Source: Jatrophihabitans cynanchi
GTDB lineage: Bacteria; Actinomycetota; Actinomycetes; Mycobacteriales; Jatrophihabitantaceae
Length of the DNA stretch: 64,000 nt
NCBI RefSeq assembly: GCF_027247405.1
Contig: NZ_CP097463.1
Coordinates: 2,852,001-2,916,000, forward strand
Direction: 5' to 3'
Under the pieces are notes generated by a model. The model saw only the letters and a program-made list of their open reading frames with translations, had not been told where the DNA came from and made no database searches. Numbering within the stretch: position 1 is the first letter of the stretch; the number at the start of each line of letters is the position of its first letter. The translations under genes were made by a program, and so were the position numbers. This document shows, piece after piece, positions 1 through 64,000 of the stretch.

Positions 1-92
1 CTGTGCCGTCGGCCGCTGGTGCCGCACAGTGCGGCGAGCACGTGAGTTCGCGGTGACATTCGTCAGGTGGATTTCGCCGATCGTGCTGTCGA

Positions 93-98
93 TACGCT
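93..98 (+). promoter_or_regulatory. -10 hexamer of lysS (leaderless candidate)
   Basis: TACGCT fits the actinobacterial TAnnnT -10 consensus and ends 6 nt before the GTG at 105. No Shine-Dalgarno precedes that codon. This spacing places the transcript start at the start codon. It is inferred from sequence only; no clear -35 is visible. Confidence 0.4.
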
Positions 99-104
99 GA
101 CGTG

Positions 105-1583
105 GTGAATGAGGACGATCTGCCTGAGCAATTGCGCATCCGCCGCGAGAAATACGACCGGTTGACGGCGGCTGCGGACGGATCGTTGTTCCCGGTCGGC
201 GTGCCGCGGACGCACTCCCTCGGCGAGGTGCGCGAGCAGTTCCCCGAACTGCCGGCGGGAACCGAGACCGGACGGCAGGTCGGCGTCACCGGCCGGGTTA
301 TCTTCGTCCGCAACACCGGAAAGCTGTGCTTCGCCACGCTGCGCGAGGACGGTGTCGAGCTGCAGGTGATGCTCTCGCAGGACCGCGTCGGGGCCGAGTC
401 GCTGGCGGCGTGGAAGGCGGACGTCGACCTGGGCGATCTGGTGTTCGTGCAGGGCGAGGTGATCGCGTCCAAGCGTGGCGAACTGTCGGTGCTCGCGCAG
501 TCGTGGCAGATCACCGCGAAGTCGCTGCGTCCGCTTCCGGTCGCGCACAAGCCGCTGTCCGAGGAGACCCGGGTCCGGCAGCGCTACGTCGACCTGATCG
601 TCCGACCGGAAGCGCGGGAGATGGTCCGCACCCGCGCCGATGTGCTGCGCGCGATCCGCGAAACGCTCCACGACCGCCGCTACGTCGAGGTGGAGACGCC
701 GATCCTGCAGGTCGTGCACGGCGGTGCCGCGGCCCGCCCGTTCCACACGCACCTGAACGCGTTCGACCTGGATATGTCACTGCGCATCGCCACCGAGTTG
801 TATCTCAAGCGGTGCATCGTCGGTGGCGTGGAAAAGGTGTTCGAGATCGGCCGCACGTTCCGCAACGAAGGGGTCGACTCGTCACATTCCCCGGAGTTCA
901 CGATGTTGGAGGCCTACGAGGCGTATGCCGATTACGACTCGATGGCGCAGCTCACCCGATCGCTCGTCACCGCGGCCGCCGAGCGCACCGGATTGCGCGA
1001 ACCGGTGACCGCGGACGGCGTGCCGATCGCGCTGTTCGACCAATGGCGCTCGGTGACCATTCATGATCTCGTTTCCGGGGCCGTGGGTGACCGGGTCACC
1101 GTGGACACCCCGGTCGAGCAGCTGCGCACCCACGCCGACCGGCTCGGTGTCGGGCTGCGCGACGGGTGGGACGCCGGCGAGATCGTTCTGGAGCTGTACG
1201 AAAAGCTCGTCGAGCACACCCTGATCCAGCCGACCTTCGTGCGCGACTACCCGGTGTCGGTACGCCCGCTCGCCCGCCCGCATCGGGACGACCCGCGGCT
1301 GGCCGAGGCGTGGGACCTGATCATCGGCGGCTTCGAGGTCGGCGTCGCGTATTCGGAATTGGCCGATCCGGTCGAACAGCGCCGCCGCCTCGTCGAGCAG
1401 TCGTTGGCCGCCGCAAAGGGCGATCCGGAAGCGATGCAGCTGGATGAAGACTTTCTCACCGCCCTCGAATACGGCATGCCCCCGACCGGCGGAATGGGAC
1501 TCGGCGTGGACCGGCTGATCATGCTGCTTACCGGTCGTGGTATTAGGGAAACGATTCTGTTCCCATTACTCAAGCCGCTTTGA
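105..1583 (+). CDS. lysS: Lysyl-tRNA synthetase, class II
   Basis: This cytoplasmic enzyme charges tRNA-Lys with lysine using ATP. The N-terminal OB-fold (about residues 60-165) binds the anticodon. The class II catalytic core follows, with motif 2 around FRNEG and motif 3 at GLGVDRL near the C-terminus. About 492 residues is normal for the family. An in-frame GTG also lies at 102. GTG 105 is preferred because a TACGCT -10 box sits 6 nt upstream, which suggests a leaderless mRNA. lsr2, panD and clpC follow on the same strand, the neighbourhood seen in mycobacteria. Confidence 0.96.
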
Positions 1584-1663
1584 GTTCGGCGTCGCCGAGT
1601 GGAAATGTGCGCCCGCGTGTGATTTGCTTTACGGACATTTTCCAGGCGGAGAGGAATCACCCG

Positions 1664-2014
1664 ATGGTGCAGAAGCACATCGTGCAACTCGAGGACGACA
1701 TCGACGGCGGAGCCGCGGTCGAAACCGTCAGATTCGCACTCGACGGATCGGACTACGAGATCGATCTGTCCGCCAAGAATGCGGGCAAGCTGCGTGACGC
1801 GCTCGCCGTCTATGTGGCGCACGGCCGCCGCGCCCGCGGCGGTGCGCGCATCGCGACACCCGGCCGCCGCGGTGGCCGGCCGGCCCGCGCCGACCGCGAG
1901 CAGACCCAGGCGATCCGGGCCTGGGCGCGCAAGAACGGCTTCCAGGTAGGGGACAAGGGCCGGATCCCGGCGCAGGTGCTGGAGGCTTACCAGGCCAAGG
2001 CCGCCAAGCGCTGA
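1664..2014 (+). CDS. lsr2: Lsr2 nucleoid-associated protein / xenogeneic silencer
   Basis: Lsr2 is an H-NS-like actinobacterial protein that bridges DNA and silences AT-rich foreign genes. The N-terminal oligomerisation half (about residues 1-60) has the family pattern of a DD pair then an [12 protein letters not shown] segment. A basic linker rich in RGGR follows, then the DNA-binding tail [10 protein letters not shown]...[11 protein letters not shown]. The ATG at 1664 is chosen because a GGAGAGGA Shine-Dalgarno lies just upstream, and the resulting 116 residues match the family length; an open frame running back to 1580 would be too long. The AT-hook-like RGR of mycobacterial Lsr2 reads KGR here, a conservative change. 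Confidence 0.95.
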
Positions 2015-2115
2015 GCCAGCCAGCCGCAGAGCCCGCCCGCGACCGACCCGTCGCCGGCGGGCTCTGTCGCTGTGGCGCTGCTCACCGACGGTGCGACGCA
2101 GGGCCGCGCGGAACC

Positions 2116-2121
2116 TACCCT
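2116..2121 (+). promoter_or_regulatory. -10 hexamer of panD (leaderless candidate)
   Basis: TACCCT ends 7 nt before the ATG at 2129, and there is no Shine-Dalgarno between them. This predicts transcription starting at the A of the start codon. Inference from sequence. Confidence 0.4.
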
Positions 2122-2128
2122 GACCGCT

Positions 2129-2527
2129 ATGAGTGGCATGTACCGCACGATGTTCAAGAGCAAGATCCATCGCGCGACCGTGACCCAGGCCGATCTGCAC
2201 TACGTCGGTTCGGTGACGATCGATCCGGAGCTGATGGAGGCGGCCGACCTGCTCGCCGGCGAGCAGGTGGCGATCGTCGACGTCACGAACGGCGCCCGGC
2301 TGGAGACCTACGTCATCGAGGGCGAGCGCGGCACCGGGGTCATCGGGATCAACGGCGCCGCAGCGCACCTGGTGCACGTCGGTGACACCGTGATCCTGAT
2401 CAGCTACGCCACCATGCCGGACACCGAGGCCAAGGCGTACCTGCCCAGGGTGGTGTTCGTCGACGGGGCGAACCGGATCGTGCACACCGGCAACGATCCG
2501 GCGTACCCGGGCATCCTGCCCAGCTGA
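2129..2527 (+). CDS. panD: Aspartate 1-decarboxylase
   Basis: PanD decarboxylates L-aspartate to beta-alanine for pantothenate and CoA synthesis. It is a pyruvoyl enzyme made as a proenzyme that cleaves itself at a Gly-Ser bond, seen here in YVGSVTID about 30 residues in. The segment [12 protein letters not shown] and the [17 protein letters not shown] block are hallmark family sequences. About 132 residues is normal. Starts at 2129 and 2138 are both possible; 2129 is preferred because a -10 box lies 7 nt upstream. In mycobacteria panD sits with panC upstream of lysS, whereas here it follows lsr2, and no other pantothenate gene is in the window. Confidence 0.95.
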
Positions 2528-2540
2528 GGCGTACGCCGCC

Positions 2541-2554
2541 GTTCGCTGTCAGCG
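2541..2554. promoter_or_regulatory. ClgR operator upstream of clpC
   Basis: The sequence GTTCGCTGTCAGCG matches the ClgR consensus GTTCGC-N5-GCG reported for actinobacterial clp promoters, with symmetric TTCGCT...AGCG arms. It lies about 180 bp before clpC. ClgR is known to activate clpP and clpC genes in Streptomyces, Corynebacterium and Mycobacterium. That ClgR binds here is inferred. Confidence 0.6.
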
Positions 2555-2731
2555 CAAGCGGCACGGGCATCACCGCGCGTCAGGCATCGTTGGACAGGTA
2601 AGCCGCCAGCGCTCGCGCCCGGGCGGCTCGGCCTCGAAACGGGTACGAACGGTTCGAGGGACGTTTCTCGTCGGCTGCCAGGACTAGAGTCGACTGAAGC
2701 GGTAGACGAAGGCGCGGAAGGAGCTGGCCAC

Positions 2732-5242
<2,511 letters not shown>

Positions 5243-5254
5243 CTCAACGAAGAG

Positions 5255-5282
5255 CAGGGCCGGGCGAATTCGCCCGGCCCTG
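5255..5282. terminator. Bidirectional palindromic terminator after clpC
   Basis: A perfect 28-bp palindrome centred on GAATTC has arms of CAGGGCCGGGCGAA and its complement. It starts 12 nt after the clpC stop and is followed by TTT. It lies between convergent clpC and mutY, so it may serve both. Confidence 0.75.
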
Positions 5283-5286
5283 TTTC

Positions 5287-5338
5287 GTGCGTCCGGGCTG
5301 TGCGTCCGGGATGGGCGTCCGGGCTGGGCATCCGGGCG
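5287..5338. repeat. Four tandem copies of a 13-bp unit
   Basis: Four 13-bp units, each close to GTGCGTCCGGGCT, run head to tail. They differ at one to four positions and end just before the mutY stop codon. Confidence 0.75.
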
Positions 5339-5339
5339 C

Positions 5340-6212
5340 TCAGCGAGGGAGCGCGTAGCGCCCGTCCGGGAGGCGGTGGATCAGACCGTCGGCGAGCAGC
5401 GCGCCGAGTGCCCGCTCCCGCTGGACCGGTTCGGACCACACGGCGTCCAGGGCTGTCCTGGTCACCGGCCCGGGGCCCTCGCGCAGCACGTCCAGCAGCA
5501 GGCCGCGGACCTGGCGGTCGGTGCCGGCGAAGCGCTGCGGCCGCACTCGCGGTCCGGAGTATTCCGGCCGGCCGGCCCGGTTCCAGGCGCACCGCGCAAT
5601 CAGCGGGCACTCGCCACAGCGCGGCCCGCGTGCCGTGCACACCAGCGCGCCGAGTTCCATCACCGCGACGCTGAAGCGGACCGCTTCGCCGGTGTCGGCG
5701 GGGAGCAGGGCCGTCACCTCGGCCAGGTCCCGCGCGGTCGCGGGCGGCCCGGCCTCGCCGCGGCCGTGCACCGCGCGGGCCACGACGCGCCGAACGTTAG
5801 TGTCCACCACCGGGTGCCGCAGCCCGAAGGCGAACGCGGCGACGGCGCGGGCGGTGTAACTGCCCACGCCGGGCAGCGCCAGCAGCTCGTCGAGCTCGCG
5901 CGGAACCGTGCCGCCGTGTTCGGCGACGATGGCGCGGGCGCAGGCGTGCAGCCGCAGCGCCCGTCGCGGGTAACCCAGCTTGCCCCAGGCGCGCACCGCG
6001 TCACCGGGCTCGTCCGCCGCGAGCGCGGCCGGGGTCGGCCAGCGGCGCAGCCACGCTTGGTAGGCGGGCAGGACGCGCCGTACCGGCGTCTGCTGCAGCA
6101 TCACCTCGCTGACCAGCACCGCCCACGGCCCGGCGTCCGGCGCGCGCCAGGGCAGGTCGCGAGCGGCGCGGGCGTACCAGGCGGTGACGTCGGCGGCGAG
6201 GGTGGTCGGCAT
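5340..6212 (-). CDS. mutY: A/G-specific adenine glycosylase
   Basis: MutY removes adenine mispaired with 8-oxoguanine in base excision repair. The catalytic Glu is E36 in SEVMLQQT. A helix-hairpin-helix reads LPGVGSYTARA near 113-123, followed by the catalytic Asp D137 in VVDTNVRR. The [4Fe-4S] cluster ligands are C192, C199, C202 and C208 (C-x6-C-x2-C-x5-C). At 290 residues it is shorter than E. coli MutY (about 350) because the C-terminal 8-oxoG-recognition domain is reduced, as in mycobacteria. It is convergent with clpC. Confidence 0.94.
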   Translation of the reverse strand: MPTTLAADVTAWYARAARDLPWRAPDAGPWAVLVSEVMLQQTPVRRVLPAYQAWLRRWPTPAALAADEPGDAVRAWGKLGYPRRALRLHACARAIVAEHGGTVPRELDELLALPGVGSYTARAVAAFAFGLRHPVVDTNVRRVVARAVHGRGEAGPPATARDLAEVTALLPADTGEAVRFSVAVMELGALVCTARGPRCGECPLIARCAWNRAGRPEYSGPRVRPQRFAGTDRQVRGLLLDVLREGPGPVTRTALDAVWSEPVQRERALGALLADGLIHRLPDGRYALPR

Positions 6213-6300
6213 GTGGCCGACATCGTCGCATGCGGGGCCGGTCCGGCGCCCGCGAGTCGAGCCAGGGGCTCCTCCGGACGGGCGCTAGCGTGTTGGGGTC

Positions 6301-6960
6301 ATGTTGCATCCCGTCGGCTCGCGGCCGCCCTCCGTCTACTGGCGGCGCCGGCTGCTGCTGCTCGCCTCGCTGGTCCTGTTGGTGCTGCTCGTCGTGCTGA
6401 CGGTGAAGGCGGTCTTCAGCGACGGCGGCGGATCCCCGGCTGCGCAGGGCGGCGGGGCGACGCACCCGGTGACGAGTCCGCGGACCACGCCGAGCAGCAC
6501 GCCCACCGGTACCCGCCCGAGCACGTCGGGCCGCCCGTCGACGTCCACCGCCCGCTCCAGCACGGTGGTGCCGGCGCAGTGCAAGGCGTCGCAGCTGAGC
6601 GTTCAGGCCGTCGTCGGCAAGTCGCAGTACAAGATCGGCGACAACCCGGTGCTGACGCTGCAGGTCACGAACACCGGCCCGGCGCCGTGCGTGCAGAACG
6701 TGGCTGACAGCCAGATCGAGTTGCGCGTCTACAACGGGGCGTCGCGCGTCTGGGGCAGCCATGACTGCAAGATCGAGCCGGGCGTGGACGAGCGCACGCT
6801 CGCCGTCGGGCACCCGGCCGGGTTCAGCATCAAATGGAGCGGGCTGACCGCCCAGCCCGGCTGCGCCGGAACCCGGCAGCGGGTGGGCGCGGGCACCTAC
6901 ACGCTGTACGCGGCCCTGTCCGGGCACGACGGCAAGGTCGCCCAGTTCAGCATCTCGTGA
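6301..6960 (+). CDS. Conserved membrane-anchored extracytoplasmic protein (Rv3587c-like by position)
   Basis: Function unknown. A short cytoplasmic N-terminus ending in RRR precedes one membrane helix (about residues 18-38). A Ser/Thr/Pro-rich linker (about 50-95) follows, then a beta-rich outer domain with four cysteines that may form disulfides. The outer domain resembles Ig-like or DUF4232-type folds but I cannot assign a family. A conserved membrane protein sits at this place between mutY and disA in mycobacteria (Rv3587c). A TAGCGT -10-like hexamer lies 9 nt before the ATG, so the 5' leader would be very short. Confidence 0.75.
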   Translation: MLHPVGSRPPSVYWRRRLLLLASLVLLVLLVVLTVKAVFSDGGGSPAAQGGGATHPVTSPRTTPSSTPTGTRPSTSGRPSTSTARSSTVVPAQCKASQLSVQAVVGKSQYKIGDNPVLTLQVTNTGPAPCVQNVADSQIELRVYNGASRVWGSHDCKIEPGVDERTLAVGHPAGFSIKWSGLTAQPGCAGTRQRVGAGTYTLYAALSGHDGKVAQFSIS

Positions 6961-7036
6961 GCGCGCCGTCGCTGATTCCCGCCACGGCCACACCCCGATG
7001 CGGTGAAAGGGGTGCCCACGGCCCCGCCGCGGGCAG

Positions 7037-8116
7037 CTACGAGTAGCGCTCGATGATGGACACCTCGGCCATCCGCGAGATCGCCTCGCGGACGGCGCGG
7101 GCGCGCGCTTCGCCGACCCCCTCGACCGCCTGCAGGTCCTCGACCGATGCGGCGAGCAGCTTCTGCAGGCTGCCGAAGTGCTCGACGACCCGGTCCAGCA
7201 CCGCCCCGGGCATCCGCGGCACCTTGGCGAGCAGGCGGTAGCCGCGCGGGCTGGTCGCCGAGTCCAGCCCTTCCGGCGTGCTGGGCAGGCCCATCGCCCG
7301 CGCTACCGGCACCAGGTCGAGCAGCTCGGTCGCGGACAGCTCGGCGAGGTCGGTCAGCACCCCGACGGTGGTGCGGGCCCGGCGACCGGAGGGCAGGTAG
7401 TCGCGCACGATCAGCTCGCGGTCGGACTCGACGCCGGCCATCAGCTCGTCCAGCTGCAGCGCGAGCAGCCGGCCGTCGGTGCCCAGCTCGACGACCTGGC
7501 CGGTCACCTCGTCGGCGATGCGGCGCACCATCTCCAGGCGCTGCGAGACGATCGCGGCGTCGCGCACCGTCACCAGGTCCTCGATCTCCAGCGCCGACAG
7601 CGAATTGGAGACCTCGTCCAGCCGCGCCTTGTAGCGCTCCAGGGTCGCGATCGCCTGGTTCGCGCGGGACAGCAGCTCGCCGCTGCTCTCCAGCACGTAG
7701 CGGCGATCGCCCACGTACAGGCTGATGATCCGCATCGACTGGGACACCGAGATCACCGGATGGCCGGTCTGCCGCGCGACGCGCTGGGCGGTGCGGTGCC
7801 GCGTGCCGGACTCGTCCGTCGCGATCGCCGGATCGGGCATCAGGTGGGTGGCCGCGTACACGATCTTGTCGCCTGCGGTGCTGAGCACCACCGCGCCGTC
7901 CATCTTGCACAGCTCGCGCAGCCGGGTCGCGGAGAACTCGACGTCCAGCGGGAAGCCGCCGGTACACAGCGACTCGACGATCCGGTCCCAGCCGAGCACG
8001 ATCAGGGCACCGGTGTTGCCGCGCAGGATGCGCTCGAGGCCGTCGCGCAGCCAGGTGCCGGGAGCGACGGTGGCGAGGACGCTGCGCAGCGCCTCGTCAC
8101 GATCGGAAGTGATCAC
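7037..8116 (-). CDS. disA: DNA integrity scanning protein DisA, diadenylate cyclase
   Basis: DisA makes c-di-AMP from two ATP and scans DNA for damage and branched structures. The N-terminal DAC domain carries both catalytic signatures, DGA at residues 73-75 and RHR at 106-108. A helical linker follows, then a C-terminal helix-hairpin-helix DNA-binding tail with [13 protein letters not shown]. At 359 residues it is the usual length. The start is GTG with GAGGGGAA upstream. It lies 81 nt downstream of radA on the same strand, the conserved radA-disA pairing linked to recombination and replication-fork repair. A TACACT hexamer at 8147-8152 (minus strand) may give disA its own promoter. Confidence 0.96.
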
Positions 8117-8197
8117 GGTTCCCCTCTGACGGTGTGGGCACCGGTCAGTGTAGGGCCGCGCAGGGTCGAGGCGTACGCGATTGCGGCCGGGCGGGGC

Positions 8198-9643
8198 TCA
8201 GCCCGAGCCGGTGATCGCGTGCAGCCGGGCCCGCCGCGCGCCCCTGGACCGCTCCCGCAGGTTGGCCGCCGCCGACATCGCCTCGCGCAGCGTCGCGACG
8301 GGCAGGGTCTCCAGGCCGTCACAGGCGACCCGCTCCCCGGCGTGCGCGGCGGGAACCAGCGCGGTGGTGAAGCCGAGCCGGGCGGCCTCGGCGAGCCTGC
8401 GTTCCAGCGCGGGAACGCGGCGGATGTCGCCGGACAGCGACACCTCACCGATCGCGCACAGCGTCGCCGGCATCGGCGCGTCGTGCCCGGCCGAGGCCAG
8501 CGCGATCGCGATCGCGAGGTCGGCGGCGGGCTCCTGCGCGGCCATCCCGCCGACCGTCGAGGCGTACACCTCGTGCTCGCCGAGCGCGGTGCCGCCGTGC
8601 CGGGCCAGGACGGCGATCAGCATGGCGACCCGCGCCCCGTCCAGCGCGCTGACCGCGCGCCGGGGCGAGCCGCCGCCGGTGGCCCGGTTGACCAGCGCCT
8701 GCACCTCGGTGACGAGCGGCCGGCGGCCCTCCATGGTCACGGTGACGCAGGTGCCGGGCACCGCGACGGCCCGGTCCGACAGGAACAGCCCGGACGGGTC
8801 GGGCAGCCCGGTGATGCCGTCCTCGCGCATCTCGAAGCAGCCCACCTCGTCGGCCGCACCGAAGCGGTTCTTGGTGGCCCGCACCAGCCGCAGCGACGAG
8901 TGCCGATCGCCCTCGAAGTGCAGCACGACGTCGACCAGGTGCTCCAGCACGCGCGGCCCGGCGACCGAGCCGTCCTTGGTCACGTGCCCGACCAGGACGG
9001 CGGCGATGCCGCGTTGCTTGGCGACCGCGATCACCGCCGAGGCGACGGCGCGGATCTGCGGCACGCTGCCCGCGCCCGACTCGACGGTCTCGGTGGAGAT
9101 CGTCTGCACCGAGTCGACCACCACCAGCCCGGGCTCGACCTGGTCGATATGGGTGAGCAGCGCGGCCAGGTCGTTCTCGGCGGCGAGGTACAGGGTGGGC
9201 GCGAGGTTGCCGGTGCGCTCGGCACGCAGCCGCACCTGCGAGGTGGACTCCTCGCCGGTGACGACCAGCGCCCGCTGGCCACCCTCACTCCCTGTGGCCG
9301 CAGCGAAGCGGTGCGCGACCTCGAGCAGCAGCGTCGACTTTCCGACGCCCGGTTCGCCGGCCAGCAGCACCACCGAGCCGGGGACCAGCCCGCCGCCGAG
9401 CACCCGGTCCAGCTCGCCGACCCCGGTCGGGCGGGCCCGGGCGGCCGCGATGTCGAGTTCGGCGATCGGCTGGGCGGCGCGGGTGACCGGGCCGGGCGCG
9501 ATCGCGCGGCGTGGCGTAGCACCGGCCTCGGCGACCGTGCCCCAGGCCTGGCACTCCGGGCAGCGGCCCACCCAGCGCAGCGACGTGGCGCCGCACTCCG
9601 CGCAGCGGAAGGCGGGGGTGCGGGCGGTGCTCGGTTTGGTCAC
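8198..9643 (-). CDS. radA: DNA repair protein RadA
   Basis: RadA is a RecA-like ATPase and branch-migration helicase used in recombinational repair. It has an N-terminal zinc finger (CAEC...CPEC), Walker [10 protein letters not shown], the RadA-specific KNRFG motif and a C-terminal Lon-protease-like domain. About 481 residues is normal. An in-frame GTG at 9652 gives three more residues, but it overlaps a TAGCGT -10 box. The GTG at 9643 lies exactly 7 nt after that box and has no Shine-Dalgarno, so a leaderless start at 9643 is preferred. disA follows on the same strand. Confidence 0.96.
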
Positions 9644-9650
9644 GCACGCC

Positions 9651-9656
9651 ACGCTA
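9651..9656 (-). promoter_or_regulatory. -10 hexamer of radA (leaderless candidate)
   Basis: TAGCGT on the minus strand ends 7 nt before the GTG at 9643. No ribosome binding site lies between them. Confidence 0.4.
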
Positions 9657-9679
9657 GCCGCGGCGCCTGACAGTTCCGG

Positions 9680-10378
9680 CTACTCGATCGGCGTTTCGGT
9701 GGCGTTCGGCACCGACGGGATCACCGAGTTGTTCGGAGCGGCCGACAGCTGGACGGGAACCTGCAGCGTGATCTTGCCGGCGGTGGCGAAGCTGAAGGTC
9801 ACCGGCACGGACTCGCCGGGGTGCAGCGGGCCGCCGGTGAGGCCGTCGAGCACCACGATCGGCGCGGTCGGGACGCCGGGGTCGGTGGTACCGGTGTTCT
9901 TCAGGCCCAGCTGCAGCGACTTGCCTGCGGCGACGGTCTGTGGCGCGGCCGCCGGCGCCGCGGACGACGAGCTGCCCGTCGCCGGCGCGCCCGATGCGGC
10001 AGCGCTGCCGCTGGCCGCGGCAGCGCAGCTACCCGAGCCGGTTGCCGGGTTGAGGTCGTCGGCGGTCTTGGCGACGGTGTAGGAGGAGAAGCGCGGCGAC
10101 GTGACGGACGTCAGCGTGTCGGAGTCCCGGCCGTTGTTGACCAGGACGAGAGACAGCGGGGCGTCGCTGCCGGGCAGGTAGCACTTTCCGCTCGGCGTGG
10201 TGATCGCGACGGTGCGCAGCAGCATCGAGCCGACCTTGGCGTTGGCCCCGTCGATACTCGGGCTCTCGTTGGCGCTGGCCGCGTGCTGACCGGCCGCGCA
10301 CGAGGCGGTGAGCAGAACCGCTCCGGCAGCCGCGACGCCGATGACGATGCGCCGCGCGATGCTCGGCTGTGCTTTCAC
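9680..10378 (-). CDS. Putative lipoprotein, LpqE-like
   Basis: A basic N-terminus and hydrophobic core end in the lipobox LTASC near residue 24, so the product should be lipidated and held on the outer face of the membrane. The mature part is beta-rich and is interrupted by a low-complexity Ala/Ser/Gly stretch around residues 118-145. Position between radA and carD matches LpqE of mycobacteria, a family related to periplasmic copper chaperones, though I see no His/Met metal motif. The GTG at 10378 is chosen over upstream codons because GAGGAG lies 6 nt before it and the signal peptide then begins at once. Confidence 0.75.
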   Translation of the reverse strand: MKAQPSIARRIVIGVAAAGAVLLTASCAAGQHAASANESPSIDGANAKVGSMLLRTVAITTPSGKCYLPGSDAPLSLVLVNNGRDSDTLTSVTSPRFSSYTVAKTADDLNPATGSGSCAAAASGSAAASGAPATGSSSSAAPAAAPQTVAAGKSLQLGLKNTGTTDPGVPTAPIVVLDGLTGGPLHPGESVPVTFSFATAGKITLQVPVQLSAAPNNSVIPSVPNATETPIE

Positions 10379-10577
10379 GTCGACTCCTCGAAAATAAGGC
10401 TCGTCACTGGCGGGTCGGTGCGTACGGTCGTCGCATCGCGCGGGTGCGGCAACCGACACCACAGCCTAGCGAGCCGGGTCCGCCGCGCTGGCTCGGGTAG
10501 CCCGGCCCGGCAGTGCCGCGGCACCGCTACCGCGCGGCAGCGCCCGACGTGCGGGAGAAATCGCATTCGTGTCCGGA

Positions 10578-10604
10578 TTGGCCGACTGTGCTCCGTGTTA
10601 CCCT
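10578..10604 (+). promoter_or_regulatory. Candidate carD promoter
   Basis: TTGGCC and TACCCT are separated by 15 bp, about 30 bp before carD. The spacing is short for a sigma-A promoter, so support is moderate. The 253-bp gap between the divergent lipoprotein gene and carD holds no other visible element. Confidence 0.35.
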
Positions 10605-10631
10605 TGAGGTAGTGGAAAGGGGCTCTAACAC

Positions 10632-11123
10632 ATGACTTTCAAGGTCGGTGAGACCGTTGTCTACCCACATCACGGCGCTGCTCTGATCGAGGCGATCGAG
10701 GAGCGGCTGCTGCAGGGAGTGAGCAAGACCTACCTGCGGCTGAAGGTGGCTCAGGGTGACCTGACGGTCCTCGTGCCGGCCGAGAACGCCGAGATCGTGG
10801 GCGTTCGCGACGTCGTGGGCCAGGAGGGTCTGGACCGGGTGTTCGAGGTGTTGCGGGCGCCGCACACCGAGGAGCCCACCAACTGGTCGCGGCGGTACAA
10901 GGCCAACGGTGAGAAGCTCGCCTCGGGTGACGTGAACAAGGTCGCCGAGGTCGTCCGCGACCTGTGGCGCCGCGACCGCGACCGCGGCCTGTCCGCCGGT
11001 GAGAAGCGGATGCTGGCGAAGGCCCGGCAGATCCTCGTCAGTGAGCTCGCCCTGGCCGAGGGCACCAACGAGGACAAGGCCGAGATCGTGCTCGACGAGG
11101 TGCTCGCCGAGGCCGTGGCCTGA
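10632..11123 (+). CDS. carD: CarD family transcriptional regulator
   Basis: CarD binds RNA polymerase beta and stabilises open complexes at rRNA and many other promoters; it is essential in mycobacteria. The N-terminal Tudor-like RNAP-interaction domain starts [13 protein letters not shown]. The helical C-terminal domain has the conserved [18 protein letters not shown] segment, which includes the tryptophan that inserts at the upstream fork. At 163 residues it matches the family. The Shine-Dalgarno GGAAAGGGG lies just before the ATG. ispD begins 8 nt downstream, so carD-ispD-ispF probably form an operon. Confidence 0.97.
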
Positions 11124-11131
11124 ACGCAGCA

Positions 11132-11881
11132 GTGCCGAACGCGGCAATGTCGTCCGACGGCGGCGACGGTCTCACGACCGTCGCCGCCGTTCTCGTTGCC
11201 GGGGGTTCGGGCACCCGGCTGGGCGCCGACGTCCCGAAGGCGTTCGTCCGGGTGGCGGGCCGGACGCTGTTGGAGTACGCCGTCGCGCGGTTCCTCGGCC
11301 ACGACGCAGTGCGGGACGTGGTGGTGGCCGCGCCGGCAGCGCTCACCGGGGCCGCGGCCGAACTGGCACCCGGCGCCACGGTCGTCGCCGGCGGGCGCAC
11401 CCGCCAGGAGTCGGTCGCGCGGGCGCTCGCGGTGCTCGCCGCGGACGTCGAGGTCGTGCTGGTGCACGACGTCGCGCGCGCCTTCGTCCCCGCCGCGTTG
11501 ATCGACCGAGTGCTGGACGGGGTGCGCCTGCGCGGCGCTGACGGCGCCGTGCCGTTCCTGGGCGTCACGGACACCGTCCGGCGCGTCACGCCGGCCGGCG
11601 ATCTGGGCGAACTCGTCGACCGGACGGCGCTGCTGGCGATGCAGACGCCGCAGGGCTTCCGGCGAGCCGTGCTGGATCGCGCACACGCCGCGGCGACCAC
11701 TGCCGACGCCACCGACGACGCCGCGCTGGTTCAGGCGCTCGGCGGGCGGGTCGTCGCGGTGCGCGGCGACGAGCGCGCGTTCAAGGTCACCGTGCCGCTG
11801 GACCTGATGCTCGCGGAGGCGCTGGTGCAGCGCTTCGGCGCCGACCTCGAGTCCACGTGGTGGGATGTCGAGCATGGTTGA
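11132..11881 (+). CDS. ispD: 2-C-methyl-D-erythritol 4-phosphate cytidylyltransferase
   Basis: IspD transfers CMP from CTP to methylerythritol phosphate, the third step of the MEP isoprenoid pathway. The nucleotide-binding signature [12 protein letters not shown] lies at about residues 20-31, and the [11 protein letters not shown] block about 108-118 is typical. At 249 residues it is slightly long because of about 15 extra N-terminal residues; ATG 11147 is an alternative start. It overlaps the start of ispF, which acts two steps later, so the two are coupled. Confidence 0.94.
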
Positions 11882-12356
11882 GCCGGCGGGATTGCGCACC
11901 GGGATCGGGGTCGACGTCCACCCGATCGAGGCCGGCCGGCCGTGCCGGCTCGCCCTGCTCGACTGGCCTGACGTGCCCGGGTGCGCCGGGCACTCGGACG
12001 CCGACGTCGCCGCGCACGCGGCCTGCAACGCGCTGCTCTCGGCGGCCGGTCTGGGCGATCTGGGTCAGGTGTTCGGCACCGCCGACCCACAGTGGGCCGG
12101 CGCGTCCGGGGCGGAACTGCTTGCCGAGGTGGTGCGCCGCGTGGCCGCCGCCGGCTGGACGGTGGCCAACGTCGCGGTGCAGGTGATCGGCAACTCGCCG
12201 CGAATCGGGCCGCGCCGGGTCGCCGCGGAGGCGGCGATGTCCGCGGTCGTCGGCGCGCCGGTGTCGCTGGCCGCGGCAACGACCGACGGGCTCGGCTTCC
12301 TGGGCAACGACGAGGGCCGCGCAGCTGTCGCGAGTTGCCTGCTCTTGCGCGCCTGA
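11874..12356 (+). CDS. ispF: 2-C-methyl-D-erythritol 2,4-cyclodiphosphate synthase
   Basis: IspF cyclises CDP-methylerythritol 2-phosphate to the cyclodiphosphate with loss of CMP. The metal-binding DVH signature lies in GIGVDVHPI, and [11 protein letters not shown] carries the other zinc-site residues. The C-terminal [10 protein letters not shown] motif is conserved. At 160 residues it is the normal size. The ATG at 11874 overlaps the ispD stop by 8 nt; an in-frame ATG at 11865 would give three more residues. Confidence 0.95.
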
Positions 12357-12393
12357 TCGAATCTTCGACCGCCCCAAAGCACCGGCCGGGGAC

Positions 12394-12410
12394 CTCCCGC
12401 TTGCGGGGAG
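12394..12410. terminator. Possible terminator between convergent genes
   Basis: A small hairpin pairs CTCCC with GGGAG around GCttGC, with one bulged G. It lies between the ends of ispF and the trans-sulfuration gene. There is no U-tract. Confidence 0.3.
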
Positions 12411-12411
12411 C

Positions 12412-13536
12412 TCATTGCTTCGTGGTCAAGGCGCCGTCCAGATCCGTCCAGAGGTCCTCGACGTGCTCGATGCCGACCGAGAAGCGCAACAGCGTCGGCG
12501 GCGTGCCGTGCTCCGCGTCGATGGCGTGCCGCGCGCGCCGCTCGATGAGGGACTCCACGCCGCCCAGGCTGGTCGCGTGGTTGATCAGCTGCAGCGAGGT
12601 GCAGACGCGCTCGGCGTCCTCGGCCGTCCCGGCGACGTCGAAGGAGATCATCGCGCCGTAGCCGTCGTGCAGCCGGCTCGCCACCTCGTGCCCCGGATCC
12701 GACGGCAGGCCCGGGAACCGCACGCGGGTGACCCGCGGGTGGGCGGCCAGCCGCTCGGCCAGTTCCTGGGCGTTCGCCTGCGCCCGCTCCCAGCGCACGG
12801 CGAGCGTGCGCAGCCCGCGCAGCGCGAGGTAACACTCCAGCGCGCCGGGGATGCATCCGGCCAGCGCGCGCCCTTCGCGCAGCTCCTGCGCACGCTCGGC
12901 GGTGCGCGCCACCAGCACGCCCATCAGCAGGTCGGAGTGGCCGGCCAGGTACTTGGTCGCCGAGTGCATGACCAGGTCCGCGCCGTGCTCCAGCGGACGG
13001 AATCCCAGCGGCGTCGAGAACGTCGAGTCGACGTAGGTCCGGACGCCGTTGCGGCGAGCCGCGGCCGCCAGCGCCGGGACGTCGGCCACGCCCAGCAGCG
13101 GATTCGTTACCGACTCCAGCCACAGCAGCCCGGCGCCGGGCAGCGCCGCGATCACCTCGTCCGTGACGGTGATGTCGACCGGCCGCACCTGCAGATGGCC
13201 GAGCGCCTGCTGCTCGCCGAAGATCGCCAACGTCCCGGAGTACGCGGCCGAGGGCACCACGGCGACGGTGCCGGCCGGCTGCGCCTGGGCGATCGCCGCC
13301 ACCGCACCCATCCCGCTGCTGTAGGCGACCGCGTGCCCGCCCTCCAGCGCGCCGACGGCCTCCTCGAACGCCCGCACCGTGTCGGTGGTCTCGTGCCGTG
13401 AGTAGTGGTTGTCGTCCGGGCCGTGCTGGTACGGCGCGGTGAGCACGACGGGTGTGCTCAGCGGGGCGCGCGGTGTACGCGGCGGCCGCCCGGCCGCGAC
13501 GACGATCGATTCGGGGTGCAGCGGAACATCAACCAT
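12412..13536 (-). CDS. PLP-dependent trans-sulfuration enzyme (cystathionine gamma-synthase/lyase family)
   Basis: Members of this family make or break C-S bonds in methionine and cysteine metabolism. The Cys/Met-metabolism PLP fold is clear: YSSGMGAV binds the PLP phosphate, [10 protein letters not shown] carries the Asp that pairs with the pyridine, and [11 protein letters not shown] carries the Schiff-base lysine. At 374 residues it is normal. Cystathionine gamma-synthase, gamma-lyase or a methionine gamma-lyase-like role cannot be separated by eye. The neighbouring cysS fits sulfur amino acid use. The ATG shares the tetranucleotide CATG with the divergent start at 13535. Confidence 0.85.
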
Positions 13537-13951
13537 GGCACGGACGTTAGCCGCTGACGTGAGCGCTCAATTGCCAGACATCGCCAAGAAGCTTCTCGAC
13601 CAGCAGGTGTTCGTGACCGTCGCGACCCTCAACCCCGACGGCTGGCCGCAGACGTCCGTGCTGTGGGCGACCTACGAGGGCGAGGACATCGTGCTCTCGA
13701 CGGTCGTGGGTCGCGCCAAGGAACGGAACTGGCGCCGCGACCCGCGGGTCAGCGTGATGATCTTCGACCCGGCGACGCCGTACAACTACATCGAGGTGCG
13801 CGGCCGGGTCGAGCTGACCACAGACGGCGGCCCCGAGCTCATCGAGCGGCTCTCGCAGCTGTACGTAGGCGCGTCGTACACCGGCGACGAGGGCACCGAC
13901 AACGTCCGCGTGGTGGCGCGGGTGAAGGCGGAGCGGGTCATCACCCGCTGA
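13535..13951 (+). CDS. PPOX-class (F420-dependent) oxidoreductase
   Basis: A small split-barrel flavin or F420-binding protein of the pyridoxamine 5'-phosphate oxidase-like family. The pattern of an N-terminal helix, then FVTVATLNPDGWPQTSVLWATYEGEDI and RNWRRDPRVSVMI, is typical of actinobacterial F420H2-dependent members. The substrate is unknown. At 138 residues it is the normal size. The ATG overlaps the start codon of the divergent trans-sulfuration gene, and no good Shine-Dalgarno is visible; GTG 13559 is a possible alternative. Its promoter would have to lie inside the neighbouring gene. Confidence 0.85.
   Translation: MARTLAADVSAQLPDIAKKLLDQQVFVTVATLNPDGWPQTSVLWATYEGEDIVLSTVVGRAKERNWRRDPRVSVMIFDPATPYNYIEVRGRVELTTDGGPELIERLSQLYVGASYTGDEGTDNVRVVARVKAERVITR
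13544..13549 (-). promoter_or_regulatory. -10 hexamer of the trans-sulfuration gene (leaderless candidate)
   Basis: TAACGT on the minus strand ends 7 nt before the ATG at 13536. It lies inside the 5' end of the divergent PPOX gene. Confidence 0.4.
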
Positions 13952-13983
13952 GCGGCTCGGCCGGGCGGCACCGCGACCGCCCG

Positions 13984-13989
13984 TAGGAT
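13984..13989 (+). promoter_or_regulatory. -10 hexamer of cysS (leaderless candidate)
   Basis: TAGGAT is a good TAnnnT hexamer and ends 7 nt before the GTG at 13997. The upstream in-frame ATG at 13988 overlaps the hexamer, so it is unlikely to be transcribed. Confidence 0.5.
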
Positions 13990-13996
13990 GGCGGCC

Positions 13997-15388
13997 GTGG
14001 CGCTTCACCTCTATGACTCGGCGCGCCGTTCGCAGACCGAGTTCGTCCCGCTCGAGCCCGGCAAGGCGTCGATCTACCTGTGTGGCGCGACCGTGCAGGC
14101 GCCGCCGCACATCGGGCACGTGCGCAGTGGCGTCAACTTCGACATCCTGCGCCGCTGGCTGCGGCACAGCGGCTACGACGTCACGTTCGTCCGCAACGTC
14201 ACCGACATCGACGACAAGATCCTGTCGAAGTCGGCCGAGAGCGGGCGGGCGTGGTGGGCCTGGGGCTACACGAACGAGCTGAGCTTCGACGCCGCGTACA
14301 ACGTTCTCGGCTGCCTGCCGCCGACCTACGAACCGCGCGCCACCGGGCACATCACCGAGATGATCGAGCTCATCCAGCGGCTGATCGACGCCGGTCACGC
14401 GTACGCGGCCGGTGGTGACGTGTTCTTCGACGTGGCCTCGTACCCGGAGTACGGGGCGTTGTCCGGGCAGAAGGTGGACGAGATGCAGCCGGCCGGCGAC
14501 AGCGCCGCCGATGCCCGCAAACGCGACCCGCGCGACTTCGCGTTGTGGAAGGGGCACAAGGCCGGCGAGCCGATGAGCGCGTCGTGGCCGACGCCGTGGG
14601 GCGGCGGCCGGCCGGGCTGGCACCTGGAGTGCTCGGCCATGGCCACCCGCTACCTCGGACCCGCCTTCGACATCCACGGCGGCGGCCTGGATCTGCTCTT
14701 CCCGCACCACGAGAACGAGCTGGCCCAGTCGCGTGCGGCCGGCGACGGCTTCGCGCGGTACTGGATGCACAACGGCATGCTCAACCTGTCCGGCCAGAAG
14801 ATGTCCAAGTCGGTCGGTAACACGCTGCTGGTCAGTGAGGTCGTGAAGCAGTGGCGTCCGGTCGAGGTGCGCTACTACCTCGGCGCGGCGCATTACCGGT
14901 CCGGCGTCGACTTCTCACCCGGCGCGCTGGACGAGGCAGCGACGGCGTACCGGCGGATCGAAAACTTCGTCGAGCGCGCCGACGAGGCGGTCGGCCCGGT
15001 GGACGGCGGGCCCGTTTGCGCGGACTTCGCCGCGGCGATGGACGACGACCTCGGTGTGCCGGCCGCGCTCGCCGCGATCCACGCCGTGGTCGGCGAAGGT
15101 AACTCCGCACTCGCCGTGGGCGACCTGGCCGCGGTGCGCGGGACGCTCGCCTCGGTGCTGACCATGACCGGCGTGCTCGGGATCGATCCGCACGCGTGGC
15201 GTGATGCCGGCGCGGCGGACCTGACGCCCGTGGTCGACTCGCTCGTGCAGGTTGCGATCGGGCAGCGCACGGCCGCGCGCGAGCGCAAGGACTACGCGGC
15301 GGCCGACGCCATCCGCGACCAGTTGGCAGCGGCGGGCATCCTCGTCGAGGACACCCCGTCCGGGCCACGCTGGACCCTCAAGAGCTGA
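13997..15388 (+). CDS. cysS: Cysteinyl-tRNA synthetase
   Basis: This class I synthetase charges tRNA-Cys. The zinc site begins YLCGATVQ, the HIGH motif reads PHIGHVRSG, and the KMSKS loop is [23 protein letters not shown] supplies the other zinc ligands, and the C-terminal DALR-like helical domain follows. About 463 residues is normal. GTG 13997 is preferred over ATG 13988 because it lies 7 nt after a TAGGAT -10 box and begins like other CysS proteins (ALHLYDS). rlmB follows 10 nt after the stop. Confidence 0.97.
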
Positions 15389-15398
15389 ACGGGCTGAT

Positions 15399-16346
15399 AT
15401 GGCAGGCAATTCGCAACGCAAGGGCGCGATCCGAAAGTCGAAGAAGGGGGCCCAGACCGGCTCCGGCGGGCAGGCCCGCCGGGCGCTCAAGGGCAAGGGC
15501 CCGACGCCGCCGGCGGAGGCCCGCAAAGGTCACCCGGCAGCGCGCCGCGCCGCGTCGGCAGGGCGCCGCGATCAGCGTGGCCAGCAGCGCAGTGGCGATC
15601 GTCCCGAGCTGCTCGTCGGCCGCAACCCGGTCGTCGAGGCGCTGCGCGAGAAGATCCCGGCGACCGCCCTGTACGTCGCGGTCGGCATCGACACCGACGA
15701 GCGGGTCACCGAGTCCATCCGCATTGCCGGTAACCGCGGCCTGGCGCTGCTGGAGATCAGCCGCGCGGAGTTGGACCGCAAGACCGGCGGCATCCTGCAC
15801 CAGGGGATCGCGCTGCAGGTGCCGCCGTTCGCCTACCGCGAGCTGGCCGACGTCCTGGCCGCGGCAGCCGAGTCGAGCACGGCGCCGCTGCTCGTGGCGC
15901 TCGACGGCGTGACCGACCCGCGCAACCTCGGCGCGGTGATCCGCTCGGCGGTCGCGTTCGGCGCGCACGGCGTGATCGTGCCCGAGCGGCGCGCGGCCGG
16001 CATCACCGCGACCGCGTGGCGCACCTCGGCGGGCACGGCTGCACGCATCCCGGTGGCGCAGGTGACGAACCTGGTGCGGGCGCTGAAGGAATGCCAGCAG
16101 GCCGGCCTGCTCGTGGTCGGCCTGGACGCGGACGGGACGACGACGGTCGATGACCTCGAGCTGGCCGGCGACCCGGTCGTGGTGGTCGTCGGGTCGGAGG
16201 GCCGCGGCCTGTCGCGGCTGGTCGGCGAGACGTGCGACCTGACCGTCTCGATCCCGATGGCCGGCCCGGCCGAGTCGCTCAACGCCTCAGTGGCCGCAGC
16301 CGTCACGCTCGCCGAGATCGCCCGCCGCCGCCGCGCCACGTCATAA
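15399..16346 (+). CDS. rlmB: 23S rRNA (guanosine-2'-O-)-methyltransferase RlmB (SpoU/TrmH family)
   Basis: This enzyme 2'-O-methylates a 23S rRNA guanosine. A Lys/Arg-rich N-terminal extension (about 70 residues) precedes the SpoU substrate-binding domain, starting [12 protein letters not shown]. The three SPOUT motifs follow: [27 protein letters not shown] and [17 protein letters not shown], which form the trefoil-knot SAM site. At 315 residues it fits. It lies 10 nt downstream of cysS on the same strand, the order seen in mycobacteria. Confidence 0.93.
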
Positions 16347-16364
16347 CGGCTCCCCAACTACTCA

Positions 16365-16436
16365 CGCGAGTGGCGACTCGGGGCGCCGAGTGGCGGGTTT
16401 CCAGTCGCCACTCGGCGCGCAAGGTCGCCACTCGCG
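16365..16436. repeat. Nested inverted repeat with GAGTGGCG core
   Basis: Two perfect inverted repeats are nested. The outer arms (16365-16376 and 16425-16436) are 12 bp, and the inner arms (16383-16395 and 16406-16418) are 13 bp around an 10-nt loop. All four arms contain GAGTGGCG or its complement. The element lies between convergent rlmB and the sugar-ABC ATPase gene and may end both transcripts. A related element lies at 50685-50757. Confidence 0.75.
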
Positions 16437-16468
16437 CGGGCAGTTCAGCGGTTCGATCAGCGCAGGCC

Positions 16469-17566
<1,098 letters not shown>

Positions 17567-17712
17567 GGGTACATCTCCCCAGATCGGTGTGTCTCTACCG
17601 CACCGGGTACGGGCGGGGACGGCGTGCGCCGGCCAGGGCGCCGCCGACTCGCCTCACGGATTTCCGGCCGGCCGATGTCGTTCTGCCCCACCGATGTCGA
17701 AGGCAGCATCCG

Positions 17713-17732
17713 CCGACCGGCGTAGCGGTCGG
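17713..17732. terminator. Hairpin after the acyltransferase gene
   Basis: CCGACCG and CGGTCGG pair around a 6-nt loop, about 35 bp downstream of the acyltransferase stop. There is no U-tract, so this is a weak terminator candidate. Confidence 0.3.
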
Positions 17733-17766
17733 GCAGTGACATGGAACACGTTCGCACGCCCTCAGG

Positions 17767-18507
17767 TCAACTCTGCGGCAGCGCGCCGGGTCGATCCACG
17801 TAGTTGCGGGTCGGTCTGAAGAACTCGCGCGGGGCCGCTTCCCCCCGTAGTTCGGCCACTTCGTCGCGAATGGCCGCCATGATCGTGTCGGTCATCTCAC
17901 GCAGCGTGTCGGCGCTCGGTTCGGCGCTGCGGAACCGGCCCAGCTCGACGGGCTTGCCCACGGACACCGACGACGTCGGCCGCCTGATCAGGCGCAGCGG
18001 GCTGAACGGGCGCTGCTGGGCCCCCCACTGGCCGATCGGGATCACCGGGACGTCCGGGCACAGCAGCGCCAGTCGGGCGATCCCGGTCTTGCCCAGCATC
18101 GGCCACTTCGCCGGGTCGCGGGTGATCGTGCCCTCGGGATAGATCACGACCGCCTCGCCACGCTCCAATGCGGTGACGGCCTCGCGCAGCGACCGGGCGG
18201 CGTCGCCGGTACCGCGGTAGACGGGGATCTGCTTGCTGCCACGGAAGATCGGCCCGGTGACCGGCTTGTGGAACAGACTCGCCTTGATCATGAAGCGGGG
18301 CACGCGGCCGCTCTGCCAGATCATGCGCGCCATCAGCAGCGTGTCGATGTGCGAGATGTGGTTGAGGGCGAGGATCACCCCTCCTGCGGCGGGGACGCGA
18401 TCCAGGCCGCGCCAGCGGATCCGGTACAGCAGGCCGGCGAGCGGATAGATCAGGACCACGCAGAGCCGGATCCAGAAGCCGGCCTTCGGCTTGTGCAGAC
18501 GGCTCAC
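17767..18507 (-). CDS. plsC: 1-acyl-sn-glycerol-3-phosphate acyltransferase (PlsC family)
   Basis: The product acylates lysophosphatidic acid to phosphatidic acid at the membrane. The catalytic H-x4-D motif is in LNHISHIDTLL, the second block GSKQIPVYRG is conserved, and YPEGTITRDP carries the substrate-binding motif. One N-terminal hydrophobic segment (about residues 10-25) anchors it. At 246 residues it is normal. The GTG start has GGGAG 6 nt upstream. PlsC paralogues with other acyl acceptors exist in actinobacteria, so the exact substrate is inferred. Confidence 0.88.
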   Translation of the reverse strand: MSRLHKPKAGFWIRLCVVLIYPLAGLLYRIRWRGLDRVPAAGGVILALNHISHIDTLLMARMIWQSGRVPRFMIKASLFHKPVTGPIFRGSKQIPVYRGTGDAARSLREAVTALERGEAVVIYPEGTITRDPAKWPMLGKTGIARLALLCPDVPVIPIGQWGAQQRPFSPLRLIRRPTSSVSVGKPVELGRFRSAEPSADTLREMTDTIMAAIRDEVAELRGEAAPREFFRPTRNYVDRPGALPQS

Positions 18508-18600
18508 AGGCGACTCCCGGTGCGGTTACGGCGGCGTAGGTAAGTGTGCCCGCTCGACGGGGCCGCGGACCGACCAGGGTCCGGTAATCTCGACGCCGCT

Positions 18601-18674
18601 GCCGCCTTAGCTCAGTTGGCCAGAGCAATCGCCTTGTAAGCGATAGGTCGTCGGTTCGAACCCGACAGGCGGCT
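18601..18674 (+). tRNA. tRNA-Thr (anticodon TGT)
   Basis: The cloverleaf is complete. The acceptor arm GCCGCCT pairs with AGGCGGC, the D stem is GCTC/GAGC, and the anticodon stem ATCGC/GCGAT holds loop CTTGTAA with anticodon TGT. The T arm is GTCGG TTCGAAC CCGAC. The discriminator base is T, and CCA is not encoded. Confidence 0.95.
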
Positions 18675-18893
18675 CTGACCCGCGACTCGGCCTGCCACGC
18701 GGTGAGCGGCGCGGCGACGTCGGCCTTGATCCCACGATCGTCAGCACGATCGTGCTGGCAGGGCTTGGGTCGTCCTTCTCCGGCGGAACGCTCGGTTTCA
18801 GCGCTGCCGCCCGCTGCGAGGGCACGATCGCCGCCGGGTGGTACGCCCTCGCCAGCCTCCGGAAGTCGCCGGGGCCCGGCAACGCCTCGAGTG

Positions 18894-20237
18894 TCACGGC
18901 AGATCCTCGGCCGGCTTCACATTGTGGTTCAGCGCGAAGCGGTTGTCCGGGTCATAGCCGCGTTTGATCGCGGCCAGCCTCGCCAACGTCGTCGGTGGGT
19001 AGGCGGCGGCCACGTCCGCCGCGGTCGCCGAGCCCTGGAAGTTGACGTACACGCCGGTACCGCGGGCCGCCACAGCGCGCCAAGGGACGAGGGCGCGCTC
19101 GACGTCGGCGTCGCCGACCGTGCCGGGCAGGATCAGTGCGGCGACCACCATCGCCTCCGCACTGCGATGCGCGAACGCCGTTGCCGACGCCGGCACCCGG
19201 CCGAACGCTCCGCCCAGGCTGCGCAACGCGATAGCGGCGGGGATAGCGGCCGCGTGCAGGTGGGCCAGTGCCGTGATCAGGTCGTCGTCCAGGGCGGGCA
19301 CCAGAGTGTTGCGCGTGACGAAGCGAATGCCGGCGGGCAACTGTTCGGCATCCTCGAGGATCTCGCGGTACCGGCGCTCACCGATCCTCGCTTCGGTCAC
19401 GGCACCAAGACCGAGGAGCGGCTCGAGCGCCGCGTCGGCGTCCTGCACTCCGGTGCCGGGCGCGCCGGCGTAGCAGAGCAGCACGCGCGCCGACTGCGGG
19501 ACTTCCGGCAGCCGCGGCGGCAGTACCAGGGTGCTGGACAGTTCGTCGGGCGCCGCCCGCATCGCCTCGCGCCAACGACGGATCAGCGCCGCCGAGTCGT
19601 CGAGCCGGTAGGTCACCGACCCGAAGTGCACGGTGCTGACCGGCTGTGCGACGAAGTCGAAGTCGACCACCACGCCGAAGTTGCCGCCTCCGCCGCGTAA
19701 CGCCCAGAACAGCGCCGGGTGCTCGTCCGTCGACGCAGTCAGCAGCCGGCCGTCCGACGTCACCACTCGCGCGCCCACCAGGTTGTCGATCGCCAAGCCG
19801 AACCGGCGCACCAACCAGCCGAAGCCGCCGCCGAGGGTGAGCCCGCCGACGCCGACGTCGCCCGTGTCGCCCGAGGTGATCGCCCAGCCGCGTGCGTCGA
19901 GCGCTGAGCTCACCCGTCCCCAGGTCGCACCGCCGCCGACGCGTACCAACCGCCGTTCGGTGTCGAGGACCTCGACGTCGTTCAGCCGCGCCAGGTCGAT
20001 CACCATCCCGCCGCTGTTCGTGCCGTGAGCCAGCACGCTGTGCCCGCCGGAACGCACCGATACGGCCAGGCCCAGGCGGGCGGCGTGCGCGAGGGCAGCC
20101 GCGACCTCGTCCGGGTCACGGGGCCGCACGACGAGCGCCGGCGCGCCGGTCCGGAAGAACACCCGCGCGGCATCGCCGTATCCGGCGTCGCCCGGCCGCA
20201 GCGCCTCGACGGCGAGCTCACTCGATTGCACTGTCAT
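18894..20237 (-). CDS. FAD-binding oxidoreductase, berberine-bridge (BBE) type
   Basis: This is a flavoprotein oxidase or dehydrogenase. The N-terminal PCMH FAD-binding domain has VRSGGHSVLAHG, whose His is the usual site of covalent FAD linkage. GVGGLTLGGGFGWL follows about 60 residues later, and the C-terminal BBE motif reads FALNHNVKP. The second covalent (Cys) attachment position seen in bicovalent members is not a Cys. At 447 residues it is the normal size. Substrates are often sugars or secondary metabolites and cannot be predicted here. GAGGAGA precedes the ATG. A paralogue lies at 21947-23311. Confidence 0.88.
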   Translation of the reverse strand: MTVQSSELAVEALRPGDAGYGDAARVFFRTGAPALVVRPRDPDEVAAALAHAARLGLAVSVRSGGHSVLAHGTNSGGMVIDLARLNDVEVLDTERRLVRVGGGATWGRVSSALDARGWAITSGDTGDVGVGGLTLGGGFGWLVRRFGLAIDNLVGARVVTSDGRLLTASTDEHPALFWALRGGGGNFGVVVDFDFVAQPVSTVHFGSVTYRLDDSAALIRRWREAMRAAPDELSSTLVLPPRLPEVPQSARVLLCYAGAPGTGVQDADAALEPLLGLGAVTEARIGERRYREILEDAEQLPAGIRFVTRNTLVPALDDDLITALAHLHAAAIPAAIALRSLGGAFGRVPASATAFAHRSAEAMVVAALILPGTVGDADVERALVPWRAVAARGTGVYVNFQGSATAADVAAAYPPTTLARLAAIKRGYDPDNRFALNHNVKPAEDLP

Positions 20238-20451
20238 CGTCTCTCCTCGTTCGTGGCTTGCGGGCCGATCCGGTTCTCCGGCACCGGGATGCCGGTGCGT
20301 CGATCCTTCGCCGCAACGGCACCCCGGCGCGTCGCCCGAGCGGCGTCACTTCCCGCTACCGAGCGGACGGGCCGACACCCCGATCGGGTACTGCGCCCGG
20401 AGTAGCCGGGGTGTACTCCTGCGGCGGGACGCGCGGCACGGCCCGCGGTTC

Positions 20452-20457
20452 TACGAT
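20452..20457 (+). promoter_or_regulatory. -10 hexamer of the NarL-type kinase gene
   Basis: TACGAT ends 8 nt before the ATG at 20466. No Shine-Dalgarno is present, so a leaderless or near-leaderless mRNA is likely. Confidence 0.35.
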
Positions 20458-20465
20458 CGATGTCC

Positions 20466-21233
20466 ATGCGGATCGATCCGAGATGGCAACGGTTCCGCGC
20501 CACCGGCTGGCTGGTGTCGGCGGTGACCGGCGTCGTGGCGACCGTCCAGTGGTACGGGCACCTGCGCGAGGCACAGCGGCGCGCCGAGGAGGCCGAGCGC
20601 ACCCGCGACGAGATGGCCCGGCGCCGCGCGGTGGAGGAGCGGCTGCGGATCGCCCGCGAGTTGCACGATTCGCTGACGCACAGCATCTCGGTGATCAAGG
20701 TGCAGGCCGGCGTCGCCGCGCACCTGGCGAGGAAGAACGGCGAGGAACCCGCCGAGGCGCTGCTCGCCATCCAGGAAGCAAGCAGCGACGCGGTGCGCGA
20801 ACTGCGGGCGACGCTCGACGTGCTGCGGCGTGACGACGAGCCGGACGGAAACGGTGTGGAACTGCTGCCCGCACTGGTGGAGCGGGCGCGTTCGTCCGGG
20901 CTGCCGACGACCTACACGGTCAGCGGGGACCGGCGTCCGCTGCCGCCGGAGGTGGACAAGGCGGCGTACCGCGTCGTCCAGGAGGCGCTGACGAACGTCA
21001 CCCGGCACGCGGGCCGGGCGAGCGCCTCGGTGCAGATCACGTACGGAACCGGCGCGCTCACGGTCCGCGTCGACGACGACGGCGCCGGATCGCGGCGGCA
21101 GCCGGTCCCCGGTTACGGGCTGGTCGGGATGCGCGAGCGGGTCACCGCCCTGGGGGGCAGCCTGCGCGCCGAACCCGGCGCGTCCCGTGGATTCACCGTG
21201 CTCGCGGAACTGCCGCTGAACGGCGTGTCGTGA
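20466..21233 (+). CDS. Two-component sensor histidine kinase, NarL/DesK type (HisKA_3)
   Basis: It phosphorylates the response regulator encoded next to it. The N-terminus has only one weak hydrophobic segment (about residues 10-27) and a short coiled coil, so it lacks a sensor domain. The HisKA_3 phospho-acceptor is the His in IARELHDSLTHSIS. The HATPase_c domain follows, with an N-box AYRVVQEALTNVTRHA and G-box YGLVGMRERV. About 255 residues is short for the class. It overlaps the regulator by 4 nt (GTGA). The stimulus is unknown. Confidence 0.88.
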   Translation: MRIDPRWQRFRATGWLVSAVTGVVATVQWYGHLREAQRRAEEAERTRDEMARRRAVEERLRIARELHDSLTHSISVIKVQAGVAAHLARKNGEEPAEALLAIQEASSDAVRELRATLDVLRRDDEPDGNGVELLPALVERARSSGLPTTYTVSGDRRPLPPEVDKAAYRVVQEALTNVTRHAGRASASVQITYGTGALTVRVDDDGAGSRRQPVPGYGLVGMRERVTALGGSLRAEPGASRGFTVLAELPLNGVS

Positions 21234-21892
21234 TCCGGGTGGTGCTGGTCGACGACCAACCGTTGATCCGCAGCGGCATTCGCGCACTGCTCGACGCCGA
21301 GGACGACATCGAGGTGGTGGCAGAGGGCGCGGACGGGCGGGAGGGAGTCGCGCTCGCGGCCGCGCACCTGCCTGACATCGTGCTGATGGACGTGCAGATG
21401 CCCGAGATGGACGGCATCGAGGCGACCCGACGGATCGCGAACGACGACCGGCTGGCCGGCGTGCACGTGGTGATGCTGACGAACTACGGGCTGGACGAGT
21501 ACGTGTTCAATGCCCTGCGGGCCGGGGCTTCCGGGTTCGTCGTGAAGGACACCGAGCCGGCAGACCTGCTGCAGGCGCTGCGGGTCACGATGCGCGGCGA
21601 CGCCCTGCTCTCCCCGGCCGTCACCCGGCGGTTGATCAGCGAGTTCGTGGCCCGTCCGGCCGATGTGCTCGCCGGTGCCGACCTGTCCCGGCTCACGAAC
21701 CGCGAGCGCGAGGTCGTCGCACTCGTGGCCCATGGGCTGAGCAACGACGAGATCGCCGAACGCATGGTGCTCAGCCCGATGACCGCGAAGACGCACGTCA
21801 GCCGGGCGATGACCAAGCTCGGTGCGCGCGATCGGGCGCAGCTCGTGGTGTTCGCCTATCAGTGTGGTCTGGTGGCAGCTCGCACCGCATGA
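21230..21892 (+). CDS. Two-component response regulator, NarL/FixJ family
   Basis: This is a cytoplasmic transcription factor. The receiver domain (about residues 1-118) has the acidic pair DD near residue 8, phospho-acceptor Asp in VLMDVQMPEMDG and Lys in FVVKDTEP. The C-terminal LuxR-type HTH reads LTNREREVVALVAHGLSNDEI. GTG overlaps the kinase stop by 4 nt. The pair lies between two FAD oxidoreductase genes on the opposite strand; regulation of those genes is an inference from position only. Confidence 0.93.
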   Translation: MIRVVLVDDQPLIRSGIRALLDAEDDIEVVAEGADGREGVALAAAHLPDIVLMDVQMPEMDGIEATRRIANDDRLAGVHVVMLTNYGLDEYVFNALRAGASGFVVKDTEPADLLQALRVTMRGDALLSPAVTRRLISEFVARPADVLAGADLSRLTNREREVVALVAHGLSNDEIAERMVLSPMTAKTHVSRAMTKLGARDRAQLVVFAYQCGLVAARTA

Positions 21893-21936
21893 GTCCCGCT
21901 TCCGCCACACCACGGTGTGGCGGAAGCGGGACTCAT
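21889..21936. terminator. 23-bp perfect hairpin between convergent genes
   Basis: Two perfectly complementary 23-nt arms, starting ATGAGTCCCGCTTCC, are separated by 2 nt. The left arm includes the TGA stop of the response regulator, and the right arm ends 10 nt before the FAD oxidoreductase stop. It probably terminates both transcripts. Confidence 0.75.
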
Positions 21937-21946
21937 CGAGACGCGG

Positions 21947-23311
21947 TCAAGCCTGTGCGGGCCGGATGTTCTGGTTGGTGCGGAACAGGTTGCCCGGATC
22001 GTAGGTCTGCTTGGCGGCGCTGAGCCGGTCGTAGTTCGCGCCGTAGGTGGCGCGCACGCGCTCTTGCCCCTCGTCCATCATGAAGTTGAGGTACCCGCTG
22101 CCGGCCGAGTACGGGTGCAGCGCGTCGTGGTAGTCCTTCGCCCAGCTGCTGATGGCAGCGGCGTTCGCGGGGTCCGGGTCCACGCCGACGATCACCTGCG
22201 AGAACGTCACGTCGCGCTGGGCCCACGCGGTGGCGTCCGCGCCCACCCGGTGCACGGCGCCGTCGACCGGGTACAGGTGCATCTGCGACAGCGGCGTCGG
22301 CGCGGCCTCGGCGAACCGGGCGTGCTCGGCGACGGCCTGGTCCGGGATGGTCCGGAAGAAGTCGCCGCGCCAGTACCACTGCAGCCCCTTGGGGAACAGC
22401 CCGTCGAACGACGCCTGCAGCGCCGGGTAGGGCACCTCGCCGGTGCCGTCCCAGGCCGGCTGCATCGCGCGGACCGGGGCGAACGCGTCGGCAGCGTCGG
22501 CCGGATCGCCGGTGTAGCACCACACGATCGCGCACGCCTTGTGCAGGTGGAACGGCTCGGGGAACGGCGCCACCGGCGGCACCGTCATGGTCGCGAAGAA
22601 GCCGTACAGGTCCTCGTGCTGGGCGGGCAGGAAGTCGCGGTACCAGCTCAGGATGTCGCCGGTGGCCGCACCCGGCCACGCAGTCGGGCCGCCGATCACG
22701 GTCGCGACGGGGTGCAGCCGCAGCGTGAACGAGGTGACGACGCCGAAGTTGCCGCCGCCACCGCGGATCGCCCAGAACAGCTCGGGATTCTCGTCCTCGG
22801 ACGCGGTGACCACCCGCCCGTCCGCAAGCACGATCTGCGCGGAGATCAGGTTGTCGATGGTGAGCCCGTACTTGCGGGACAGGTAGCCGTGCCCGCCGCC
22901 GAGGGTGAGGCCGCCGACACCGGTCGAGCCGACGACGCCCGCCGGCGTGGCCAGGCCGTGCGCGTGGGTCGCGGCGTCGAGCGCCGACAGGGTGGCTCCG
23001 CCCTGCACCCGAGCGGTGCGGGCGTCGGCGTCGACCTCGATCGCCGACATGGGTGAGAGGTCGATGACCAGGCCGTCGTCGATCGTGCCGAAGCCGGGCC
23101 CGGAATGCCCGCCACCGCGTACCGCCACCGGTAGACCGGTGCGGCGCGCTGCGGCAAGCACGTCCTGCACGTCGGTCACCGTGCGGCAGCGGGCGATCGC
23201 CGCGGGACGGCGGTCGATCATCGCGTTGTAGACGGCGCGGGCCTCGTCGTAGCCGGGGTCGCCCGGCGTGACGACGCCGCCGGTGGTGCGCAGGTCGATG
23301 GTCGCGGTCAT
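21947..23311 (-). CDS. FAD-binding oxidoreductase, berberine-bridge (BBE) type
   Basis: A second flavin oxidase like that at 18894-20237. VRGGGHSGPGFG holds the predicted FAD-linking His, GVGGLTLGGGHGYLSRKYG is the second FAD segment, and DPGNLFRTNQNI is the BBE C-terminal motif. At 454 residues it is the normal size. The ATG at 23311 has AGGAG 8 nt upstream; ATG 23317 lies too close to that site. The long open frame reaching back to 26389 on this strand is antisense to the LuxR gene. Substrate unknown. Confidence 0.88.
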   Translation of the reverse strand: MTATIDLRTTGGVVTPGDPGYDEARAVYNAMIDRRPAAIARCRTVTDVQDVLAAARRTGLPVAVRGGGHSGPGFGTIDDGLVIDLSPMSAIEVDADARTARVQGGATLSALDAATHAHGLATPAGVVGSTGVGGLTLGGGHGYLSRKYGLTIDNLISAQIVLADGRVVTASEDENPELFWAIRGGGGNFGVVTSFTLRLHPVATVIGGPTAWPGAATGDILSWYRDFLPAQHEDLYGFFATMTVPPVAPFPEPFHLHKACAIVWCYTGDPADAADAFAPVRAMQPAWDGTGEVPYPALQASFDGLFPKGLQWYWRGDFFRTIPDQAVAEHARFAEAAPTPLSQMHLYPVDGAVHRVGADATAWAQRDVTFSQVIVGVDPDPANAAAISSWAKDYHDALHPYSAGSGYLNFMMDEGQERVRATYGANYDRLSAAKQTYDPGNLFRTNQNIRPAQA

Positions 23312-23410
23312 GAGCATGCTCCTGTCGTAGTACGTCCGGTTCGGCTCCACGATGGGCTCGCGGCGCACCGGTGTCATGACCGGAACGCGCCAACTCGCGC
23401 CGCGACCGCG

Positions 23411-23430
23411 GATAGTCAGATCTGACCATC
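23411..23430. promoter_or_regulatory. Palindromic operator candidate in a divergent promoter region
   Basis: A 20-bp near-perfect palindrome has central core GTCAGATCTGAC and outer GAT/ATC arms, with 9 of 10 pairs matched. It lies between the divergent FAD oxidoreductase and LuxR-type genes. The binding protein is unknown; autoregulation by the LuxR protein is one option. Confidence 0.4.
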
Positions 23431-23464
23431 GAGCCGGTGCCGCCGGCGGCGGTACGGTTTGCAG

Positions 23465-26401
23465 ATGGGGACGGCGCGCCCGGTGCCGCTGCCGCGCCGC
23501 TTCGTCGCGGCCCGCCGGTCGCGGCTGGTCGGCCGTCGCTATGAGCTGGAGTCCCTGGAGCGGATCTGGACCCGGGTCGAGGCGGGCGATGGGCAGGTCG
23601 TGCTGCTCGGCGGCGAGCCCGGCGCGGGCAAGACGCGGCTCGCGGCAGAGGTGGCCGGCGCGCTGCACGAGCACGGCGTGACGGTCCTGGTGGGCGCCGT
23701 CACGAAGGACGCGGGCACTCCCTACCAGCCGTTCGTCGAGATCCTCGACCACCTCTTCGCGCACGCGCCCTGCTGTTCGCAAGCCCACGCGCCCGGCTCG
23801 GTGGAGCAGCACTGCCCGCTGCTCAGCGGCGCGCCGTTCGACCTCGGTCGCGTCTCGGCGCGGGCCGCGCAGCACCTGCCGCCGGCCACCGTGCACGACA
23901 CCGCCGGCGACGAACGGCGCGACCTGTTCGACGCCGTCGCCCTGCTGCTGCGCAAGCTGTCCGAAGCGGTGCCGGTCGCAGTCGTACTCGATGATCTGCA
24001 CTGGGCGACGCTCGACACCATCGCGCTGCTCGAACACGTGGCCGACACCAACGTCGACACCCGGACGCTGCTCGTGGCCACCTTCCGCACGACCGCCCCC
24101 GATCGGTCCGAAGAGCTGAGCGTGCGGCTGGCCGAACTGCACCGCCTCGACGGCGTGCACCGGCTCGACCTTGGCGGCCTCGATACCGACGCGATCACCG
24201 AGTTCGTCAGCGAACACGGCGGGATCCCGAAGCCCGGAGCCAGGGCACCCGCGGCGATCCTGCGCGATCGCACCGGCGGCAACCCGTTCTTCCTGCGCGA
24301 GCTGTGGGACGACCTCGAGCGCCGTGGCGGCCTCGTCGCGCTGCGCGGCCGCCAGCGCATCCCGGCGTCGATCGGGGACACCATCGCCGCCCGGTTGGCC
24401 GGCCTCGGGCCGGCGGTTCGCCAGACCGTCGAGCTGGCCGCGGTGCTGGGCGAGACCTTCGACCTCGCGACGGTGGTGCGCGCGGGGGGCCTGGAACGCG
24501 GCCAGAGCATGGACGCGGTCGATGCGGCCACCGCCGTCGGGCTGATCGAGGCGCTGGACGAGCCGCCGGGCTGGTACGGGTTCGTGCACGCACTCACCCG
24601 GCAGGTGGTGCTCGACCGGCTGGCCGCGGCGCGGCTGCGGCTGCTGCACGCACGCGCCGCGGAGGCGCTCGATCGCGGGCCGGCGAACGTGCCCGCCCTG
24701 TTTCCGCGGCTCGCACACCACTACCTGCAGGCGCACGTACTCGGCTACCACGAGCAGGCGCTGCGCTACGCCACGCTGGCGGCCCGGCACGCCGCGAGCA
24801 GCCTGGCGTACGAGGAGGCCGCCCAGTGGTTCGAGCGGGCGGCCGAGCTGCCCGAGTGCGGACCCGACGAGGTGACCGACGCCCTGTTCGGTGCGGCCGA
24901 CAACCACGTGCGAGCGGGGAACTTCGCACGCGCTCGCGACCTCTACGAGCGGTTGACGCAGCTGCCCGGCGCGCTGGTCCGGCTGCGCGCAGCGATGGGC
25001 TTCGAGGCGGCGAGCTGGCGCCCGGGGCTGGCGGACACCCGCGCCACCGACATGCTGTCCGCGGCCATCGCCGAGTGCGGTCTGGACCACGACGACCTGC
25101 GGTACGTGTGCGCCACAGGCTCGCTGGCGCGTGCGCTCGCGTTCGCCGGCCAGCCGGAGCGCGCCGAGGTCGTCGGCGAGCGGGCGATCGCGCTGGCCCG
25201 CCGCAGCGGCGACCGGTCGGCGATCGTGCACACCTTGCGGACCAGCCTGTGGCGCGGGCTCACCCCGGACGTCGTCGACCGGGAGTTCGATCGGGTGGGC
25301 GAGCTCTCCGCACTGGCGGTGGAGCTCGGCGACTACGAGGCGTTGATCGAGGCGGCGCACTTCGGTGCGGTGTCCAGCTACATCCTGGGCCGGCCCGCCG
25401 ACCTGCAGCGGTACGCCCGGCACGAGCAGGCCGCGGCGCTGGCCGGCAGGCAGCCGTTCATGCACTACACCGCGGCCTGCATGCGCCAGGGCTTCGCCTA
25501 TCTGCGCGGCGACTTCGCTGCCGCCGAGCAGTTGGCCGGTACCGCGCTGGAGGTCGGCGAGTTCGACGTCGATTCGACCGAGGGGCCGCACGGCGTGCAG
25601 ATGTTCATGGCCCGCCGGGAGACCGGCGGGCTGGACGCCGTGCGTGGGCTGATCACCGGCCAGGAGTCCTTCGCCGGGCGTTGGCTGCCCGGGATGCTCG
25701 CGCTGTACACCGAGCTCGGCGCCACCGACGGGGTGCGCCGCGCACTGCGTGCCCTGCTCAACCGCGACCTGCACTCGCGGGTCGATGACGCGCAGTGGCC
25801 GATCGAGCTGGCCTTCATGGCCGACGCCGCCGCCGATCTCGAGGAGGCCGACGCGGTCCGGGCGCTGACCCCGTTCCTCGCCCGCTACGCCGGCAAGAAC
25901 ATCGTTGCCGGCCAGTTCGTCGCCGTGTTCGGCAGTGCCGACCGGTATCTGGCCCGCCTGGCCGAATGCTCGGGCGACCGCGCGGGTGCCGACCTGCTGT
26001 TCGGCACCGCCTTGGAGCTGGACCGGCGGATGAACTCGGACGTGCACGTCGCCGAGACGCTCGCCCGGCACGCTGTCGCGGTACACCGCCGCGGCGACGA
26101 CCCGCCGCGGGCGGCACGGCTCGCCGAACGGGCGCGCGAGGTCGCCGAGCCGATCGGCCAGGTGCGCGTGCTGCGCTGGCTGCGGCCACTGATCGTCACC
26201 GCCGGACCGGACCGGCTCACCGATCGCGAGGTCGAGGTGCTGCGCCTGCTGGCCGGTGGGCTGAGCAACCGCGAGATCGGCGCCCGCCTGTTCATCAGCG
26301 CGAACACGGCCGCCAACCACGTCCGCAGCATCCTGATGAAGACCGGGGCGGCCAACCGCACCCAGGCCGCCCGGTACGCGACCGAGCACGACCTGGTCTG
26401 A
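23465..26401 (+). CDS. Large ATP-binding LuxR family transcriptional regulator (LAL type)
   Basis: A MalT-like signal-transduction ATPase fused to a LuxR DNA-binding domain. The N-terminal AAA module has Walker A GGEPGAGKTRL (about residue 45) and a Walker B-like VVLDDLHWA. A long TPR-like helical region spans about residues 380-890. The C-terminal HTH reads LTDREVEVLRLLAGGLSNREIG. At 978 residues it fits the class. In Streptomyces such proteins often activate secondary-metabolite genes; here it is divergent from the FAD oxidoreductase gene, which may be a target (inference). Confidence 0.92.
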   Translation: MGTARPVPLPRRFVAARRSRLVGRRYELESLERIWTRVEAGDGQVVLLGGEPGAGKTRLAAEVAGALHEHGVTVLVGAVTKDAGTPYQPFVEILDHLFAHAPCCSQAHAPGSVEQHCPLLSGAPFDLGRVSARAAQHLPPATVHDTAGDERRDLFDAVALLLRKLSEAVPVAVVLDDLHWATLDTIALLEHVADTNVDTRTLLVATFRTTAPDRSEELSVRLAELHRLDGVHRLDLGGLDTDAITEFVSEHGGIPKPGARAPAAILRDRTGGNPFFLRELWDDLERRGGLVALRGRQRIPASIGDTIAARLAGLGPAVRQTVELAAVLGETFDLATVVRAGGLERGQSMDAVDAATAVGLIEALDEPPGWYGFVHALTRQVVLDRLAAARLRLLHARAAEALDRGPANVPALFPRLAHHYLQAHVLGYHEQALRYATLAARHAASSLAYEEAAQWFERAAELPECGPDEVTDALFGAADNHVRAGNFARARDLYERLTQLPGALVRLRAAMGFEAASWRPGLADTRATDMLSAAIAECGLDHDDLRYVCATGSLARALAFAGQPERAEVVGERAIALARRSGDRSAIVHTLRTSLWRGLTPDVVDREFDRVGELSALAVELGDYEALIEAAHFGAVSSYILGRPADLQRYARHEQAAALAGRQPFMHYTAACMRQGFAYLRGDFAAAEQLAGTALEVGEFDVDSTEGPHGVQMFMARRETGGLDAVRGLITGQESFAGRWLPGMLALYTELGATDGVRRALRALLNRDLHSRVDDAQWPIELAFMADAAADLEEADAVRALTPFLARYAGKNIVAGQFVAVFGSADRYLARLAECSGDRAGADLLFGTALELDRRMNSDVHVAETLARHAVAVHRRGDDPPRAARLAERAREVAEPIGQVRVLRWLRPLIVTAGPDRLTDREVEVLRLLAGGLSNREIGARLFISANTAANHVRSILMKTGAANRTQAARYATEHDLV

Positions 26402-26410
26402 GCCCCGGGC

Positions 26411-26680
26411 TCAGATCGGGGACAGGCTCGCGTCGGGCAGCAACCGGTCAGTGACCTCGACGACGATGTCGGCCGGCAGCCCGGCGCGGACCGCCGCCCG
26501 GCGGATCGCCTCGGGTGAGGGCGCCTCGTACAGGCAGTAGGTCTTGCGCTTGTCCGCGGACAGGAACGAGTACAGCCACCGCACGTTCTCGTCCGCATTG
26601 ATGCGGTTCACGCCGTCGGCACCGGCGGCATCGAGATCGAGCTCGTCGGCAAACTGTCGCTCGACCATGAAGATCGGCAT
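26411..26680 (-). CDS. DUF4242 domain protein
   Basis: A small 89-residue ferredoxin-like protein beginning PIFMVERQF. The segments ENVRWLYSFLSADKRKTYCLYEAPSPEAIRRAA and the C-terminal DIVVEV strand match the DUF4242 family. One Streptomyces member (SCO4226) binds nickel, but binding residues cannot be confirmed here. It is convergent with the LuxR regulator. A GGGGGG run precedes the ATG. Confidence 0.8.
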   Translation of the reverse strand: MPIFMVERQFADELDLDAAGADGVNRINADENVRWLYSFLSADKRKTYCLYEAPSPEAIRRAAVRAGLPADIVVEVTDRLLPDASLSPI

Positions 26681-26783
26681 AGCGGCCCCCCGGGGTCGTC
26701 GTGCCCGTAAGGCTAGCTCGCCGGCACGACCGGGGACCAGGCACGGCAAGGTCTTGTCACGGCATGGCCGCCTTGCGCCCGGC

Positions 26784-26789
26784 CATAAT
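26784..26789 (+). promoter_or_regulatory. -10 hexamer of the CPBP gene (leaderless candidate)
   Basis: CATAAT ends 6 nt before the ATG at 26796. There is no Shine-Dalgarno. Confidence 0.4.
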
Positions 26790-26795
26790 GGACCG

Positions 26796-27545
26796 ATGAG
26801 CCAGAGCGCGGCCGACCCGGTACGCACCGCCGCGCCGCTGCCGCGGCGCCGGTACGCGCTCGTCGGCACCGCGGTCGTGGTCATGGCACTCGCGCTGCTC
26901 AACGTCGCCGACCATCTCATCCCGCACGGCAGCCTGTGGCTGGGTCCGGTCGGAGCCGTCGCGCTGCTGAGTTTCGCCCGCGCGTCCGGGCTGAGCTGGG
27001 CGCAGCTGGGGCTGGCCCGCGACCGCGCGCGGTCCGGCCTGCTGTGGGCCGCCGGGGCGATCCTGACGGTCGGGCTGATCTATCTCGCCGGGGTGCTGCT
27101 GCCCATGACGCGCACGGCATTCCTGGACGTCCGTTACCACCTGCCCGTGCCCGGTGCACTGCTGACCGCGTTCGTGATCATCCCGGTGGGGACGATCGTG
27201 CTGGAGGAGGTCGCGTTCCGCTCGGTGTTGTGGGGGATGCTCGCCCGGCACGCGCGCATGTGGGTGGTGGTGCTGGTCTCCTCGCTGCTGTTCGGGCTGT
27301 GGCACGTGCTGCCGTCGCTGCACCTGGCCGCCTCGAACTCCGGCGTCGGGGACGCCGCCCGCGGGCTCGGCGCGGCCGCCGGCGTTGCGGTGATCGTCGG
27401 CACGGTGCTGTTCACCGCCGCGGGTGGCGCGGTCGCCGGCGAGCTGCGGCGGCGCAGCGGCAGCGTGCTCGCAAGTGTCGGCATGCACTGGGCGACGAAC
27501 GCGCTGGGCGTGCTGTTCGGGCTGCTCGCCTGGCAGCTGGCCTGA
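26796..27545 (+). CDS. CPBP family intramembrane metalloprotease
   Basis: An integral membrane protein with about seven predicted helices. The catalytic signature is EEVAFRSVLWG (EExxxR) at about residue 141, followed by FGLWHVLPS and HWATNALG, which supply the metal-binding histidines of the CAAX-protease/Abi family. At 249 residues it is typical. Roles in this family include prenyl-protein processing and bacteriocin self-immunity; the role here is unknown. It is followed 3 nt later by a membrane hydrolase gene, so they are cotranscribed. Confidence 0.88.
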   Translation: MSQSAADPVRTAAPLPRRRYALVGTAVVVMALALLNVADHLIPHGSLWLGPVGAVALLSFARASGLSWAQLGLARDRARSGLLWAAGAILTVGLIYLAGVLLPMTRTAFLDVRYHLPVPGALLTAFVIIPVGTIVLEEVAFRSVLWGMLARHARMWVVVLVSSLLFGLWHVLPSLHLAASNSGVGDAARGLGAAAGVAVIVGTVLFTAAGGAVAGELRRRSGSVLASVGMHWATNALGVLFGLLAWQLA

Positions 27546-27548
27546 TCC

Positions 27549-29177
27549 GTGCGGCCTGCCCTACGGCGTTATCTGCGCAGCCTCGATCACGTCGGCGTCA
27601 TCGTCGCGCTCGGGTTCTTCATCCTCTCGCTCACGCCGTCGCTGCTGCCGCGCGCCTGGCCGGTGCAGGGCCTGGTGTCCGGCTTCACGGTGGCCGCGGG
27701 GTACGGCGTCGGGGTGGCCGTCGCCTGGATCGCCCGCCGCATCGGCGTCCCGCAGCCGAGCGAGCTGGCTCGGCTGCGCGCCTGGTTCGTGATCACCGGT
27801 CTCGCCGTCGTCACCGTCCCCGGGATCTTGTGGCTCAGCTCCGGCTGGCAGCGCGAGATCAGGCACGCCGTCGGCATCCACAGCGACAGCCGGTCGCTCT
27901 ATCTCGGCGTGTTCGTGATCGCGGCCGCGCTGGCCGGGGCACTCGTCGGCCTCGTCCGGCTGCTGCGCGATCTGTCCGGCTGGCTCGCGCGCCGGCTGCA
28001 CCGCTTCCTGCCCGCGCTCGTGGCCCGCATCGTCGCGGTGTGCGTGGTGGCAACCCTCGCGATCGGGATCGCCAACGGCGTCGTGTACGACGGGCTGATC
28101 GCGCTGGCCAACTCGACGTTCTCGGTGTCGGACAACGGCAACTACCAGGGCGTCGAGCAACCGGACTCGCCCGAGCGCTCGGGCGGCCCGGACTCGCTCG
28201 TGCCGTGGGGAACGCTCGGACGGGAGGGGCGGGCGTTCGTCGCGGGCGGCCCCGCCGCCACCGAGATCGCGCAGTTCACCGGGCGGCCGGCCGCGGTGCC
28301 GATCCGGGTCTTCGCCGGACTGGACTCGGCCGCCACCCTGGCCGACGAGGCGCACCTCGTCCTGGCCGAACTGCGCCGCACCGGCGCCTTCGACCGTGCG
28401 GTGCTCGCCGTCGCGACGAGCACCGGGACGGGCTGGATCGATCCGGCGCTGGCCGACCCACTCGAGTACATGTTCGGCGGCAACACCGCGATCGCCTCGC
28501 TGCAGTATTCGTTCCTGCCGAGCTGGATCTCGTTCCTGGTCGACGCGGGCAAGGCGCGGCAGGCGGGCCGGCTGCTGTTCAACACGGTCTACGACTACTG
28601 GCGGCAGTTGCTGCCGGAGCATCGGCCACGCCTGGTCGTCTTCGGCGAGAGCCTGGGCTCCTACGGCGCCGCCGCGGCGTTCTCCGGGCCGGACGATCTC
28701 GCGGCGCGCACCAGTGGCGCGCTGTTCGTGGGCACGCCCAACAGCACGCAGAGCTGGCGCGAGCTCACCGACCAGCGCAAGCGCGGCAGCGCGGAGCGGC
28801 TTCCGGTGTACGGCGACGGGCAGACGGTGCGGTTCGCCGCCGGCGCGAAGGACCTGCGCGAGCCGGACGGTTCGCTCAGCTCGCCGACCGTCGTGTACCT
28901 GCAGCACGCGTCCGATCCCATCATCTGGTGGTCGACCAGCCTGCTCTGGCACAAGCCGGACTGGCTCGGCGAGCCGCGCGGCCCGGACGTCATCGGCGCC
29001 ATGCACTGGTACCCGATCGTGACGTTCTGGCAGGTGACGTCCGACCTGATCGCCAGCACCGCGGTGCCGGCCGGCCACGGGCACAACTACGGGCCGGAGG
29101 CGATCACCGCCTGGCAGGCGATCTTGCACCCGCCGGGCTGGACGGACGCGGACACCGCCGCCCTCGCCCAGCGCTGA
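27549..29177 (+). CDS. Membrane-embedded alpha/beta hydrolase (Abhydrolase_9 family)
   Basis: Four or five N-terminal membrane helices (about residues 15-190) precede a predicted alpha/beta-hydrolase domain. The nucleophile elbow is VVFGESLGSYGA (GxSxG) near residue 365. This two-part layout matches Abhydrolase_9_N plus Abhydrolase_9, a family common in actinobacteria with no fixed substrate. At 542 residues it is normal. GTG starts 3 nt after the CPBP stop. Confidence 0.85.
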   Translation: MRPALRRYLRSLDHVGVIVALGFFILSLTPSLLPRAWPVQGLVSGFTVAAGYGVGVAVAWIARRIGVPQPSELARLRAWFVITGLAVVTVPGILWLSSGWQREIRHAVGIHSDSRSLYLGVFVIAAALAGALVGLVRLLRDLSGWLARRLHRFLPALVARIVAVCVVATLAIGIANGVVYDGLIALANSTFSVSDNGNYQGVEQPDSPERSGGPDSLVPWGTLGREGRAFVAGGPAATEIAQFTGRPAAVPIRVFAGLDSAATLADEAHLVLAELRRTGAFDRAVLAVATSTGTGWIDPALADPLEYMFGGNTAIASLQYSFLPSWISFLVDAGKARQAGRLLFNTVYDYWRQLLPEHRPRLVVFGESLGSYGAAAAFSGPDDLAARTSGALFVGTPNSTQSWRELTDQRKRGSAERLPVYGDGQTVRFAAGAKDLREPDGSLSSPTVVYLQHASDPIIWWSTSLLWHKPDWLGEPRGPDVIGAMHWYPIVTFWQVTSDLIASTAVPAGHGHNYGPEAITAWQAILHPPGWTDADTAALAQR

Positions 29178-29201
29178 TTTCGACGGCCGGCGCGTCGTCG
29201 G

Positions 29202-29345
29202 TTACGGGCAGGCGGCGAGGGCAGCGAAGATGTCGATCATGTTGTACGCAGTGGGGAAGTCGGGGGCGCGGAAGCTCAGCGGGCAGGTACCGGGCCACAC
29301 TAGCGATTCCTCGGTCTGCGCCCCGGCACATGGGTAGGCACCCGG
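29202..29345 (-). other. In-frame open extension after the lipoprotein stop codon
   Basis: Directly after the TGA that ends the lipoprotein gene, the same frame stays open for 47 codons to a TAA. The translation looks protein-like, with Cys-Pro pairs and a segment FRAPDFPTAYNMIDIF. It could be the original C-terminus now cut off by a point mutation, a readthrough tail or a separate remnant. There is no ATG start near its beginning. Confidence 0.35.
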
Positions 29346-30032
29346 TCAGCCCGCGGTGTGCTTCAGGGCGAGCGCGGCCACCGCGACGAGTTCGTGCGTG
29401 ACGTCGGCCCCTGACCTGGGCACGATGCTGACCGCCACCGTCCGCTGTCCCGACGCGAGCACCAGGGTCGGTACGTCATAACCGTCGCCCTCGCCGCCGG
29501 TCAACACGGTGGCGGGCAGCGCGCCGACCGTCGTGGGCGACTCGCCCGCGCCGTGGTTCTCGAAGTCGTCGACGGTGACCGGGATCCGCTTCGCCGCGGC
29601 GGCCGCCGAGCCGTACAAGCTGACGCCGATCTCGATCGCCGGCGTGGCCGTCCGCGCCGCCGGGCCGCCGGGCAGGCCGTACCGGCAATTGAGGTAGCCG
29701 AGCCGGTCGATGTCCGCCTCGGCAGCGCCGACGACGAACGAGGTGTTGCCCGGCACGTCCCGTCCGATCGCGTTCTCGACCGACGCCACCGGCAGCGACG
29801 ACGTGCAGTTGCCGGGCAGCCGGCTCTGGCGGTGCGTCGGCGCCGGACCCGGGGTCGTGGCGGCCGGGGTCGGACTCGATCCGGACGGCGTCGCCGGCGC
29901 CGGTCGGGTGACGGTGACGGTGCGGCTGCCGCCCGGCTCGGCCGACGTAGCGCACCCGGCGCTGCCCAGCAGCGCCGCGCAGATGAGGACAACCGGTACA
30001 TGTCGGTCCAGTCCCCTCACCCTGTCGACCAT
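29346..30032 (-). CDS. Secreted lipoprotein, DUF3558-like
   Basis: A signal peptide ends in the lipobox GSAGC near residue 27 (from the ATG at 30032), and a Thr/Pro-rich linker follows. The mature domain has a Cys pair (NCTSSLP and LNCRYGL) and the overall pattern of DUF3558 lipoproteins, which sit on the outer face of the actinobacterial membrane. Function unknown. ATG 30053 is an alternative start. The reading frame continues past the stop for 47 further codons. Confidence 0.65.
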   Translation of the reverse strand: MVDRVRGLDRHVPVVLICAALLGSAGCATSAEPGGSRTVTVTRPAPATPSGSSPTPAATTPGPAPTHRQSRLPGNCTSSLPVASVENAIGRDVPGNTSFVVGAAEADIDRLGYLNCRYGLPGGPAARTATPAIEIGVSLYGSAAAAAKRIPVTVDDFENHGAGESPTTVGALPATVLTGGEGDGYDVPTLVLASGQRTVAVSIVPRSGADVTHELVAVAALALKHTAG

Positions 30033-30085
30033 AACCCCGCTCGCGGCCAACACACGCGCGTGCCGAACCGCGACACAAGCCGGAC

Positions 30086-31021
30086 GTGACGATCACCGCA
30101 CCGGAACACCCGGGCCGGACCGTCGATGACATGACAGCACTGATGCCGGATGCCGAGCAGACCCTGACCCCGATGACGGCCGACGAGCGCGCCCGGTTCG
30201 AGCGCGACGGCTTCCTGATCGTGCGTGGCGCGCTGGATCGTGACGACCTCGCACACGCGCGCAAGGCGATCCTGCGCGCCTACCGCACCGCCGAGGCCGG
30301 CGGCCGCCTCGGTGCGGACCGTGCGTTGCACCAGCTGTCCGCGGTGACCGGCTGCCCGGAACTGGTCTTCCTGCTCGATCACCCCGCGACGTTCCGGTAT
30401 GCGTGGTCGCTGCTCGGGTGGAACGTGCACGTGCATCACTCGCACTTCGACGTGCACCCGCCGGTCACCGGTCACCGCCCGTTCCACTGGCAGTGGCACC
30501 AGGACGGTGGGCGGCAGAACCGCGAGCTGGAGACCGATCCGCGCCCGCGGCTGTCGGTCAAGGTCGGGTTCTGGCTCTCGGACGTCTCGGCGCCCGGCCG
30601 CGGCAACCTGCTGGTGATCCCGGGCAGCCACCGCACGAACTGGCTGCCCGGACCGCGCCGCCGCGACCTGGTGTTCCCGCGGCCGGCCGGCGCCGTCGAG
30701 GTGCTCGCCGAGCCGGGCGACGCGATCGTGTTCGACCGGCGGCTGTGGCACGCGCGCTCGGACAACCGGTCGCCGCTCACCCGGCTGGCCACGTTCATCG
30801 GGTACAGCTACCGGTGGGTGCAGATCCGCGACAACGTGGGCGGCCTGCCGCAGCGGCTGTGGTGGGACGGGTTGACGCCGGTGCAGCGGCAGCTACTCGG
30901 TCACTGCGGTGACGGCTCCGGTGACCAGGCGTGGGGCCACGCGCCGGACACCGTCCCGCTGTACCGGGAGTTGGCCGAGCGCGGCCTGCTGGACGAGCGC
31001 CATCCGCCGCTCAAGCCCTGA
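30086..31021 (+). CDS. Phytanoyl-CoA dioxygenase (PhyH) family protein
   Basis: A predicted Fe(II)/2-oxoglutarate dioxygenase. The metal-binding His and Asp are in WHQDGG, the distal His is in RLWHARSDN, and the Arg downstream (SPLTRLATFIGY) would hold 2-oxoglutarate. At 311 residues it is typical. The substrate cannot be predicted. The GTG at 30086 lacks a clear Shine-Dalgarno, and ATG 30131 is an alternative. It overlaps the convergent thioesterase gene by 11 bp. Confidence 0.85.
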   Translation: MTITAPEHPGRTVDDMTALMPDAEQTLTPMTADERARFERDGFLIVRGALDRDDLAHARKAILRAYRTAEAGGRLGADRALHQLSAVTGCPELVFLLDHPATFRYAWSLLGWNVHVHHSHFDVHPPVTGHRPFHWQWHQDGGRQNRELETDPRPRLSVKVGFWLSDVSAPGRGNLLVIPGSHRTNWLPGPRRRDLVFPRPAGAVEVLAEPGDAIVFDRRLWHARSDNRSPLTRLATFIGYSYRWVQIRDNVGGLPQRLWWDGLTPVQRQLLGHCGDGSGDQAWGHAPDTVPLYRELAERGLLDERHPPLKP

Positions 31022-31448
31022 GCCGGTCCAGCGCGGCGCGGATCTGTAGCGGCACGGGCACCGGCCGGCGCCCGGCGCGGTCGACGTAGACGTGCACGAA
31101 CCGGCCGACCGCCGCCGGAGCATCGCCCGCGCCGAACAGCGCCAGCCGGTAGATGACGCTGGACGTGCCCAGCCGCTCGAGCCCGATCCCGGCCGTCACC
31201 ACCTCGGGAAAGCGCAGCTCGGCCAGGTAGCGGCAGGACGTCTGCACCACCAGCCCGATCGCCGGCAGGGCGCGGATGTCGCAGCCGGACGCCTCGATCA
31301 GCCAGCCGTTCACGGCAGTGTCGAACAGCGAGTAGTGCACGACGTTGTTCACGTGGCCGTAGGTGTCGTCGTCGGACCAGCGTGTGGGCAGCGAGCGCAG
31401 CACCGGGAAGTCGGCGCGGCGCACCAGCGCCGGATCGGGTTCGCTCAC
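31011..31448 (-). CDS. Acyl-CoA thioesterase (4HBT hot-dog fold)
   Basis: A 145-residue hot-dog protein. TRWSDDDTYGHVNNVVHYSLFDTA is close to the 4HBT active-site pattern, where the Asp and the HVNN block act on the thioester. The substrate acyl chain is unknown. GTG overlaps the stop of the upstream MFS gene by 4 nt (GTGA), so translation is coupled. Confidence 0.88.
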   Translation of the reverse strand: MSEPDPALVRRADFPVLRSLPTRWSDDDTYGHVNNVVHYSLFDTAVNGWLIEASGCDIRALPAIGLVVQTSCRYLAELRFPEVVTAGIGLERLGTSSVIYRLALFGAGDAPAAVGRFVHVYVDRAGRRPVPVPLQIRAALDRLRA

Positions 31449-32662
31449 GCCTGCGATGCTGCCAGTTCGTCGTCGACGAAGCGTGGCACTGCTGCCCGCC
31501 AGCCGGTGCCGAAGGCGAGCGCCAGCGCGATGAACAGCAGCGCGAGCGGGAGCGCCCACGCGTGCGTGAGGCCGTTGAGCACGCCGAACAGCAGCGGGCC
31601 CGTTCCGGCCACCACGTAGCCGATCGACTGCACGAACGCCGACAGCGCCGCGGTGGTGTCCGAGGTCCGCGAGCGCAACCCGATCATCGTCAGGGCAAGC
31701 GGGAACTGGCCGCTGCCGATGCCGACGAGCACCATCCACACCCAGGCGCCGCCCACCGGCGCGAGCGCGAGCCCGACATAGGCGATCAGGTAGCAGGCGG
31801 TGAGCCCGATGAGCAGCGCTCGATGCCGCGACGCGGCCATCGAGGGCACCACCATCGAGACGGGGATCGTCAGTGCCGACAGCACGGCGACCATCGCGCC
31901 GGCCGTCCCGGACGTGACGCCGTGCGCGTGCATGAACTTGGCGAACCAGCCGAACGCGATGTAGGCCTGGAAGGACTGGAAGGCGAAGAACCCGGTCAGC
32001 GCCCACGCCGTCGGGCTGCGCAGCAGCGCGTTCGCGGACAGGCCGCGAACAGCGCCGGGTTCGGGTCGGTCGTGCCGGAGTGTCGGCAGCCACGGCAGCA
32101 CCGCCACCGCGCTGAACAGCGCCCACGAGCCGAGGCCGGTGCGCCAGCCGTTCCCGATCGAGCCGAACGGCACGGTGAGGCCGGCGGCGGCGGTGGTGCC
32201 GACCGCGAGCGCCGTCGTGTAGACCGCGGTCATCCGCCCGATCCGGTCCGGGAAGTGCCGCTTCACCAGGGTGGGCATCAGGACGTTCGCGATCGCCCCG
32301 CCGCTGAGCGCGAGCACGCTCAACAGCACGAACGCCCAGATGCTGCCGACCGCCGCACGCGCGAGCAGCCCGGCCGTCATCGCCACCAGCGACACGACGA
32401 GCAGCAGGTGGCCGCCGTAGCGGTGCGCCAGCCTCGGGGTGGCCGCCCCGATCAGCGCGAAGCAGATGACCGGCAGCGTGGTGACGACACCGCTGACGCC
32501 GCTGGACATGTGCAGCCCGGCCTGCAGGTCGTCCAGCACCGCGCCGACGCTGGTGACCGCGGTCCGCATCGACAGGCCGGTCAGCAGCAGCGCGGCGACG
32601 AGCAGCCAGCCGTGCCGCCGGTCCGTTTCGGACGCAGTCAGGACGTGCTGCTGCGACGCCAC
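31445..32662 (-). CDS. MFS transporter, CynX/NimT family
   Basis: A 12-helix major facilitator permease of about 405 residues. The N-terminal pattern LLLTGLSMRTAVTSVGAVLDD and the cytoplasmic loop PRLAHRYGG after helix 2 resemble the CynX/NimT (cyanate or 2-nitroimidazole) exporter group. The substrate is unknown. GTG starts inside the end of the aldo-keto reductase gene (25-bp overlap), and the thioesterase gene overlaps its stop, so AKR-MFS-thioesterase form one operon. Confidence 0.88.
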   Translation of the reverse strand: MASQQHVLTASETDRRHGWLLVAALLLTGLSMRTAVTSVGAVLDDLQAGLHMSSGVSGVVTTLPVICFALIGAATPRLAHRYGGHLLLVVSLVAMTAGLLARAAVGSIWAFVLLSVLALSGGAIANVLMPTLVKRHFPDRIGRMTAVYTTALAVGTTAAAGLTVPFGSIGNGWRTGLGSWALFSAVAVLPWLPTLRHDRPEPGAVRGLSANALLRSPTAWALTGFFAFQSFQAYIAFGWFAKFMHAHGVTSGTAGAMVAVLSALTIPVSMVVPSMAASRHRALLIGLTACYLIAYVGLALAPVGGAWVWMVLVGIGSGQFPLALTMIGLRSRTSDTTAALSAFVQSIGYVVAGTGPLLFGVLNGLTHAWALPLALLFIALALAFGTGWRAAVPRFVDDELAASQA

Positions 32663-33663
32663 AGGTCGATGCCGCCTTCCACCGCGTGTGCGTCGATCTC
32701 GGCGAGCTCGTCCGTGCTGAACTCCAGGTTGCCCAACGCGCCGAGGCTGTCCTCGAGCTGCCGCACGCTGGACGCGCCGATGACCAGCGAGGTCACCCGC
32801 TCGTCGCGCAGCGCCCAGGCGAGCGCCAGCTGGGCGAGCGACTGACCACGTCCGCGCGCAAGCTCGTTCAGCGCGCGGATGTGCGTGAGGTTCTGCTCGG
32901 TGAGGTGATCCCGGGACAGCGAGGAACCCTCCGCCATCCGCGAGTCGGCCGGCACGCCGTCGAGGTACTTGTCGGTCAGCATGCCCTGTGCGAGTGGGGA
33001 GAACGCGATCGCGCCGGCGCCGACCTCGGCGAGGACGTCCAGCAGGCCACCTTCGATCCAGCGGTTCAGCATCGAGTAGGACGGCTGGTGGATGAACAGT
33101 GGCGTGCCCAGCTCACGCAGGATCTCGGCCGCCTGTGCCGTGCGCTCCGGCGAGTACGAGGAGATCCCGGCGTACAGGGCGCGGCCGGAGCGGACCGCGG
33201 TGTCCAGCGCGCCCATCGTCTCCTCGAGCGGGGTGTTCGGGTCGAACCGGTGCGAGTAGAAGACGTCGACGTAGTCCAGCCCCATCCGTTTCAGCGACTG
33301 GTCCAGCGAGGCGAGCAGGTACTTGCGCGAGCCCCACTCGCCGTACGGCCCGGGCCACATGTCGTACCCGGCCTTCGTCGAGATGAACAGCTCGTCGCGG
33401 TAGGGCTTGAAGTCGGTGGCCAAGATGAGGCCGAAGTTGCTCTCGGCGGACCCGTAGGGCGGCCCGTAGTTGTTGGCCAGGTCGAAGTGCGTGACGCCCA
33501 GGTCGAAGGCGCGGCGCACGATGGCGCGCTGGGTCTGCAGCGGGCGATCGCCGCCGAAGTTGTGCCAGAGCCCCAGCGAGATCAGCGGTAGCGAGATCCC
33601 GCTGCGTCCACAGCGGCGGTAGGGCATCGCGTCATAGCGGTCGGGTGCGGCGGAGTAGGTCAC
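32638..33663 (-). CDS. Aldo-keto reductase (YghZ/Gpr-like)
   Basis: An NADPH-dependent (beta/alpha)8 reductase. The catalytic tetrad is visible: Asp and Tyr in THFDLANNYGP, Lys in FISTKAGYDMW and His in DVFYSHRFDP. The NADPH site includes SLVIGASSVRQLEDS. The length (341) and the conserved FNFG/WPGPYGEWGSRKYL region fit L-glyceraldehyde-3-phosphate reductase-like members, though the physiological substrate is not certain. It heads a three-gene operon with an MFS permease and a thioesterase. Confidence 0.9.
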   Translation of the reverse strand: MTYSAAPDRYDAMPYRRCGRSGISLPLISLGLWHNFGGDRPLQTQRAIVRRAFDLGVTHFDLANNYGPPYGSAESNFGLILATDFKPYRDELFISTKAGYDMWPGPYGEWGSRKYLLASLDQSLKRMGLDYVDVFYSHRFDPNTPLEETMGALDTAVRSGRALYAGISSYSPERTAQAAEILRELGTPLFIHQPSYSMLNRWIEGGLLDVLAEVGAGAIAFSPLAQGMLTDKYLDGVPADSRMAEGSSLSRDHLTEQNLTHIRALNELARGRGQSLAQLALAWALRDERVTSLVIGASSVRQLEDSLGALGNLEFSTDELAEIDAHAVEGGIDLWRRSSTS

Positions 33664-33688
33664 AGCCAGCTATCTTGCCCCTGCCCGG

Positions 33689-34315
33689 TCAGGAGCTGAG
33701 CGCGATGGGGTCGACGGTGACCGTGCAGGCGCGCATCTGCAGCTGGGGGCGGTGTGCGCGCAGGGCCTGTAGCGGCGCCGGGGCGGTGACCTCGACGCTG
33801 TCCGACAGCGGCGCCTGGCACGTCGAGTGATCGCGGATCTGCGCCTCGGCCTGGGCGCCGGGGGCGAGATGGACCAGTCGCGCGGTCGTGCCCGGCGCGG
33901 GCTTGGAGGTGGACAGCACCGTCCCGTCCGCGCGCAGCAGTCGCGCCGTCGGGAAGCCGGACAACGAGCACTCGGTGGTCGAGGTGTTGGTGTAGGTGAC
34001 CCCGGCGATCTCGTAGTTCTGGTACGCGCCGCCCGGCAGTACCCGGACGGTGAGTTGCTGCACGGTGCAGAGGTCGGCCGGCGCGGCGGGCGGGCCCGCA
34101 TGGGTCGGCGCCGCCGTGGAGTGGCTCGCGCTCGGCGTCGTCGTCGGTGCCGTAGAGGTGCTGCTCGCCGCAACCGTCGTGGGTGGTGCGACCGGCGTGC
34201 TCAGCGGGGCCGCGGCGGACGTGGCCGGCGCCGCGGGCTTGCCGGTGCTGCAGGCCACGAGGGCGAGCGCGCAGCCGACGAGCAGCCCCGGCGCGGCGGC
34301 ACCGCGCCACCTCAC
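33689..34315 (-). CDS. DUF4232 lipoprotein
   Basis: A signal peptide ends in the lipobox ALVAC near residue 22. A long Ala/Thr/Ser/Pro linker (about 25-80) precedes a DUF4232 beta-sandwich with Cys in CTVQQL, ECSLSGFP, STCQAP and RACTV, likely two disulfides. Function unknown. GTG overlaps the stop of the large secreted protein by 4 nt (GTGA), so the two are coupled and may act together on the cell surface. Confidence 0.8.
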   Translation of the reverse strand: MRWRGAAAPGLLVGCALALVACSTGKPAAPATSAAAPLSTPVAPPTTVAASSTSTAPTTTPSASHSTAAPTHAGPPAAPADLCTVQQLTVRVLPGGAYQNYEIAGVTYTNTSTTECSLSGFPTARLLRADGTVLSTSKPAPGTTARLVHLAPGAQAEAQIRDHSTCQAPLSDSVEVTAPAPLQALRAHRPQLQMRACTVTVDPIALSS

Positions 34316-37086
34316 CTGTCGATCCGCAGGTCGGTCGAGTACGGCAGGCTGCCGACCGCCAGGTGCGTGGACGACTGCAGCTGGCGCCACAGCTCGGACC
34401 ACGCCTCGCGGCCGGTCATCGAGTAGCAGCTGTTCGCCTGGTCGCAGGCGGTCCACTCGGTCAGCGCGCCGCCGAAGTTGATCCGCGGCTGGCTCGCGTT
34501 CACACCGGTCAGCGAGATGTACTTCCACTGCGCGGCCATCGTGGTGTTGTACACCTGCGGCAGGTTGATCGTGCGGGTCGGCGCGGCGCCCGCCGCGAGG
34601 TTGTACAGCCCGGCCATCGTCCAGCCGTTGTTGCAACCGCGGTTGGTGGCGGTCCAGGAGCAGCCGTCGGCCGAACCGTTGAACACGAACGGCGCGCTGG
34701 TCGCGTTCAGGTAGCCGTTGAGCCACGACCGCGTGCTGGTGTACGAACCGCGGAACCCGGGCTCGATGTCGTTCGCGCCGGCCACCGTGATGCCGGTGAA
34801 GCCGCGGGCGTAAGCCACGATCGGGTCGACGACCCGGTCCGCCCAGCCCGCGCCCGCGGCGGCGGTGACGTCCATGTCGTTGTTCGTGCCGATCGCGATC
34901 ATCACCGGCGCACTGGGCTTCTGCGCGCTCGCGTAGCCGGCGATGTACGACTTCACGTTGCTGACCAGGTCGGCGTAGGAGATGAACCGGGTGGTCGCGC
35001 TGAGCACCACGCCGCCGTCGTAGTGGTCCTGGCCGCCGATGTCGAGCAGCACCAGGTAGCCGTGTCCGGACGGGTTGGCCGTGGCGTCGGCGATGCCCTC
35101 GGCGCGCATGACCGCCAGGTCGGTGCTGCTCGCGCCGCGGATGTTGCGGATGTAGCGGCTCGTCGAGACCGGGGCCGGCGAGGTCTGCGGTGGCGGCGCG
35201 GTCTGGGTCACGACCGCCGCTGACGTGGCGTACGGCGACAGGCCGGCGGCGTTGCGGGCCGAGACGCGGAACGTGTAGCTGGTCTTCGAGCGCAACCCGA
35301 TGACCGTCGCCGACGTCGTGGTGCCGCCGACATTCACGCTGACGCCGTCCGGCACCGACGTGACGACGTAACCGGTCGGCGGGGCGCCGCCGTCGTTCGC
35401 GGGCTTCTGCCAGGTCACGGTGGCGCCGCCGAAGCCGCCCTGTGCGAGCACCGCCTGCGGCACCGAGGTGACCTTGGGGTGCACGGCGATGATCAGGTGA
35501 CAGCCCAGTGACGTGTCCTTGCCGGTACCCACGTTCAGCGCGGTGATGCACACGGTGTGCTCGCCGGCGTCGGCCGGGATGGTGAAGGCGAAGCCGTGCG
35601 CCTCGCCCCAGCCGGGGTGCGCGGACGCGACGTCGGGACGTGTGTACGCGGCGGGCTTGTCGGCGTACGGCTTGCCGTCGATGGTGGCGCGCACCGAGAT
35701 CGACGCCGTACTGCCCTGGTCGATCGCCCAGCCGAGCACGCGCACGTTGGGGGTGTCGGACGTGCGGCGGTAGAGCCGCTCGAACGCACCGAGCGGGTCG
35801 AAGTTGAGGGTGATGCTCGCGCACGCCTGACGGGGGCTGCCGGTGCCGTAGCTGACGTTGACGCCGACGGCGCACACGGTGTGCCGTCCCGGCCCCGCGG
35901 CCAGGCTCTGGGCGAACGAGTGCCCGCTTCCGCCCCCGGCGAGCACCGTTCCGGCGGGAGCGCCGTCGAGGGTGAGCTGGACGGTGAGCTTGGCGCCGGC
36001 CACGTCCGGATCGGTTGCCACGCCCGTCACGCGCAGCCCGTTGGCGGTCTGCTTGATCGAGCTGACGGTGGTGCGCGGGTTGTAGTCGAGCGCGATGTTC
36101 GCACACGCGACCCAGCTGTCGGCGCCGAAGCGCACGTTGTAGCCGCGCACGCACACCCGATGCGTGCCCGACGGAGCCGGGTAGGTTGCGGTGAAGCCGT
36201 GGTTGCCGTGGCCGGCTGCCGCCCGGGATGCGGTCGTCCTGCCCAGCAACGTCGCGTCCAGGTAGATCCCGGTGCTGATCGCCGAGCCGCTGTCCGGGTC
36301 GGCGGCCCAGCCGGACACCGAGAACCCGCCGGGCGTCTGCGCCAGCCGGGTGATCGCCCCGGCCGGATCGAAGTCGACGGTGATGCTGCGGCAGCCCAAT
36401 CCGGAGTTCAGCCCCCAGCGGACGTTCACCGCGGTGACGCAGATCGAGTAGCGGCCGGCGGCCAGCGCGAACGACGGGCGGAAGCCGTGCCCGGCGTAGG
36501 TGCGGTAGTTCGCCGTCACCCGGCCAAGGGGGCGGCCGTTCGCGGTGACGTCGACGCTGATCGGCCCGCGGCTGTTGGGATCGCTCGCGCCGCCGAACAC
36601 CTTGATGCCGCCGGGCACCTGCTGCACGGCGCTGAACCGGCCGGTCGGGTTGTTGTTCAGGGTGATGGTGCGGCAGTAGAAGCGGTTGTTGTGGCCCGGG
36701 CCGCGGTCGACCGCGGTGAGGCAGACGCGGTTGTAGCCGTAGCGCAGGCGCACGTTCAGGGCGAAGCCGTGCTGCGATCCGTGCCAGCCGTACGCGGCGG
36801 GGACCGCGGGACGCCGGTCGTTCGCGCGCACCGTACCGGCGGCGTGGCCGTTGACCGTGGCGCGCACGAGTAGCGCAGAACGGGTGTCGTAGTCGAACGC
36901 CCAGCCGGTCAGCCGGTAGTAGTGGGCGGAGATCTGCGTGGCCGTGACTGTCCGGCCGGACGGCGAGTGCCGCGTCGCCGCAGTGGCTGCCTGGCTGACG
37001 ACGGTGGCCAGGCCCAGGGTGAGAACCGTGACGAGGAGGATGACCCAGCCACGACGGCGCAGGGTGCGAGGTCCGCTCATGTGCAA
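34312..37086 (-). CDS. Large secreted protein with five disulfide-bearing repeat modules, FN3 and a C-terminal domain of unknown function
   Basis: A Sec signal peptide spans about residues 1-37. Five modules of about 95-100 residues follow (roughly 47-545). Each has a GWAxDPD-like strand, a V-C-x-T-A-V-N strand and a second Cys before a CRxI strand, which suggests one disulfide per module. A fibronectin type III domain covers about 550-640, then a Pro-rich linker. The C-terminal 270 residues have SRYIRNIRGASSTDL, DIGGQDHYDGG, VAGANDIEPGFRG and several Cys; they look like an enzymatic (possibly barrel-type hydrolase) domain but I cannot assign a family. At 924 residues it is probably a cell-wall or carbohydrate-directed exoprotein. 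Confidence 0.8.
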   Translation of the reverse strand: MHMSGPRTLRRRGWVILLVTVLTLGLATVVSQAATAATRHSPSGRTVTATQISAHYYRLTGWAFDYDTRSALLVRATVNGHAAGTVRANDRRPAVPAAYGWHGSQHGFALNVRLRYGYNRVCLTAVDRGPGHNNRFYCRTITLNNNPTGRFSAVQQVPGGIKVFGGASDPNSRGPISVDVTANGRPLGRVTANYRTYAGHGFRPSFALAAGRYSICVTAVNVRWGLNSGLGCRSITVDFDPAGAITRLAQTPGGFSVSGWAADPDSGSAISTGIYLDATLLGRTTASRAAAGHGNHGFTATYPAPSGTHRVCVRGYNVRFGADSWVACANIALDYNPRTTVSSIKQTANGLRVTGVATDPDVAGAKLTVQLTLDGAPAGTVLAGGGSGHSFAQSLAAGPGRHTVCAVGVNVSYGTGSPRQACASITLNFDPLGAFERLYRRTSDTPNVRVLGWAIDQGSTASISVRATIDGKPYADKPAAYTRPDVASAHPGWGEAHGFAFTIPADAGEHTVCITALNVGTGKDTSLGCHLIIAVHPKVTSVPQAVLAQGGFGGATVTWQKPANDGGAPPTGYVVTSVPDGVSVNVGGTTTSATVIGLRSKTSYTFRVSARNAAGLSPYATSAAVVTQTAPPPQTSPAPVSTSRYIRNIRGASSTDLAVMRAEGIADATANPSGHGYLVLLDIGGQDHYDGGVVLSATTRFISYADLVSNVKSYIAGYASAQKPSAPVMIAIGTNNDMDVTAAAGAGWADRVVDPIVAYARGFTGITVAGANDIEPGFRGSYTSTRSWLNGYLNATSAPFVFNGSADGCSWTATNRGCNNGWTMAGLYNLAAGAAPTRTINLPQVYNTTMAAQWKYISLTGVNASQPRINFGGALTEWTACDQANSCYSMTGREAWSELWRQLQSSTHLAVGSLPYSTDLRIDR

Positions 37087-37198
37087 CTTTCCCGATACGA
37101 GGCGACGTACGTGCTCGCTGCCTGTCTCGGGCGCAACAGCCCCTCGCTGTACTTCCGTGCGCGCCCACCCCCGAGTGGTCCGGGGGCGACAAGATCAA

Positions 37199-37210
37199 AC
37201 CATTAATGGT
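37199..37210. promoter_or_regulatory. AT-rich palindrome upstream of the secreted-protein gene
   Basis: ACCATTAATGGT is a perfect 12-bp palindrome in a very GC-rich context. It lies about 115 bp before the secreted-protein start and beside a TTGTCA hexamer on the same (minus) strand. It may be part of a promoter or an operator. The remaining leader holds a small CCCCCG/CGGGGG hairpin at about 37168-37187. Confidence 0.35.
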
Positions 37211-37264
37211 ACCGAAGTGACAACTGTGGCTCATGGGACGACACGCCGGTCTCGACGGAACGCC

Positions 37265-38932
37265 TCACACCGGCAGCACGTGCTCGGCGAACCGGTCCCG
37301 CAGCGTCTTCTTGGAGAACTTGCCGACACTTGTCTTGGGGACCTCGTCGATGAAGACAACATCGTCCGGTAGCTGCCAGGAGTTGAGCCGTTCGCGCAGA
37401 AAGTCCAGCACCTCGTCCCGCTCCAGCCGCTCGCCGTCGCGGACCACCACACAGGCCAGCGGGCGCTCGCCCCACTTCGGGTGCGGCAGCGCGATGACCG
37501 CCGCCTCGGCCACCTTGGGATGCGCCATGATCTGGTTCTCCAGCTCGACCGAGCTGATCCACTCCCCGCCGGACTTGACCAGATCCTTGGTCCGGTCGAC
37601 CAGCCGCAGGTAGCCGAGCGGGGAGATCGCGGCCACGTCGCCGGTGCGCAGCCAGCCGTCCGGCGAGAACTGCTCGCCCGGCTCGTCGGTGCGGTAGTAC
37701 TGGCTCGCCAGCCACGGGCCGCGGCACTCCAGTTCGCCGGTGGCCGTGTCGTCCCAGGGCAGCTCCTCGCGGGTCGCGGAGTCGACGATGCGCAGGTCGA
37801 CACCGGGCGGGGCGATGCCGGCCGTCGCGCGGATGTCGGCCTGCTCGTCCTCGGACGCGTCGGCGTACTCGGCCCGCAGGTAGCACACCGAGCCGAGCGG
37901 CGACATCTCGGTCATCCCCCACGCCTGGGTGATCGGCAGGCCCACCTTCGCCCGCCAGGCCTCGGACAGGGAACGCGGCACTGCCGAACCACCGCAGATG
38001 ATCGTGCGCAGGCTGGACAGGTCGTGCTGGTCCAACAGCGGCACCATGCCCATCCAGATCGTCGGCACGCCCGCCGCGACGGTCACCCGCTCGGACTCCA
38101 TCAGCGCCAGCAGCCCGGCCGGGCTCAGGTCCGGACCCGGCATCACGAGCGAGGACCCGCCGAGGAACGCCGCGTACGGCAGCCCCCACGCGTTGGCGTG
38201 GAACATCGGCACGACCGGCAGGATCGTGTCCGCGTCGGTCATCCCGAAGACGCCGCTGGTCAGCGAGGCGTTCGAGTGCAGCCAGGTGGAGCGGTGCGAG
38301 TACAGCACTCCCTTCGGGTGTCCGGTCGTCCCGCTGGTGTAGCAGATCGCGGCCGCCTGCCGCTCGTCCGTGACCCGGCCACCGAGGTCGGCCTCCTCGA
38401 CGCCGGCGAGCAGGTCCTCGTACCGCACGACCCGCGGATCGTCCGGCAGTTCGGCGGGCGCCCCGTCGTCCATCACGATCACGTGCTTGAGCGTGCGCAG
38501 TTCGGGCAGGTACTTCGCGAACAGCGGCAGCAGCGACCGGTCGACGAACACCGCCTCGTCCTCGGCGTGCTCGAACGTGTAGATCAACTGCTCGGGGAAG
38601 TAGCGGATGTTGCCGGTGTGGATCACGCGGCCGGTGCCCGGGATCGCGAAGTAGAGGCCGAGGTGCCGCGCGGTGTTCCACGCGAACGTGGCGACCCGCC
38701 CGCCCGGGCTGATGCCGAGGCTGTCGATCGCGGCGGCCTGCCGGCGGGTCTCGCCGCCGATCTCGGCGAAGGTCCGGCGCTCCAGCCCGGTGGCCGTCCT
38801 GGTGGTGACGGTCCGGGTGCCGAAGAACCGCTCGCCCCGTTCGAGGATCCAGGTCGTGGTGAGCGGAATGTCCTGCATCAGTCCCAACATGCAGTGATCG
38901 TGGTCCAACCCCTCGGCCGCGGCAAGGGTCAT
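37265..38932 (-). CDS. Medium/long-chain acyl-CoA synthetase (AlkK-like)
   Basis: It activates fatty acids to acyl-CoA through an acyl-AMP. The AMP-binding P-loop is YTSGTTGHPKG, the adenine motif is QAWGMTEMSPLG, and the C-terminal hinge and lysine motif read GYLRLVDRTKDLVKSGGEWIS and SVGKFSKKTLRD. The N-terminal MLGLMQD is typical of AlkK-type enzymes. The ATG at 38932 overlaps the upstream stop by 4 nt (ATGA); ATG 38890, at MLGLMQD, is an alternative and agrees better with homologues. Confidence 0.9.
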   Translation of the reverse strand: MTLAAAEGLDHDHCMLGLMQDIPLTTTWILERGERFFGTRTVTTRTATGLERRTFAEIGGETRRQAAAIDSLGISPGGRVATFAWNTARHLGLYFAIPGTGRVIHTGNIRYFPEQLIYTFEHAEDEAVFVDRSLLPLFAKYLPELRTLKHVIVMDDGAPAELPDDPRVVRYEDLLAGVEEADLGGRVTDERQAAAICYTSGTTGHPKGVLYSHRSTWLHSNASLTSGVFGMTDADTILPVVPMFHANAWGLPYAAFLGGSSLVMPGPDLSPAGLLALMESERVTVAAGVPTIWMGMVPLLDQHDLSSLRTIICGGSAVPRSLSEAWRAKVGLPITQAWGMTEMSPLGSVCYLRAEYADASEDEQADIRATAGIAPPGVDLRIVDSATREELPWDDTATGELECRGPWLASQYYRTDEPGEQFSPDGWLRTGDVAAISPLGYLRLVDRTKDLVKSGGEWISSVELENQIMAHPKVAEAAVIALPHPKWGERPLACVVVRDGERLERDEVLDFLRERLNSWQLPDDVVFIDEVPKTSVGKFSKKTLRDRFAEHVLPV

Positions 38933-40230
38933 CGATAGGTGCGCGTGATGAGGAACGTCTTGGATCGCACGCTGCTCGCGCCGAAGAAGCCGGCCGCGCT
39001 GTGCAGGTAGCGGCGGATCGCGAAGTCGTCGCTCGCGTCGGCCCGGGCTGCGCCGTACCGGTAGGACGTGTCGATGCCGTGCGCGTCGCCGATGCTGTCG
39101 CGCGCGCCGTCGAACCGCACCGTCGTCACGTTGGCGCGGTCCGGGTTGCCATGACCGTCCAGGTGCGGGATCAGGTCGTGCCGGTTCTCCAGGGCGAGCA
39201 CCGCGACGCCCTTCGGCACCTCGCCGGCGAAGCCGCCGACCGGCGAGCCGGCGGTCACCACGTGGGTGATCTTGAACGCGCCGGTGCGCACCGCGTCGCG
39301 CGCCGCTGCCAGCGCGACCATGCCGCCGAGGCTGTGGCCGACCAGCATGACGTCATCGCTCGGGCGGACGCCGGCCTGCCTCATCGCCGCGAGCACCCCC
39401 GCCTCGTAGGTGGTCGGCAGGCCGTCGATCGCGCGCAGGTTGGTGGCCACGCCGACGACGTCGGCTGTCTGGTGCGCCGGCGTCCAGTCCTTGGTGCCCG
39501 GGATGTCGACGAGCACGTGCCGCACCCCGTTGGCGCCGGTGAGGATCTTGACGTCGATCTCGCCGGCGGCACCGGCGTTGCGCAACTGCAGCCCGGCCAT
39601 CAGGTCGGCGAGCCCGCGGGGCGGCCGTGCGGCGCCGGGGCGGGAGTCCTCGCCGGTCGTCGTCACGACGGGCGAGCCGTCGGCGCAGTACGCGCGCAGC
39701 ATCAGCAACGTCTCGGACAGCGACGTCCCGGGCAGCAGGCCGGGCAGGACGGGTGCGAGGTCGACGGTGAGGTCGGCCAGCGCCGGGTCGTGCAGCGCGG
39801 CCTGCTGCAGGGCGCTGCCCGGGCCGCCGGCGACGAACGCGGTGCTTCCGGCGAACACGGCGCCGGGCAGCGCGACGGTGGCGTCCCAGGCGGTGCCGGC
39901 CAGTTCGGTCAGGCCGTGCCAGATGCCGCTGTCCGCGCCCTGGTACTCGGCGATCGCGTGGCCGAGCAGGTGGCAGAAGGTGCGCAGGTCGTGCGCGAGC
40001 GCGTCCAGTGCGGCGACGCCCGCCTCGAGAGCCGCCGCCGCCTCCAGCGCGCCGAGCGGGTCGACGATCGGGGCCTGCGACCGCAGCGCCGTCAATGCGG
40101 GCAAGCATTCGCCGCGGATGTCGTCGATCCGGCTGGCCTGGCGGTTCAGCAACACGGCGGTGCGGCGGACGTCCTCGAACTGCGCGGCGATCCCGTCGGC
40201 GCCACCGCTGACCGTGACCCCGCCGCTCAC
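38929..40230 (-). CDS. Alpha/beta hydrolase with WXG-like helical N-terminus
   Basis: The N-terminal ~140 residues are helical and Ala-rich, like ESX/WXG100-related leaders. The C-terminal half is an alpha/beta-hydrolase with nucleophile elbow LVGHSLGGMVAL and a late His in IDTSYRYG or nearby. There is no signal peptide. GTG overlaps the stop of a small WXG-like gene by 4 nt (GTGA), and the stop overlaps the acyl-CoA ligase start (ATGA), so the three are one operon. A type VII-secreted lipase or esterase is one reading; the substrate is unknown. 433 residues. Confidence 0.7.
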   Translation of the reverse strand: MSGGVTVSGGADGIAAQFEDVRRTAVLLNRQASRIDDIRGECLPALTALRSQAPIVDPLGALEAAAALEAGVAALDALAHDLRTFCHLLGHAIAEYQGADSGIWHGLTELAGTAWDATVALPGAVFAGSTAFVAGGPGSALQQAALHDPALADLTVDLAPVLPGLLPGTSLSETLLMLRAYCADGSPVVTTTGEDSRPGAARPPRGLADLMAGLQLRNAGAAGEIDVKILTGANGVRHVLVDIPGTKDWTPAHQTADVVGVATNLRAIDGLPTTYEAGVLAAMRQAGVRPSDDVMLVGHSLGGMVALAAARDAVRTGAFKITHVVTAGSPVGGFAGEVPKGVAVLALENRHDLIPHLDGHGNPDRANVTTVRFDGARDSIGDAHGIDTSYRYGAARADASDDFAIRRYLHSAAGFFGASSVRSKTFLITRTYR

Positions 40231-40499
40231 GGCCGGACACCCGGCGGCAGGCCGTCGGCCACCTGGATCGCGTGGCGGCGGATCAGGTCGGCGGCCGCGT
40301 CCAACTGCGCCGCCCTGGTTCGCAGCGCCAGCGCGGTCTCGTGCAACCGGTCGCGGAAGCGGGTCGCCGCGACCGACTGCCACGACGTGGTGCCCCCGGC
40401 CAGCGCGATGCAGATCGCAGTCTCGCGCAACGCATCGGCCTGGGCGAGCACGCGGGCCGCCGCGGCGTTCAGCTCGGCCGGGTCCGGCAACCAGGACAT
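40227..40499 (-). CDS. Small WXG100-like protein
   Basis: A 90-residue helical protein. TSWQSVAATRFRDRLHETALALR lies at mid-length and resembles the WXG turn followed by a helix, but the Gly is replaced (W-Q-S). Such proteins pair with type VII secretion substrates. ATG 40511 would add four residues. It overlaps the hydrolase start by 4 nt. No ESX core genes are in the window. Confidence 0.55.
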   Translation of the reverse strand: MSWLPDPAELNAAAARVLAQADALRETAICIALAGGTTSWQSVAATRFRDRLHETALALRTRAAQLDAAADLIRRHAIQVADGLPPGVRP

Positions 40500-40679
40500 G
40501 TCGGACAGCATCCAGCCCGGTGTGCCCGGCTGCCAGCGCGTGGGCGAGTATGTGGACGAGCCGCCGGTTGTCCACAGCGCGCCGACCCGCCGATGTGGCG
40601 GCGGCCGTGATTGAATGGCGACCGGTGAATCACACCGGTGCAATTTGCACGGTGCAGCGAGTCGAGGGAGCACGCCGAC

Positions 40680-40988
40680 ATGGATTTCGCCCACGCCGCG
40701 GCCGAGAACGGCGGCGGTGCCGACAATCCGGCCGCCGACGGTCTGAGTCGCCGCGACCGCGAGATCTTGTCCTTCGAACGGCAGTGGTGGAAGTACGCCG
40801 GCGCGAAGGAGCAGGCGATCCGTGAGCTGTTCGACATGTCCACCACGCGCTACTACCAGGTCCTCAACGCACTGATCGATACGCCGGCCGCCCTCGCCGC
40901 CGACCCGATGCTGGTCAAGCGGTTGCGGCGGCTGCGCGCCACCCGCCAGCGGCAACGTTCGGCCCGACGACTCGGTATCGAGGTCTGA
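40680..40988 (+). CDS. DUF3263 family protein
   Basis: A 102-residue actinobacterial protein of unknown function. The conserved core is LSRRDREILSFERQWWKYAGAKEQAIRE, followed by a short helix-turn-helix-like stretch MSTTRYYQVLNALID, which suggests DNA binding similar to a small sigma or WhiB-like partner. GGAG lies 9 nt before the ATG. A LytR_C gene follows at once, the same pair as Rv0430-Rv0431 near groEL2 in mycobacteria. Confidence 0.85.
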   Translation: MDFAHAAAENGGGADNPAADGLSRRDREILSFERQWWKYAGAKEQAIRELFDMSTTRYYQVLNALIDTPAALAADPMLVKRLRRLRATRQRQRSARRLGIEV

Positions 40989-41056
40989 ACGGTCGGGCCG
41001 GCCGTACCACCCGCCTGATCGCGCGCCGGCGGAGGCGGGAACGACTCGGCGGGGCG

Positions 41057-41551
41057 GTGCTGGCCATCGTCGGCGTCGCGGTTCTCGTCGTCGCCGTCTT
41101 CGCGCTGCGGCACCCCGACGGCCGGGGGGTAAGAGCCGGGACGAAGGTGGTGACCACCACGCGGCCGCCTACCTCGCATGCGAGCACGCCACCGGCCACC
41201 GGTTCCGCCTCGACCACCCGCTCCTCCGCGCCGACGACGGGTGGCACGACGTCCACGCCGGTGCGGCTGCCCCTGGTCGTGCTGAACAACACCACGGTGC
41301 AGGACCTCGCCAAGGGCGCGGCCGCGCGGTTCCGCTCCGGCGGCTGGACCGTCACGCAGTACGCCAACTACCAGAACGACATCATCTCGACCTGCGCGTA
41401 CTACGACCCGACGGTGGCCGGTGCGCGCGAGGCGGCCCTGGCGCTGCGGGCCCAGTACCCCACCATCAAGCGGGTCGAGCCGCAGTTCAGTGAGCTCAGC
41501 CGCTTCGACAGCCCCATCGTCGTGATCCTCGTGCACGACTACGTGCCGTAA
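41057..41551 (+). CDS. LytR C-terminal domain (LytR_C) membrane protein, VirR-like
   Basis: A single membrane helix at the N-terminus (LAIVGVAVLVVAVFAL) is followed by a Thr/Ser/Pro linker and an extracytoplasmic LytR_C domain beginning LVVLNNTTVQDLAKGAA. The mycobacterial homologue Rv0431 (VirR) affects vesicle release and the envelope. The GTG at 41057 cuts off an upstream open stretch rich in Arg (TRLIARRRRRERLGG) that looks like the real cytoplasmic tail; no ATG, GTG or TTG precedes that stretch in frame. A CTG at 40985 overlapping the DUF3263 stop (CTGA) would include it. Confidence 0.8.
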   Translation: MLAIVGVAVLVVAVFALRHPDGRGVRAGTKVVTTTRPPTSHASTPPATGSASTTRSSAPTTGGTTSTPVRLPLVVLNNTTVQDLAKGAAARFRSGGWTVTQYANYQNDIISTCAYYDPTVAGAREAALALRAQYPTIKRVEPQFSELSRFDSPIVVILVHDYVP

Positions 41552-41599
41552 AGACGCGTACGCCGCTGTGCGAGGATGGGCACCACAACCGAATACGCA

Positions 41600-41742
41600 C
41601 GCTCATCCAGAGGGGCAGAGGGACCGGCCCGACGAAGCCCCGGCAACCGTGCGTGAACTTCTGCTCGCCCGTCGCGACGCGAGGCCGTTCACGCAGCTGG
41701 TGCCAACTCCGGCCTGGGGGACCTCCCCGGGAAAGATGAGGA
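41600..41742 (+). promoter_or_regulatory. SAM-I (S-box) riboswitch upstream of thrC
   Basis: The class I SAM aptamer core is clear: P1 arms CTCATC (41602) and GATGAG (41735), AGAGGGGCAGAGGGACCGG, GACGAAGCCCCGGCAACC, GGTGCCAACTCCGGCC and a terminal GAAAGATGAGG. The 3' P1 strand runs straight into the GGAGAAGG Shine-Dalgarno of thrC, so SAM binding could block translation. No terminator hairpin lies between aptamer and start codon. Class I is chosen over SAM-IV because of the P3/P4 and GAAAGATGAG features. Confidence 0.88.
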
Positions 41743-41755
41743 GAAGGGCCTCGCC

Positions 41756-43024
41756 ATGACTGCTGTTGCAGACCGTCCCACGCTCGGATCACCGGCCTCG
41801 GCGTTGGTGTGCCGCAACTGCGGCGCCCAGTTCCCGCTCGGTGCCCAGCACGCCTGCTTCGAGTGCTTCGGCCCGCTCGAGATCGGCTACGACGCCGACG
41901 CGCTCGCCCGCGTGACCCGCGCGGACATCGAGGCGGGGCCGCATTCGCTGTGGCGCTACGCCGGGCTGCTGCCGGTGGGCCAGAACCCGGCCACGCGAGT
42001 GGACTCCGGCACCGGGATGACGCCGCTGATCCGCGCCGACCGGCTGGCCGACGAACTGGGCTTCACCGCGCCGGTGTGGGTCAAGGACGACTCGGCGAAC
42101 CCGACGCACTCGTTCAAGGACCGCGTCGTGTCGGTGGCGATCACGGCCGCGCGCGAGTTGGGCTTCTCGCGTATCGCGTGTGCGTCGACCGGAAACCTGG
42201 GCAACTCGGTCGCGGCCCATGCGGCGCGGATCGGGATGCCGTCGATCGTGTTCGTGCCGTCGGACCTGGAGGCGCCGAAGATCGTCCAGTCGGCGATCTA
42301 CGGTGGCACGCTGGTTGGCATCGAGGGCTCCTACGACGACGTCAACCGGCTGTGCTCGGAGCTGTCCGAGACCGACGAGTTCGAGTCCACCGGCTTCGTC
42401 AACGTGAACGTTCGCCCTTACTACGCCGAGGGATCGAAGACGCTCGGCTTCGAGGTAGCCGAGCAGCTCGGCTGGCGGCTGCCCGCGCAGTACGTCGCGC
42501 CGATGGCGTCCGGCTCGATGCTGACGAAGATCAACAAAGCGTTCAAGGAGCTGGTGGCGGCCGGCCTGGTGCCGTCGTCGCAGTGGAGCGTGTTCGGCGC
42601 GCAGTCGGCCGGATGCGCGCCGATCGCGACCGCGTTCGCCTCCGGTGCCGACGTGGTGGTGCCGGTGAAGCCGACCGGGATCGCGAAGTCGCTGAACATC
42701 GGCAACCCGGCCGACGGGCCGTACGCGCTGGACGCGGTGCGCGGGTCCGGCGGGGCGATGGCCGCGGTGGGCGACGAGGAGATCCGCGAGGGCATCCGGT
42801 TGCTCGCGCGCACGACCGGGGTGTTCGCCGAGACCGCCGGTGGCGTGACGGTCGCGGTGCTCAAGAAGCTGGCGGCCTCCGGCGAGCTGGACACCTCGCG
42901 CGAGACGGTCGTGTTCAACACCGGCGACGGCCTGAAGACGATCGACGCCGTGAGCGGGGGAGCGCGGCCGACCGCCGTGATCCCGCCGACGATCAAGGGC
43001 ATGCGCGCCGCCGGCCTGCTGTAG
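41756..43024 (+). CDS. thrC: Threonine synthase
   Basis: It converts O-phospho-homoserine to L-threonine with PLP. An N-terminal zinc-ribbon-like segment has CRNCG...CFECFG. The PLP lysine is in THSFKDRVV, the phosphate loop is STGNLGNSVAA, and NTGDGLKTID is near the C-terminus. At 422 residues it is the normal class. It is preceded by a SAM-I riboswitch, which links it to methionine/SAM status, a branch point because homoserine feeds both pathways. Shine-Dalgarno GGAGAAGG is close to the ATG. Confidence 0.95.
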   Translation: MTAVADRPTLGSPASALVCRNCGAQFPLGAQHACFECFGPLEIGYDADALARVTRADIEAGPHSLWRYAGLLPVGQNPATRVDSGTGMTPLIRADRLADELGFTAPVWVKDDSANPTHSFKDRVVSVAITAARELGFSRIACASTGNLGNSVAAHAARIGMPSIVFVPSDLEAPKIVQSAIYGGTLVGIEGSYDDVNRLCSELSETDEFESTGFVNVNVRPYYAEGSKTLGFEVAEQLGWRLPAQYVAPMASGSMLTKINKAFKELVAAGLVPSSQWSVFGAQSAGCAPIATAFASGADVVVPVKPTGIAKSLNIGNPADGPYALDAVRGSGGAMAAVGDEEIREGIRLLARTTGVFAETAGGVTVAVLKKLAASGELDTSRETVVFNTGDGLKTIDAVSGGARPTAVIPPTIKGMRAAGLL

Positions 43025-43040
43025 TCCGGGCTCACTCCTG

Positions 43041-43160
43041 GTGCGCCGCCGCGGGGTGAGGTGCGCTGCGGCGGGGTGAAGTGCGCTGCGGCGGGGCGGG
43101 GTGCGCTGCGGCGGGGCGGGGTGCGCCACCGCGGGGTGAGGTGCGCCGCTCCTGCGGCGG
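43041..43160. repeat. Tandem array of six 20-bp units after thrC
   Basis: Six units of exactly 20 bp, consensus GTGCGCTGCGGCGGGGTGAG, start at 43041, 43061, 43081, 43101, 43121 and 43141. The third and fourth are identical, and the last is degenerate. The array is part of the 500-bp gene-free stretch 43025-43526. Confidence 0.85.
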
Positions 43161-43183
43161 TGTGTGGCGCTGCGGCGGGGTAG

Positions 43184-43375
43184 GTCACCCTGCAGTTCGA
43201 CGGCGCCGGCCAGGTGACGCCGGTCGATGGCTGTATCGCCTCGGCACCGGTGGTTCCCGGAGCCGGCTCGCTCGACCTTCGAACCCGGGGCGGCGTCCAC
43301 GCACTGAACCCGGCACCGGACTCGCCGCTTCCCCCACCCACTGACCAACGCGACGCCGCTCCCCCCACCCACTGA
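43184..43375 (+). other. Orphan coding remnant (possible pseudogene tail)
   Basis: Directly after a TAG, one frame stays open for 63 codons. The first two thirds read like a beta-rich protein (VTLQFDGAGQVTPVDGC), and the end runs into a repeat. There is no start codon, so it may be the tail of a lost gene. Low support. Confidence 0.3.
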
Positions 43376-43418
43376 CCAGAATCCCGGCCGGATTCTCGTC
43401 ACAGCGTGGGGGAAGCGG
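43323..43418. repeat. Compound direct and inverted repeat
   Basis: A 25-bp sequence starting CGCCGCTTCCCCCAC is repeated 31 bp later with one change. A perfect 13-bp inverse copy, GTGGGGGAAGCGG, lies at 43406-43418. A small GAATCC/GGATTC hairpin lies between. It probably terminates thrC and the convergent kinase gene. Confidence 0.6.
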
Positions 43419-43526
43419 AGCCGGACTGGTCGCGAGCGTCGGGCTGACGCGTCGCCGCGGTAATGGGCGCGGTGCGACCTTCCTGAGCTGGGCGGCTAGG
43501 ACGAAGCAGGTGCCGGAAACCCCTGG

Positions 43527-44507
43527 CTAGCTCACGGCGCCGATCAATCGCGCATGCACATCGGGGTCGAGCACGCCACGGGCGGCGAGTGCCAGGGCCG
43601 CGGCACCGGCAGCGCCGGATCCGGCGCTGCGCACTTGCAGTGCGAAACCGGCCAGCCGCTGCAACACCGCCGAGCGCACCGGCCCGCCGGCGAGCAACGT
43701 GCCCGCCAGCACCAGTTCGCCGTACAGCGCGCGCGGCGATTGCCCGGACGAATCACCGGACGGATCACCGGACGAATCACCGGAAGTCACCGCGTACAGC
43801 CCGGCGACCAGCCGGTCCGCGGCCGCCTCGACAAGCCCTGCGGCCACGCGGTCGCCCGCCTCCGCGGCGCGGGTCACGAGCGGCGCGAGCGATCCGAGTT
43901 GCGCCGGATCGGCCGCGTGCAAGCGGGTGACGAGCACTTGCGCCAGGTCCTCGTCCGGGCGGGCTCCCACCTGCTCGGCGAGATGGGCACACAGCCGGGT
44001 CGCCGGCCCACGCCCGTCCCAGGCGTCGAGCGCCGCACGTGCTCCGCGCAGTCCCAGCCAGGCGGCCGAGCCCTGATCGCCCAGCGGCCAGCCGTACCCG
44101 TCGCAGCGCCGCGCGATCCGGCGGTGTCGCAAGGCCGCGGCTGCAGCGCCCGCGCCGGCCTGCAACAGCAAGCCGTCCGGCTGCGGCGTTCCGGAAGCGA
44201 AGGCCGTCTCCAGGTCGGTGACGACTTCGGGCCGGCCGCCGAACCCGGCTGACCACCACGCCATGTCCGCTGCGCTGCGGACGACGGCCGGTTCCACCGC
44301 CGCGCAACTGCCCAGCACGCCGCCGCATACACGGGCCGGATCCAGGCCGCCGAGTGCGCTCGCCAGCACGGCGGCGAAACGCCCCTGAGGAAAGCCGCTG
44401 TTCGCTCCGGGCGCGGCGCCCCGGCCGACAACTGCACCGTCCAGGGTGGCGATGAGCGCGCGAGTGCTGGTTACGCCGGCGTCGATGCCCACGACCAGTT
44501 CGGTCAC
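43527..44507 (-). CDS. BadF/BadG-type ATPase, N-acetylglucosamine kinase-like
   Basis: An actin-fold sugar kinase. The phosphate-1 loop reads VGIDAGVTSTRALIA, a second Asp-containing strand lies near VVTDLETAFASG, and LLLQAGAGAAAAA holds the glycine loop. At 326 residues it fits N-acetylglucosamine kinase-type members, but the substrate is inferred. An unusual hydrophilic stretch of Ser/Gly/Asp near residue 245 is encoded by a 12-bp triplicate repeat. It is divergent from the cold-shock gene. Confidence 0.75.
   Translation of the reverse strand: MTELVVGIDAGVTSTRALIATLDGAVVGRGAAPGANSGFPQGRFAAVLASALGGLDPARVCGGVLGSCAAVEPAVVRSAADMAWWSAGFGGRPEVVTDLETAFASGTPQPDGLLLQAGAGAAAAALRHRRIARRCDGYGWPLGDQGSAAWLGLRGARAALDAWDGRGPATRLCAHLAEQVGARPDEDLAQVLVTRLHAADPAQLGSLAPLVTRAAEAGDRVAAGLVEAAADRLVAGLYAVTSGDSSGDPSGDSSGQSPRALYGELVLAGTLLAGGPVRSAVLQRLAGFALQVRSAGSGAAGAAALALAARGVLDPDVHARLIGAVS
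43746..43781. repeat. 12-bp triplicate inside the kinase gene
   Basis: Three tandem copies of GGACGAATCACC (the middle one with one change) encode a Ser-Gly-Asp-Ser/Pro tract in the kinase. The repeat keeps the frame. Confidence 0.8.
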
Positions 44508-44572
44508 CGCGCCAACCTAACAGCGGGTTCGTTCGCGCGGCGGCCGAGCGCCACCCGTCGAGGCCGATTTTG

Positions 44573-44589
44573 TTTGTCGTACCGACAAA
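44573..44589. promoter_or_regulatory. AT-rich palindrome between divergent kinase and csp genes
   Basis: TTTGTCG-TAC-CGACAAA has perfect 7-bp arms. It lies 66 bp from the kinase start and about 70 bp from the csp promoter, an operator-like site for an unknown repressor. The rest of 44508-44823 is the csp promoter and its long leader. Confidence 0.4.
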
Positions 44590-44643
44590 AACCAGCGTGC
44601 CGCATGACCACGAACAGCACGCGCAACGGGGTGCGGCGCACTG

Positions 44644-44672
44644 TTGGCGAGGGGCGGTGGACCGTGTAGCGT
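44644..44672 (+). promoter_or_regulatory. csp promoter
   Basis: TTGGCG and TAGCGT are separated by 17 bp, the ideal spacing. Transcription from here would give a leader of about 145 nt, which fits the long 5' leaders of cold-shock mRNAs. Confidence 0.5.
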
Positions 44673-44823
44673 CCGCCACGGTCGAAGTGACGAGTTTTCG
44701 CAAGCGAAGGACCACGGTCCCGCGGGAGCGTGCACTGCAGTATGCGGGACCAGAACGAAGACCCCGCCGCCACGAAGTGTGGTGGCTGGATTGGGCCCGC
44801 AGGGGACTGAGCAAGGAGTGCAC

Positions 44824-45027
44824 GTGGCACAGGGCACCGTGAAGTGGTTCAACAACGAGAAGGGCTACGGCTTCATCGCCGTGGACGGCGGCCAGGACGT
44901 GTTCGTCCACTACTCGGCCATCCAGTCGGACGGCTACCGTTCGCTCGACGAGGGCCAGCGGGTCGAGTTCGAGGTGGCCCAGGGCCCCAAGGGTCCGCAG
45001 GCCGACGCGGTGCGCATCGTCGGCTGA
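44824..45027 (+). CDS. Cold-shock protein (CspA family)
   Basis: A 67-residue OB-fold RNA chaperone. RNP1 reads KGYGFIAV and RNP2 reads DVFVHYSAI, both intact, and the N-terminal AQGTVKWFN is canonical. It binds single-stranded nucleic acid and helps translation in the cold. The GTG start has AAGGAG 7 nt upstream. A strong hairpin terminator follows. Confidence 0.96.
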
Positions 45028-45044
45028 GGCCGGCCCCTCGCGTC

Positions 45045-45078
45045 ACGAACGCCCGGTCCGCACGGACCGGGCGTTCGT
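45045..45078. terminator. Terminator after the cold-shock gene
   Basis: Perfect 16-bp arms starting ACGAACGCCCGGTCCG are separated by 2 nt. The hairpin begins 18 nt after the csp stop. Confidence 0.8.
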
Positions 45079-45142
45079 CGTCCGGGCAGGTCGCGGCCGC
45101 GCCTGCGGGAATCGGCCCGCGCTCAAGAACGTTGGGTCCGAC

Positions 45143-45472
45143 ATGAGCGAGACAGCACAGTTCGGCGCCCTGCTGCAGATGACCACCCTTCCCGGTCACC
45201 GCGAGGAAGTGCTGCGTGTACTGGGCAACTACGCCAACACGCTCGACGGCGAGCCCGGCACGACGCTCTTCACGACCGCTGCCGACCCGAATGACGAGGA
45301 CGTCATCTGGCTGTGGGAGGAGTTCGCCGACGGTGCCGCCGTCCAGGCGCACTTCCGGCATGACTTCTTCCAGGCGCTGCAGCTGGAGCTGGCCGACCTG
45401 CTCGCCGAACCCGCGCTCGTGCGCCCGCTCGCGCCGTACGCGCGACGGGTCAATCCGGTTCCCGCGGAGTAG
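45143..45472 (+). CDS. Antibiotic biosynthesis monooxygenase (ABM) domain protein
   Basis: A 109-residue ferredoxin-like protein of the YgiN/ABM quinol-monooxygenase group. The pattern FGALLQMTTLPGHREEVLRVL, then EPGTTLFTTAADPNDEDVIWLWEEFADGAA, is typical. The enzymatic role is not certain; many act on quinones or reactive aldehydes. Its 3' end overlaps the convergent kinase gene by 23 bp. Confidence 0.82.
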   Translation: MSETAQFGALLQMTTLPGHREEVLRVLGNYANTLDGEPGTTLFTTAADPNDEDVIWLWEEFADGAAVQAHFRHDFFQALQLELADLLAEPALVRPLAPYARRVNPVPAE

Positions 45473-46856
45473 CCACTGCCGCACCGGGCGGCACGCGGTG
45501 CAGGGTGAGCACGAACGTCGTGGGCGCTCCGGGCGCCACCTCCAGCGTGCCCTGGTGCAGGGCGGCGTTCTCGCGGGCGATCGCCAACCCGAGGCCGGTG
45601 CTCCCGGCATCGCTCGCGCGTGCCGTGTCCGCCCGCACGAACCGGTCGAAGACCGTCGGGACGAGGGCCGGGTGCAGGCCCGGGCCGCAGTCGGCGACGA
45701 TCACCTGCACCCACTGCGCGCGCCCGTCGATGGTGACCTGAACCGGCGGGACGCCGTGCTGCACGGCGTTGCCGATCAGGTTGCGCACCACCGTGTGCAG
45801 CCGCCGCGCATCGGCCTGCACCCGCGGGTCGCCGAGCACGCTGACCGAGACGTCCTGGTCCGGCGCGACCGTCCTGGCGGCATCGGCGGCCAGCGCCCCA
45901 AGATCCACCTGCTCCAGTTCCAGGCGCGCCTGCCCGGCGTCGAACCGTGAGATCTCCAGCAGGTCCTCGACCAGGGCGTTCATGCGCCTGCTCTGCTCGC
46001 CGACCAACTCACCTGCGCGGTCGCGGCGCTGGCCGTCGGCGCTGTTCAACCCCTCGGCTGCGGCCAACATCGCGGCGAGCGGGGTGCGCAACTCGTGCGA
46101 GACGTCCGAGACGAACCGCCGCTGCTGCTCCTGTGCCGCGCGCAACGCCCGCAAGGCGTGCGACAGCCGGTCGGCCATGTCGTTGAACGACAGCGCCAGT
46201 TCACCCAGTTCGTCCCGGCCGTGCACGGGTACGCGGGTGTCCAGGGCGCCCCCACCGAGCCGCCGGGCCGCCGCCGCCGTTTCGCGCACCGGCCGGCTGA
46301 TCCGGCCGGACACCGCGAGGCCCAGCAGCAGCGCGACGACCAGCCCGGCGATGTCGAGCCTGATCAGGTCGCTGCGCAACCGGGCGAGTTGTTGCTCGAC
46401 CGGCGTGAAGTCGTAGAACTCCACCAGCGCCACGTCGTTCTGGTCGAGCCGCCCGCCGATCGCGAGCTTGCGCGCACCGTCGACCCGGGTCCAGCCGTCG
46501 GAGATGCCGCCGCCGAAGCTGACGCTGACCGAGGCAGGGACGTCGCTCATGCTCGCGCCCGCGTCGATGTTCCGCGAGGTGTCGGACAGGTCGATCGCGG
46601 TCCAGGCGATGCCGCCGCGCTGGCCGACGAAGTCGCTGACCGCCTGCACCGCGGGGATCTCCGGCTGCCGTTTCACGGCGTTCGTCGCCTGCTGCAGGTC
46701 GGCCACCGCGCCGGTGCGGGCCGCGGCGATGAACCGGCTCTCGGTGCCGCTGCGCTCCAGCTCGTAGGCCGCGAACGTCACCACCACGGTGCTGCCCAGG
46801 ACGGCAACCGCCACCGTTGCCGCGATGCGGGTGCGCAGGCTGATCCGCAGCTTCAC
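45450..46856 (-). CDS. Sensor histidine kinase (HAMP, HisKA, HATPase)
   Basis: A membrane kinase of 468 residues. Helix 1 lies near residues 10-30 and helix 2 near 160-180, with an outer sensor between them. HAMP follows (GRISRPVRETAAAARR), then HisKA with the phospho-His in FVSDVSHELRTPLAA, and HATPase_c with NLIGNAVQHG and DCGPGLHP. It probably phosphorylates the OmpR-type regulator directly upstream. It resembles MtrB/CseC-type envelope sensors, but the signal is unknown. Confidence 0.92.
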   Translation of the reverse strand: MKLRISLRTRIAATVAVAVLGSTVVVTFAAYELERSGTESRFIAAARTGAVADLQQATNAVKRQPEIPAVQAVSDFVGQRGGIAWTAIDLSDTSRNIDAGASMSDVPASVSVSFGGGISDGWTRVDGARKLAIGGRLDQNDVALVEFYDFTPVEQQLARLRSDLIRLDIAGLVVALLLGLAVSGRISRPVRETAAAARRLGGGALDTRVPVHGRDELGELALSFNDMADRLSHALRALRAAQEQQRRFVSDVSHELRTPLAAMLAAAEGLNSADGQRRDRAGELVGEQSRRMNALVEDLLEISRFDAGQARLELEQVDLGALAADAARTVAPDQDVSVSVLGDPRVQADARRLHTVVRNLIGNAVQHGVPPVQVTIDGRAQWVQVIVADCGPGLHPALVPTVFDRFVRADTARASDAGSTGLGLAIARENAALHQGTLEVAPGAPTTFVLTLHRVPPGAAVATPREPD

Positions 46857-46880
46857 GAGCCGACCGTCACGGCAAGACCG

Positions 46881-47564
46881 TCACGGCAAGACAAGGCGGT
46901 ACCCCACCCCGCGCACGGTCTTGATCAGGGCCGGGTTGGCCGGCTCGTCCTCGATCTTCGCGCGCAGCCGCTGCACGCAGGCGTCCACCAGCCGCGAGTC
47001 GCCGAGGTAGCCGTAGTCCCAGACGCGCTCGAGCAGCACGCGCCGCGACAGCACCTGCCCGGCGTGGTGCACCAGCTCCAGCAGCAGGCGAAGCTCGGTG
47101 GGTGTCAGGTGCAGCTCGGTGCCGTCGCGATGCACGGTCATCGCCGCCTCGTCCAGGGTCAGCGAACCGATCGCGAACACCGCTTGCGCCTCTGCGGGCC
47201 GCGCGGTCGCGCGGCGCAGCACCGCCTTGATCCGCGCGTCCAGGACGCGCGGTTCGACCGGCTTGGTCACGTAGTCGTCGGCGCCGCACTCCAGCCCGAC
47301 CACGACGTCGATCGGATCGCTGCGCGCGGTGAGCAGCACGACCGGCATCGCGTCGGCGCCGGCCAGCCGGCGGCACACCTCGAACCCGTCGATGCCGGGC
47401 AGCATCACGTCCACGATCGCCAGATCGACGCGCCGTTCCTGCGCCAGCGCCAACCCGTCCTCGCCGGTGGCCGCCGTCCGCACGCTGTGGCCGAGGCCGG
47501 TCAGCGCGAGCGAAAGAGCCTCGGCGACGGCTGCGTCGTCCTCGACGACGAGCAGCTGTGCCAT
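46881..47564 (-). CDS. Two-component response regulator, OmpR/PhoB family
   Basis: The receiver domain has EDD near residue 8, phospho-acceptor Asp in AIVDVMLPGIDG and Lys in YVTKPVE. The C-terminal winged helix has LTPTELRLLLELVHHAG and YGYLGDSRLVDACVQRLRAKIE. At 227 residues it is typical. The kinase gene follows 24 nt later. It is divergent from a D,D-carboxypeptidase gene, and a direct-repeat site of the OmpR type lies between them, so it likely regulates itself and cell-wall genes. Confidence 0.94.
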   Translation of the reverse strand: MAQLLVVEDDAAVAEALSLALTGLGHSVRTAATGEDGLALAQERRVDLAIVDVMLPGIDGFEVCRRLAGADAMPVVLLTARSDPIDVVVGLECGADDYVTKPVEPRVLDARIKAVLRRATARPAEAQAVFAIGSLTLDEAAMTVHRDGTELHLTPTELRLLLELVHHAGQVLSRRVLLERVWDYGYLGDSRLVDACVQRLRAKIEDEPANPALIKTVRGVGYRLVLP

Positions 47565-47627
47565 GGGTCTCCTCCCGGTTACCGACCGTCCATCCTGTCC
47601 CGCCGATGTCCGGGACGAGTCATCACT

Positions 47628-47674
47628 GTGTCACAGGCCGGTCACGCCCGGCCGTGTCACATGCCGGTCACGCC
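47628..47674. promoter_or_regulatory. Tandem GTCAC-N6-GTCAC sites between regulator and carboxypeptidase genes
   Basis: A 21-bp sequence starting GTGTCACA is repeated after 26 bp with one change. Each copy has two GTCAC half sites 11 bp apart, one helical turn, which is the geometry of OmpR-family sites and close to the reported MtrA motif. It is the likely binding site of the adjacent regulator. Confidence 0.5.
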
Positions 47675-47767
47675 GGAGCTGCGCAAACCGCGATCGTGAC
47701 CGCATCGTCGAGCGGTTGGGACGCGACGGTCGCGCGGCGGTGACGTGCGTTCGCGACGGTGATCAGC

Positions 47768-48694
47768 ATGAGCCTTCGCCGCCCCGCCGCCGTGATCGCC
47801 CTGTGCTGCTCGCTCGCCTGGGCCGCGCTGGTGGCGACCCGCATCGCCGACCGTCCGGCGAGCACCACCGCGGGACACCCGGAACACACCCTGTCGGACG
47901 TCACCGTCCCGTGGCCCGCGCACGGCCAGGCGGCGCTCGCGGTGGACGGTCGCGGTGACCTCGGCGCGTCCGGTGGCAGCCGGCCGGTGCCGATCGCGAG
48001 CCTGGCCAAGATGATGACCGCCTACCTGGTGCTGGCCGATCACCCGCTGGGCGGCGACGAGCGCGGCTTCACCGTCACCTTCCAGGACCAGGACGTGCTC
48101 GACTGGAAGCTGCGCAACGGCGGCGACCAGTCGCTCGTCCGCGTCGAGGCCGGCGAGGTGATGGACGAGCGGCAACTGCTCGAGGCGCTGTTGCTGCCCT
48201 CGGCGAACAACATCGCGATCGTGCTCGCCGTACACGAGGCGGGCAGCGTCACGGCGTTCGTGCGGCGGATGAACGACACCGCCGACCGGCTGGGCATGAA
48301 GGACACCACCTACACCGACCCGAGCGGGCTGGACGCCGGCACCGTCTCGACCGCCCCCGACCAGTTGCGCCTGGTCCGTACCGCGCTGCGGGACGCGACG
48401 TTCGCGGACATCGTCTCGATGCCGTCGACGTCGCTGCCGGTGGTCGGCGAGGTGGAGAACACCAACCCGCTGCTGCGGCTGCCCGGCTTCCTCGGGGTCA
48501 AGACCGGTTCGGACGACGCGGCCGGTGGCTGCCTGGCCTTTGCCGCTGTCCGGCGGGTCGGCGGCCGGCAGGTGACCGTGCTCGGCGTGGTGCTCGGGCA
48601 GCGGGACGGGCCGCTGCTGGCGGCGGCCGCCCGGGCTGCCCGGCCGCTCGCCGAGGCGGGCTTCCGCGCCGCCGAGACGCCGGGTTCGCGCTGA
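47768..48694 (+). CDS. D-alanyl-D-alanine carboxypeptidase (serine-type, PBP5-like)
   Basis: An exported peptidoglycan enzyme that trims pentapeptide stems. An N-terminal signal or anchor helix (about residues 6-25) is followed by the three penicillin-binding motifs: SxxK in IASLAKMMT, SxN in LPSANN and KTG in GVKTGSDD. At 308 residues it is short for the class, as the C-terminal anchor domain is missing. GTG 47759 is an alternative start. It is divergent from an OmpR-type two-component system that may control it. Confidence 0.9.
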   Translation: MSLRRPAAVIALCCSLAWAALVATRIADRPASTTAGHPEHTLSDVTVPWPAHGQAALAVDGRGDLGASGGSRPVPIASLAKMMTAYLVLADHPLGGDERGFTVTFQDQDVLDWKLRNGGDQSLVRVEAGEVMDERQLLEALLLPSANNIAIVLAVHEAGSVTAFVRRMNDTADRLGMKDTTYTDPSGLDAGTVSTAPDQLRLVRTALRDATFADIVSMPSTSLPVVGEVENTNPLLRLPGFLGVKTGSDDAAGGCLAFAAVRRVGGRQVTVLGVVLGQRDGPLLAAAARAARPLAEAGFRAAETPGSR

Positions 48695-48704
48695 CAGGCC
48701 GCCG

Positions 48705-48731
48705 CTTGCACTCTCCGGGGGCGAGTGCCAG
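48705..48731. promoter_or_regulatory. Upstream CIRCE-like element (groEL)
   Basis: CTTGCACTC-N9-GAGTGCCAG matches the CIRCE consensus TTAGCACTC-N9-GAGTGCTAA at 14 of 18 positions. The 9-nt spacer is exact. HrcA is the known repressor of CIRCE. Confidence 0.6.
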
Positions 48732-48738
48732 ACTTGCG

Positions 48739-48765
48739 TTAGCACTCGGCTATGCTGAGTGCCAA
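48739..48765. promoter_or_regulatory. CIRCE element (groEL)
   Basis: TTAGCACTC-N9-GAGTGCCAA differs from the CIRCE consensus at one base. A TATGCT -10-like hexamer lies inside its spacer, so HrcA binding would block the promoter directly. Confidence 0.88.
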
Positions 48766-48794
48766 TCCGGCCAGGGGTGAGGCGCTCGGGATGA

Positions 48795-50529
<1,735 letters not shown>

Positions 50530-50544
50530 AAGCGCAAGCGCGAA

Positions 50545-50571
50545 GGGGCGGTCCCGATCAGGGGCCGCCCC
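50545..50571. terminator. groEL terminator
   Basis: GGGGCGGTCCC and GGGGCCGCCCC pair over 11 bp (one G-U) around a 5-nt loop. It is followed by CTT and the tandem array. Confidence 0.65.
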
Positions 50572-50573
50572 TT

Positions 50574-50690
50574 CCGCATCCCCGCCCCCCTCCGCATCCC
50601 CGCCCCCCTCCGCATCCCCGCCCCCCTCCGCATCCCCGCCCCCTTTCCGCATCCCCGCCCCCTTTCCGCATCCCCGCCCCCTTTCCGCTG
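50574..50690. repeat. Tandem array of seven 18-19 bp C-rich units
   Basis: Seven units begin at 50574, 50592, 50610, 50628, 50647, 50666 and 50685. The first four have the 18-bp form CCGCATCCCCGCCCCCCT, and the later ones a 19-bp form with CCCTTT. The minus strand has regular runs of four or more G and could form G-quadruplexes. The array is part of the gene-free stretch 50484-50794. Confidence 0.85.
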
Positions 50691-50757
50691 AGTGGCGGGT
50701 TATCCGTTCAGTGGCGGGCTATACGTCGCCACTCAGCGGGAAAGCCGCCACTCAACG
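50685..50757. repeat. Inverted repeat element with GAGTGGCG core
   Basis: CCGCTGAGTGGCG (50685-50697) pairs perfectly with 50727-50739. A second, imperfect pair based on CAGTGGCGG (50709) and CCGCCACTC (50745) interlocks with it. Core and layout match the element at 16365-16436, so they are probably one repeat family. It lies between convergent groEL and the antiporter gene. Confidence 0.65.
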
Positions 50758-50794
50758 GCGCGAGGTGGCCAGCGAGTGCGCGGATGCCGTGCGA

Positions 50795-52660
50795 TCAGCC
50801 GAGCAGCTGGTCCACGAAGCACCAGCGCCACGCCTCGCCCGGCTCGATGCTGCGCATCACCGGGTGGGCGGTCTCGCGATAGTGCCCGGTCGCGTGGCGC
50901 TGCGGCGAGGAGTCGCAGCAGCCCACGTGGCCGCAGGTCAGGCACAGCCGCAGGTGCACCCAGGTGGTGCCGTCGCGCAGGCACTCCTCACACCCTGCCG
51001 GTGTGCGGGCGGTGACCACACGCGGGGCGGCCTGCAGGTGCTCGCAGTCGCCGGCCCGGCGCGCGGCCGTGGTCAACTCGTCGTCGATACGTGAGGCGGC
51101 GTCCTCGACCCGATCGAGCATCGACTCCTCCGTATCGATCGCGGCGAGCGCGGTACGCAAGATCACGTCGTCGTACACGCCGGTGCTGCGCGCCTGCAGG
51201 ATCGAGGCCCGTTCGGCCGCGAGCATCTGCATGCGCAGCCGGCGGTAGGCGGCCGCGGGCGGTTCGATCTCGGTCTGCGACCTGCCGAGCTGCTCCCAGA
51301 TCTGATTGGTGCGCCGCGTCGCTCGCTCGCGCAGTTGGGCGATGACCTCCGGCGAGTCCTCCGGTGTCACCGCCAGGTCGAGCACCTGCAGTCCCTCGCG
51401 AGCGGCGGCGGTGACGAGCGCGGCGGTCTGCAGCGCGTCCTCGGCGGCGTCCGGGCCGGGCAGCCCGAGACGCCGTACCAGCCAGGGCAGGGTCAGTCCC
51501 TGGATCAGCAACGTCCCGGCGACGACGGTGAACGCGGCCAGGGCGAGCAGGTCCCGCTCGGGGGTGTCCGCGGGCAGCACGAACACCGCGGCCAGCGTGA
51601 CGACACCGCGCATGCCTGCCCAGGAGACGATCGCGGCCACCGCCCACGGCCACTGGTTGCCGCGGAGCACCCGGATCGTGGCGGTCGCGCCGAAGACGTA
51701 GACGATGCGGACGATCACCGTGGCCACGAGCACCAGGGCGCACGGCGGGACGATGTGCGTCCACGGCAGGTGCTCGGAGCGCACCCCGTCCAGCAGCCGC
51801 CTGATCTGCAGCCCGATGAGCAGGAAGACCACGTTCTCCAGCAGGAACTGGACGGTGCGCCAGTTGATGTTCTCGGCGATCCGCGAACTTGCCGTCTGCA
51901 GCACCGGCGCGGCGTGCCCGAGCATCAGCCCGGTGACCACGACCGCGAGCACGCCGGACGAATGGAGCTGCTGCGCCGGCAGGAAGGCGACGTACGGCGC
52001 GGCGAACGAGAGCGTGGTGTCCAGCACCGGGTCGGTGATGCGCTTGCGGATCAGGGCTAGCACCAGCGCCGCGACGTAGCCGACGATCAGGCCGCCGCCG
52101 GCTTCGCGGACGAAATCCCAGCCGACGTGCCACGGCGAGACGGACGCCGACAGCGCGGCGATCGCCGTGTTCAGGGCGACGAGCGCGGTGGCGTCGTTGA
52201 CCAGGCTCTCGCCTTCCAGAATGGACACGATGCGCCTGGGCATGCCGACCCGCCGCGCCACCGTGGTGGCGGCCACGGCGTCCGGGGGCGCCACGACAGC
52301 GCCGAGCGCGAACGCGGCGGCGAGCGAGACGCCGGGCACGACCCACCAGGACACGAAGCCGATCGCGACGGTGGAGAACGCGACGAGGCCGACCGAGAGC
52401 AGTGCGATCGGGCGCCGGTTGGTGCGGAAGTCGACGAGGCTGGTGCGGATCGCGGCCGCGTACAGCAGCGGCGGCAGCAGCCCGATCAGGACCAGGTCGG
52501 GGGTGAGCTGGATGTCCGGGAAGTGCGGGACGTACGAGAGCCCGACGCCGACCACGACCAGCACGAGCGGTTCGCTCAGGCCGATGCGGCGCGCACCGCC
52601 GGCGACGAAGCCGACCACGGCCACGATCGCCAGGATGTCCAGCGCGGCATGCACCGGCAC
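50795..52660 (-). CDS. Na+/H+ antiporter (NhaP/CPA1 type) with C-terminal UBP zinc finger
   Basis: About 12 membrane helices in the first ~400 residues form a CPA1 exchanger; the conserved VNDATALV segment holds the ion-binding Asp. A cytoplasmic helical region (about 420-540) follows. The last ~70 residues are a UBP-type zinc finger: CEEC, then CLTCGHVGCCDSS, H-A-T-G-H and HPVMRSIEPGEAWRWC. At 621 residues, this is a fusion of an ion exchanger with a domain best known for binding ubiquitin C-termini. Starts GTG 52660 and GTG 52654 are both possible. Confidence 0.88.
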   Translation of the reverse strand: MPVHAALDILAIVAVVGFVAGGARRIGLSEPLVLVVVGVGLSYVPHFPDIQLTPDLVLIGLLPPLLYAAAIRTSLVDFRTNRRPIALLSVGLVAFSTVAIGFVSWWVVPGVSLAAAFALGAVVAPPDAVAATTVARRVGMPRRIVSILEGESLVNDATALVALNTAIAALSASVSPWHVGWDFVREAGGGLIVGYVAALVLALIRKRITDPVLDTTLSFAAPYVAFLPAQQLHSSGVLAVVVTGLMLGHAAPVLQTASSRIAENINWRTVQFLLENVVFLLIGLQIRRLLDGVRSEHLPWTHIVPPCALVLVATVIVRIVYVFGATATIRVLRGNQWPWAVAAIVSWAGMRGVVTLAAVFVLPADTPERDLLALAAFTVVAGTLLIQGLTLPWLVRRLGLPGPDAAEDALQTAALVTAAAREGLQVLDLAVTPEDSPEVIAQLRERATRRTNQIWEQLGRSQTEIEPPAAAYRRLRMQMLAAERASILQARSTGVYDDVILRTALAAIDTEESMLDRVEDAASRIDDELTTAARRAGDCEHLQAAPRVVTARTPAGCEECLRDGTTWVHLRLCLTCGHVGCCDSSPQRHATGHYRETAHPVMRSIEPGEAWRWCFVDQLLG

Positions 52661-52689
52661 ATTGTTGCCTGCCGCGCGAGGCTGTGCGG

Positions 52690-53129
52690 TCAGCCGGTGC
52701 CCGGTTCGGCCGCCACGAAGATGCAGAACGGGTGTCCGGCCGGGTCGGCGAACACGTAGAGCGGCTCCTGCGGATCGGCGAACCGGTCGTGACGGACCTC
52801 GCCGCCGAGCTGTTGGACGCGGTCGCGCTGGCGGCCCAGTTCGTCGGCGGAGGGCACCCGCAGGTCCAGGTGCAACTGCTGCGGGATGCCGGCGTCCGGC
52901 CACGTCGTCGGGGGCAGCGACTCGACCTGCTGGAAGCCGAGCCGTCCCGGGCCGTTCGGATCGCGCAGGATCAACCAGTCGTGTCCGGCCGGGTCGGGCT
53001 CGCCGGCCGGGGCGTCTCATCGCCGGCCCGGTACTCGTAGCCCAGCAGTTGGCGGTAGAACTCGGCGAGACCGCGGGCGTCGGTCGTGTCCAGGACCACC
53101 GAGTTCAGGACGGGGAAGGCGTCTGTCAT
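52690..53129 (-). pseudogene. VOC/glyoxalase family gene with a 1-bp frameshift
   Basis: Two overlapping frames together give a normal VOC (glyoxalase/dioxygenase-like) protein. Frame one runs from ATG 53129 (TDAFPVLNSVVLDTTDARG...GYEYRAGDETP). Frame two continues PAGEPDPAGHDWLILRDPNG to GHPFCIFVAAEPGTG at 52690. Adding one base to the GGGG run at 53009-53012 joins them exactly. So either the gene has lost a base or the sequence has an error. A protein from an internal start near 52974 would lack half of the fold. Confidence 0.8.
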
Positions 53130-53231
53130 GCCCTACAGTCTGCGACCGGGTCGGCCGTGCCGCACCGATCTTCCTGCAGTTGGTGCCGGATCCGGTCGCA
53201 GCCGCAACCACGTCGCGCATGTCGATGCCGG

Positions 53232-53537
53232 TCAGTCCTCCGGCGCCACCTCCGCCAGCCGCTGCAGCGTCAGTACGGCCTTGGCGCGCAATTGCGCGGC
53301 GTCGATCCCGTTCACCTGGGCGCGCAGCCCGTCGTCCGCGACGTAGTCGTCGACATCGAAGAAGAAGTCTTCGAGTAGGCGGAACACTGGTTCTGGCCAG
53401 TTCGTGGCGTCTCGCTTGTACTGCGCGAGGAAGTTGTGTTCGAGCGTCTCTGCACTTGTGTCTCCGCTGACGAAGCGCTGCAGAAGTGCCCGGTACGGGG
53501 TGAGGGAGTCGCATCCGTAGTCGACGAATTCAGCCAC
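53232..53537 (-). CDS. Immunity protein, colicin D immunity-like
   Basis: A 101-residue acidic protein lying directly downstream of the toxin gene and overlapping it by 8 bp, so the pair is translationally coupled. LLQRFVSGDTSAETLEHNFLAQY, LLEDFFFDVDDYVADD and AAQLRAKAVLTLQRL fit the colicin D/ImmD-type helical immunity fold, which blocks the tRNase active site with acidic residues. The family assignment rests on pattern and context, not on a search. Confidence 0.65.
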   Translation of the reverse strand: MAEFVDYGCDSLTPYRALLQRFVSGDTSAETLEHNFLAQYKRDATNWPEPVFRLLEDFFFDVDDYVADDGLRAQVNGIDAAQLRAKAVLTLQRLAEVAPED

Positions 53538-54909
53538 CGCCCAGCACCCCTTTCGTGGTGACGTAGAGCAACTGCTTGGGCGACATCATCCAACCGCTGA
53601 TGAAGCTACCGTCCAGCTTCTGGATCACCACAAGCATCGATTGTGCGTCGTAGTTGAGGATGACAGTCTGGCCGTGATACCTGCCGATAATGCGTGCTGT
53701 CGCAGGCCGGGCTACGAAGTCAGCAAGGCGATGTTCGAAGGCATCGAAGCCTTCGCGACCTCGCGGCAGGCGGATCCCGAAGTCGCTTGCGTGTTTGAAG
53801 TGGCTTTCGATCTGAGCGCGCGGCAGGCGGAGCGGCACGTCCGGCACTTCGGCTGCTGCTTCCAGGCGAGCGGCGGCCGCTTGCTCGGTCGTGGTGGCGG
53901 CGGCGACCGAGCGGGTCTGCGCCATGACCGGTCGAGCGGTCAGCAACGGGCGAAGGGACCTGCTGATCTCGGCGCAGCGCGGCGCGAGCCGGCCGATCGC
54001 CGCAGCACCGTCATGCGCCAGCCCGGCGAGGCGCGCAAGGATGGTGCTGATGCGCGCCGCGGTCGCCGCGATCCGGGCCACTTCGGCGCCCTGGGTCGGT
54101 GCCTGCGCGGCGCCGAACGAGACGAGGCTCAGCAGCGCACCGCCGCTCTCGATGGCCGCCGTCCAGGCGAGCAAGGTGGTGAGCTCGTGCTCGACCTGGG
54201 CGTGGGCGTGATCCAGGAACTCGGCGAACTCGACACAGTGCATGCCGAGGTCCTTGCACAGCTCGGCCAGTTGCTCGAGCGTGTCGCGTAGGCCGTTGCA
54301 GACGTCGATCGCGGTGTCCGCCTCGGGACTTGCCTGCTGGGCGATCACGTAGACCGCGTCGGCGACGAGATGGCTGGCGTCGTACAGTCCGCACGCACTC
54401 TCGTGCCAGGCGGTGGCGGCGCGATGCAGCCGGTCTTGGTGACCGTTCGGCCAGGCATACCCGACCAGGTGCGAGACCAGCCCCCACCCGGCCGGCCCAC
54501 CGCCCGAGCCCCCGGTCGCTGACGGCAGCGCGCCCAGGAACACCGATCTGCTCCCGTACCCGAGGCCGGCCGGCACCGGTCCCGTCGCGCCTGCCGACGA
54601 ATCCGCCTCGGCCGTTGCGTAGTTGATGCCGGTCCGTTCGAGCAGGTCAGCCAGCTGCAAGGCGGCGTTCAGCGCGTCCTGGACGCCACCGAGCGCTGCC
54701 CTCGCAGCCTCGTCGTAGGACGCCGCCCACCCCCGCGCGGCGGCGTCCGACCCGGCCATCGACGCCAGCCCGGACAGGCGGGCCGTCAGCGCCTGCGCCG
54801 CATCCTGGACCGTGCCGGAGACCGAGTCCCCGACGGCCGATCCGGCGGCGAGGTAGCCGGCCGGATCGACCGCGAGCGCGCCACCCATCTCTGCCTCCGA
54901 ATCGGACAT
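53530..54909 (-). CDS. Polymorphic toxin: WXG-like leader and colicin D-like tRNase C-terminus
   Basis: The first ~95 residues are a helical, Ala-rich ESX/WXG-type leader, without a Sec signal peptide. A long helical middle follows (about 150-340). The last ~90 residues fit the colicin D nuclease pattern: HFKHASDFGI (candidate catalytic His), AFEHRLADFVARPATARIIGRYHGQTVILNY, then GSFISGWMMSPKQLL. Colicin D cleaves tRNA-Arg in the anticodon loop. The immunity gene overlaps the 3' end. Type VII export and tRNA cleavage are inferred; no secretion genes are in the window. 459 residues. Confidence 0.7.
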   Translation of the reverse strand: MSDSEAEMGGALAVDPAGYLAAGSAVGDSVSGTVQDAAQALTARLSGLASMAGSDAAARGWAASYDEAARAALGGVQDALNAALQLADLLERTGINYATAEADSSAGATGPVPAGLGYGSRSVFLGALPSATGGSGGGPAGWGLVSHLVGYAWPNGHQDRLHRAATAWHESACGLYDASHLVADAVYVIAQQASPEADTAIDVCNGLRDTLEQLAELCKDLGMHCVEFAEFLDHAHAQVEHELTTLLAWTAAIESGGALLSLVSFGAAQAPTQGAEVARIAATAARISTILARLAGLAHDGAAAIGRLAPRCAEISRSLRPLLTARPVMAQTRSVAAATTTEQAAAARLEAAAEVPDVPLRLPRAQIESHFKHASDFGIRLPRGREGFDAFEHRLADFVARPATARIIGRYHGQTVILNYDAQSMLVVIQKLDGSFISGWMMSPKQLLYVTTKGVLGGG

Positions 54910-55004
54910 ATCGGCCGGGCAGAGCCTATGCGAATCACGGGCCCGCTGGCGGGGCTGTGGACAAGGGTGATTCTCGACCGCGCCGGACGGAAGCGCCGCG
55001 GCCG

Positions 55005-55574
55005 CTAGGTCTTGAGCGGGTAGCTCGGTCGGGGGTCGTGTGCGGTGTTGCGGATGGGGGTTTGGTTGCCTGTCCAGGCGGGTGGGATCCAGTGTGGGAT
55101 GCCTCCCCTGCCGGCTACGCCGTCATTGGCGGGGGGACTCCCATTGAGCATGCGGCACACCCAGCCGAGGCGTTCGAACGTGCGGTGGTGGTAGGTGCAG
55201 AGTAGGCAGCCGTTGTCGATGTGGGTGGGTCCGCCGTCGGCCCAGGGCACGATGTGGTGGACCTGGCAGTGTTGTGGGGGTGCGTCGCAGCCGGGGAATG
55301 AGCAGCCTTTGTCTCGGATGATCAGGGCGTGGCGTTGCTGGCGGGTGAAGATGCGGCAGGGGGTGCCGAGGGCTTCGATGCGCCGGTGTTGGTTGATCCA
55401 GACGGGTTGTACGAGGGTGTCCCCGCCGTCGGCCCACTGCCGGGCGGTGCTGGCGTGCACGATGGTGCCGTGTCCGGTGGTGGCGGTGCCGGTGCCGGTG
55501 AGGAACGCCTCGCGGGTCATGCTGAGTAGCAGGGTGCTGCTGATGCCGCCGCAGTCGGGCAGCAGTTCGGCGCG
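55005..55574 (-). pseudogene. DUF222-HNH endonuclease gene, 3' part
   Basis: This is the C-terminal half of a DUF222-HNH protein. The HNH nuclease site is intact: CSFPGCDAPP, QVHHIVPWADGG, DNGCLLCTYHHRTF. It continues the frame of 58722-59516 exactly when the insertion and one 6-bp copy of GGCGCG are removed, giving 452 codons. DUF222-HNH genes are common, multicopy and often linked to mobile DNA in actinobacteria. No start codon of its own precedes the domain except ATG 55520. Confidence 0.85.
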
Positions 55575-55605
55575 CTATCTGTCAAGTCAAATGAGACAGT
55601 TGTGG

Positions 55606-56350
55606 TCAGTTGATTTGGGGTTGAAGGTCGGGCTGGTTGATCCAGAACTGGATCGGCATGACCGGCGGGTGTGGTCGGCGGCCGAACCGGTCGGGGTGGG
55701 CGTGGTAGGCCGCAGTCAGCGTGTTCTGCCGCTGTTGATCGATCGCGTCGGCGGTGCCGAAGTGCACCGACGCGGGTGTATGCCAGGCGATGCCGGAATG
55801 CCGATGAATGTAGTTGTACTCGTGGAAGAAGCCGGCGCAGAACTGTCGGGCGTGCGCGAGCGAGGTGAACGAGGACGGGAACTCGGGCAGGTACTTCAGG
55901 GTCTTGAACTGCGCCTCGGAGAACGGGTTGTCATTGGACACGCGGGGTCGGGAGTGGGAGCGGGTGACGCCCAGGTCGGTCAGCAGCGCCGAGACGGGTT
56001 TGGAGGTCATCGAGGTGCCGCGGTCGGCGTGCACGGTATGCGGGACGGCGCCGTTGCGGTAGATCGCCTCGGCGATGAAGTCCTTAGCCAGCAGGGAATC
56101 CTCGACCGGGCTGACGATCCAGGACGGGTTGAACCGGGAGAAGATGTCGATCAGCACGTACAGCTGGAACCAGATCCCCTTGGCCGGTCCGCGCAGCTTG
56201 GTGATGTCCCAGGTCCACACCTGCGACGGGCCGTCGGCGAGCAGTTCGGGTTTCACTTTGGCCGGGTGGGTGGCCTGCCGTCGGCGTTCACGGCTCTGCC
56301 CAGCCTCGCGTGCGATCCGGTACATGCTCGAGGCCGAGCACAGGTAGCGG
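55606..56350 (-). pseudogene. IS3-family transposase orfB, 3' part
   Basis: The catalytic DDE integrase core is present: Asp in VWTWDITKL, Asp in HTVHADRGTSM and Glu in NPFSEAQFKTLKYL. The 5' end is cut off by the IS256 element after the codons for RYL. Joining it to 57939-58205 restores a 333-residue OrfB. The C-terminal tail ends FWINQPDLQPQIN. Confidence 0.85.
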
Positions 56351-57938
56351 GCGTGTCAGATGGTCTGTGTGAGGGGTTGAGCTAACCCCGTGCGGGAGGC
56401 TCCTGCGGGAGCTGTCGCACAGATCGGAGAACACGATCATGACGATCACGATGATGCCGGGCGGCCGGGCCGCTGCGGTGAACGAGGTGCCGTCGGCGGT
56501 GGCCGATCAGCTGGTGTCGGCGACACTGGAGGACATGGCCAAGCGCAGCCGCAAGGACGAGCCGGTGCCACCGGCGCGGGTGGCGGCGCGCAAGCTGGTG
56601 GCCGAGATGGCCGGGCAGGGCTGGCTGGACGATCTGATGTCGAAGGTCGGTGACGACGGTGTCGCGTTGACCGGCGACGGCGGGTTCCTGCCGGAGATGA
56701 TCAAGGCGGTGCTCGAGCGTGGACTCGAGGCCGAGCTCACCGATCACTTGGGCTACGAGCGTGGTGACCCGGCCGGGGCCGGGTCTGGCAACTCCCGTAA
56801 CGGGTCGACGCCGAAGACGTTGTTGACCGAGGTCGGGCCGGTCGATCTGGACACGCCGCGGGATCGGGTCGGCAGCTTCACGCCCCGGCTGGTACCGAAG
56901 GGGACCCGCCGCCTCGGCGGCCTGTCGGACATGATCATCAGCCTCTATGCCGGTGGGATGACGGTGCGCGACATCGGCCACCACCTGCAGCGGGTCTATG
57001 GCACCGAGCTGTCCCATGACACGATCTCCAAGATCACCGACGAGGTCCTCGAAGAGGTCAAGGCCTGGCAGACCCGTCCCCTGGACGCGGTCTATCCGGT
57101 GATCTTCATCGACGCCCTGGTGGTGAAGGTCCGCGACCAGAACGTAGTGCGCAACAAGGCCTGTCACGTGGTGATCGGCGTCGATACCGACGGCGTGAAG
57201 CACGTGCTGGGCTTGTGGGTTCAGCAGCAAGAAGGCGCTCGGTTCTGGAACCAGGTGCTCGGCGAGCTGCGCAACCGCGGAGTGCGCGACGTGCTGATCG
57301 CCTGCTGCGACGGCCTGGTCGGGCTGCCAGAGGCGGTCGAGTCGACCTGGCCGCAGACAGTGGTGCAGACCTGCGTGGTCCACCTGATTCGCGCCTCGCT
57401 GCGTTACGTGTCCTACAACGACCGCAAGGCCGTCGCTGCGGCGCTCAAGCCGATCTACACCGCGGTCAACGCCGACGCCGCCTTCGACGAGCTCACCACG
57501 TTCGCCGACTCCGAACTCGGCAAGAAGTACGGCGCCACCGTCGCAGCGTGGGAACGAGCCTGGGACCGGTTCGTGCCGTTCCTGGCCTTCCCACTGGAGG
57601 TTCGCAAGGTCATCTACACCACCAACTCGATCGAGTCGTTGAACTACCAGCTCCGCAAGATCATCAAGAACCGTGGCCAGTTCCCCAATGACGACGCCAT
57701 CATCAAGCTCATCTGGCTGGCCATCCTCGACATCGAAGACAAGCGCGCCGCTCTGCGAGAGAAGGACAAAGGCAAGCCGGCGAACAAGCGCACCGCCCCG
57801 CCCCGCCTGATCGAAGGCGCCACCACCACCGGCTGGCGCGCCGCCATCAACGCCCTCGACCTGGCCTACCCCGGCCGGCTCCCCGCCGGCCTCTAACCCA
57901 ACGATCTTGACCACTTACACAGAAGACTTGACAGGCTC
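56351..57938 (+). mobile_element. IS256-family insertion sequence
   Basis: The element has related ends (TGTCA-N5-TCTGTGT at both sides, inverted) and is flanked by the direct repeat CAGGTAGCGG at 56341-56350 and 57939-57948, consistent with the 8-9 bp duplication of IS256. It carries one intact transposase gene on the plus strand and lies inside orfB of the IS3-family element. Confidence 0.85.
56439..57896 (+). CDS. IS256-family (Mutator-like) transposase
   Basis: It mobilises the element by a copy-out mechanism through a circular intermediate. The DDE residues are likely Asp in VIFIDALVVKVR, Asp in IACCDGLVGLPEA and Glu in TTNSIESLNYQLRK; the VVQTCVVHLIRASLRYV block is a family hallmark. 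At 485 residues it is somewhat long (usual 390-430) because of the N-terminus, with ATG 56454 or later as alternatives. No stop or frameshift is seen, so it is probably active. Confidence 0.94.
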   Translation: MTITMMPGGRAAAVNEVPSAVADQLVSATLEDMAKRSRKDEPVPPARVAARKLVAEMAGQGWLDDLMSKVGDDGVALTGDGGFLPEMIKAVLERGLEAELTDHLGYERGDPAGAGSGNSRNGSTPKTLLTEVGPVDLDTPRDRVGSFTPRLVPKGTRRLGGLSDMIISLYAGGMTVRDIGHHLQRVYGTELSHDTISKITDEVLEEVKAWQTRPLDAVYPVIFIDALVVKVRDQNVVRNKACHVVIGVDTDGVKHVLGLWVQQQEGARFWNQVLGELRNRGVRDVLIACCDGLVGLPEAVESTWPQTVVQTCVVHLIRASLRYVSYNDRKAVAAALKPIYTAVNADAAFDELTTFADSELGKKYGATVAAWERAWDRFVPFLAFPLEVRKVIYTTNSIESLNYQLRKIIKNRGQFPNDDAIIKLIWLAILDIEDKRAALREKDKGKPANKRTAPPRLIEGATTTGWRAAINALDLAYPGRLPAGL

Positions 57939-58205
57939 CAGGTAGCGGCCCTCGTCCAGTTCCCGCGCCCAGATCTGCCCGATCGACAGGTCCGCGTAGA
58001 CCGGGCTGTTGATCAGCGTGAGCACCGCCGCCCGCTCAGCCACCGTCAGGGCCTGACCGTTGTCCGGCACCGCCCGCGCCGGCCGCGGGCCATGAACCGG
58101 TCCGCGGGCGTGCCGGTAGTGCGTCGCGCGGGACCGGCCGACAAGCACGCACGCCTTCTTGATCGATACCTCGGCGCTACGGAGTTCGGCGAACGCGGTG
58201 TTCAT
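57939..58205 (-). pseudogene. IS3-family transposase orfB, 5' part
   Basis: This is the N-terminal HTH_21-like segment, with CVLVGRSRATHYRHARG and SIGQIWARELDEGRYL, broken after 89 codons by the IS256 element. ATG overlaps the orfA stop by 4 nt (ATGA), so orfB could be made by reinitiation. After the insertion point it runs on only a few codons to a stop. Confidence 0.85.
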
Positions 58206-58648
58206 CGCCTCCTCGACGAGCTCGTCGTGCCCGTGCTCTCGGAGACGGTCTCCAAGAGCCCTTGCAGTTTTCCCATGATCTCCACCACCGCCTGCGACTT
58301 GGCCAACTCACGGGCCAACCGCTGGTTCTCCGCCCGCAGCCGGCCCGGATCATCCTTGCCACCCGAGCCGGTCACCCGGTGCGCCCGCCGCGGCGCTGAC
58401 GCCCCGCTGGCCAACGCGTCTCGGGCCACCATCCACTTCTGCACGTGCGACTGGTACAGGCCCTCACGGCGCAGCACCGCGGCCTTCAGCCCGTGCGGCG
58501 CCGCCTCGTACTCGGCCACCACCCGCGCCCGATACTCCGCGGTGAACGAACGCCGGAACGGACGCGCCGCCGGATCAACCGCCGCTTCTGCCGGACCAGC
58601 CGCCGGATGATCAGCACCACCAGGAAGGGCCGGAATGTTGCTACTCAC
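58202..58648 (-). CDS. IS3-family transposase orfA (HTH_Tnp_1)
   Basis: A 148-residue DNA-binding subunit of an IS3-type transposase. The helix-turn-helix is in RSFTAEYRARVVAEYEAAP and GLYQSHVQKWMVARD. A leucine-zipper-like coiled coil lies near the end (RLRAENQRLARELAKSQAVVEIMGKL). It is intact and followed by the broken orfB, so the element cannot move on its own unless OrfB is supplied. Confidence 0.88.
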   Translation of the reverse strand: MSSNIPALPGGADHPAAGPAEAAVDPAARPFRRSFTAEYRARVVAEYEAAPHGLKAAVLRREGLYQSHVQKWMVARDALASGASAPRRAHRVTGSGGKDDPGRLRAENQRLARELAKSQAVVEIMGKLQGLLETVSESTGTTSSSRRR

Positions 58649-58721
58649 GAGACGATCTCCTGTCGTGCCCTCACCGGTGGCCCGGGGCTCCGGGGTGTCT
58701 CAACACAGCCTGACAGGGAGG

Positions 58722-59516
58722 GGCGCGGGCGGTGAGTTTGAGCGCCTCCAGGAGCGCGTCGTGGCGCCGTTGCGGCGCAGTCCGGGGGTCCTTCCCGCCA
58801 TCGGCGGCAGGCTTGGGTTTGGCGAGCGTGTCGAACACTGTGCGCAGCCACTCGGTGAGTTCGGCGGTGCAGTTGCCGCTCAACCGGCCGGACCCGTCGG
58901 GGCGGATGGCGAGGGTGACTTCGCGTTGGCGTTGCCGCTGGGTTTCTTGGGTGAGTAGCCCGTCCGGGTCCAGTAGCGCGGTGACGTGCCGGGTCAGGGT
59001 GCGTAGTTGGTCCAGGTCCAGCTCGCCGGCCTGCTTCGTGAGGGTGTGTTCCAGGTCCCGGTCGACCTCGGCCCGTACCGCGTCGGGGAGTTGTTCGATG
59101 GTGTGCACGATCAGCCGGGCTGCGGGTTCGGACACCTGACCGGCGGCTTGCGCCGCGGCCAGGACCGGGTAGACGGGTTCGAGGGGTTCCCCGAGCAGGG
59201 TGCGGCGCGGTCCGAGTGCTTCGGCCGCGACGACGCGGGCTTTGGCCGCACCGATGCCGGCCCGCAGCACGCTGCGCGCCAGTGTCGTCATCGAACGCTC
59301 GCCGAGGGTGTGCGGGACGTTGCGGGTCTGCAACTGGGCGATGAGGGCGTGATCGATCGGGGCGAGGGTGCGGCGCCGGTGTTCCAGTTCGCGCCACAGG
59401 GCCAGGACTTCGCTGTCGCTGTGAGCGTCCAGCACCAGGGTGTTCAGCCGCTGCAACACGGTGTCGAGCTCGGCCAGCACGGTGCCGGCTTCCGGGTTAA
59501 CCTGACTGCCGAACAT
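58722..59516 (-). pseudogene. DUF222-HNH endonuclease gene, 5' part
   Basis: The DUF222 domain begins near LAELDTVLQRLN and includes LAARLIVHTIEQLPDAV-like and RQREVTLAIRPDGSGRLSG segments. It is cut after 265 codons at the codons for RA, where the IS3-family element entered. The ATG at 59516 is chosen because the 5'-ward open frame to 59939 is only repetitive sequence. Joined with 55005-55568 it gives a 452-residue protein. Confidence 0.85.
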
Positions 59517-59655
59517 GCTAGCGATAATAGCAGGTATGACCGACAGATTCCACCCGAAACAAGGCGATACTCGAGATTTCTCGACCAATTCCGGGCGATC
59601 GGAACACGCGAGGCGGGAGGGGACCACAACGGGTGCAAACCCAGCAGCCCAGCGC

Positions 59656-59880
59656 GAAGGCGACCGGCAGCGACAGCCGAAACGGCCGCAACCGCCGTCG
59701 GTGCGCCCTTCACCACGTTCGGAGGCGACTCGGCAGCGCGAGCCGACCGGAGGCGAACCGTCCCCATCGATGCGCCTTTCACCACGCGCGAACGCGACCC
59801 GGCAGTGCGAGCCAGGCACGAGCCGAACCACCACCGTCGCTGCGTTCTTTATCAGTGCCAGAGAGCGACCCGACAGCCGA
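59656..59880. repeat. Degenerate tandem array of about 68-bp units
   Basis: Four imperfect units start near 59656, 59722, 59790 and 59861. Each has a GCGACyCGGCAG-like start and, about 50 bp on, a GCGCCyTTCACCACG-like segment. The array fills most of the gene-free stretch 59517-59967; reading frames on both strands across it are compositional and not convincing genes. Confidence 0.65.
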
Positions 59881-59967
59881 GCGGGCATGAAATCTCCCAT
59901 TGCGGCGGCTTTCACCGATAGCGCAGCGTGACGTGGCATCGCCGGCCGAGCAGGAGTTCGCGATCAG

Positions 59968-60507
59968 CTAATGGATCGGCCGGCCGATGTCGTGTGCGTG
60001 ATGCACGAGGTCATGGGCGAAGTAGCGGCCCAGCGTGTCGACCGTGAACACCGAACCGTTCGATCGCCGTCCCGGCCGGTCCCAGGCGCCGCCGGGCACA
60101 GACGCGAACGCCGTCGCGATGGCCGAGGCGGCGTCGGTCAACTCCTCGGAGACGACCGCCGGCTGCTGCGTCCAGTACCGGTCCGCCAGCGCCGTCTCGT
60201 CCTGGTCCCAGTTCGCGAACTGCGGATCGTCCTCGGCCAGCATGAGCGCGAGCCGTTCGCCGAACCGCGTGCACACGTCGCGCACGTGGCAGCCGTACTC
60301 GAGTGGCGACCAGACGTCCGGTGCCGGGCGCTGCGCCGCGTTGTCGGCCGCGAGCGCCGCGCGGAACGAAGCTGCGGACCGCTGCACGAGGGCCGCAAGC
60401 TCGGTCCGCAGCAGCGTGCTGGCGTCGAAGCCGCACTCCGGGCACGGTCGTTCGAGCACCCAGGTCCAGTCCTTGTCATCGGGCGACGGGACCGCGGGCG
60501 CGATCAT
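59968..60507 (-). CDS. DinB superfamily protein (putative mycothiol-dependent)
   Basis: A four-helix DinB-like protein. Candidate metal-ligand histidines lie in LEYGCHVRDVCTRF and YFAHDLVHHAHDIG, matching the DinB/YfiT three-His pattern. The ~30-residue N-terminus with CPECGFD is typical of an actinobacterial subgroup. Members act as thiol-dependent transferases or hydrolases with mycothiol; the substrate is unknown. ATG overlaps the stop of the lipoprotein gene by 4 nt (ATGA). 179 residues. Confidence 0.82.
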   Translation of the reverse strand: MIAPAVPSPDDKDWTWVLERPCPECGFDASTLLRTELAALVQRSAASFRAALAADNAAQRPAPDVWSPLEYGCHVRDVCTRFGERLALMLAEDDPQFANWDQDETALADRYWTQQPAVVSEELTDAASAIATAFASVPGGAWDRPGRRSNGSVFTVDTLGRYFAHDLVHHAHDIGRPIH

Positions 60508-61253
60508 CTCGAACTCACATCGGCCGGCGGCGGTGCGGTGATCGTCAGCGGCGCGTCGAACCTGCTGATCGCGACGGTCACCGGAAGCGCCGTGCCGCCG
60601 AGCGCGATGTGCAGCGTGAACTTGACCGGGCGGTCGCTGCCGTCCAGCCACAGGTCGACCGGGATGCTGGTGCTGCCGAGCGTCTTCAACAGTCCGTCGA
60701 GCGTGCTGTTGCCGGTGCCCTTCTGCGGGTTCAGCTTCATCGTGTAGCGCGTGGCGTCCACGCCGCCCACCCGGTCGCTGCCGACCTCACGCACGTCCGC
60801 GGCCGAGCGCACCAGCCCGCTGACCACCGACAGCGAGGTCGTCACGTCGGACACGCTCACGGTGGTGGCCAGCGATTCGGAGATCGCGTTGTTGCTGCCC
60901 GCGTCGACCGCGACCCATGGTCTACCGCTGTCGTTCGCCGCGGTCGGGATCTTCGCGTAACTGCTCCCGCCCACGGTCACCACCTCGACCTGCAGCCCGG
61001 ACTGCGTCAGGTGCACGTCCGTCGCGGTCGACCTGCTGCCGGCCAGTTGGACGTCCGCCGTGCTCTTGCCGCCGAGGGCGCCCGCGTCGATGTCCAGATG
61101 CGCCGACGTCAGCGAGGTCAGCGCGGTGTCCAGGCGGCTCGCGAGAGCAGCGGCCGCCACGCTCTTGCCGGAATCCACCCCGGACGAGGACGACGAGCAG
61201 CCGGCCAGCACCGCGGGCAGCAGGGCGGCGGCGAGCAGGCGGCGCGCGATCAC
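60504..61253 (-). CDS. LppX/LprAFG family lipoprotein
   Basis: The signal peptide ends in the lipobox AVLAGC near residue 19. The mature domain has the LppX_LprAFG half-barrel pattern (LDTALTSLTSAHLDIDAG, YAKIP, PWVAVDAGS, VPVDLWLDGSDRPVKF), which holds acylated lipids in mycobacterial LprG and LppX. It probably binds or ferries envelope lipids. GTG starts 12 nt after the upstream TetR stop, and the DinB gene overlaps its end, so the three form an operon. Confidence 0.85.
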   Translation of the reverse strand: MIARRLLAAALLPAVLAGCSSSSSGVDSGKSVAAAALASRLDTALTSLTSAHLDIDAGALGGKSTADVQLAGSRSTATDVHLTQSGLQVEVVTVGGSSYAKIPTAANDSGRPWVAVDAGSNNAISESLATTVSVSDVTTSLSVVSGLVRSAADVREVGSDRVGGVDATRYTMKLNPQKGTGNSTLDGLLKTLGSTSIPVDLWLDGSDRPVKFTLHIALGGTALPVTVAISRFDAPLTITAPPPADVSSR

Positions 61254-61265
61254 CGCGACAACCTA

Positions 61266-61886
61266 CTACCGTGCCGGCCCGACGTCTGCGGTGAGCGAAG
61301 CGCCGGCCGGTGCGAGCCCGGCCAGCACGATGTCGAGGGTGCGGCGCCACTGGTCCGGCCGGGCCGGCACCCCGACGGTGTGTTCGGCGGGCACGGCCGA
61401 GGCGAGCGCGAAGGCGACGTCGCGCCAGTCGAGGTCCGCGCGCACGGTGCCGCACTCCTGGGCGTGCCGAACCAGGCGGCGCACGGCCGCGGACAGGCGT
61501 AGCACCTGGGCCGTGAGTTCGGGTTGCCGCGGACGCGACAGCGCCTCGTGCAGGCCGCGGCTGGTGCTGAGCAGTTGGACGTACCGGGTCGCGAACGCGT
61601 GGAACGCCGCCACCGGATCCGGGTCATGACGACCCGTTTCGGCCAGCGTGGTCAGTTCCGCGACGAGGTCCAGGACGATGGCGGTGAACAGCGCGTCCAG
61701 GGACGGAAAGCGCCGGTAGAGCGTGCCCAGCCCCACACCGGCACGGCGCGCAACGTCGCGCGTCGTTGCGGCCAGGCCCTGCTCGTCGAGCGCGGTCCGG
61801 GCAGCCAGGAGCAGTCTGTCGGCGTTGCGGCGGGCGTCGGCGCGTGACCGGTCGGCGGCCCGCAACTGCTCTACGGCGCTCGGCAC
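61266..61886 (-). CDS. TetR/AcrR family transcriptional regulator
   Basis: A one-component repressor of 206 residues. The N-terminal helix-turn-helix is in TTRDVARRAGVGLGTLYRRFPSLDALF. The C-terminal ligand domain has no recognisable family. It heads an operon with an LppX-type lipoprotein and a DinB protein and may control them. GTG lies 7 nt after a TAGACT -10 box, so the mRNA is probably leaderless. Confidence 0.92.
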   Translation of the reverse strand: MPSAVEQLRAADRSRADARRNADRLLLAARTALDEQGLAATTRDVARRAGVGLGTLYRRFPSLDALFTAIVLDLVAELTTLAETGRHDPDPVAAFHAFATRYVQLLSTSRGLHEALSRPRQPELTAQVLRLSAAVRRLVRHAQECGTVRADLDWRDVAFALASAVPAEHTVGVPARPDQWRRTLDIVLAGLAPAGASLTADVGPAR

Positions 61887-61893
61887 GGGACGG

Positions 61894-61899
61894 AGTCTA
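61894..61899 (-). promoter_or_regulatory. -10 hexamer of the TetR gene (leaderless candidate)
   Basis: TAGACT on the minus strand ends 7 nt before the GTG at 61886, with no Shine-Dalgarno between. Confidence 0.45.
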
Positions 61900-61946
61900 G
61901 CCGGGTCGGGGCGTAACCGGGTCGTCTCGTTCCGGTTTCCGGACCA

Positions 61947-62465
61947 CTAACCGGAACAACATGACCCGGATAGACGAGCAGGGCGCAGGGCGAGGACGCA
62001 CCAGACGATCTCGCCGCGCTCGTCGGTCGTCGTGTGGTCCCGGTCGAAGCCCAGCTTGTCCAGGACGCGGAACGAAGGCGCGTTCCAGGTGCGAACCGTC
62101 GCCCACAGCCGCTCCCGGCCGGTCGCGGCGGCGGCGTGCACGACGGCCGCGGCGGCCTCGGTGGCGAATCCGCGGCCGTGCGCGTCGCGGAACAGCTCGT
62201 AGGCAAGCTCGGGTTCGGCCGGTGTGGACCGGCCGACGACCAGGCCGCAGTATCCGATCACGGCATCGTCCGGTTTCGGCCGCAGCGCGTACAGCGCGAA
62301 CCCGTCCGAGGCGTAGCGGTCGCGCTGGAGCTGCAGCCGCCCGGCGATGTCCGCCTCGGTCGGCCTGCCCTCGCCGCGCTCGGTGACGAGAGCCTGGGAC
62401 GTCGCGATCGGGACGTCGGCCCACGGCGTCAAGGTGAGTCGCTCGGTCTCCAGCCGTTCGGGCAT
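61947..62465 (-). CDS. GNAT family N-acetyltransferase, RimJ/RimL-like
   Basis: LETERLTLTPW at the start and AYELFRDAHGRGFATEAAAAVV (acetyl-CoA pyrophosphate loop) are typical of RimJ/RimL-type enzymes, with ERLWATVRTWNAPSFRVLDKLGF completing the fold. The acceptor may be a ribosomal protein, an antibiotic or another amine. ATG 62465 is chosen to begin just before LETERL; a TTG at 62495 would overlap the neighbouring gene. 172 residues. Confidence 0.85.
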   Translation of the reverse strand: MPERLETERLTLTPWADVPIATSQALVTERGEGRPTEADIAGRLQLQRDRYASDGFALYALRPKPDDAVIGYCGLVVGRSTPAEPELAYELFRDAHGRGFATEAAAAVVHAAAATGRERLWATVRTWNAPSFRVLDKLGFDRDHTTTDERGEIVWCVLALRPARLSGSCCSG

Positions 62466-62487
62466 CGGCCGGAACCGACGCGGCGGC

Positions 62488-63087
62488 TCAGCCAACGACC
62501 TGCGCGCTCGGTGCGACCACTTTTCGCATCAGGCAGTGGTTCTTGCCCTTGGCTCGCTCGTACGTGAATCCGGCTCGTTCGAGCATGTCCCGGGTGCCGT
62601 TGTAGAGGAACGAGGACGAGACCTTCTTGCCGTCGACGTCGAACGGGTACGCCTCGACCACGCCGCCGCCGGCGGCCGCGATCAGTTCCAGGGCCCCGTC
62701 GAGGGCGGCGTTGGCCACGCCCTTGCGGCGATGCCGGCGGTCGACGAACCAGCAGGTCAACCGGTAGTCCGGCCGCGGGGCGCCCTCGAACTCGACCTCC
62801 GCCCGGTGCGTGATGCCCGGCAGTTCCTCCGGGCTGCCGAACTGGCACCAGCCGACCGCCGTCTCGCCCTCGAACACGAGCGCCGCGTGCGCCTCACCCG
62901 CCCGCACCAGGTGCTCCTTGTAGCCACGCCAGTCGCCGCCGCCACACTCACGCCGCTCGGCCATGGTCGCGTTGTGGAACCAGCAACACCAGCAGCCGCC
63001 CATCCCGGCACCGTTGTTCCGTTCGCACAGCGCGGCGAACGCGTCCCACGTCCGGCTGCTCAACGCCCGGATCTCATAGCCGCTCAT
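62488..63087 (-). CDS. GNAT family N-acetyltransferase
   Basis: A 199-residue acetyltransferase of a different GNAT subgroup. An unusual Cys/Trp-rich segment GGCWCCWFHN lies near residue 30. The acetyl-CoA loop is in CWFVDRRHRRKGVANAALDGAL. The substrate is unknown. GGGAG lies 6 nt before the ATG. The second GNAT gene follows 22 nt later, so they are probably cotranscribed. Confidence 0.85.
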   Translation of the reverse strand: MSGYEIRALSSRTWDAFAALCERNNGAGMGGCWCCWFHNATMAERRECGGGDWRGYKEHLVRAGEAHAALVFEGETAVGWCQFGSPEELPGITHRAEVEFEGAPRPDYRLTCWFVDRRHRRKGVANAALDGALELIAAAGGGVVEAYPFDVDGKKVSSSFLYNGTRDMLERAGFTYERAKGKNHCLMRKVVAPSAQVVG

Positions 63088-63201
63088 CTGCCGTCTCCCA
63101 CCGTGCGGGTGGCCTACCGGCAGAGCATCGCACAGCCTGCCGACACCTGTGGCGGCGTAGTCCAGACCGGCTCGACGACGACCCCGATGGTGTCTGCAGC
63201 G

Positions 63202-64000
63202 CTACAGCGGTCTCAAGAGATCGTCGGCGTCGACGATCGTGTACGCGTAGCCCTGTTCGGCCAGGAAGCGTTGGCGGTGCGCGGCGTACTCGGCGTCCAG
63301 GGTGTCCCGCGCGATGACCGTGTAGAAGTGCGCCTGCCGCCCGTCGTGCTTGGGCCGCAGCACCCGGCCGAGCCGCTGTGCCTCCTCCTGCCGCGAGCCG
63401 AAGGTGCCGGAGATCTGCACCGCGACGGCCGCCTCGGGCAGGTCGATCGAGAAGTTGGCCACCTTGGACACGACCAGCACCCGCTCCTCGCCGTGGCGAA
63501 ACGCGTCGAACAGCCGTTCGCGCTCCTTGTTCGTGGTCGAGCCCTGGATGATCGGCGCACCGTCGAGCTCGGCGGAGATGTCGTCGAGCTGGTCCAGGTA
63601 CGCGCCGATGACCAGCACCTGATCGTCCGGGTGCTGCTCGACGATGGTCCTGATCACCGGCAGCTTGGTGCGTGCGGTCGCGGCCAGCTTGTAGCGGTCC
63701 TCCGGCTCGGCCGTCGCGTACGCCATCCGCTCCGCGTCGGTCAGCGTGACGCGGACCTCGGTGCAGTCGGCCGGCGCGATCCAGCCCTGGTTCTCGATGT
63801 CCTTCCACGGCGCGTCGTAGCGCTTGGGCCCGATGAGGGAGAAGACGTCGCCCTCGCGGCCGTCCTCGCGGATCAGCGTTGCGGTCAGCCCCAGCCGGCG
63901 CCGCGACTGCAGGTCGGCGGTGAGCCGGAAGATCGGCGCGGGCAGCAGGTGCACCTCGTCGTAGATGATCAGGCCCCAGTCGCGCGAGTCGAACAGCTCC
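63202..64000 (-). CDS. DNA repair helicase XPB-like (partial, 5' end outside the window)
   Basis: The C-terminal 266 codons of an SF2 helicase of the XPB/ERCC3 type, common in actinobacteria. The DEVH box reads IIYDEVHLLPAP at the window edge. Motif III (LGLTATLIREDG), motif V-like VSKVANFSIDLPEA and motif VI QEEAQRLGRVLRPK follow. It unwinds DNA 3' to 5' in repair. The N-terminus is cut by the end of the window. Confidence 0.92.
   Translation of the reverse strand, partial: ELFDSRDWGLIIYDEVHLLPAPIFRLTADLQSRRRLGLTATLIREDGREGDVFSLIGPKRYDAPWKDIENQGWIAPADCTEVRVTLTDAERMAYATAEPEDRYKLAATARTKLPVIRTIVEQHPDDQVLVIGAYLDQLDDISAELDGAPIIQGSTTNKERERLFDAFRHGEERVLVVSKVANFSIDLPEAAVAVQISGTFGSRQEEAQRLGRVLRPKHDGRQAHFYTVIARDTLDAEYAAHRQRFLAEQGYAYTIVDADDLLRPL

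What the first reader, a model, noticed from the sequence alone, without database searches (positions are those of the whole stretch)
53232..54909. T7SS-style toxin with a colicin D-like tRNase tail and coupled immunity gene
Seen: a 459-residue protein with a WXG-like helical leader, no Sec signal, and a ~90-residue C-terminus with FKHASDFG and SGWMMSPKQL in the colicin D order; a 101-residue acidic gene overlaps its end by 8 bp. Known: colicin D cleaves tRNA-Arg, and ImmD-type partners block it. Inferred: contact or ESX-mediated competition using a tRNA anticodon nuclease in an actinobacterium. It stands next to a mobile-element hot spot.
Basis: partly seen in the sequence, partly recalled or inferred. 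Interest (0 to 1): 0.75.

Follow-up and report, generated by a model that had tools for sequence, protein, structure and literature searches.

The report
ESX-exported colicin-D-type tRNase toxin
A soil-type actinobacterium carries a two-gene toxin-and-antidote set that joins a type VII secretion (ESX) export domain to a tRNA-cutting domain of the colicin D kind, and its promoter carries the same DNA element as those of DNA-uptake and ESX genes, suggesting that killing neighbours and taking up DNA may be linked.

Summary
The window gene (53530-54888, minus; the start is probably ATG 54888, so 452 aa) has an EspB/CpnT-like ESX export domain with a YxxxE motif and a C-terminal colicin D tRNase domain (Pfam above cut-off; structure Z 11.7, 2.2 A). 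The overlapping 101-aa gene is a Colicin_immun (ImmD-type) protein. The genome has a full ESX machine (EccB/C/D, mycosin). Relatives carry the same N-terminus with other tails (EndoU, Ntox24, barnase-like), usually behind two WXG100 genes, as in esxF-esxE-cpnT-ift and the mycobacterial prophage 'PEST3' cassettes. Here that pair is not adjacent: a 55%-identical orphan pair lies at 0.991 Mb, and a second toxin copy 28 kb away also lacks a pair. Colicin D's essential K607/K608 are S/H here; H611, D614 and S677 are kept. A competence-linked toxin regulon is a real but unproven possibility.

The parts
53530..54888 (-). Toxin gene (452 aa with start ATG 54888; 459 aa if ATG 54909): ESX-type export domain, linker, colicin D-type tRNase domain
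   Evidence: Pfam Colicin_D and WXG100_2 above cut-offs; start site from SD and homologue alignment
53860..54888 (-). N-terminal EspB/CpnT-like helical export domain and linker
   Evidence: WXG100_2 E 1.7e-8; AlphaFold model matches EspB, Z 17.4 over 238 residues; homologues with other tails
54607..54621 (-). YxxxE export motif (Y97-E101; Y90-E94 in 452-aa numbering) after the first helical hairpin
   Evidence: YxxxD/E kept in 7 of 9 family members, Y to H in two; coordinates
53560..53811 (-). Colicin D-type tRNase domain; H611 equivalent = H373 (codon 53791-53793), D614 = D376, S677 = S438, W679 = W440; K607/K608 equivalents are S369/H370
53232..53537 (-). Immunity gene, 101 aa, Colicin_immun (ImmD type), overlapping the toxin end by 8 bp
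   Evidence: Pfam PF09204 E 6.6e-7 above cut-off; same family beside other Colicin_D toxins; four-helix model, pLDDT 77
54955..54964 (-). TTGTCCACAG promoter box (DnaA-box-like)
54923..54928 (-). -10-like TAGGCT, 36 bases downstream of the box start
54894..54898 (-). Shine-Dalgarno GGAGG for ATG 54888

Best explanation
It is a chromosomal polymorphic toxin and immunity pair of the CpnT/PEST3 type. The N-terminal EspB-like bundle with its YxxxE motif hands the protein to the cell's ESX (type VII) secretion system, probably helped in trans by the orphan EsxF/EsxE-like WXG100 pair at 0.991 Mb. In a neighbouring cell the C-terminal colicin D-type domain acts as a metal-independent tRNase (probably an anticodon-loop nuclease) and stops translation. 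The acidic ImmD-type protein, translated together with the toxin, blocks the basic RNA-binding face of the domain in the producer and its kin. Shown: domain identities and folds, gene order and overlap, export motif, ESX core genes, modular tail exchange among relatives, shared promoter element. Inferred: export itself, tRNA cleavage, neutralisation, target cell.
For: Pfam and PDB matches. The AlphaFold model matches EspB (Z 17.4, 238 residues) and colicin D (Z 11.7, rmsd 2.2 A, 96 residues). H611, D614, S677 and W679 are kept. Immunity family and charge complementarity. ESX EccC, EccB, EccD and mycosin. The same N-terminus occurs with EndoU, Ntox24, weak barnase-like and unknown tails and different downstream genes. 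Two WXG100 genes upstream in relatives, with orphan homologues elsewhere in this genome. GC3 falls from 0.87 in the N-terminal part to 0.72 in the toxin domain, as expected if the tail was grafted on. CpnT precedent: YxxxE and EsxEF are required for export (PMC8092274, PMC7810871).
Against: The WXG100 pair is not adjacent, so export could fail or depend on an unlinked pair. K607 and K608, called essential in colicin D (PMC3482391), are S and H. The immunity model found no significant PDB match, nor did the family profile. Nothing was measured, and members of the Colicin D/E5 clan cut at different tRNA sites (PMC9990079).
Confidence: 0.78

Rival explanations
1. The pair is a stranded cassette: after losing its WXG100 pair it is no longer exported and persists as an addiction or abortive-infection style toxin-antitoxin pair acting inside the cell.
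For: No WXG100 genes beside either toxin copy in this genome; HNH and IS genes directly upstream.
Against: The export domain with invariant residues and YxxxE is intact; a closely matching WXG100 pair exists elsewhere and bears the same promoter element.
Confidence: 0.2
2. The toxin is aimed at eukaryotic cells (protists, fungi), as CpnT is at macrophages, rather than at bacteria.
For: CpnT has the same layout and kills host cells (PMC7810871).
Against: Colicin D-type domains are known as antibacterial weapons (PMC9990079); tails vary as in interbacterial sets. No host is known for this organism.
Confidence: 0.12
3. The nuclease domain is degenerate because K607 and K608 are lost.
For: Both lysines are listed as essential in colicin D.
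Against: H611, D614, S677 and W679 are intact; a homologue from another family (L019) has the same SHFKH variant; the toxin and immunity ORFs are both intact.
Confidence: 0.08
4. On control only: the TTRTCCACAG element marks a DnaA-governed replication or DNA-damage response rather than competence, and the toxins respond to that stress. This is compatible with the best explanation of the toxin itself.
For: TTGTCCACA is the high-affinity DnaA box of M. tuberculosis and S. coelicolor (PMC4285127); recA and dnaB carry the element.
Against: comEA-comEC, Tad-pilus and ESX genes, which have no known replication role, carry it at the same phasing.
Confidence: 0.4

Closest known systems
Colicin D and its immunity protein ImmD (PF11429 / PF09204)
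   Same: tRNase fold (Z 11.7, 2.2 A over 96 residues), H611, D614, S677, W679, basic toxin domain with acidic immunity protein
   Different: Export by an ESX-type domain instead of receptor-binding and translocation domains; K607/K608 are S/H; actinobacterium
CpnT-IFT operon (esxF-esxE-cpnT-ift) of M. tuberculosis
   Same: EspB-like N-terminal domain, YxxxE after the helical hairpin, toxin at the C-terminus, overlapping immunity gene downstream
   Different: tRNase in place of NAD glycohydrolase; WXG100 pair unlinked; sequence not compared directly here
PEST3 cassettes of M. abscessus prophages (PMC10654092)
   Same: About 300-aa N-terminal domain like CpnT, variable toxin tail, immunity gene, two WXG100 genes in relatives
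   Different: No phage genes seen at the locus; colicin D not mentioned in that paper's main text; WXG100 pair missing at this locus
CdiA-CT toxins of the colicin D family (EC3006, Kp342)
   Same: PF11429 tRNase tail on a contact-dependent delivery protein
   Different: Delivered by CdiB/CdiA of Gram-negative bacteria; those cut the tRNA acceptor stem (PMC9990079)

Membership tests
Colicin D tRNase domain (PF11429) | Profile match above the curated cut-off | tested here: met
   48.1 bits against 25, residues 367-449
Colicin D tRNase domain (PF11429) | Colicin D fold | tested here: met
   Foldseek 1tfo_A TMt 0.78, rmsd 2.3 A; VIA Z 11.7, 2.2 A over 96 residues
Colicin D tRNase domain (PF11429) | Catalytic H611 with D614 and S677 | tested here: met
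   H373, D376, S438
Colicin D tRNase domain (PF11429) | K607 and K608 | tested here: not met
   S369 and H370; L019 shows the same variant
Colicin D tRNase domain (PF11429) | Cleavage of tRNA-Arg between bases 38 and 39 | not testable with these tools
   Needs an assay; relatives cut other sites
ImmD-type immunity (PF09204) | Profile match above the curated cut-off | tested here: met
   30.3 bits against 22
ImmD-type immunity (PF09204) | Structural match to solved ImmD | tested here: inconclusive
   Four-helix model from two sequences, no significant PDB match
CpnT/PEST3-type ESX toxin | EspB-like N-terminal domain with YxxxD/E | tested here: met
   EspB Z 17.4; Y97xxxE101
CpnT/PEST3-type ESX toxin | Two WXG100 genes directly upstream | tested here: not met
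   None in the window; pair at 0.991 Mb, up to 55% identical to relatives' partners
CpnT/PEST3-type ESX toxin | Immunity gene directly downstream | tested here: met
   8-bp overlap
CpnT/PEST3-type ESX toxin | ESX machinery in the cell | tested here: met
   EccC 864 bits; EccD, EccB, subtilase
CpnT/PEST3-type ESX toxin | ESX-dependent secretion | not testable with these tools
   Needs experiment
PEST (phage-encoded) cassette | Carried by a prophage | not tested
   No systematic prophage search was run; neighbours seen are transposases, groEL and housekeeping genes
Polymorphic toxin system | Shared N-terminus with exchangeable toxin tails and matching downstream genes | tested here: met
   Colicin_D, EndoU, Ntox24, weak barnase-like and unknown tails on one N-terminus

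The most novel reading that the evidence does not exclude
In this actinobacterial family (named relatives are Jatrophihabitans-like) ESX-exported toxins, their WXG100 partners and an ESX core gene belong to one regulon with DNA-uptake genes (comEA-comEC, yraN-comM-dprA, recA, Tad/Flp pilus). The switch is a DnaA-box-like TTRTCCACAG element at one of two positions, one helical turn apart, upstream of the -10 box. Cells would kill neighbours and take up the released DNA in one programme, the type VII counterpart of T6SS- or bacteriocin-coupled competence.
Probability: 0.38. Interest if true: 0.85.

Novelty: new variant of a known kind. Interest (0 to 1): 0.62.

Why it matters
The 2012 survey of polymorphic toxins lists colicin D domains neither in actinobacteria nor with type VII export (PMC3482391), so this joins two well-studied halves in a new way and gives a defined tRNase cargo for testing ESX-mediated competition outside mycobacteria and Firmicutes. 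The split layout (one orphan WXG100 pair, two pairless toxins) allows a direct test of whether EsxEF-like pairs work in trans. The shared promoter element, if confirmed, would tie type VII toxins to DNA uptake in high-GC Gram-positives, where control of competence is hardly known.

Tried and rejected
The genome-contig scan with the single toxin sequence found no relatives; the N-terminal alignment found 14. NCBIfam gave no meaningful hits for either protein; its weak bacilliredoxin hit for the immunity protein is far below cut-off. PDB sequence and structure searches with the immunity protein gave only unrelated helical proteins or nothing. Plasmid records hold only the tail, in colicin D-like genes of enterobacteria, with 18% of the query covered. 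The idea that the WXG100 partners are hidden upstream in the window was rejected by tblastn with relatives' partners. RHS/HINT proteins with Colicin_D tails in the same order (L002, L017) are a different delivery type. The barnase and barstar reading of the second copy is only weak: Ribonuclease 15.1 bits, below cut-off, and no Pfam match for the downstream gene. Limits: the spacing statistic uses the first TAnnnT after each box, and sites in related genomes are not independent.

Full report
OBSERVATION. The two ORFs are present as described and overlap by 8 bp. Pfam finds Colicin_D at residues 367-449 (E 1.5e-12) and WXG100_2 at 143-270 (E 1.7e-8) in the long protein, and Colicin_immun (E 6.6e-7) in the short one, all above curated cut-offs. 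phmmer against the PDB finds colicin D chains at about 2e-6 and nothing else of note. The start is better placed at ATG 54888: GGAGG precedes it and relatives' homology begins there.

STRUCTURE. An AlphaFold model of the 452-aa protein, built on 10 sequences, has mean pLDDT 80. Its N-terminal part matches EspB, an ESX-1 substrate (Z 17.4, 3.5 A, 238 residues), and residues 354-449 match colicin D (Z 11.7, 2.2 A, 96 residues, 28% identity). EspB is also the template on which CpnT was recognised as an ESX substrate (PMC8092274). The immunity model is a four-helix bundle (pLDDT 77, two sequences); it gave no significant PDB match.

ACTIVE SITE. Aligned to 1v74, H611, K610, D614, S677 and W679 are kept as H373, K372, D376, S438 and W440. 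K607 and K608 are S369 and H370. One other homologue, L019, has the same SHFKH run, so this looks like a variant rather than decay. Toxin domain pI 10.1 and immunity pI 4.3 fit the tRNA-mimic mode known for ImmD (own knowledge of colicin D).

EXPORT. The family N-terminus has an invariant W...YD turn followed by YxxxD/E in 7 of 9 members, as in CpnT, where the motif after the helical hairpin is required for export (PMC8092274). The genome holds EccC (864 bits), EccD, EccB and a subtilase at 0.287-0.302 Mb and a second, more distant EccC-like gene at 3.40 Mb.

MODULARITY. The same N-terminus occurs in 7 of 24 genomes of the family, including a second copy 28 kb away in this genome. Tails differ: Colicin_D, EndoU, Ntox24, a weak barnase-like one and unknowns, with different downstream genes. 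Named relatives are Jatrophihabitans and Pseudonocardiales MAGs, Nocardia, Gordonia, Williamsia, Rhodococcoides and a Mycobacterium, and most of them carry two WXG100-like genes directly upstream. Colicin_D hits occur in 11 of 399 genomes of the order; some are RHS/HINT proteins instead. GC3 drops from 0.87 to 0.72 between the N-terminal part and the toxin domain, as expected of a grafted tail.

SPLIT CASSETTE. No WXG100 gene lies beside either toxin here. A stand-alone pair between ndk and mreB at 0.991 Mb is 50-55% identical to the best-matching cassette partners of relatives. Whether it serves both toxins in trans is open.

PROMOTER. The toxin, its second copy and the orphan pair share TTGTCCACAG upstream. 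Genome-wide TTRTCCACAG occurs 23 times against 6 for the reversed control. Of these, 6 have TAnnnT at the phased offsets 36-39 or 46-49 (shuffle mean 0.7, none of 5000 reached 6): the window toxin, copy 2, the orphan WXG100 pair, the ESX-locus WXG100, recA and comEA. dnaB follows at offset 52, and the yraN-comM-dprA operon has the box with an imperfect -10; a tadA-like gene has a one-mismatch box at offset 47. In 24 family genomes the pattern has about 80 places against 6 in the control. Among 76 distinct sites 63 lie at offsets 37-39 or 47-49 and one at 41-46; the two clusters are one helical turn apart. Downstream genes of 74 sites: WXG100 22, WXG100_2 toxins 3, DUF222/HNH 7, dnaB 5, TadA 3, TadE 2, recA 2, comEA 2, peptidase E 2. 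TTGTCCACA is the high-affinity DnaA box of M. tuberculosis and S. coelicolor (PMC4285127). Flp/Tad pili and ComEC are needed for natural transformation of Micrococcus luteus, which also has ComEA and DprA (PMC4322843). A search for papers joining type VII secretion with competence in actinobacteria found none on the subject. The regulon reading is inference from sequence: neither the regulator nor the inducing condition is known.

COMPARISON. The 2012 survey lists Tox-Colicin D with T2SS, T5SS, cloacin, TcdB/TcaC, PVC and MuF export, not T7SS, and not in actinobacteria (PMC3482391). The PEST paper describes CpnT-like four-gene cassettes in mycobacterial prophages but its main text does not mention colicin (PMC10654092). 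So this is a new variant of a known kind. It works like colicin D by domain and like CpnT by export. Membership in the CpnT/PEST3 layout fails at this locus on one feature, the adjacent WXG100 pair.

VERDICT. The finding is real, ordinary in its parts and new in combination; the promoter link to DNA uptake is the part most worth testing.

Noticed in passing
L035:1501-3365 (G000:C1 about 2.934 Mb, 28 kb from the finding): Second toxin with the same export domain (49% identical) but a weak barnase-like tail and a different downstream gene; same promoter box; no WXG100 partner beside it.
   Followed up: partly
L038:2491-3065 (G000:C1 about 0.991 Mb): Orphan EsxF/EsxE-like WXG100 pair between ndk and mreB with the same promoter box and no toxin next to it.
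   Followed up: yes
window 54923-54964 and 23 genome sites (L042-L064): TTRTCCACAG element phased with TAnnnT upstream of competence, recA, dnaB, ESX and toxin genes; spacing bimodal by one helical turn across the family.
   Followed up: partly
L065, L077, L084, L086, L105, L133, L141: DUF222/HNH (13E12-type) genes carry the same promoter element in relatives; such genes also lie next to the finding (window 55005-55520 and 58671-59939).
   Followed up: no
window 38929-40511 (-): A short WXG-like ORF (no Pfam match) followed by a lipase/alpha-beta hydrolase protein; could be another ESX substrate pair. A TTGTCCACAG box lies at 40568 (+) without a phased -10.
   Followed up: partly
L037:12300-18100 (G000:C1 296-302 kb): WXG100 pair in two near-identical copies 5.1 kb apart inside the ESX locus.
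   Followed up: no
L014:413-1785: A Colicin_D WXG-type toxin in another family of the order appears split by a frame change, while its WXG100 and immunity genes look intact.
   Followed up: no
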